Shown here in pieces: positions 1-22,730 of a stretch of DNA of 22,730 bases. The stretch is taken from positions 1-22,730 of the IMG/VR virus record IMGVR_UViG_3300010399_000388. The stretch is one strand, 5' to 3'. The position numbers and the translations under genes are program-made. The notes under the pieces are model-generated. The model did no database searches. It was not told where the DNA came from and saw only the letters and a program-made list of their open reading frames with translations. This DNA comes from a virus. Each line of letters starts with the position of its first letter. Position 1 is the first letter of the stretch.

Positions 1-138
1 GCCATCAAGCTCGTGCCGCAGCGCCAGACGCGGAAAGAGATCGATACCGAGAAGGAAGCCTTGCTGTCATACTTGCGAAAATCCGGTGCTCCCCCTGCGC
101 AGATCGAGGAGGTCGCCCGGCGTGGGAGCATGCGATGA
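1..138 (+). CDS. 3' end of an unidentified phage gene (partial)
   Basis: The reading frame is open from the first base and ends at TGA 136-138, giving the last 45 residues of a protein that starts outside the window. The visible tail is hydrophilic and helical, with a charged stretch (RKEIDTEKEALLSYLRKSG) and a basic end. Its stop overlaps the start of the next gene (ATGA at 135-138), which points to translational coupling. In many phages the gene before such a late block is the large terminase subunit, but no ATPase or nuclease motif is visible here, so no function is given. Confidence 0.6.
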   Translation, partial: AIKLVPQRQTRKEIDTEKEALLSYLRKSGAPPAQIEEVARRGSMR

Positions 139-326
139 CAGACTTCGTGTTGCAGGCGCTGGCCAATCCTGCCAGCCATGTGCTGACACTCGTGATGGGT
201 GCCGGGCTGTACCATGTCTTCGTCGCCGCGCCAGAAAGGCGACGCAATGACGAACTCCAAGAACGGATTTATCGAATCTTCGATCTCCAGGAGCAGGCCC
301 TGGATAGAATTGGTCGTCCTCACTGA
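135..326 (+). CDS. small single-helix membrane protein, unknown function
   Basis: This 63-residue protein begins at an ATG that overlaps the previous stop (ATGA). Residues about 8-31 form a hydrophobic stretch (LANPASHVLTLVMGAGLYHV) that could be one membrane helix. A charged cytoplasm-type tail follows (ERRRNDELQERIYRIFDLQEQ) that looks like a short amphipathic or coiled helix. The layout, one helix plus a coiled tail, occurs in phage lysis accessory proteins such as i-spanins and in many unknown phage membrane proteins. No lipobox or partner gene confirms a spanin role. An overlapping frame at 199-411 is probably a shadow. Confidence 0.6.
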   Translation: MTDFVLQALANPASHVLTLVMGAGLYHVFVAAPERRRNDELQERIYRIFDLQEQALDRIGRPH

Positions 327-349
327 ATTGTTAGCGAAGGAATTGGCGC

Positions 350-688
350 ATGTCCTCGTACCTGACCGCCCTGATGGAAACGGCGAGAGACCTCCGGCGC
401 GTCAAGACTGACCGTCGCTTCTTCTGGCTCTGTCTCGGCATCTTGGCGACCCAGGCGATGGTGGTCATGGGCGGAATCCAGGCACGGATGTTGACGGTGC
501 GGATGGCGAACCTCGAAACGACGCGTGTCCGCGCGCACGATAAGACGCACGCTGTCGCGATCACGCCGAAGGCCATCATCTTCAAGGTGCGCGGGTACCC
601 GAGTTTCCGCTTGTCGATCCGGAAACGGGGAAACCGACTGGAACTCTACGTCCGGGATACGGTTGCGCCCAAGCAGGCGAAACGCTAA
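350..688 (+). CDS. small membrane-anchored protein, unknown function
   Basis: The product has 112 residues. The start at 350 is preceded by AAGGAATT at about the right distance. Residues 1-23 are polar and basic. Residues 24-45 (FFWLCLGILATQAMVVMGGI) form a clear membrane helix, and the rest is a soluble domain with alternating hydrophobic and basic residues that could be a small beta structure (FRLSIRKRGNRLELYVRD). By the positive-inside rule the basic N-terminus should be cytoplasmic and the C-terminal domain outside. I do not recognise the family. It lies among other one-helix proteins, so a role at the envelope is possible but unproven. Confidence 0.65.
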   Translation: MSSYLTALMETARDLRRVKTDRRFFWLCLGILATQAMVVMGGIQARMLTVRMANLETTRVRAHDKTHAVAITPKAIIFKVRGYPSFRLSIRKRGNRLELYVRDTVAPKQAKR

Positions 689-723
689 AAGCGAAACAGT
701 CCGATTGAGCCAAGGAGATACCA

Positions 724-915
724 ATGCCGATCGCAAAAGCGCCGTACGATGTAGACACAATCTTCGAGGAGGAAATTTCGAATCAGGATCAGGGCAAGAC
801 TGGTTCGGGTCCTCTGAATCCTGCCTTTATCAAAAAGGGTCCGGCTGCCAGTCATCAGGCCGGAAATCCCACGAGTGGCGGGGGCATCAACCGTCCAACA
901 AAGGGCCGTTCCTAG
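724..915 (+). CDS. small hydrophilic phage protein, unknown function
   Basis: The 63-residue product begins at an ATG with a strong ribosome binding site (AAGGAGAT, 712-719). It has an acidic N-terminal third (DVDTIFEEEIS) and a glycine-, proline- and asparagine-rich, basic C-terminal part ending GGGINRPTKGRS, which looks disordered. It opens a run of very small genes with overlapping stops and starts. Its TAG overlaps a GTG start of the next gene (TAGTG). No family recognised. Confidence 0.65.
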   Translation: MPIAKAPYDVDTIFEEEISNQDQGKTGSGPLNPAFIKKGPAASHQAGNPTSGGGINRPTKGRS

Positions 916-1148
916 TGGGTAGTACCCATCATCCCACCGTCCCCGGTGGTTCTGACGTTGGGCGGAACCAGGCTCCCAAACGGGAGACGGATGCGACCGA
1001 CGTGCGGGGCGGTACCTACCGCGACCCCGAGAGCATGCGGGTGCTCCCAGGTGGGGCTGCCACGACCCGATGCAAGGGGCCATCGACCATGGCGCCCGAC
1101 GACAAGAATGGCCCCGCGCCGCGTGATCGCTCGAATCGGAGCGCCTAA
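915..1148 (+). CDS. small disordered protein with GTG start, unknown function
   Basis: The start is inferred: GTG at 915-917 shares a base with the upstream TAG, and the gene ends in TAA sharing a base with the next ATG (TAATG at 1146-1150). Being coupled at both ends is the main evidence that this frame is used. The 77-residue product is rich in glycine, proline, aspartate and arginine and has no hydrophobic core, so it is probably unstructured. Third codon positions are mostly G or C, as in neighbouring genes. The same frame is open much further upstream (from 525), but that part overlaps two other genes and is not believed. Confidence 0.5.
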   Translation: MGSTHHPTVPGGSDVGRNQAPKRETDATDVRGGTYRDPESMRVLPGGAATTRCKGPSTMAPDDKNGPAPRDRSNRSA

Positions 1149-1318
1149 TGGCCCGCAAGACCGAGGCGGCCAAACTCGGGATGTCGCATCAGCGATCGGC
1201 CAAGCAGGTCATCCGTCGTGAGCACTCCACGCAAAAGTACGCCGCGGGGCAGAAATCTGCGGGTGGTGGTGGCGGAGGCTCCCTCGAAAGTCCCCACTGG
1301 AGTTCGTCCCATGGGTGA
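1148..1318 (+). CDS. 56-residue basic, glycine-rich peptide
   Basis: The ATG overlaps the upstream stop (TAATG). The product has a basic helical N-terminal half (MARKTEAAKLGMSHQRSAKQ and on to RREH), then a run of six glycines and a serine/histidine-rich end. It looks like a short nucleic-acid-binding or virion-associated peptide, but that is only a guess from charge. It overlaps the next gene by 8 bases. Confidence 0.55.
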   Translation: MARKTEAAKLGMSHQRSAKQVIRREHSTQKYAAGQKSAGGGGGGSLESPHWSSSHG

Positions 1319-1391
1319 GAAGGTGCTCTACGGGTTCCTCTTCGGGATCGGCTTCGCATGCGCGCAACTGCTGATCGGATTGGTGCGGTAA
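1311..1391 (+). CDS. 26-residue membrane microprotein
   Basis: This 27-codon frame starts at ATG 1311, inside the end of the previous gene, and stops at TAA 1389-1391, which shares its last base with the next ATG. After MGEK the product is almost wholly hydrophobic (VLYGFLFGIGFACAQLLIGL) and ends VR, the form of a single membrane helix with a short charged cap on each side. Coupling on both sides and the helix-like composition support a real gene despite the tiny size. It fills what would otherwise be a 72-base gap in an otherwise gapless chain. Confidence 0.5.
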   Translation: MGEKVLYGFLFGIGFACAQLLIGLVR

Positions 1392-1564
1392 TGCCTGCGG
1401 TCAGCAAGCGACAGCAACGCTTTATGGCCATGGCGGAGCATGAGCCTGGGAAACTGCGCGGCAAGAAACCGAAGATGTCCAAGTCGCAGATGCACGACTT
1501 TGCTGCGACCCCTCGGAAGGGTCTTCCGATGAAAAAGGGTGCGACCCGGTACAGGAGCAACTGA
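1391..1564 (+). CDS. small basic protein resembling DUF3008-type phage proteins
   Basis: The 57-residue product begins at the ATG overlapping the previous stop (TAATG), not at the earlier in-frame ATG at 1358. The opening MPAVSKRQQRFMAMAE and the later HDFAATPRKGLPMKK match a pattern I know from small phage proteins of the DUF3008 kind (MPAxSKxQQRxMGM, then a 'DFA.T..KGLP' segment). The function of that family is unknown. Fifteen Lys/Arg against three acidic residues make it strongly basic. The match is from memory of the pattern and was not searched. Confidence 0.7.
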   Translation: MPAVSKRQQRFMAMAEHEPGKLRGKKPKMSKSQMHDFAATPRKGLPMKKGATRYRSN

Positions 1565-1734
1565 TGGCAGTCTTTCGACACGGCGCGGTCACGGGCAAGT
1601 CGTCCAAGGTCCAGAATATGGGCAGCAAAAAGCCGAAGATGCCCACGATGGCCAAAATGAGCAGCAAGGTCCCGAATGTGGGCGGCCGCCGTGGAGCGGC
1701 CGCAGCGCCGAAGCGCCCACGGAGGCCGTTTTGA
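1564..1734 (+). CDS. highly basic peptide without acidic residues
   Basis: The ATG overlaps the previous stop (TGATG). The 56-residue product has eight lysines, six arginines and no aspartate or glutamate. It contains an internal repeat: SSKVQNMG at residues 13-20 and SSKVPNVG at 33-40, exactly 20 residues apart. It ends in an alanine run and an RPRRPF tail. Composition suggests nucleic-acid binding or a packaged virion peptide, which is inference only. The short motif KKPKM also occurs in the preceding protein, perhaps a hint of common origin. A strong all-GC hairpin lies within its coding sequence (1682-1703). Confidence 0.6.
   Translation: MAVFRHGAVTGKSSKVQNMGSKKPKMPTMAKMSSKVPNVGGRRGAAAAPKRPRRPF
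1682..1703 (+). other. strong all-GC hairpin inside coding sequence
   Basis: Two copies of the palindrome GCGGCCGC (1682-1689 and 1696-1703) are separated by six bases (CGTGGA). Because the unit is its own reverse complement, the copies can form a perfect 8-bp G/C stem with a 6-base loop, 31 bases before the next start at 1734. No T-run follows, so it is not an intrinsic terminator. It might influence ribosome progress or start access of the following gene, which has no good ribosome binding site of its own. Confidence 0.6.
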
Positions 1735-1904
1735 TGGCCTCCATCACGCGCGTCCCCCGGATCAAGACTGGCCCCGAGCCGACGTACGATCGGACCCGTA
1801 GCGCCCCCGGGCGCACCGTCCCCTCCCGTACGCAGGTCCCCCGCCCCGTGACGCCAGGCGTCCCGAAGACGGGGGTCAGTGCCCCGGGGCGAAAGGTGTA
1901 CTGA
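1734..1904 (+). CDS. proline/arginine-rich 56-residue peptide
   Basis: The start overlaps the previous stop (TGATG). The product has ten prolines, eight arginines and three lysines against two acidic residues. It contains recurring short units such as TRVPR, TVPSR, TQVPRP and GVPKTG. It must be extended or disordered. It has the same length as the preceding gene (171 nt each), but the sequences do not clearly align. No family recognised; a nucleic-acid or capsid-internal role is possible from charge only. Confidence 0.6.
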   Translation: MASITRVPRIKTGPEPTYDRTRSAPGRTVPSRTQVPRPVTPGVPKTGVSAPGRKVY

Positions 1905-1905
1905 G

Positions 1906-2148
1906 ATGGCGGACCGTCGCGCGATTCGGGAACAGGAAATGGGCTATGCGGACCGCATGGGCCGCGAGATGAAGTCCAACATGGACAGCCAGGTGAAGCG
2001 GACCGAGATTCCCGGTGGTGGTGGGGGTGTCGTTGGCGGGGCGGGCATCGATGGTCGGCGCGAGGTTCATGGCTTCATGGTGGAGCGCGGGAAGCCGGTT
2101 CCACCCACCGTCAAGCAGATGATGAAGAAGCGCCTCCGCGGCGGGTGA
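1906..2148 (+). CDS. small charged protein with glycine linker, unknown function
   Basis: The 80-residue product starts at ATG 1906, with GAAAGGTG upstream as a usable ribosome binding site. A charged helical N-terminal part (about residues 1-34) is followed by a glycine-rich linker (IPGGGGGVVGGAG). The C-terminal segment ends PPTVKQMMKKRLRGG. Two short helices joined by a flexible linker are a reasonable picture. It continues the tight small-gene chain. I do not recognise the family. Confidence 0.65.
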   Translation: MADRRAIREQEMGYADRMGREMKSNMDSQVKRTEIPGGGGGVVGGAGIDGRREVHGFMVERGKPVPPTVKQMMKKRLRGG

Positions 2149-2149
2149 A

Positions 2150-2398
2150 ATGGATCGTCGGGCGTGCGTCTGGGTTCGCCTGCTGTACGCCGGTCTTCTC
2201 GCGTGGGCCGTCGTGGTGGCATCGGACTTTGCAGCGCAGAACCGTTATGGTGTCGTCATGATTCTCGGCGCCAAGGGATTGGCGCTGATGCACGACTCGC
2301 GTCGAAACGAGTTCTTCCTGGTCCCCTTACCTGAGCCAGAGAAGGCGGATAAGATGCTCCGCGAACCTTCGATGGAGAATCCCAAGCGGGAGTTGTGA
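2150..2398 (+). CDS. small membrane protein, unknown function
   Basis: The 82-residue product has a basic start (MDRR) and one likely membrane helix at about residues 8-28 (WVRLLYAGLLAWAVVVASDF). A soluble tail of about 50 residues follows, ending in a strongly charged segment. The topology would be N-in with the tail outside. It starts two bases after the previous stop and its own stop overlaps the next start (TGATG at 2396-2400). It is one of four single-helix proteins in the first 2.4 kb. Confidence 0.6.
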   Translation: MDRRACVWVRLLYAGLLAWAVVVASDFAAQNRYGVVMILGAKGLALMHDSRRNEFFLVPLPEPEKADKMLREPSMENPKREL

Positions 2399-2724
2399 TG
2401 GCAAATACTTTCCTAGATTTTGTCTACCGCATAGATACTGTGTTTACGACGGCGTCCCCGGGAAGCGACAAGTCTGGGGATGTGATTCCCGCACTCGCGT
2501 TTGATTCCGGGTATTACTCCTTCGATGTCGTCCGCTGGGTGGCCCCGGTCGGCACCGCCGTGATCACTGATCCGGCCGGCAATACGATCTGGGAGGCCAC
2601 GGCGCAGGGAGCGACCATCGATATCGAGTCTCGCGCGCCCATGCGCGCGCCGGGGTTCCGGGTGCCGACGCTCGGCGGGGGTCGGCTGTACCTCTACCAC
2701 AGCGTTGCGCTGGATGGGCGATGA
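2398..2724 (+). CDS. small beta-rich probable virion protein
   Basis: The start is taken as ATG 2398, overlapping the previous stop; a GTG directly upstream (2395) is the alternative. The 108-residue product is beta-rich. It has a segment of the form VRWVAPVGTAVITDPAGN followed by TIWEATAQG and a final VPTLGGGRLYLYH. I have seen this order (RWV..., VITD..GN..WE, then VPTL..G..Y.Y) in small unassigned proteins of tailed phages next to tail genes. A minor structural role is plausible, but no specific function can be stated. Confidence 0.65.
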   Translation: MANTFLDFVYRIDTVFTTASPGSDKSGDVIPALAFDSGYYSFDVVRWVAPVGTAVITDPAGNTIWEATAQGATIDIESRAPMRAPGFRVPTLGGGRLYLYHSVALDGR

Positions 2725-2986
2725 CGTGCTCTCGCTTGGTCCGCCCGCTCACTCGCTGCTGACCCAAGTCGTCGCGCATTCGCTCGTTGAGCCGACGCGC
2801 CCGAGCTTTGTCTCGGGGCATCCCGACTCCCGACTCTTCGGGCTGGTCATGCAGGCGATGTGCGCGCTCTCGAAGGTGCTGGATCATCTGGCGATGGGCA
2901 TGCACACCGAGTACGTCATGAAGACCCAGGAGCTGGAAGACGAAGAGCGGCGTCTCGGGATCGGTAGTCACCGCGAGCTGGAGTAG
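2714..2986 (+). CDS. small helical protein, unknown function
   Basis: The 90-residue product is read from ATG 2714, overlapping the previous gene by 11 bases; a TTG at 2705 in the same frame is the alternative start. The sequence is mainly alpha-helical. A central part (FGLVMQAMCALSKVLDHLAM) could be an amphipathic or buried helix, and the C-terminus is acidic (KTQELEDEERRLG). Third-position GC use matches the neighbours. No family recognised. Confidence 0.55.
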   Translation: MGDDVLSLGPPAHSLLTQVVAHSLVEPTRPSFVSGHPDSRLFGLVMQAMCALSKVLDHLAMGMHTEYVMKTQELEDEERRLGIGSHRELE

Positions 2987-2989
2987 CGG

Positions 2990-3280
2990 ATGGCGCTTGT
3001 CACCATCCACGACCCCTTCGGCTTCGTTGTCGAAGGCAAGGGCTTACTGGTTGAAGCGCGCTATGACGGGGCCACTGGCCCCGGGGACCAGCCGACGCAC
3101 ATCGGATGGGCGCATTCAAGGGATGGCGCGGTGGTGGTCCTCACCGACCCGGTCTGGAAAATCTGCCGCATCGTCTACTCCGGGGACAACTTCGTGCGGA
3201 AGCTGTGGGCTGATGGAAACACGAAGTTCGACAACGTGATGGCGGACTATCTGACCCTCGATTACAAGTCCCCGGTGTAA
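2990..3280 (+). CDS. small beta-rich protein, unknown function
   Basis: The 96-residue product follows the previous stop by three bases and ends three bases before the tail fibre gene. It is rich in beta-forming residues (MALVTIHDPFGFVVEGKG, then VVVLTDPVWKICRIVYSGDN) and has a C-terminal segment ending MADYLTLDYKSPV. It may be a fibre accessory or structural protein because it directly precedes the fibre gene in the same transcriptional direction. That role rests on position only. Confidence 0.6.
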   Translation: MALVTIHDPFGFVVEGKGLLVEARYDGATGPGDQPTHIGWAHSRDGAVVVLTDPVWKICRIVYSGDNFVRKLWADGNTKFDNVMADYLTLDYKSPV

Positions 3281-3283
3281 CTG

Positions 3284-6106
3284 ATGGCCAAGCTGCGCAT
3301 CAACCCGGTCACGGGGGACCTGGACCTTGTTGGTGACGATAGCGGGGGCGGGGGCGTCACCGATCATGGTGCGCTCACCGGGCTGCTCGATGATGACCAT
3401 CCGCAGTATCTCCTGCTAGCCGGTCGTACCGGCGCGACGAACAATCCGCTGCTCTCGCTCGATGGGCTCGGCATCATCACGGGGACGGCGTCGACAGCGG
3501 TGCCGGGCGGCCTCTCGCTTCACACGTCGAGCGGGCCGGACTGGAATCTCGACATCCTCCTTGTGAATGAGCACAAGACGACACTCAAAGGTGTCGGCGG
3601 TGCGCTGATCTTCGGGAATCAAAGCTTCGCCGTCGATGGATCGACCTCGGCCCCACTCATCTTTGGACTTGCAATTGGCTCGCCGTTTTCGACGTGGACC
3701 GTCGTGGACGATACCATTTCGCTCGGAATCAACGTTCTGACGCACTCGCCTCTCATTCGCAATCCCGCAGGCGTAGCGATGAACCTTGGTGCGGGGAGCC
3801 TGCTCCAAACTTTTCCAACCTACCTTGCGGACGGTGCAGCTTGTACGTTTGTCAACTGGCAATCGGTCGACGCCATTCCGATCTTGAGCACGGCGGGAGG
3901 TGGCGCGCTCTCAGGCCAGTACCTCGGGATAGATACCGGCTTCGACGCGGACAGCGGCGTCACGCTCACGGACATGGCGTTCGGCTACCGCTATCTTCCA
4001 CGCGGGCGCTTCACGAGCAGTGTCGGGTCCGTCCCTGCCGACGCAGCCTTCGTCGTCAACGACGATCAGGTGAACGTCGCCCCCGGTGGCATCCATGCGA
4101 GCCTGCTTTCGCAAGGCGTGCTGCGGACGCTCATGCACCGCGGGCCGGGTGTCTTCGGAGCCCCGAACTTTGCGACGAGCGCCAGCGTTGCGCTCGAAGT
4201 CCAGTCTGCGACGCAGGACTTTCTCCCCTCCCGCCTGACGAATGCGGAAGAAGCCGCCCTGGTTGCGCCGGTGGACGGCATGATCCACTACAGCGCCACC
4301 GACGCCGTGCATCGCTTCCGCCAAGCGGGCGCGTGGGTGGACGTGCCCGGCACCGGCGGCGGCACCGTCACGTCGGTCGCGGGGGGCATCGCGATCACGG
4401 GCACGCCCGACCCGATCGTCGGCTCCGGCGCGCTCGACCTCGACATTAACGAGCTGACGCTGGAGGCGACGGTCTCCCCGGGCGACCTCTTCGCCTTCGT
4501 GGATGTCTCGGTCGGCACCGCTCCCGCCGACCAGCGGAAGACGACGCTCACCGACATCCTCGCGGGGCTCGAAGCGATCGGGATCGACGCCGATACGCTC
4601 GACGGCCTAGACTCGACTGCGTTTCAGCCGATAGACGCCGGGTTGACGGCCCTCTCCTCGCTCGGCGCGGGGATCGCCGTGAGCGACGGCGCGGACGGTT
4701 GGACACCGCGGACGCTCGTCGCACCCGCTGCGGGCATCACGATTGCAAACGCGAGCGGCGTTGTCGGCAATCCGACCTTCGCGCTCGCGAACGACCTCGC
4801 CGCTCTCGAAGGACTCGGCAGTACAGGGATCGCGGTCCGCTCGGCCGCCGACACATGGGTGCAGCGGAGCATCGCCGTCACCGACACGGCAAGCGTGGAC
4901 TTCACGCTCACGAACGCGGACGGCGTCTCCGGTAACCCAACCATCACCGCGACCGTCCTCCCGGCCGGCGTCGATCACGGCGGGCTTGGTGGACTCGGCG
5001 ACGACGATCATACGCAGTATCTCCTGCTCGCTGGACGGGCAGGCAGCCAGGTTGCGAAGGGCGGCACCGCAGCCTCGGAAACTCTCGATCTCTGGGGCAC
5101 CGCCCATGCGACGTTCGGCCCGGTACGAGTTCAACCTCAGTTAACTACCACCGGCTCGGCCACAGTAAAGGCTATGACCTTCCCGGCGGCAATCACGCTC
5201 GACGACATTTCCGGGAACTTCAAGGCAATAAAGATCGGTGACGGTTCGACGTGGACACTCGGAGCGGCGCTCCTTGCCGGGGGCCTTGGTGCTGTAACAT
5301 ACGATCCACTCATCACGAACCCGAACGGCTCGGCGATTACAATCGGCGGATCGCACTTCCTCCTAGAGAACGCGCCTTCGGTTCGCGCAGACGGTGCGGC
5401 GGTGGCCGGAGTGAGCATCTTCGCGGTCCGCTCGGTTCCCACCTATTCGGTCATCAATGCCGGCACGCTCACCATCGCAAACGACGTGGTGGTGCAGTCA
5501 CTTCCAAATATCGGCGCTAGCGTCACCGTCACGAATCGCAAGGGAGTAGACTTCCCGAACAAGACCGGGACGGGGACACAGACGAATGCGATTGGCGTGG
5601 ACGCAGCCGATCAAACGATTGGCACCTTGGCGGCGGCGATACGATCAGCAATCGCGTCTGGTACCGGGAAATGGTGCGTCCTCTCGACGGGCACCGCGGA
5701 CAGCTCCTTTGCGGGGCGCATCTTCGTTGGCGGGGCCGCCAGCACGGTCCCGAGCACCGACCTCGACGTGGACGGCGACTTCGCAACCCGTCAGGCGGGG
5801 ATCACGCTCGCAAACGGCGCGAACAATGACATCGCGATCGGCGCCCGCTCCTACGTACGAATCACCGGCCCTACGGCGGCGTTTAACATCACCTCGATCG
5901 CTAATCCATTCGACGGCAAGCGTATCATCCTCCATAACGCCGTCGCACAGAACATGACCCTCACCCAGGCGGCGGCGACGGGCACCGCGGCGAACCGCAT
6001 CCTCGCGACCGAGGCGGTCGACCCGGTCACGGTTGGTCTCGGCATCGCCGAGCTGGTCTATAGCGCCGCGGATTCTCGTTGGGTGATCGTGAGTATTCGG
6101 GGGTAA
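3284..6106 (+). CDS. large tail fibre protein with duplicated module
   Basis: At 940 residues this is the largest complete protein in the window. Two copies of a fibre-knob motif, DHGALTGLLDDDHPQYLLLA near residue 27 and DHGGLGGLGDDDHTQYLLLA near residue 564, are typical of phage tail fibres. Each copy is followed by a related domain of about 150 residues (STWT..., PLI.NP.G, ADGAA). Between them lie the fibre motif DADTLDGLDSTAF (about 435) and two tandem 50-residue units (about 455 and 505) ending in GNPT. The C-terminus is beta-rich with ATGTAANRILAT. The protein probably forms a trimeric appendage that contacts the host surface. It is followed by the lysis genes. Confidence 0.85.
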   Translation: MAKLRINPVTGDLDLVGDDSGGGGVTDHGALTGLLDDDHPQYLLLAGRTGATNNPLLSLDGLGIITGTASTAVPGGLSLHTSSGPDWNLDILLVNEHKTTLKGVGGALIFGNQSFAVDGSTSAPLIFGLAIGSPFSTWTVVDDTISLGINVLTHSPLIRNPAGVAMNLGAGSLLQTFPTYLADGAACTFVNWQSVDAIPILSTAGGGALSGQYLGIDTGFDADSGVTLTDMAFGYRYLPRGRFTSSVGSVPADAAFVVNDDQVNVAPGGIHASLLSQGVLRTLMHRGPGVFGAPNFATSASVALEVQSATQDFLPSRLTNAEEAALVAPVDGMIHYSATDAVHRFRQAGAWVDVPGTGGGTVTSVAGGIAITGTPDPIVGSGALDLDINELTLEATVSPGDLFAFVDVSVGTAPADQRKTTLTDILAGLEAIGIDADTLDGLDSTAFQPIDAGLTALSSLGAGIAVSDGADGWTPRTLVAPAAGITIANASGVVGNPTFALANDLAALEGLGSTGIAVRSAADTWVQRSIAVTDTASVDFTLTNADGVSGNPTITATVLPAGVDHGGLGGLGDDDHTQYLLLAGRAGSQVAKGGTAASETLDLWGTAHATFGPVRVQPQLTTTGSATVKAMTFPAAITLDDISGNFKAIKIGDGSTWTLGAALLAGGLGAVTYDPLITNPNGSAITIGGSHFLLENAPSVRADGAAVAGVSIFAVRSVPTYSVINAGTLTIANDVVVQSLPNIGASVTVTNRKGVDFPNKTGTGTQTNAIGVDAADQTIGTLAAAIRSAIASGTGKWCVLSTGTADSSFAGRIFVGGAASTVPSTDLDVDGDFATRQAGITLANGANNDIAIGARSYVRITGPTAAFNITSIANPFDGKRIILHNAVAQNMTLTQAAATGTAANRILATEAVDPVTVGLGIAELVYSAADSRWVIVSIRG
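3402..5028 (+). repeat. 16-bp direct repeat marking duplicated fibre module
   Basis: CGCAGTATCTCCTGCT occurs at 3402-3417 and again at 5013-5028, in both copies of the fibre-knob motif (QYLLLA). Around it the two copies are similar at protein level but have diverged at DNA level. The repeats are 1611 bp apart, a multiple of three, so recombination between them would keep the reading frame. Confidence 0.9.
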
Positions 6107-6109
6107 GAA

Positions 6110-6508
6110 ATGCGACTGGTCCCAGGGAGAGTGTGGGCGGTGTTGACCATCATCCAAGAAGCTCGTGGGGAAATTCACGAGGGGAGGGTGGCAGTGGCGG
6201 AGGTCATCCGGAACCGGATGGCGCTCAAGTATGCGTCAGATGGGACGGCGGAGGGGACGGTGCTCCGGCCGTATCAGTTCAGTGGGTGGAATACCAAGGA
6301 CCCGAACCGGATTGCGTGCGCGAAGGTGGATGCCATGGACCCTGTGGTGGTGGATTGCGGGAAGGCTTGGGAAGAGTCCGCGACCTCGAATCTGACCAAA
6401 GGGGCGGTCCTGTATCTGAACCCAGCGGTTGTGAGCCCCCTGCCCGACTGGGCGAAGCAAGAGAACCGGACCACGGTCATTGGAAACCACCACTTCTATC
6501 GTGCATAG
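6110..6508 (+). CDS. SleB-type cell wall hydrolase (endolysin)
   Basis: The 132-residue product matches the SleB/Hydrolase_2 family. IIQEARGE (Glu17, Glu21) carries the expected catalytic glutamate. AVAEVIRNRM follows, then YQFSGWN, then GAVLYLNP and the closing IGNHHFYRA. In this family the enzyme cleaves the glycan strand of peptidoglycan. It is a single domain without a signal peptide, so it would rely on a holin to reach the wall, and the next gene is a good holin candidate. The length is near the bare catalytic domain. The start ATG follows the fibre stop by three bases. Confidence 0.88.
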   Translation: MRLVPGRVWAVLTIIQEARGEIHEGRVAVAEVIRNRMALKYASDGTAEGTVLRPYQFSGWNTKDPNRIACAKVDAMDPVVVDCGKAWEESATSNLTKGAVLYLNPAVVSPLPDWAKQENRTTVIGNHHFYRA

Positions 6509-6546
6509 GCATCTGCTAGGCTGCATGCGTTGAAAGGAGTTCCCTC

Positions 6547-6798
6547 ATGTGGGCAAGTCTGTTGGCGCAGTTGATTCCGGCTCTTGTGATGGTTGTAGCC
6601 CCCTCGGTGGTTGAGGGGGTGAAAAAGATCGCCCCTAATATCCCGAAGGTGCTGCTTCCTGTGCTGTCGGTGGCTTTGGGTGCCGTCAGTAGCGTTGTGG
6701 GTGACTACTCCGTGGCGGTTGGTGGGGCTCTCGGCGCCGCAGGTATCGGTGTGCGGGAGATCGTCGATCAGGTAGGCAAGCTGTTCTCTGACGAGTAG
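6547..6798 (+). CDS. holin-like small membrane protein
   Basis: The 83-residue product starts after a strong ribosome binding site (GAAAGGAG, 6532-6539). Two or three hydrophobic segments are visible: about 3-22 (ASLLAQLIPALVMVVAPSVV), 34-52 (VLLPVLSVALGAVSSVVG) and a weaker glycine/alanine-rich one near 56-70. The C-terminus is charged (KLFSDE). Size, helices and position directly after the endolysin fit a holin that releases the enzyme through the inner membrane. Holins share little sequence, so this is a position-and-topology call. Confidence 0.65.
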   Translation: MWASLLAQLIPALVMVVAPSVVEGVKKIAPNIPKVLLPVLSVALGAVSSVVGDYSVAVGGALGAAGIGVREIVDQVGKLFSDE

Positions 6799-6803
6799 CG
6801 CCA

Positions 6804-7166
6804 TTGCCCGGCATTCGCATCAAGACCGAAGGGCAGGTGGAAAACTTGCTCATCCCTGATCTGCCCTATGCGCGTCGCATCGAGTTTGCGGAGGCGGTGG
6901 CCTTCAAGCTGTCGTTTGCCTCTGGTGTTGCCTATCAGTCGCTGGGGCTGGCACAGCTCTCGACGATTCAGGCGCTGATCTTGATTCCTGACAAGGACAT
7001 CACGATCCGATTGGCGAACCAATCCGATGCGGGTGCTGCCCTGAAGGCGGACGGCATGTTCGCAATGTTCGATTGCAACATCTCCAACGCTGCGGACGCG
7101 GGTGTCAAGATTCTCTACAATGCCGGTGGCAGCGTAACGATCTCGGTACTCGCCGCAGGGTCGTAA
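6804..7166 (+). CDS. small beta-rich probable virion protein (TTG start)
   Basis: The only sensible start is TTG at 6804: no ATG occurs in frame until deep in the protein, and the N-terminus read from TTG (MPGIRIKTEGQVENLLIPDL) looks natural. The 120-residue product ends in a beta-rich domain (KDITIRLANQSDAGAALKAD, then VKILYNAGGSVTISVLAAGS). This resembles small structural proteins of tailed phages whose exact role is unknown. The gap to the holin gene is five bases, and one base separates it from the next gene, so the two downstream structural genes form a pair. Confidence 0.65.
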   Translation: MPGIRIKTEGQVENLLIPDLPYARRIEFAEAVAFKLSFASGVAYQSLGLAQLSTIQALILIPDKDITIRLANQSDAGAALKADGMFAMFDCNISNAADAGVKILYNAGGSVTISVLAAGS

Positions 7167-7167
7167 G

Positions 7168-8442
7168 ATGCCCTCCGATCGGTGGGAGGGTCACAACGTC
7201 CCGATCCGGTTCCGGTACACGCATGACTGGACCTGGTCCGAGTCCCCCCAGGTCATTACCTACGGTTCGGCCTGGTTCGGAGCGGTCCCAGCGTCCTGGA
7301 ACACGACGACCCAGAAATACATCTCGATCTTCGAGAATGACTTTGTGGCCGAGTCGGGCGCAACGCCCGGCGTGGTCACCTTTCTCGCTCCCGCACCGTT
7401 TCGGTTAACCTCTCTGGCGATTCAGTTAGACGCCAATGCGGCGGTGTCGACTCAGTTTGCGCTGAACGTGAACGGTGTAACGGTGACCGATTCGACCGTT
7501 ACGCTTGCGATCGGCGTTAACAAGAATACCTCAGCAGCGTTTGTGTTTACATGCGTTGCGGGGGATACGGTCTGCTTGGAAGCGCTTGCGGGGAATGGGC
7601 AGGCGATTCGCGCCTTCTCGGTTGCGTACGAGGTAGACCAATCAGTCGATGTCGCCCCCAGCTACATCCGCCTGGGGGCGTTTGGCGTTGCGGCGTCTCC
7701 GTATACCTCAGTCATGTTTCTTGATGACGATGTGTTTACGAACGCCCCTAATACGTACTTTTTCCGGCACCTGCGGTTCCAGACCCTGGCCATGCGGCGC
7801 GCGGTGGCGTTCGGTGTCGGGCAGGGGCATGCAGTGCAAACCGGGCAGCCGCTGACAGCGGCAACGCGCACTTCAATTGGCAACACCGTCTCCTACAGCG
7901 CTGGCCAAGATACCGTTTCGGCCGATCTGGATGCGGATTGCCCGATCGACGGGGTTGCCTTCGGCGATGGGTATATCTTCGAGCGGACGCAAACTGGGTC
8001 GCCGACTGGGACCTCGTTTGCGGCGTTTTCGTACCGCGATGAGGAAGCCCCATTCATCGCTGGATCGCTCCAGATATTTGGGCATGCAACGCTCAACCAA
8101 GCGATTGCCGGTACTGAACGCTATTTTGCCATCAACTACACCACGAGCAGTGGAACGCTCGCGGCTCGGGAGCGCATTGTCCCCACGGATGGACGCCTGA
8201 AGCGGTTCCGCATCCGGGCCTTTGTAGACCTTGGAAGCACCTACGAAGTCCGTATTCGCGTCAATGGGGTCCTCCAGGGAACCATCCCCCTCGCGGGGAC
8301 AGGGGGGCAAAATCTCTACAGCGATGACGTCACTGTCGTCGAGGTCGTTCGCACCGATTTGGTGACCTTCGGCGTGATTTCGACTGTGGGGCCAGGAGCG
8401 GGAATCATCATCCAGGGCTCGATGACCTTCGAGAGCCCATAG
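7168..8442 (+). CDS. beta-sandwich virion or appendage protein, unknown role
   Basis: The product has 424 residues and is almost entirely beta-type. A domain near residues 74-155 has strands such as LTSLAIQLDANAA and FALNVNGVTVTDSTV. A similar arrangement seems to recur near 345-424 (KRFRIRAFVDLGSTYEVRIR, then VNGV), suggesting two related beta-sandwich domains around a middle part. Such proteins occur in phage tails and head appendages. I do not recognise an exact family, and no catalytic motif is visible. It lies between the lysis pair and the portal gene. Confidence 0.65.
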   Translation: MPSDRWEGHNVPIRFRYTHDWTWSESPQVITYGSAWFGAVPASWNTTTQKYISIFENDFVAESGATPGVVTFLAPAPFRLTSLAIQLDANAAVSTQFALNVNGVTVTDSTVTLAIGVNKNTSAAFVFTCVAGDTVCLEALAGNGQAIRAFSVAYEVDQSVDVAPSYIRLGAFGVAASPYTSVMFLDDDVFTNAPNTYFFRHLRFQTLAMRRAVAFGVGQGHAVQTGQPLTAATRTSIGNTVSYSAGQDTVSADLDADCPIDGVAFGDGYIFERTQTGSPTGTSFAAFSYRDEEAPFIAGSLQIFGHATLNQAIAGTERYFAINYTTSSGTLAARERIVPTDGRLKRFRIRAFVDLGSTYEVRIRVNGVLQGTIPLAGTGGQNLYSDDVTVVEVVRTDLVTFGVISTVGPGAGIIIQGSMTFESP

Positions 8443-8474
8443 ACGCCTCCATACTGAATGAGGTAGAAGGCCGT

Positions 8475-10439
8475 ATGCGCTACGTCGAACGCCATCCAGT
8501 CTCCAATATCCCGAAGATCGAGCGCTCGCAGGATCGGGATGCGCGCCTGGAGAGCTATTTGTCGATGGAGATTGAAGATGCACTGACCGCCAGGCGCCCG
8601 ATCGAGCGCATGATCAACGAGGCGCGTCGTCAGTACGCAGGCGTGCCCAAACGCCCCATGCGCGAGGTGCCGATTCCGAACGCCCCGAACATCGAAATCC
8701 CGATCGGGGCGATTCTGGCCGACGACATCTTCGCGCAGGCAACCGACACGCTGTTTACCGCGTCTCCGCTCCTGATTGTGCGCCCGAATCAGGAGTTCTG
8801 GGTGGAGCATGCCAAAGTGGCGCAGGATTGGGTCAACTGGCTGTCTTCTAACGAGATCGACCTCCGCCCCGCGGTGAATGCGGCACTTTCCGACGATACG
8901 CAGCTCGGCACGGGGGTCTACTACATCCCGTTTGTCGAGCAGACCAAGAAAGACCGTGTCTACAAGGTCACGTACCGCTCTCCAAAGGTATACGCAATCT
9001 CTTTGGAAGACTGGATAACTCCCCCGGGCTCGCGAGGGGATGTGCAGCGGGATCGCTGGACGGCCATTCGCTTTTGGTACTCCAAGGGGGAGCTGGAGGA
9101 GCGGGCACGCCATCGCGGCTGGGATATCTCCCAGGCGCAGCCCGTGGCGCAGTTCGATCTGGTGCGTCTCCAGCATGAGCGGAAGGCCAACCTCCGCGGA
9201 CAGCAGCTTTGGCGCGAAGTCTACGAGGTGTGTGAGGTCTACGCCTATTTCGATTACGACGAAGACGGCATGGAGGAAGACCTTTTGGTCACATGGGACC
9301 GTGCCTCTCGGCGGGTCCTGGATGTCACCTTCAACCCCTACGACCTTCGCCCGATCGAGGTCATGCGCTATCAGCTGCGCGCGCATCTCCCGTACGGCCT
9401 CGGCATCCTGGAGATGGTGCAGCCGTTCCAGGAAGAGATAACCGAGCTGCATATGCACACGCTCCTCAACATCTTCCTGGCGAACGCCAGGGTGTGGGCG
9501 TGTCGGGCGGGGACCGTCCCGGACAACGTGGAGATCGTGCCGGGGAAGTTTCTCAACGTGAACACCGACGACATCCGGAACTCGATTGTCGAGCTGAAGA
9601 TGTCCGAGGTGTACCCGTCCGCCTTCAATGCGCAGACCATGAGCATCCAGCTTGCGGAGCGGCGCATTGGCACGAGCGGAGCGGCGGGGATGCTTGCGAA
9701 AGGGGGGTCTCGGACACCGGGGGTGACCGCCCTCAGCCTCTTACAACAGATTAACCGCCGCTTCGCCCCCGCATTCGACGACATGCGCGAGAAGACCGCT
9801 GCGGCCGTCCGGCAGGCGATCTATCGCTATCGCGAGCGCCTGTTGATCGGAGATCAGAAGATTCGCCAGCACATCGAGAACGTTGTGGGTGCCGAAGGCG
9901 CTGAACTCCTCGACGAACTCCTGACCTCAGACGATTTTGACAAGGCGGTCAGTGTCGAATTCACGGCAGCGTCTGCCAGCATCAATCGCGAGGCGGATCG
10001 GCAGAATGCCGTCATGCTGACCCAGCTGCTCGGCCAGTATTACCCGCAGATCGTCGGGTTAGCGATGCAGGCGGCGCAGGGACAGGTGCCGCCGGAAGTC
10101 CGGAGCCTTCTGGTCGATGCGGCCAAGAAGGGGACGGAACTCATGGAGCGCACTCTCCGCACCTTCGATCAGGTGCGCGATCCCAAGGCGTTCTTGATGG
10201 ACCCCGACAAGATCGAGAGCGCCGTAGAAGCCAGCGCCGCCCAGGCGGAGCAGCAAGCACTCATGCAGCAAGTGATCCAGGGACTCGCTATGCAGCAACA
10301 GCAGCCGCAGCTTGGTGCTCCCATGGGGCCAGAAGATCAGGCGGCACAGGAGCCGGATGTTGGCGCTGCGCAGGCTGAAGGAGAGATGGCGGGCGGTGCG
10401 CCGGCCGCTGGTCCGTTGAATGGAGGCGGTCTCGCTTGA
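8475..10439 (+). CDS. portal (head-tail connector ring) protein
   Basis: The product has 654 residues, a normal size for a podovirus-type portal. It contains the usual mix of helices and the segment LEDWITPPGSRGDVQRDRW near residue 177. A stretch near 260 (EVCEVYAYFDYDEDGMEED) and a following YGLGILEMVQPFQEEITELH resemble the portal stem region. The C-terminal 100 residues are rich in glutamine and alanine, as in portal barrel/crown tails. The portal forms the dodecameric ring at one capsid vertex through which DNA is packaged. A scaffold-like and a capsid gene follow, as expected. The ribosome binding site is GAGGTAGAAGG at 8460-8470. Confidence 0.88.
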   Translation: MRYVERHPVSNIPKIERSQDRDARLESYLSMEIEDALTARRPIERMINEARRQYAGVPKRPMREVPIPNAPNIEIPIGAILADDIFAQATDTLFTASPLLIVRPNQEFWVEHAKVAQDWVNWLSSNEIDLRPAVNAALSDDTQLGTGVYYIPFVEQTKKDRVYKVTYRSPKVYAISLEDWITPPGSRGDVQRDRWTAIRFWYSKGELEERARHRGWDISQAQPVAQFDLVRLQHERKANLRGQQLWREVYEVCEVYAYFDYDEDGMEEDLLVTWDRASRRVLDVTFNPYDLRPIEVMRYQLRAHLPYGLGILEMVQPFQEEITELHMHTLLNIFLANARVWACRAGTVPDNVEIVPGKFLNVNTDDIRNSIVELKMSEVYPSAFNAQTMSIQLAERRIGTSGAAGMLAKGGSRTPGVTALSLLQQINRRFAPAFDDMREKTAAAVRQAIYRYRERLLIGDQKIRQHIENVVGAEGAELLDELLTSDDFDKAVSVEFTAASASINREADRQNAVMLTQLLGQYYPQIVGLAMQAAQGQVPPEVRSLLVDAAKKGTELMERTLRTFDQVRDPKAFLMDPDKIESAVEASAAQAEQQALMQQVIQGLAMQQQQPQLGAPMGPEDQAAQEPDVGAAQAEGEMAGGAPAAGPLNGGGLA

Positions 10440-10633
10440 CAATCCGCAAATGGCTGGCATTAGTGCTCCGTACAGATGGTGCCTTAGCAGACTTGAAGGC
10501 CCATCTCAGCGAAATGATCCGAGAAGAAGACAGCCTCTCGAAAGCGTCTGACGCCGAGAAGCTCCACTATCAGCGAGGAAAGGTTGATGCCCTCAAGGGG
10601 CTCCTTTTTCTCGTCACCAGCCAGGAGAAATGA
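10436..10633 (+). CDS. small helical protein with TTG start, between portal and scaffold
   Basis: The 65-residue product starts at TTG 10436, which overlaps the portal stop (TTGA). GGAGG at 10422-10426, nine bases upstream, is a strong ribosome binding site and supports this start. The protein is helical and charged (LADLKAHLSEMIREEDSLSK) with a hydrophobic C-terminal helix (ALKGLLFLVTSQEK). Small proteins at this place in podovirus-like operons are usually of unknown function. Its stop overlaps the next gene region by a few bases. Confidence 0.65.
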   Translation: MTIRKWLALVLRTDGALADLKAHLSEMIREEDSLSKASDAEKLHYQRGKVDALKGLLFLVTSQEK

Positions 10634-10635
10634 AA

Positions 10636-11469
10636 ATGCCGAGACTGTTTGCGCCCAAGAAGGCTGCGGAGCCAGTCGTTGCCGGACCGCCTACCCCCGA
10701 GCCTGTCACCAAGGATGATCTGAAGACCCTTCTTGAGGGGGCGCTGGGTGGTGTTGCGGGGCAGCTTGCTGCCTCGATCGGGGAGATGAAGGCCGGGATC
10801 GAGCAGCTGGCCTCTCGTCCCGTGCAGCCGCAGGTGTACTTCCAGCCTGGGCAAACCCCGGTACCGCAGGGCATCTCGGACGCGGACATCGACCAGGCGG
10901 TCCTCACGGGACAGGGCGCGGCGCAGCACATCCGCGCGCTGATCGACCGTGAGGTCAACGCCGCTGCGGATCGACTGATTCAGCAGCGCATTGCCCCCCT
11001 GGAGACCTTTGGGGTCAGCACGCTCGGCGAGATCAGTAAGAAAGTGGCCATGCAGGGTGGGGGCATGCCCTACTACACGCGGTATCAGAAGGAGATCGAC
11101 GAGAAGCTGAACCAGCTTGCTCCCGAGCTTCGCGCGAACCCCGCCGCCATCGATATGGTCTACAAGGCCGTCCTTGGTGAGCATACCGACGAGTTGATCA
11201 AGTCCGCCGCGGAAGAGGCCATCCGGAAGGCTCAGGAGCCCATTCCCACAGGTCGTGGCACCACGCCGGGTACTGGATCAGCAGCGCCGCGCGACGGGGA
11301 AGACGAAATCCCCTCGATCGAGGAGCTGGGTGGGCGGCCGGGACTCGAAGCGCTCCAGCATAAAGGTGACGGCAAGCAGGATCAGGATACCTTCGCGCGC
11401 TCGCTCGGCTACGAGAATTGGAGCGCGTACATCAAGCAGTACAACTCACTTCTGAAGGAAGTGGGTTAA
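10636..11469 (+). CDS. scaffolding-like capsid assembly protein
   Basis: ATG 10636 is preferred over ATG 10630 because AGGAG at 10623-10627 is correctly spaced for the second. The 277-residue product is hydrophilic and helical. It has a proline-rich start, a helical segment (DDLKTLLEGALGGVAGQLAA), a long charged middle with probable coiled coils and a C-terminal LGYENWSAYIKQYNSLLKEV. Low complexity, acidic/helical nature and position between portal and capsid fit a scaffolding protein that guides capsid assembly. The class diverges fast, so sequence alone does not prove it. Confidence 0.6.
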   Translation: MPRLFAPKKAAEPVVAGPPTPEPVTKDDLKTLLEGALGGVAGQLAASIGEMKAGIEQLASRPVQPQVYFQPGQTPVPQGISDADIDQAVLTGQGAAQHIRALIDREVNAAADRLIQQRIAPLETFGVSTLGEISKKVAMQGGGMPYYTRYQKEIDEKLNQLAPELRANPAAIDMVYKAVLGEHTDELIKSAAEEAIRKAQEPIPTGRGTTPGTGSAAPRDGEDEIPSIEELGGRPGLEALQHKGDGKQDQDTFARSLGYENWSAYIKQYNSLLKEVG

Positions 11470-11480
11470 TCTATAGCACT

Positions 11481-11496
11481 TGCGCCCTCTGGCGCA
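11481..11496 (+). other. small hairpin between scaffold-like gene and next gene
   Basis: TGCGCC (11481-11486), loop CTCT, then GGCGCA (11491-11496): a perfect 6-bp stem in the largest non-coding gap of the window (11470-11518). No T-run follows, so it is not a typical intrinsic terminator. It ends nine bases before the GGGAG ribosome binding site (11506-11510). It could slow ribosomes or RNA decay between the two genes, but this is a small structure and may be chance. Confidence 0.35.
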
Positions 11497-11518
11497 CCTA
11501 CGATAGGGAGAAACTCGC

Positions 11519-12271
11519 ATGAAGCAGGATGCCCCGAAGACGTTTACGACCGACGATACCGCATCTGCTAAGGAAGTAGCCGAGGACAAGGCCGCAGCAG
11601 AAGGCACCCTGAAGGCAGCCGGCGATGCCCGTCGTGATGACCTCGCGCGCAAGGCGGAAGAGATGATTGCGCAGGCGGAGGCGATCCTCCGCGAGATCAA
11701 CGTTGAGTCCGCTGATCCCAGCATGCTCCAGATCGAGAACGAGGTGCGGGCGGCGCTGAACGAACTCAACGAGGTCTACGTCTCGAATGCGAAGTTCGAG
11801 GAGTTCGCCTATTGCTGGATTTTCCGCGACCCGCACAACGAGTTTGGCGGGCGTCAGGTGCGCGCGATGCAAGCGCTTGGCTACGAAGTCGTCCAGGGCG
11901 AAATGCGGGAGGCCATTGAACACCGCTTCGTCGATGGGACGCGCGTGGTCTCCGACTGTCTCTTGATGCGGATCAAGATTGAGCGGAAGAAGCTTCTCGA
12001 CAAGCGGGATTGGTTGCTCCGCCAGGCGCAGCAAGCGGGCATCACCTCTCGCATTCATGATCTCGCAGAGCGTGCCGGAACGCGCGTATTCGACAAGCTG
12101 CCTGATTTCGTCGCGGACGCGATGGAGAGCGAGGCGGATCGTCGAAGAACGCAAGTGCGGCAGCGTGCCCTACAGGACTTCCATCGGATGAACCGACAGG
12201 GCAACATGGATCGCATGCTGAAGACCGGAAGCATTCCGGGCATTCCCGTGCCGGGCGCGGGTCGGGGATAA
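11519..12271 (+). CDS. helical protein between scaffold and decoration genes, unknown function
   Basis: The 250-residue product starts after GGGAG (11506-11510). Residues about 14-100 are strongly helical and charged and probably form a coiled coil (AEDKAAAEGTLKAAGDARRD, then DDLARKAEEMIAQAEAILRE). A central part (EEFAYCWIFRDPHNEFGGRQ, then ALGYEVVQGEMREAIEHRFV) is more compact and contains a DGTRVVSD segment followed by LLMRIKIER. This combination of a 'GYEVV.G' and 'DGTR..D.LLMRI' segment recurs in unassigned phage proteins near capsid genes. A head assembly role is likely from position only. Confidence 0.65.
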   Translation: MKQDAPKTFTTDDTASAKEVAEDKAAAEGTLKAAGDARRDDLARKAEEMIAQAEAILREINVESADPSMLQIENEVRAALNELNEVYVSNAKFEEFAYCWIFRDPHNEFGGRQVRAMQALGYEVVQGEMREAIEHRFVDGTRVVSDCLLMRIKIERKKLLDKRDWLLRQAQQAGITSRIHDLAERAGTRVFDKLPDFVADAMESEADRRRTQVRQRALQDFHRMNRQGNMDRMLKTGSIPGIPVPGAGRG

Positions 12272-12300
12272 ACGCCAAGCGGTAAGGCAAGGAGAGCGAC

Positions 12301-12921
12301 ATGGCCATCAAACATCACAGGATCAAGCCGTACACTCACGCAAATTCGTCCTACTCGGACCAGATTTACGTCTCTGCCGCTGCGGTGGCAGAAGGCGACG
12401 TGCTGGTCTTCAACGCCAACGGCAAGGTGCAGGAAGCGACCGATGTTGATGCGGGTCCTTTGCTCGCGACGGCGCTGATCCTGGGCGTGGCGCTCAATAG
12501 CGCTTCGGGAGCGAATGAGGATGTCTTAGTGGCCTTGGCGTACCCGGGTCGCCGGTTCGTTGGTTCGTTGACCGACATTGCTGCCGCCGCGGATTCCGAT
12601 GCGGGTGCCAAAGCGCTCGCGTTGGCCGACCTTGGCGACATCTTCGAGCTTCATGACGATGCGACCACCAACATCTGGGTACTGGGTGCCGCGCAGGCTG
12701 CTCCGACCACGAATGCCGGTGGGCGCGTGCTCCAGCTGGTGGATCGCATTGGCGCGACCACGAACGATGCGATTACGTTTGGCTCGACGGGGGGCGGCCC
12801 CGGTGTAGCCATGACCGTCAGTGGCAAGACCACGGCGCTGGGCGATCCAGCGGGCAGCAATAGCGGGAAGGCACTTGTCAGCTTCGTCTTCCCTGCCAAC
12901 ACGACCGTCTTCGGCGCGTAA
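12301..12921 (+). CDS. capsid decoration or stabilisation protein candidate
   Basis: The 206-residue product has a good ribosome binding site (AAGGAGAG, 12289-12296). It is alanine-, glycine- and valine-rich with beta-type segments: AVAEGDVLVFNANGKVQEAT, LGVALNSASGANEDVLVALA and YPGRRFVGSLTD. The order 'G.v....GKV..A', then 'GVAL....AN..V.V' resembles small decoration/head proteins (DUF2190-like) that precede major capsid genes. It lies nine bases ahead of the capsid gene, and both have strong ribosome binding sites, consistent with products needed in many copies. Confidence 0.65.
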   Translation: MAIKHHRIKPYTHANSSYSDQIYVSAAAVAEGDVLVFNANGKVQEATDVDAGPLLATALILGVALNSASGANEDVLVALAYPGRRFVGSLTDIAAAADSDAGAKALALADLGDIFELHDDATTNIWVLGAAQAAPTTNAGGRVLQLVDRIGATTNDAITFGSTGGGPGVAMTVSGKTTALGDPAGSNSGKALVSFVFPANTTVFGA

Positions 12922-12930
12922 GGAGTCTCT

Positions 12931-13824
12931 ATGGCAATCGGACGCGGAGCATTTGCTGCCCTTCTCAAGCCTGACCTGTTCCGGGTCTACGTTGAGACGG
13001 GTAAGGAACGGCCTCTTGAGTACACGCTGTTTTTCAACGTGGACGATATGCCGTGGAACCCCGTCAAGGACCAGCAGATTGCTGGTCTGGGCACGCTGCT
13101 CAGCATGCCGGAAGGCGAGAACTTCCCGCTCGATGAGCCGCGTCTCGGGGGCACCAAGGAGTACGAGGCTGCGCCTTTCGGGCTCGGCGTCGAGATCACC
13201 TGGCCGATGTGGCGAGACGATCAGTACGGCATTATGCGCGAGCTGGTTGCTGAACTGGCCCGCTCCTCACGGAACCGCCAGGAGGTCGATGCCTGGTCGG
13301 TCCTGAATAACGCTTTCGACAACGCCTTCCCCGGCTTTGACGGGGTCTCGCTGGCGAATACCGCGCACCCGCTGATCGGGGGCGGCACCGCCGCCAACCG
13401 ACCGACGCCCGATGTCGGCTTCAGCTCCCTGGCGATCCAGAACGCGCTCATCCGCTTCGAGAACATGCCGAACGAGCGTGGCCTCCCTCGCCTGCTGGCC
13501 CCGAACATGGTTCTCATCGCTCCGGAAAACAAGTTCCTGGCGCGGCAGATTCTGGGGACCTCCAAGCAGCCGTTCACGGCGCAGAACGAGATCAACCCGC
13601 TGATCCAGGATGATCTCAGCTGGATGGTCTGCCACTACTTCACGAACAGCGCGCAATGGTTCCTGACCTCGCGCGGCAACCATGACCTCCAGTTCCTCTT
13701 CCGCGATCGGCCCATCTTCGATGGCTTCGATGCTCCGTGGAACAAGAACGCGATCTTCACGGTCTATCAGCGCCACACCAAGGGCTTCGGCTCGTGGCGC
13801 GGGATCGATGGCTCCAGGCCATAA
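12931..13824 (+). CDS. major capsid protein (HK97-type fold)
   Basis: The 297-residue product begins after a strong ribosome binding site (TAAGGAGT). Features of HK97-fold capsid proteins of this group are visible. An N-terminal arm is followed by NAFDNAFPGFDGVSLANTAH and a HPLIGGGTAANRP segment near residue 150. LIAPENKFLARQILGTSKQP leads to INPLIQDDLSWMVCHYFTN and then AQWFLTS, with the aromatic-rich C-terminus PIFDGFDAPWNK. The protein builds the icosahedral shell. No protease domain is fused, and the separate upstream scaffold-like gene fits that. It is the anchor for reading this region as a head module. Confidence 0.87.
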   Translation: MAIGRGAFAALLKPDLFRVYVETGKERPLEYTLFFNVDDMPWNPVKDQQIAGLGTLLSMPEGENFPLDEPRLGGTKEYEAAPFGLGVEITWPMWRDDQYGIMRELVAELARSSRNRQEVDAWSVLNNAFDNAFPGFDGVSLANTAHPLIGGGTAANRPTPDVGFSSLAIQNALIRFENMPNERGLPRLLAPNMVLIAPENKFLARQILGTSKQPFTAQNEINPLIQDDLSWMVCHYFTNSAQWFLTSRGNHDLQFLFRDRPIFDGFDAPWNKNAIFTVYQRHTKGFGSWRGIDGSRP

Positions 13825-13833
13825 GGAGCGAGC

Positions 13834-14691
13834 ATGTTGGATTCCAGCTATCCGCTGAATTCGATCCCTATCGATCCCTCTATCGGGCGACCGCTGATCG
13901 TTGGGGAGTTTCTTGGGACGGTAGGATTCTCGACCATCCAGTCCGCGCTCAACGCGGCTGGCCCTGGCTCCACGATCTTCGTGCAGCCCGGGACGTACGA
14001 TGAGAGTCTGACAGTCACCACGGACTACATCACGCTGGTGGGTGGAGTGGAGGGTGGCTACGGGCGACCTGACGTTGTGGGGTCGGCATCCCCACCGTTG
14101 ACCGTCACCGCGCAGGGTTTCGTCTGCAAGAAGATGCGCTTTGCGGCGACCACGGACGATGCGGTGGTGCAGGAAGGCAATGGCTTCAAGTACGAAGATT
14201 GTGTCTTCGATGGTGACCTGACCGCGGCGAAGGCTGGTCTCCGCCTCAAGGGCAATGATGACGATGATAGCTTCACGGCGAGTGAAGGGGTCGTTGTCAA
14301 CTGCATGATTCGCGGCAACGCGCTTGGGATCGTCTTTGATACCGGTGCAGCGCCAGCGAACGGGGTGGGTTGTACGCATGACGTGGTGAAAGACTGCCGG
14401 TTCATCGACAACACCAAGGACATCACGACTGCGGACACTGGACTGGGGACCTACTCGGTGCAGGATACGCTGATCACCGGGTGTCAGTTTCTCGACAAGA
14501 ACAAGACCAACTACATCGATCTCACGACCGCGAATGGTGGGGCAGCCAGCGATCAGACGGGCATGATTTCCAATTGCTATTTTGCAACCGACTCGATTAC
14601 CACGACCAACGTGGCAATGGTGGGCACGGGGTTCACCCTCGTGGGTTGCTTCGATACGGTCGGGGTGCAGGATGGCAGTGGACTCGACTAG
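13834..14691 (+). CDS. parallel beta-helix protein, probable head or tail fibre
   Basis: The product has 285 residues and starts after TAAGGAG (13822-13828). The N-terminal part (GFSTIQSALNAAGPGSTIFV, then QPGTYDESL) is the typical first coil of right-handed parallel beta-helix (pectate-lyase-like) proteins. Later coils show repeated cysteine/asparagine patterns such as YEDCVFDG, VVNCMIRGNALG, VKDCRFIDN, ITGCQFLD and ISNCYFATD. Such proteins form phage spikes or head fibres, some of which cut polysaccharide; no catalytic residue can be assigned here. Its place directly after the capsid gene favours a capsid-bound fibre. Confidence 0.75.
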   Translation: MLDSSYPLNSIPIDPSIGRPLIVGEFLGTVGFSTIQSALNAAGPGSTIFVQPGTYDESLTVTTDYITLVGGVEGGYGRPDVVGSASPPLTVTAQGFVCKKMRFAATTDDAVVQEGNGFKYEDCVFDGDLTAAKAGLRLKGNDDDDSFTASEGVVVNCMIRGNALGIVFDTGAAPANGVGCTHDVVKDCRFIDNTKDITTADTGLGTYSVQDTLITGCQFLDKNKTNYIDLTTANGGAASDQTGMISNCYFATDSITTTNVAMVGTGFTLVGCFDTVGVQDGSGLD

Positions 14692-15013
14692 CCTCACGGT
14701 GGAACAGCTCCTCCAGGAGCGCGAGCGCCTGATGGCGCAGGCGAGCGCGATCAACGGCGCGCTCCAGTTTTGTGACTATCTCATCCGCCTGAAGACTGAG
14801 GCGTCAGATGTTCGTGCAACGAACGTCGCAGCCTCGGTCGCCTCTCAGAAAGAGCAGGGCAATGGAAACGAACGATCCCGTCCAGTTGGCGATGCAGATT
14901 CGGCAGGGGCGCTTACGCCTCGCCGAGCTTCCCGAAGCGTTACGGCCGCTCGTGCAGGCAGTCCTGACGCGCCTAACGGACGGGCAGGCGCAGACCCTCG
15001 CTTGCAGAGCTGA
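14672..15013 (+). CDS. small helical protein, overlapping the next gene
   Basis: The 113-residue frame starts at ATG 14672 inside the end of the beta-helix gene. Residues 1-60 are convincing: LTVEQLLQERERLMAQASAI then NGALQFCDYLIRLKTE form a coiled helix seen in small phage tail-region proteins. After about residue 63 the sequence is basic and unstructured, and its third codon positions lose the usual G/C bias, while the overlapping frame from 14862 keeps it. The last 50 residues may therefore be a recent read-through extension. Whether the real protein ends earlier cannot be decided from sequence. Confidence 0.55.
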   Translation: MAVDSTSLTVEQLLQERERLMAQASAINGALQFCDYLIRLKTEASDVRATNVAASVASQKEQGNGNERSRPVGDADSAGALTPRRASRSVTAARAGSPDAPNGRAGADPRLQS

Positions 15014-15065
15014 GCAGCGGCGCCCCTACCGCATCCGGTCTGCGTTCCAGCGGGCCGTCAGTTGA
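14862..15065 (+). CDS. small helical protein, overlapping the previous gene
   Basis: The 67-residue frame starts at ATG 14862 and overlaps the preceding frame by 152 bases. The first two thirds (METNDPVQLAMQIRQGRLRL, then AELPEALRPLVQAVL) are amphipathic helix with strong third-position G/C bias, so this frame is the likely true coding frame in the overlap. The last residues (RRPYRIRSAFQRAVS) are basic and less typical. It ends 14 bases before the HNH endonuclease gene. Function unknown. Confidence 0.55.
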   Translation: METNDPVQLAMQIRQGRLRLAELPEALRPLVQAVLTRLTDGQAQTLACRAEQRRPYRIRSAFQRAVS

Positions 15066-15079
15066 GGTAGGCTTCTGCC

Positions 15080-15499
15080 ATGCGTTCCCTGGAAGAGAAG
15101 CGGGAATGGGCTCAGCAATGGCGCGAGGCTCATCGAGCAATACAGCGTGCTCGCTGTAAGGCTTCCCGCGAAAAGCGTCTAGAGTATTACCGCGCCAAGG
15201 CACGCGAGTACTACCACGCCCATAAAGACCCAGTTCGCAAACGACACTTCTGGAAGAAGTTTGCCGTTTCACGGCGAGCGTTTGTGGATTGGGTCAAGAG
15301 TTCTCCTTGTATGGATTGTGGAGGGCTGTTTCCTCCTGAGTGTATGGATTTCGACCACCGTGATCCTTCTACGAAGACAAGGAATCCCAGCGCCCTTGCT
15401 GGCCTCGCTCGTCTCCAGGAAGAGATGACGAAGTGCGATCTCGTATGCTCAAACTGTCATCGTATTCGCACCAAGCGCGGAAGAAGGGTGGTTCAGTAA
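15080..15499 (+). CDS. free-standing HNH homing endonuclease with zinc fingers
   Basis: The 139-residue product has a basic, helical N-terminal half (about 1-60) likely to bind DNA, then an HNH nuclease core. Zinc pairs Cys77-x2-Cys80 and Cys123-x2-Cys126 frame the active site, with FDHRDP (Asp92, His93) and the closing NCHRIRTKRG. Such genes are mobile elements of phages that cut related genomes and spread by repair. It lies between two virion genes and disrupts neither. A hand count over 15181-15420 gives about 54% GC, below the virion genes. A ribosome binding site, GAGGTAGG, is at 15064-15071. Confidence 0.85.
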   Translation: MRSLEEKREWAQQWREAHRAIQRARCKASREKRLEYYRAKAREYYHAHKDPVRKRHFWKKFAVSRRAFVDWVKSSPCMDCGGLFPPECMDFDHRDPSTKTRNPSALAGLARLQEEMTKCDLVCSNCHRIRTKRGRRVVQ

Positions 15500-15500
15500 A

Positions 15501-16466
15501 ATGCCCTTGTCTGTCGATGACGTGGCGCGATCGGCATTGGCAGCAGTCGGCTCCAATGCGGGTCTTCTGTTAGCAATCAGATGGGCATCGGATCGTTTCC
15601 GCCAGTTGAGCAACCGGGGGAAACTCCGGGCGCTCCGGAAGGTAGATCAGCTGGTGATCCCTGCGGCCATCGAGGCAGGGCTCGCTACCGTCACCCGTGA
15701 CAGCGAACTGGTGACCGGGGACGCCACGGCTCAGGCGGCGTGGAACAGCGACCAGGTGGGCTGGTATTTCCGTGCGTCGCGGAACTGGTATCGGGTAGCC
15801 GGCGTCGAGCCGGACGGCTCGGGAGGCACGCGGCTTCGGCTGCATACGCAGTACACGGAGCCGACCGTCACCAAGAGCTACAAGCTGATCATGCGGCACA
15901 TCCGCCTCCCTGGGGATGTCCATATGCTCGGGCGCTTCGTGCATCAGCGCCTCTGGCGCCCAATCACGCACATCTCCCTCAACGAGCTGGACATGATGCA
16001 CCCGGAACGGCTGTTCGTGACGGGCAGCGGTCCGGAGCTGTGGGCCGAGGTGGGAGACGATGAAGACGGGACGCGGCTGATCGAGTTCTATCCGTATTCC
16101 ACGCTGACCGATTCGGTGCTGTTCTACTACTTCGCTCGCTCTCCCGAGCTGAAGCCGGGAGACCCGCTCCCGGATGACCTCACCACGGAGGCGCTGAAGG
16201 CGGGTATCCTGGTGGACATCTACCGCTTCGAGATGGCCAGGTCGCTTCGGGACAACAAGATCGAAGCCGCAGCGGTCTGGCGGAACGAGCTACGCGCGCA
16301 AGAGACCACGTGGGAAGACCGGATGGAGGAACTCCACCGGATCGATCGGAGCGCCGACGACATCTCGGTCATTCTCCACACCATGGGACCGCCCGTGCAG
16401 GGGGACCAAACTTGGATTAGAACCGCACGAGCAGATGCTTGGTCGAGGTTAACCAATTGGCCCTAG
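15501..16466 (+). CDS. head-tail connector/adaptor-like structural protein
   Basis: The 321-residue product begins one base after the HNH stop. The pattern DDVARSALAAVGSNAGLLLA, RWASDRFRQL and then an IEAGLATVTRDSELVTGD stretch is typical of a connector-like family in podovirus-type phages. That family sits between portal and tail. The region around VTKSYKLIMRHIRLPGDVHM and LIEFYPYSTLTDSVLFYY is beta-rich. The C-terminus is helical. Codons in the first 30 or so and last 20 residues (many T- or A-ending, with AGA and TTA) differ from the body, where the gene touches the two endonuclease genes. A role in joining head and tail is inferred. Confidence 0.65.
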   Translation: MPLSVDDVARSALAAVGSNAGLLLAIRWASDRFRQLSNRGKLRALRKVDQLVIPAAIEAGLATVTRDSELVTGDATAQAAWNSDQVGWYFRASRNWYRVAGVEPDGSGGTRLRLHTQYTEPTVTKSYKLIMRHIRLPGDVHMLGRFVHQRLWRPITHISLNELDMMHPERLFVTGSGPELWAEVGDDEDGTRLIEFYPYSTLTDSVLFYYFARSPELKPGDPLPDDLTTEALKAGILVDIYRFEMARSLRDNKIEAAAVWRNELRAQETTWEDRMEELHRIDRSADDISVILHTMGPPVQGDQTWIRTARADAWSRLTNWP

Positions 16467-16474
16467 GAGAGGAA

Positions 16475-16939
16475 ATGCTGATCACCCTACGACATGTGGA
16501 ATGGCTCGCCGGTCTTTTGGAGGGGGAAGGCTATTTCGCATCAACTGGCACAGGGCGTCGATATGCCGCTATCTGTTTGCAAATGACGGATCGAGACGTT
16601 GTCGAACGTGCAGCAGGGTTGTTGGGTAGCAGGGTTACGTTCCAACTCAAGCGTCCTGGGCAGACAAAACACGTGTGGCGAACTACGGCAGGCGGGCATC
16701 GCGCCATTGGCTGGATGATGACGTTATATCCACTCATGGGCGAAAGGCGTAAGGCACAGATTCGGCTTGTTCTCGCAATGTGGCGTTCCTGGCCCGCACG
16801 TCGCACCAAGCGTTGTGGCGCCGACAAGGGACCAATTCACCGCCACGATTCAAAGAGAAGCGGGTTGCCCCCAATTCCTAACTATTACAAAGACTGCAAA
16901 GGCTGTCGTTCGTTCAATGAACGGCCGACTGTACATTAA
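16475..16939 (+). CDS. LAGLIDADG-family homing endonuclease (free-standing)
   Basis: ATG 16475 is chosen because AGGAGAGG (16465-16472) lies just upstream; an earlier ATG (16439) overlaps the previous gene. The 154-residue product has one LAGLIDADG motif at residues 10-21 (WLAGLLEGEGYF) with the expected acidic residues, so it should act as a homodimer. A C-terminal cluster (Cys114, Cys141-x2-Cys144 in YKDCKGC) may bind zinc. Members of this family cut long DNA sites and spread into uninfected copies. The stop TAA abuts the next gene directly (TAA then TTG). GC in sampled lines is about 54%. Confidence 0.82.
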   Translation: MLITLRHVEWLAGLLEGEGYFASTGTGRRYAAICLQMTDRDVVERAAGLLGSRVTFQLKRPGQTKHVWRTTAGGHRAIGWMMTLYPLMGERRKAQIRLVLAMWRSWPARRTKRCGADKGPIHRHDSKRSGLPPIPNYYKDCKGCRSFNERPTVH

Positions 16940-17557
16940 TTGGGCACGCTGGCCGGCAATGCGCTCATCGACGAACTTTCTCGCCGACTGCGTGATCTTA
17001 CTTCTACTGGCTATCCTCGTGCGGATATTCTTGACATCGTCAATCGCACCCAGCGAGCTATTAACGCGCGACTGGGGCTTGTTCACACATCGACCGCCTT
17101 CTCTACAGGAGAAACACCGCTCTACTCCGTAGACGCGATTGCCACCAACATCGTCCGCGTGGTGGATGTCCGCGACGATGACCGTCCGCTCCAGCGTGTT
17201 CCCTGGCCGCAGCTGGTCCATCAGGACCCCAAGTGGATACGACTCCGGGGCACCCCAGAAGTCTGGTCCCCGATCGGGCGGACGATGATTGCGGTGATCC
17301 CCACACCGTACATCACGCGGAGCCTCACCGCCGTCTCGATCAAGATGACCTCGAATCTGGCGGATGCGGGCGCTCCACTGCTCGACATCCCCGACGACTT
17401 CAAGCCGATTCTGCTCGATCTGGCGGAAGCGGTGCTTCTGGTCCGCGCTCGGGAGTTCAAAATGATCGAGGCCGCGCTCACGCGCGTTCTGCCTGCGCTC
17501 GGGATGAGCGTGGACATGCAGAACCAGCGGCGTGGTGGCGATAAGGCGCACGGCTGA
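16940..17557 (+). CDS. head-tail adaptor-like protein (TTG start)
   Basis: The 205-residue product has to start at TTG 16940, directly after the endonuclease stop, because no other normal start is available in frame for over 150 codons. The N-terminal LIDELSRRLRDLTSTGYPRA, then DILDIVNRTQRAINARLG, is the classical helical start of phage adaptor proteins that dock under the portal. The following beta-rich part (PLYSVDAIATNIVRVVDVRD) also fits. No ribosome binding site is visible, so translation may depend on reinitiation from the endonuclease gene. The first 40 or so codons are unusually rich in T-ending forms, unlike the rest. Confidence 0.7.
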   Translation: MGTLAGNALIDELSRRLRDLTSTGYPRADILDIVNRTQRAINARLGLVHTSTAFSTGETPLYSVDAIATNIVRVVDVRDDDRPLQRVPWPQLVHQDPKWIRLRGTPEVWSPIGRTMIAVIPTPYITRSLTAVSIKMTSNLADAGAPLLDIPDDFKPILLDLAEAVLLVRAREFKMIEAALTRVLPALGMSVDMQNQRRGGDKAHG

Positions 17558-18195
17558 TGGCAAACGCCGCAGTCACCACCCTCATCAATCGCGTCGTGGG
17601 GAACTCGATCTCCACGCTGATCGATTCGACCGCTACGGACAACTACCAGCACGATGTCATCTACGAGATCGCCCGTGGGGCATTCCCGGGGTTCCTGGCC
17701 CAAACGGATGCCACGTTCATCGCGCTCACCCGCGGCACGGTGGAGTACAGCTTTCCGACCGGGTTTCGCCTGCCGCTGATGATCGTGTTCGATGATACCC
17801 AGCTGGCGCATGCGCGCTTCGATGAGGCGCTCAACTTCTCCCAGGACTGGAGGAATACGGCGACGAAGCCGATTGCCTACATCCAGGACCCCGTGGACCG
17901 GGACAAGTTCCAGTTAATCCCGCCATCCAACTACGCGAGCGCAGGCGTTGCGGGAACGCCGTTGGCACCCCCGACCCCGTGGCCCACGGAGGCGCTCGCC
18001 TTCATCGGAACCGAGTCGAATACAGGGTGGGCGGAAAGCTGCCTCGTGGATACGCACCTCGCACTCGCCTTCGAGGTCATCGCGCGGGAGTTCTCGCGGG
18101 ACAGCGACCACAAGGACTCCGATCTGGCCACGCTCGCCAAGACATTTGCGGGGGTCTTCTGGCAGATGTCGTTTGCGGAGGGAATGGATGTCTAA
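17557..18195 (+). CDS. second adaptor-like connector/tail structural protein
   Basis: The 212-residue product starts on an ATG overlapping the previous stop (TGATG). An N-terminal helix-rich part (YQHDVIYEIARGAFPGFLAQ) is followed by a beta-rich core with GTVEYSFPTGFRLPLMIVFD and a PIAYIQDPVDRDKFQLIPP stretch. The C-terminal part is helical (LALAFEVIAREFSRDSDHKD). The domain order parallels the connector proteins before it, so it is probably another ring or adaptor in the neck or tail tube. Exact family not recognised. It overlaps the next gene by eight bases. Confidence 0.6.
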   Translation: MANAAVTTLINRVVGNSISTLIDSTATDNYQHDVIYEIARGAFPGFLAQTDATFIALTRGTVEYSFPTGFRLPLMIVFDDTQLAHARFDEALNFSQDWRNTATKPIAYIQDPVDRDKFQLIPPSNYASAGVAGTPLAPPTPWPTEALAFIGTESNTGWAESCLVDTHLALAFEVIAREFSRDSDHKDSDLATLAKTFAGVFWQMSFAEGMDV

Positions 18196-19153
18196 CCTCC
18201 ACAAGCGTCCCCCGGTGGGGGAGAGGCGGGTGCGGCAGTTCCGCGTGAACCCTCCCGATCCCAACAAGGCGGACTCCCAGGTCAAGTTCACCGCGAAGCT
18301 GAACCAGCAGTTCTCGCTGATCTCCGATGAACTCACCAGGCTGCCCAAGTTCCCCAAGGGCTATTCGATCGACGACTATGCTCGGAAAGATGAGGTCGAG
18401 GAGATCATTGATCGGCTCGATGAACAGGCGTTCGATCTGGTCTCCAGCGAGGGAGACGAAGAGGTCGACGTAGGCGCCGGCCGGCGTGCGGCGCAGGCCC
18501 GTAGCTCTCGGCGGCGGCATCGTGCCGCCCAGGCCGCCGAGGCGGCCGCCACTGCGGCGCTGGAGTCTGCGCGGCCGCTGGTCGCCCCACCCGAGATCGA
18601 AGACGTCAGCAACATTGGCACCGCCAATACGCCTCCGAGATTCTCATACGAGGACCACACCCACAGCGGCGTGAATCTCGGCGATGCCCAGACGATCACC
18701 GGGCTCAAGACCTTCGATCGCGACCCGGCAGCGCCATTCGCCGTCACAAGCGGGAGCGCGAAGGTTAACAACCTCCGCGGGGAGATGGTCACCCGCAAGA
18801 ACAGCGGGGGTGCGGACTTCGTCCGTGGGCGGATCAACTTCATCGAGGGAACCGACATCACGATCTCGATGTCCGACGATGCGGGCAACGATGAGATCGA
18901 CCTGACGATCAACAGCACGCCGGGGACCGCCACGCAGCTCCGGGCGTTTCCGATCCTCATTGGCACACCAATGCCCATGGCGCAGGGGACGGCACGGCGA
19001 CCGAACCGCGGCACCTACGGCACGGCATCGGACGTTCCGGTTATAACCGTAGACGCGAACGGCAGAGTTACGGCTTTAACCACAACGCCGCTTGGCAGCG
19101 GCACCGAGATGGACCCGACGTTCAAGAAGCATATGCTGTTCATGGGGGGATAA
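18188..19153 (+). CDS. fibre-like tail protein with coiled-coil and fibre motifs
   Basis: The start is ATG 18188, overlapping the previous gene by eight bases; the frame is open further upstream, but that part lies antiparallel in logic to the connector gene and is not believed. The 321-residue product has a basic N-terminus and a helical, alanine/arginine-rich stretch (about 80-130). Fibre motifs follow: YEDHTHSGVNLGDAQTITGL, then GTYGTASDVPVITVDANGRV. These repeat types are common in phage tail fibres and mark beta-rich, trimeric shafts. Its stop overlaps the next gene's start (TAATG). The codons near 19035-19090 (ATA, AGA, TTA) are unusual for this gene. Confidence 0.7.
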   Translation: MSNLHKRPPVGERRVRQFRVNPPDPNKADSQVKFTAKLNQQFSLISDELTRLPKFPKGYSIDDYARKDEVEEIIDRLDEQAFDLVSSEGDEEVDVGAGRRAAQARSSRRRHRAAQAAEAAATAALESARPLVAPPEIEDVSNIGTANTPPRFSYEDHTHSGVNLGDAQTITGLKTFDRDPAAPFAVTSGSAKVNNLRGEMVTRKNSGGADFVRGRINFIEGTDITISMSDDAGNDEIDLTINSTPGTATQLRAFPILIGTPMPMAQGTARRPNRGTYGTASDVPVITVDANGRVTALTTTPLGSGTEMDPTFKKHMLFMGG

Positions 19154-19572
19154 TGGCGCGCTATCGAGATAGACGAGCATACAATCGCGAATGGTATGCC
19201 AAGAACCTGGAACGCGAACGCGAGAAACGGCGACGACGTATTAAAGAACGGCGTGCGGCGGGTTCCAATTGGCCGAGCGACTCTCCGGCATACCGGCGGC
19301 GGATCGTGTTGCAAAGCCGATATCAATTGACTCCAGAAAGATTTGAAGCATTGATCACAATGCAGGGTCATGCCTGCGCTATGCAGGACTGTCGGTCCGC
19401 CACCCCTGGAGGTCATGGCCAATGGCATATTGATCATGATCATGTCAGTGGACAGGTACGTGGGTTGTTGTGTTCACGATGTAATCTGATGTTGGGCCAT
19501 TACGAAAAGGGGCAGCGTCGGTGGACTGCGTTTGAGGATTATCTTAACAAGTACCAACGGAAGGTAGCATAA
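19153..19572 (+). CDS. endonuclease VII-like HNH homing nuclease
   Basis: The 139-residue product starts on an ATG overlapping the fibre stop (TAATG). A very basic N-terminal region (KNLEREREKRRRRIKERRAA) leads to YQLTPERFEALITMQGHACA. Then comes the His-Me finger core HIDHDHVSGQVRGLLCSRC (His92 to Cys110) with a following NLMLGHY, the arrangement of recombination endonuclease VII-type enzymes. The first zinc pair is spaced Cys75-x4-Cys80, wider than the usual C-x2-C, whereas the second is normal (Cys107-x2-Cys110). GC over 19321-19560 is 49% by hand count. It is probably a mobile endonuclease that occupies a gene junction. Confidence 0.85.
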   Translation: MARYRDRRAYNREWYAKNLEREREKRRRRIKERRAAGSNWPSDSPAYRRRIVLQSRYQLTPERFEALITMQGHACAMQDCRSATPGGHGQWHIDHDHVSGQVRGLLCSRCNLMLGHYEKGQRRWTAFEDYLNKYQRKVA

Positions 19573-19573
19573 A

Positions 19574-19903
19574 ATGGCGGAGAGCTTAAAAGTCCTGGGA
19601 CAAACGAACCCAAGCGCCGCGTCGCTCACCGATTCCTATACCGTTCCGGGCGCAACCAGCGCGGTCGTGAGTTCGATCACGGTGGCGAATCGCTCCGCGA
19701 CACCGACGAGCTTTCGTGTCAGCATTGCGGTGGCGGGTGCAGCGAACAGTAACGAACAGTATCTGTTTTTCGATGTCCCGATCGCTGGAAACGACACCTT
19801 TACGGCGACCTTAGGGATCGGTCTCGCCACCACCGACGTGGTGCGTGTCTACGCGACGCTGGCAACATTGTCGTTCAACATCTTTGGAATCGAAGTGACG
19901 TAA
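19574..19903 (+). CDS. small beta-rich virion protein
   Basis: The 109-residue product starts one base after the nuclease stop. It is nearly all beta-type: SLTDSYTVPGATSAVVSSIT, then VANRSATPTSFRVSIAVAGA, then NEQYLFFDVPIAGNDTFTAT. This sequence pattern recurs in small structural proteins near tail genes of many phages; the exact role is unknown. The first ten codons (AGC TTA AAA GTC CTG GGA CAA) are less GC-rich than the rest, on the side that touches the nuclease. It precedes the collagen-like fibre gene by three bases. Confidence 0.7.
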   Translation: MAESLKVLGQTNPSAASLTDSYTVPGATSAVVSSITVANRSATPTSFRVSIAVAGAANSNEQYLFFDVPIAGNDTFTATLGIGLATTDVVRVYATLATLSFNIFGIEVT

Positions 19904-19906
19904 GCC

Positions 19907-20725
19907 GTGAGTCAGTACACCGCATCAAGCGTCTCAGCACGCTCCCCGTTCCGGTATCTCCGGCACCTCTTGCTGCCGGGTCCGAGGGGTGCGCGTGGAG
20001 CAACGGGGGCTGCGGGTGCCAATGGGACCAATGGGACAAACGGCACCAATGGGACTAACGGGACAAATGGTGCGGATGGCTTCGTGGATGGCACGAAGCG
20101 CTTTCACAAGGTCCAAGTCAAAGGCACGGGGCTCACTACACGAGACGCCTTCGGTACTGACGGCACGGTGCTGGGCGCTGCAACGGCGTTCTCGGACAGC
20201 ACCGGACAGTACATCAATTACGCCACCACGACGACCTCGGGCACGCAGGGTGGCCTCTTTACCTCGACCATCCAGACGACCCAGTTTCTCCCCGATGCCT
20301 ACCTCGTCATGAAGACCGGCGCCGTCGCGGCCGATATCACCGGCGTCCGCATCATCTTCGGATGGTCGTCGACCTTCACCTTCGACACGTCCGACAACCC
20401 CGCGAGTACGCATCTCGCCGCTTTCCGCTTCTCAACCGGCGCGGGCGACACCACGTGGCGCGCGCTCACGAAGGACGGGACCACGCTCAACAACCAAGAC
20501 AGCGGTGTCACCGTGGCGGCCGATACCAAGTACATCCTGCGCATCAAGGTGGTTACCACGTCGTCCATCGAGTTCTACATCAATGGCACGCTGGTTGCGA
20601 CCTCATCGAGCAACCTTCCAACATCCACAACGACGCTGAACCTCTATATGGGTGTTGCGACCAACACGACCGCGGGGACCGCTCGCGCACTGCGTTTTAA
20701 TAGCTTTCAGGCGGTGAGTACCTGA
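19907..20725 (+). CDS. collagen-like fibre protein with C-terminal beta domain
   Basis: The start is GTG 19907. In the 272-residue product, eleven Gly-X-Y triplets run from Gly25 to Asp57, including five Asn-Gly-Thr copies, which should form a collagen-type triple helix and hold a trimer together. A C-terminal domain of about 200 residues is beta-rich (QFLPDAYLVMKTGAVAADIT, then YILRIKVVTTSSIEFYINGT), resembling a jelly-roll or lectin-like head. This build is usual for phage fibres and tail tips that touch a host surface. The stop overlaps the next gene's start. Confidence 0.8.
   Translation: MSQYTASSVSARSPFRYLRHLLLPGPRGARGATGAAGANGTNGTNGTNGTNGTNGADGFVDGTKRFHKVQVKGTGLTTRDAFGTDGTVLGAATAFSDSTGQYINYATTTTSGTQGGLFTSTIQTTQFLPDAYLVMKTGAVAADITGVRIIFGWSSTFTFDTSDNPASTHLAAFRFSTGAGDTTWRALTKDGTTLNNQDSGVTVAADTKYILRIKVVTTSSIEFYINGTLVATSSSNLPTSTTTLNLYMGVATNTTAGTARALRFNSFQAVST
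20021..20065 (+). repeat. five tandem 9-bp Asn-Gly-Thr units in collagen-like gene
   Basis: The units AATGGGACC, AATGGGACA, AACGGCACC, AATGGGACT and AACGGGACA follow without gaps, and a sixth degenerate unit (AATGGTGCG) comes after. All are in frame and encode Asn-Gly-Thr. Most differences between units are silent third-position changes. Confidence 0.95.
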
Positions 20726-22730
20726 TGCGAATCAAGTACCGAGATTTCACGGGTGGGCTCCACCTGTCCGCAAACCCGGACATCCAGGGGAGGAATTCGC
20801 TCACCCGTGCGCAGAACATTGCGGCGCCGATCGCAGGACGGCTCCGCTGCGCTTCGCCTGCGGATGTGCTCGCCGATAGCCCGGGGATCACCGTGGACGG
20901 GATTTTCGTCCTCAATGGTTTCTACCACATCGAGGGCACCACGGGCGGCGTACATCAGTGGCGCCGGCAGACCACCGCGGGCAGCGCGGGGTACACGACC
21001 TACACGCTCCCCCCGGCCGTTGGTGGTGGTGCGGCGTACGACCCTGCCGATGGGACCGGCGGGCAACAGCCCGCCGTAGTCCTACCGGTTAGCAGCAAGT
21101 CCACTGTCATCTACGCTCCCCCGACCGATGGGAAGCGTGAAGCCGTCTTCGCGCTCGATCGGCGCTCAAGCGCCCCGGGTCAGGCGATCAAGTTCTACTT
21201 CGAGGGGGACCCTGCCTCAGCGACCCCCGTGGTGCAGCGTTGGGGCATCTTGGCTCCTACCAAAGCGAACGTCACCGGGATCACTCTGGCGCTGGCGGCG
21301 CAGGGGCGGAAGTACATCAACACCCAGAACACGGACCCGATCGAAGCGAACCCGAACGCTGGGGCGGAAGTCTGGGTGGTGTCGTCTGGTGACGAGGATG
21401 GGCTGGCGACCTTCAGCTCGACGGGGATGCCATCATTCCAGAGCCCCCCCGCGATCAACGATGGCGGTGTGGAGTTTCTCCCCGCGGGCGGACAGTCGAT
21501 GAAGGTGCGCGCCGAAAAGAACGACGTGGTGCATTCCACGCTCGACTACTCTAGCGCGATTGACCTCACCACGTTCACGGGCGGTACGCTTCCCGCGGAT
21601 GGCGTGACCACCAGCGTGGATGCAGACTTCATCTCCTTCTTTGTCCGCGTCCGCCGTCCGAAGCATCTGGAGAACGTGGAGGTCACCTTCTCGACGGGAG
21701 ATCAGCTCTACAACAACTCCTACACCAAGGAGCTGACCTTCCGCCTCGTGGGGCGGCGAAAGCGGCGTAAGCTGATTGGCACCGGAGACTTGATCCCTGC
21801 GGGTAAGAAGATGCTCGATTTCCTGAAGGATAACCGGAACCTCCTGGACGATCTGTCGCTCTCCAACGAACTTGGCTTCCAGCAGATTCCCGTGGCGAAG
21901 AATACGTGGGCGCGGATCACGATCCCCAAGAACACCTTTGACCAGAACGGCTCACCGAGCTGGGCGGATATCCGCTCTGTCCGCTTCACGGTGCATGCGA
22001 ACTCCGAGGGGCGCACGGCAGTCTTCTTTGATCATCTCCGCATGCTGGGTGGCGTCGGAATGCAGGGGGATTACCAGTACACGCTGACCTACCGGAACTC
22101 TCGGACCGCCACGCGGTCGAATCCAAACATCGATCGGAAGGGCATCATTGCGACGGTCAACATTGCGAACGTGGAGCGGCAGGGCGTGGCCATCACGCTC
22201 CCGAGCTTGAACCTGGACCCCCAAACCGACCGCATCGAGGTCTGGCGGACCGTGGGGAACGGCGCCGAGTACTTCAAGATCGGCGAAGTGGAGATCGCAA
22301 GCCTGGGCGCCAACGGGCTCTTTACGCCCGGGGGTTCGTTCCGGGATCAGACCAGCGATTACATCGGGCTCCACACCGGGCACACCACGGAGTACACCCA
22401 AGTTTTCGGTGGGCATACCTGGCGGGGCAGCGCGGTCATGGAGACCGAGTCCCTCCCGATCGACAACGATTCCCCCAACGATCCCGCGTTCGCATTCCAG
22501 GATGCGGCAGGGGTCCACGTCGGGCGGATGTGGTGGACGCGGAACGTCAGTCAGCATGACACCAGCATCCTGCCCTTCCCGAACACCACTCAGGATGGAC
22601 AGGGAAACGTCTACTACTCGCCCATTGGGCGCTATGAAGCGGTGCAGTCGTTCGTGGTGGCGACCTCCGGTCGCACCGATCCCGTGCAGAAGATCGTCAT
22701 CTGGAATGACCGGCTGTTTGCCATCAGCAA
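20725..22730 (+). CDS. large tail protein, nozzle/tube-like (partial, 3' end off window)
   Basis: The frame is open from ATG 20725 (overlapping the previous stop) to the window end, giving at least 668 residues. The start KYRDFTGGLHLSANPDIQGR, with a following NSLTRAQNI and GRLRC, is typical of podovirus tail nozzle or tube proteins. These list a short 'FTGGL...' opening and have beta-propeller-like bodies. Residues about 300-445 look like an inserted carbohydrate-binding-type beta sandwich (NTWARITIPKNTFDQNGSPS, then FFDHLRMLGG). GDYQYTLTYRNSRTATRSNP and DRIEVWRT follow, typical of the nozzle body. The role as the tail's end channel is inferred. Confidence 0.65.
   Translation, partial: MRIKYRDFTGGLHLSANPDIQGRNSLTRAQNIAAPIAGRLRCASPADVLADSPGITVDGIFVLNGFYHIEGTTGGVHQWRRQTTAGSAGYTTYTLPPAVGGGAAYDPADGTGGQQPAVVLPVSSKSTVIYAPPTDGKREAVFALDRRSSAPGQAIKFYFEGDPASATPVVQRWGILAPTKANVTGITLALAAQGRKYINTQNTDPIEANPNAGAEVWVVSSGDEDGLATFSSTGMPSFQSPPAINDGGVEFLPAGGQSMKVRAEKNDVVHSTLDYSSAIDLTTFTGGTLPADGVTTSVDADFISFFVRVRRPKHLENVEVTFSTGDQLYNNSYTKELTFRLVGRRKRRKLIGTGDLIPAGKKMLDFLKDNRNLLDDLSLSNELGFQQIPVAKNTWARITIPKNTFDQNGSPSWADIRSVRFTVHANSEGRTAVFFDHLRMLGGVGMQGDYQYTLTYRNSRTATRSNPNIDRKGIIATVNIANVERQGVAITLPSLNLDPQTDRIEVWRTVGNGAEYFKIGEVEIASLGANGLFTPGGSFRDQTSDYIGLHTGHTTEYTQVFGGHTWRGSAVMETESLPIDNDSPNDPAFAFQDAAGVHVGRMWWTRNVSQHDTSILPFPNTTQDGQGNVYYSPIGRYEAVQSFVVATSGRTDPVQKIVIWNDRLFAIS

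Follow-up and report, generated by a model that had tools for sequence, protein, structure and literature searches.

In phage T4, free-standing homing genes lie between conserved genes, segD at the 23/24 junction being one of them, and several of the seg and mob genes share the message of their neighbours (PMC2988022). In the HEG clusters, or 'HEG islands', described for sequenced phages, multiple nuclease families are found near the same essential genes; the clusters adjoin structural, terminase and replication genes, and capsid neighbourhoods are common (Barth et al., 2023, PMC10448857). In cyanophage S-PM2, the free-standing F-CphI (DHHRN) enzyme carries an Endonuclease VII motif in its C-terminal part and acts with a neighbouring group I intron (PMC6083498). 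The HNH endonucleases of Skunavirus have fixed insertion positions, are variably present and use recurrent junctions, with no intron (PMC12724721). The locus described here carries three nuclease genes within a virion operon of the SU10 type, which are very probably optional, horizontally acquired, free-standing genes for homing-type endonucleases, most likely gained in separate entries.

The window analysed is the whole of IMG/VR record IMGVR_UViG_3300010399_000388 (22,730 nt), from an uncultured SU10-like tailed phage. As the original prediction stated, it holds ORFs for an HNH endonuclease (15080..15499), a LAGLIDADG endonuclease (16475..16939) and an Endonuclease VII (EndoVII)-motif protein (19153..19572), each between intact virion genes; these and the genes given with coordinates below are on the + strand. 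The HNH gene follows g14808 (14808..15065), a small conserved gene of the virion module whose homologues occupy the same position in L002, L003, L004, L006, L009, L011 and other relatives. Between the HNH and LAGLIDADG genes lies the connector gene Hc (15501..16466), which has weak head-closure similarity (phrog_82, E=0.003) and full-length orthologues in more than 30 relatives. Next come two tandem SU10-adaptor-like genes, Ad1 (16940..17557; PF24175, 5e-11) and Ad2 (17557..18195; PF24175, 3e-5), and the conserved gene g18188 (18188..19153), with homologues at 36-39% in L002, L006 and L009. The EndoVII gene separates g18188 from g19574 (19574..19903; phrog_1276, 5e-9), a virion-module gene whose orthologues directly follow the g18188 homologue in L006 (61%) and L009 (47%). 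The major capsid protein (MCP) gene is upstream (12931..13824; PF25209, 3e-12). A nucleotide search of annotated phages with this record gave zero matches; relatives were recovered by an MCP query and subsequent alignments, with 188 relatives counted for MCP and 80 of them kept, and Hc or Ad1 alone as query retrieved none.

HMM and profile searches place all three proteins in nuclease families, as predicted. The assignment of the first two rests on PHROGs, profiles and motifs and, for the LAGLIDADG protein, also on the predicted fold. The putative HNH protein (139 aa) matches PHROG 3106 (E=5e-22); its Pfam HNH match is only 0.15, below the curated cut-off. Its CxxC / DFDH / CxNC motif, with the zinc cysteines and the catalytic His, is kept across 19 relatives, and C77, C80, H93, C123, N125, C126 and H127 are invariant in the 20 sequences. 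The profile retrieves the HNH enzyme 4h9d (6e-4). The structural model (mean pLDDT 90.7) gave no significant Foldseek match, the weak ones including 4h9d, Cap5 and T4 EndoVII. The putative LAGLIDADG protein (154 aa) matches phrog_5046 (2e-16) and LAGLIDADG_3 (E=7e-4), the latter at 20.2 bits, slightly below the 22.5 cut-off. It carries a single motif, LAGLLEGEG, in which E16-G17-E18 is invariant across ten relatives, and a profile of these ten matches the PDB entries I-HjeMI (4e-7) and I-AniI (7e-7). Its AlphaFold model has the order alpha-beta-beta-alpha-beta-beta-alpha (H-E-E-H-E-E-H), and Foldseek against PDB gives probability 1.00 to I-HjeMI and I-Vdi141I.

The EndoVII protein (139 aa) matches PF02945 (E=1.7e-18) over residues 53-132, and T4 EndoVII aligns with it across the same core. 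The motif elements CX4C, DHDH, R, CX2C and N are complete and lie within the C-terminal half (CAMQDC ... HIDHDHVSGQVRGLLCSRCN). By motif content and position, the gene would thus belong to the DHHRN / Endonuclease VII-motif homing family. A search of viral contigs for close relatives of this protein found none. The original prediction of three unrelated folds holds for the families but not for the folds, which number two, since the HNH and EndoVII families share the ββα-metal type. Recent duplication was considered as a link between these two genes and rejected, as BLASTP gave no meaningful alignment. Among cultured phages, the closest relatives of these three proteins are encoded mostly outside virion modules.

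The relatives allow the insertion sites to be compared with and without the nuclease genes. In close relatives (MCP 85-91%), the neighbouring genes are the same and the junctions between them are empty. The HNH site, g14808|Hc, is empty in L002, L004, L006 and L011; the LAGLIDADG site, Hc|Ad1, is empty in L002 (MCP 91%) and in 17 of the 31 loci compared; and the EndoVII site, g18188|g19574, is empty in L006, where all three sites are empty, and in L009. Among 19 related records there are no HNH or LAGLIDADG genes of the PHROG families seen here, and one EndoVII gene. The empty junctions that had been anticipated thus exist, and the genes are not fixed. This weakens the view that they encode functional enzymes of the virion or of packaging, with the HNH protein acting as a terminase-associated HNH and the EndoVII protein as a Holliday-junction resolvase for packaging. 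The view has precedents in the terL-portal HNH genes, which occur throughout Skunavirus and are believed to have a role in packaging (PMC12724721), and in T4 EndoVII, which is a resolvase (PMC6083498). However, the nucleases are missing from relatives that share the virion genes, the HNH gene is in the connector region and does not adjoin the terminase, and the EndoVII motif is C-terminal, as in the homing/endonuclease clade, and not N-terminal, as in the resolvase clade (PMC6083498). We consider a packaging role highly improbable.

The boundaries of the inserts are tight. The HNH gene begins 14 nt past the g14808 stop and finishes 1 nt short of Hc, the LAGLIDADG gene begins 8 nt past Hc and its stop abuts the Ad1 start, and the EndoVII gene overlaps the g18188 stop by 1 nt and finishes 1 nt short of g19574. 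The flanking ORFs are not truncated at any of the three inserts, the Hc and Ad1 alignments being full length. The expectation that the insertions break nothing is correct for the ORFs, but the start of Ad1 is TTG and not ATG, and the ancestral ribosome-binding leader of Hc is now used by the HNH gene, whose start is there. An Rfam search found no intron. An intron or intein was accordingly rejected, and the three genes are free-standing, since there is neither an intron nor an interrupted ORF.

The base composition of the three genes is foreign. GC3 is 0.536 in the HNH, 0.535 in the LAGLIDADG and 0.493 in the EndoVII gene, compared with 0.757 ± 0.043 in the remaining genes, and among the 26 genes of the record these three are by far the lowest in both GC and GC3. 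Of 1,975 windows of 420 nt taken from the rest of the record, not one has so low a composition, and the low values are therefore not due to chance. The same holds more widely: all 13 distinct junction inserts compared, including the three of this record, have a GC3 below that of the neighbouring virion gene (sign test, 1e-4). All three proteins have intact active-site residues. This integrity, and the presence of three nuclease genes within one operon of essential virion genes, would also fit co-option by the phage, with the nucleases cutting competitors' virion genes in mixed infection and being kept for that benefit, not as purely selfish elements. Such interference has precedents in an intron nuclease of PhiPA3 (PMC11620839) and in lactococcal HNH enzymes that cause marker exclusion (PMC12724721). 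The scattered distribution of the genes and their foreign GC3 speak against it, and we regard it as possible but unlikely; sequence does not separate it from homing because the same cutting serves both.

Some junctions are used by different nuclease families. Hc|Ad1 holds the LAGLIDADG gene in this record and an HNH gene, of the same family as the one described here (46% identical), in L095. The MCP-flanking junctions, both empty in this record, are occupied in eight distinct relatives: on the 5' side by HNH_3 genes in L016, L020 and L081 and by LAGLIDADG genes in L116 and L129/L130 (whose copies are identical), and on the 3' side by HNH_3 in L075 and LAGLIDADG in L100 and L117. In L112, an EndoVII gene is found at terL|portal. 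At most one clear nuclease gene was found per relative in the virion module, so that the cluster of three is unusual. There is no evidence for arrival of the three as a single block, since the relatives carry lone nuclease genes at lone junctions. No two near-identical phages were found of which one has the genes and the other lacks them, and thus a recent homing event has not been captured.

The original prediction regarded the connector region as a favoured landing zone on account of its well-conserved genes. The proposed reason does not hold: identity to L002 is 61% for Hc, 48% for Ad1, 38% for Ad2 and 39% for g18188, as against 71% for the portal and 91% for MCP. The landing zone itself stands in part, as Hc|Ad1 is reused and the MCP flanks are enriched but the entire module is not significantly so. 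With this record excluded, the module contains 8 nuclease genes over 0.64 Mb, and the sequence outside it 7 over 1.03 Mb (p=0.17). The two MCP flanks make up about 6% of the searched DNA and hold 6 of these 15 genes (p=1e-4, or 0.005 when three HNH_3 genes at the same site are counted once). These densities depend on the record set fetched through MCP, and the tests exclude the LAGLIDADG genes of L116 and L129/L130, which are detectable only with a profile of the MCP-flanking copies.

Non-nuclease ORFs are also present at some junctions, at Hc|Ad1 in L009, L081, L087 and L113 and at g14808|Hc in L003; the whole list for the two junctions is L003, L009, L071, L074, L078, L081, L087 and L113. 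Part of the pattern may therefore be mere tolerance of insertion. Taken further, junctions of this kind would gain any gene by illegitimate recombination, small nuclease genes being common in phages, with no targeted homing. The unrelated ORFs and the lack of significant enrichment across the module agree with this, but the concentration of two nuclease families at the MCP flanks does not, and on balance we find it improbable as the full explanation.

Homing would account for the distribution as follows. The probable mode of spread is that of the T4 seg and mob genes. During mixed infection, the nuclease would cut the genome without its gene, and repair from the carrier genome would then copy this gene along with the DNA on either side. 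The three proteins are presumably expressed and able to cut specific targets. The HNH gene would be translated from the ancestral leader of Hc, and at the end of each insert the next virion gene would restart, at TAAAATG (HNH), TAATTG (LAGLIDADG) and TAAAATG (EndoVII). Such stop-start junctions may tolerate insertion because the insert would be an extra cistron on the late message.

A separate observation is that genes directly 3' of inserts frequently start with GTG or TTG in place of ATG. The TTG of Ad1, in frame right after the LAGLIDADG stop, contrasts with ATG in almost all relatives. In the three relatives with HNH_3 directly 5' of MCP, the MCP start is GTG, TTG and GTG; it is ATG in all but one relative without an upstream nuclease gene. 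The association of start codon with nuclease gene gives a Fisher p=2e-4, with the relatives that have ATG (about 96 of 98) counted by eye; p rises to 0.016 when the HNH_3 cases, three in number, are treated as a single event. Downstream of the more distant nuclease relatives in L036, L052, L057 and L059, the starts look like ordinary ATG, and no general start-codon rule is therefore claimed. That some nuclease genes arrive with an ATG to GTG/TTG swap in the next virion gene, such as MCP or Ad1, is a conjecture to which we give little credence. If real, the swap could shield a target at the start codon from the carrier's own nuclease without harming the protein, or it could couple an essential virion gene to the nuclease gene at the level of translation, making the latter hard to lose.

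The occurrence of nuclease genes of several families next to structural genes is an already published phenomenon (PMC10448857), and the present results extend it to uncultured SU10-like phages, leaving the general view unchanged. What they add is single junctions in use by two unrelated nuclease folds, and a series of occupied and empty sites (terL|portal, both sides of MCP, g14808|Hc, Hc|Ad1 and g18188|g19574) that could help locate the cutting sites. Like the T4 seg and mob genes, the three genes are intergenic cassettes amid conserved genes and absent from relatives (PMC2988022). However, the T4 genes belong to the GIY-YIG and HNH families, whereas here HNH, LAGLIDADG and EndoVII-motif genes are found, and cutting and mobility have been demonstrated for several T4 genes but are predicted for these three. 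The proximity of multiple families to the same essential genes is as in the HEG islands, the survey of which centred on the T5orf172 and IPA-HNH families (Barth et al., 2023, PMC10448857); the families here are others. The EndoVII gene resembles F-CphI in being free-standing and in the C-terminal placement of CX2-4C, DHDH, R, CX2C and N, but unlike F-CphI it has no intron beside it (PMC6083498). Finally, variable presence, recurrent junctions and the lack of an intron are shared with the Skunavirus HNH endonucleases, but those are of the I-HmuI-like type and lie chiefly in the replication module (PMC12724721), whereas the nuclease genes of this phage are in the virion module.

The window (22,730 nt) spans an entire IMG/VR virus record. 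The three open reading frames, all on the plus strand, lie where first described (HNH, 15080-15499; LAGLIDADG, 16475-16939; Endonuclease VII-type, EndoVII, 19153-19572), and family searches (PHROG, Pfam) placed all three proteins in nuclease families, as the original prediction had held. The HNH protein matches PHROG 3106 (E=5e-22), with a weak Pfam HNH score, and the EndoVII protein matches PF02945 (E=1.7e-18). The LAGLIDADG protein matches LAGLIDADG_3 (E=7e-4) and phrog_5046 (E=2e-16); the latter is labeled 'HNH', its cultured-phage relatives are often annotated as LAGLIDADG, and in the window protein both motif and fold are those of LAGLIDADG enzymes. The LAGLIDADG profile retrieves I-HjeMI and I-AniI. 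The structure predicted for the protein (mean pLDDT 79, with high values at residues 1-100) follows the order alpha-beta-beta-alpha-beta-beta-alpha and matched LAGLIDADG enzymes in structure comparison. The proposed three unrelated folds reduce to two, because the beta-beta-alpha-metal superfamily includes HNH and EndoVII alike (PMC6083498). In the window EndoVII protein the motif is in the C-terminal half, as in the endonuclease/homing clade of EndoVII-motif proteins (PMC6083498), an arrangement that, as read from sequence, argues against a resolvase role.

The phage has an SU10-type portal (PF23899), tandem SU10-adaptor-like genes of one Pfam family (Ad1 and Ad2, 16940-18195), and a major capsid protein (MCP, 12931-13824) at most 30% identical to its cultured relatives, all distant. 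The HNH gene is 14 nt from g14808 (14808-15065) and 1 nt from the connector gene Hc (15501-16466); the LAGLIDADG gene is 8 nt from Hc and 0 nt from Ad1; and the EndoVII gene is -1 nt from g18188 (18188-19153) and 1 nt from g19574 (19574-19903). These three have the lowest GC and GC3 among the 26 window genes (GC3 0.536, 0.535 and 0.493, respectively, versus 0.757 +/- 0.043, minimum 0.679, for the others), and nowhere else in the record does a 420-nt stretch have equally low GC. GC3 of the insert was below that of its virion neighbor in 13/13 distinct junction inserts compared, the window's three included.

Relatives, obtained by MCP scans, supplied the anticipated empty junctions. All three are empty in L006; L002 (MCP 91% identical) lacks the first two inserts, with spacings of 13 nt (g14808-Hc) and 9 nt (Hc-Ad1), and the EndoVII junction of L009 is 3 nt. 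The HNH start coincides with the leader preceding Hc in L002 and L004 (GAGGTAGGCTTCTGCCATG in the window, AAGGTAGACTGAGCCATG in L002), and the gene has therefore apparently taken over the former ribosome-binding site of Hc. Between Hc and Ad1, the gap is <=125 nt in 17 of 31 loci, another 12 show a longer gap or a different ORF, and the remaining two carry a nuclease gene. One of these is the window's LAGLIDADG gene; the other, in L095 (10914-11348), comes from the same family as the window's HNH gene (profile E 8e-33, 46% identity). ORFs without a Pfam match lie at the HNH junction in L003 (2551-3282, 243 aa, different from the HNH gene) and at the LAGLIDADG junction in L009 (11131-11781, 216 aa).

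Other junctions are also occupied in relatives. Directly upstream of MCP are genes of the HNH_3 nuclease family in L016, L020 and L081 (45-53% mutual identity) and LAGLIDADG genes in L116 and L129/L130; downstream are HNH_3 in L075 and LAGLIDADG in L100 and L117. A very AT-rich EndoVII gene (GC3 0.185) separates the terminase and portal genes of L112 (3791-4066). In L095, a short ORF just past MCP, about 945-1019 nt after the MCP start codon, has a weak 25-residue EndoVII match (E 1e-4), a possible remnant of a decayed insert. In L117 (3262-4759) the MCP C-terminus diverges from relatives where the LAGLIDADG ORF begins, and the insert may have exchanged the MCP 3' end. Two overlapping pieces share MCP homology in L113 (4406-5306), possibly through a frameshift or sequence error. 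The L131 contig, binned as candidate division TA06, has the same MCP-Hc-Ad1-Ad2 order (MCP 61%); the binning might hint at the host, or the bin may contain phage DNA.

Relatives that have no nuclease gene immediately ahead of MCP use ATG as its start codon, L097 being the sole exception. After upstream HNH_3 the start is GTG in L016 (7995) and L081 (8001) and TTG in L020 (3554). Ad1 of the window has an in-frame TTG right after the LAGLIDADG stop (16937-16942), with no clear Shine-Dalgarno sequence, whereas Ad1 begins with ATG in nearly all relatives. ATG is kept despite an upstream nuclease gene in MCP of L116 and L129/L130, Ad1 of L095, and window Hc and g19574. With these small numbers the association gives Fisher p=2e-4, or 0.016 with the HNH_3 cases as one event, and the four unexplained non-ATG starts are no more than a lead. 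The last HNH_3 codons hold an apparent MCP Shine-Dalgarno sequence (AGGAGG, L016 7980-7997; GGGAGGG, L020 3533-3556; AAGGAG, L081 7985-8003).

Whether the module is a favored landing zone was assessed in 68 records (duplicate L082 dropped), with the window then taken out of the counts. For the module overall no significant enrichment appeared: eight nuclease genes in 0.64 Mb inside versus seven in 1.03 Mb outside (p=0.17). At the MCP flanks, 6 of the 15 lie <=700 nt from the MCP gene (p=1e-4; 0.005 with three HNH_3 genes as one event). Connector conservation, the cause originally offered, is not the reason for the insertions, because the connector genes are less conserved relative to L002 (38-61% identity) than portal (71%) and MCP (91%). 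Insertion sites may be set by the enzymes' targets and then filtered by tolerance at stop-start junctions. For the free-standing enzymes of T4 the distance to the target is hundreds to thousands of bases (PMC2988022), and non-nuclease ORFs also occupy several of these junctions in relatives.

Free-standing homing is the most likely explanation of the three genes, judging from the families they fall in, their intact motifs and foreign composition, the empty sites in relatives and the repeated use of junctions. The nuclease gene would be expressed off the late message, the enzyme would cut a co-infecting genome without the gene, and gene and flanks would be copied during repair of the cut genome. 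Homing genes of multiple families near structural genes have precedent (PMC10448857; PMC2988022; PMC12724721), as does a homing enzyme with an EndoVII motif (PMC6083498); the window is a further, cleanly documented instance of homing genes already described near structural genes.
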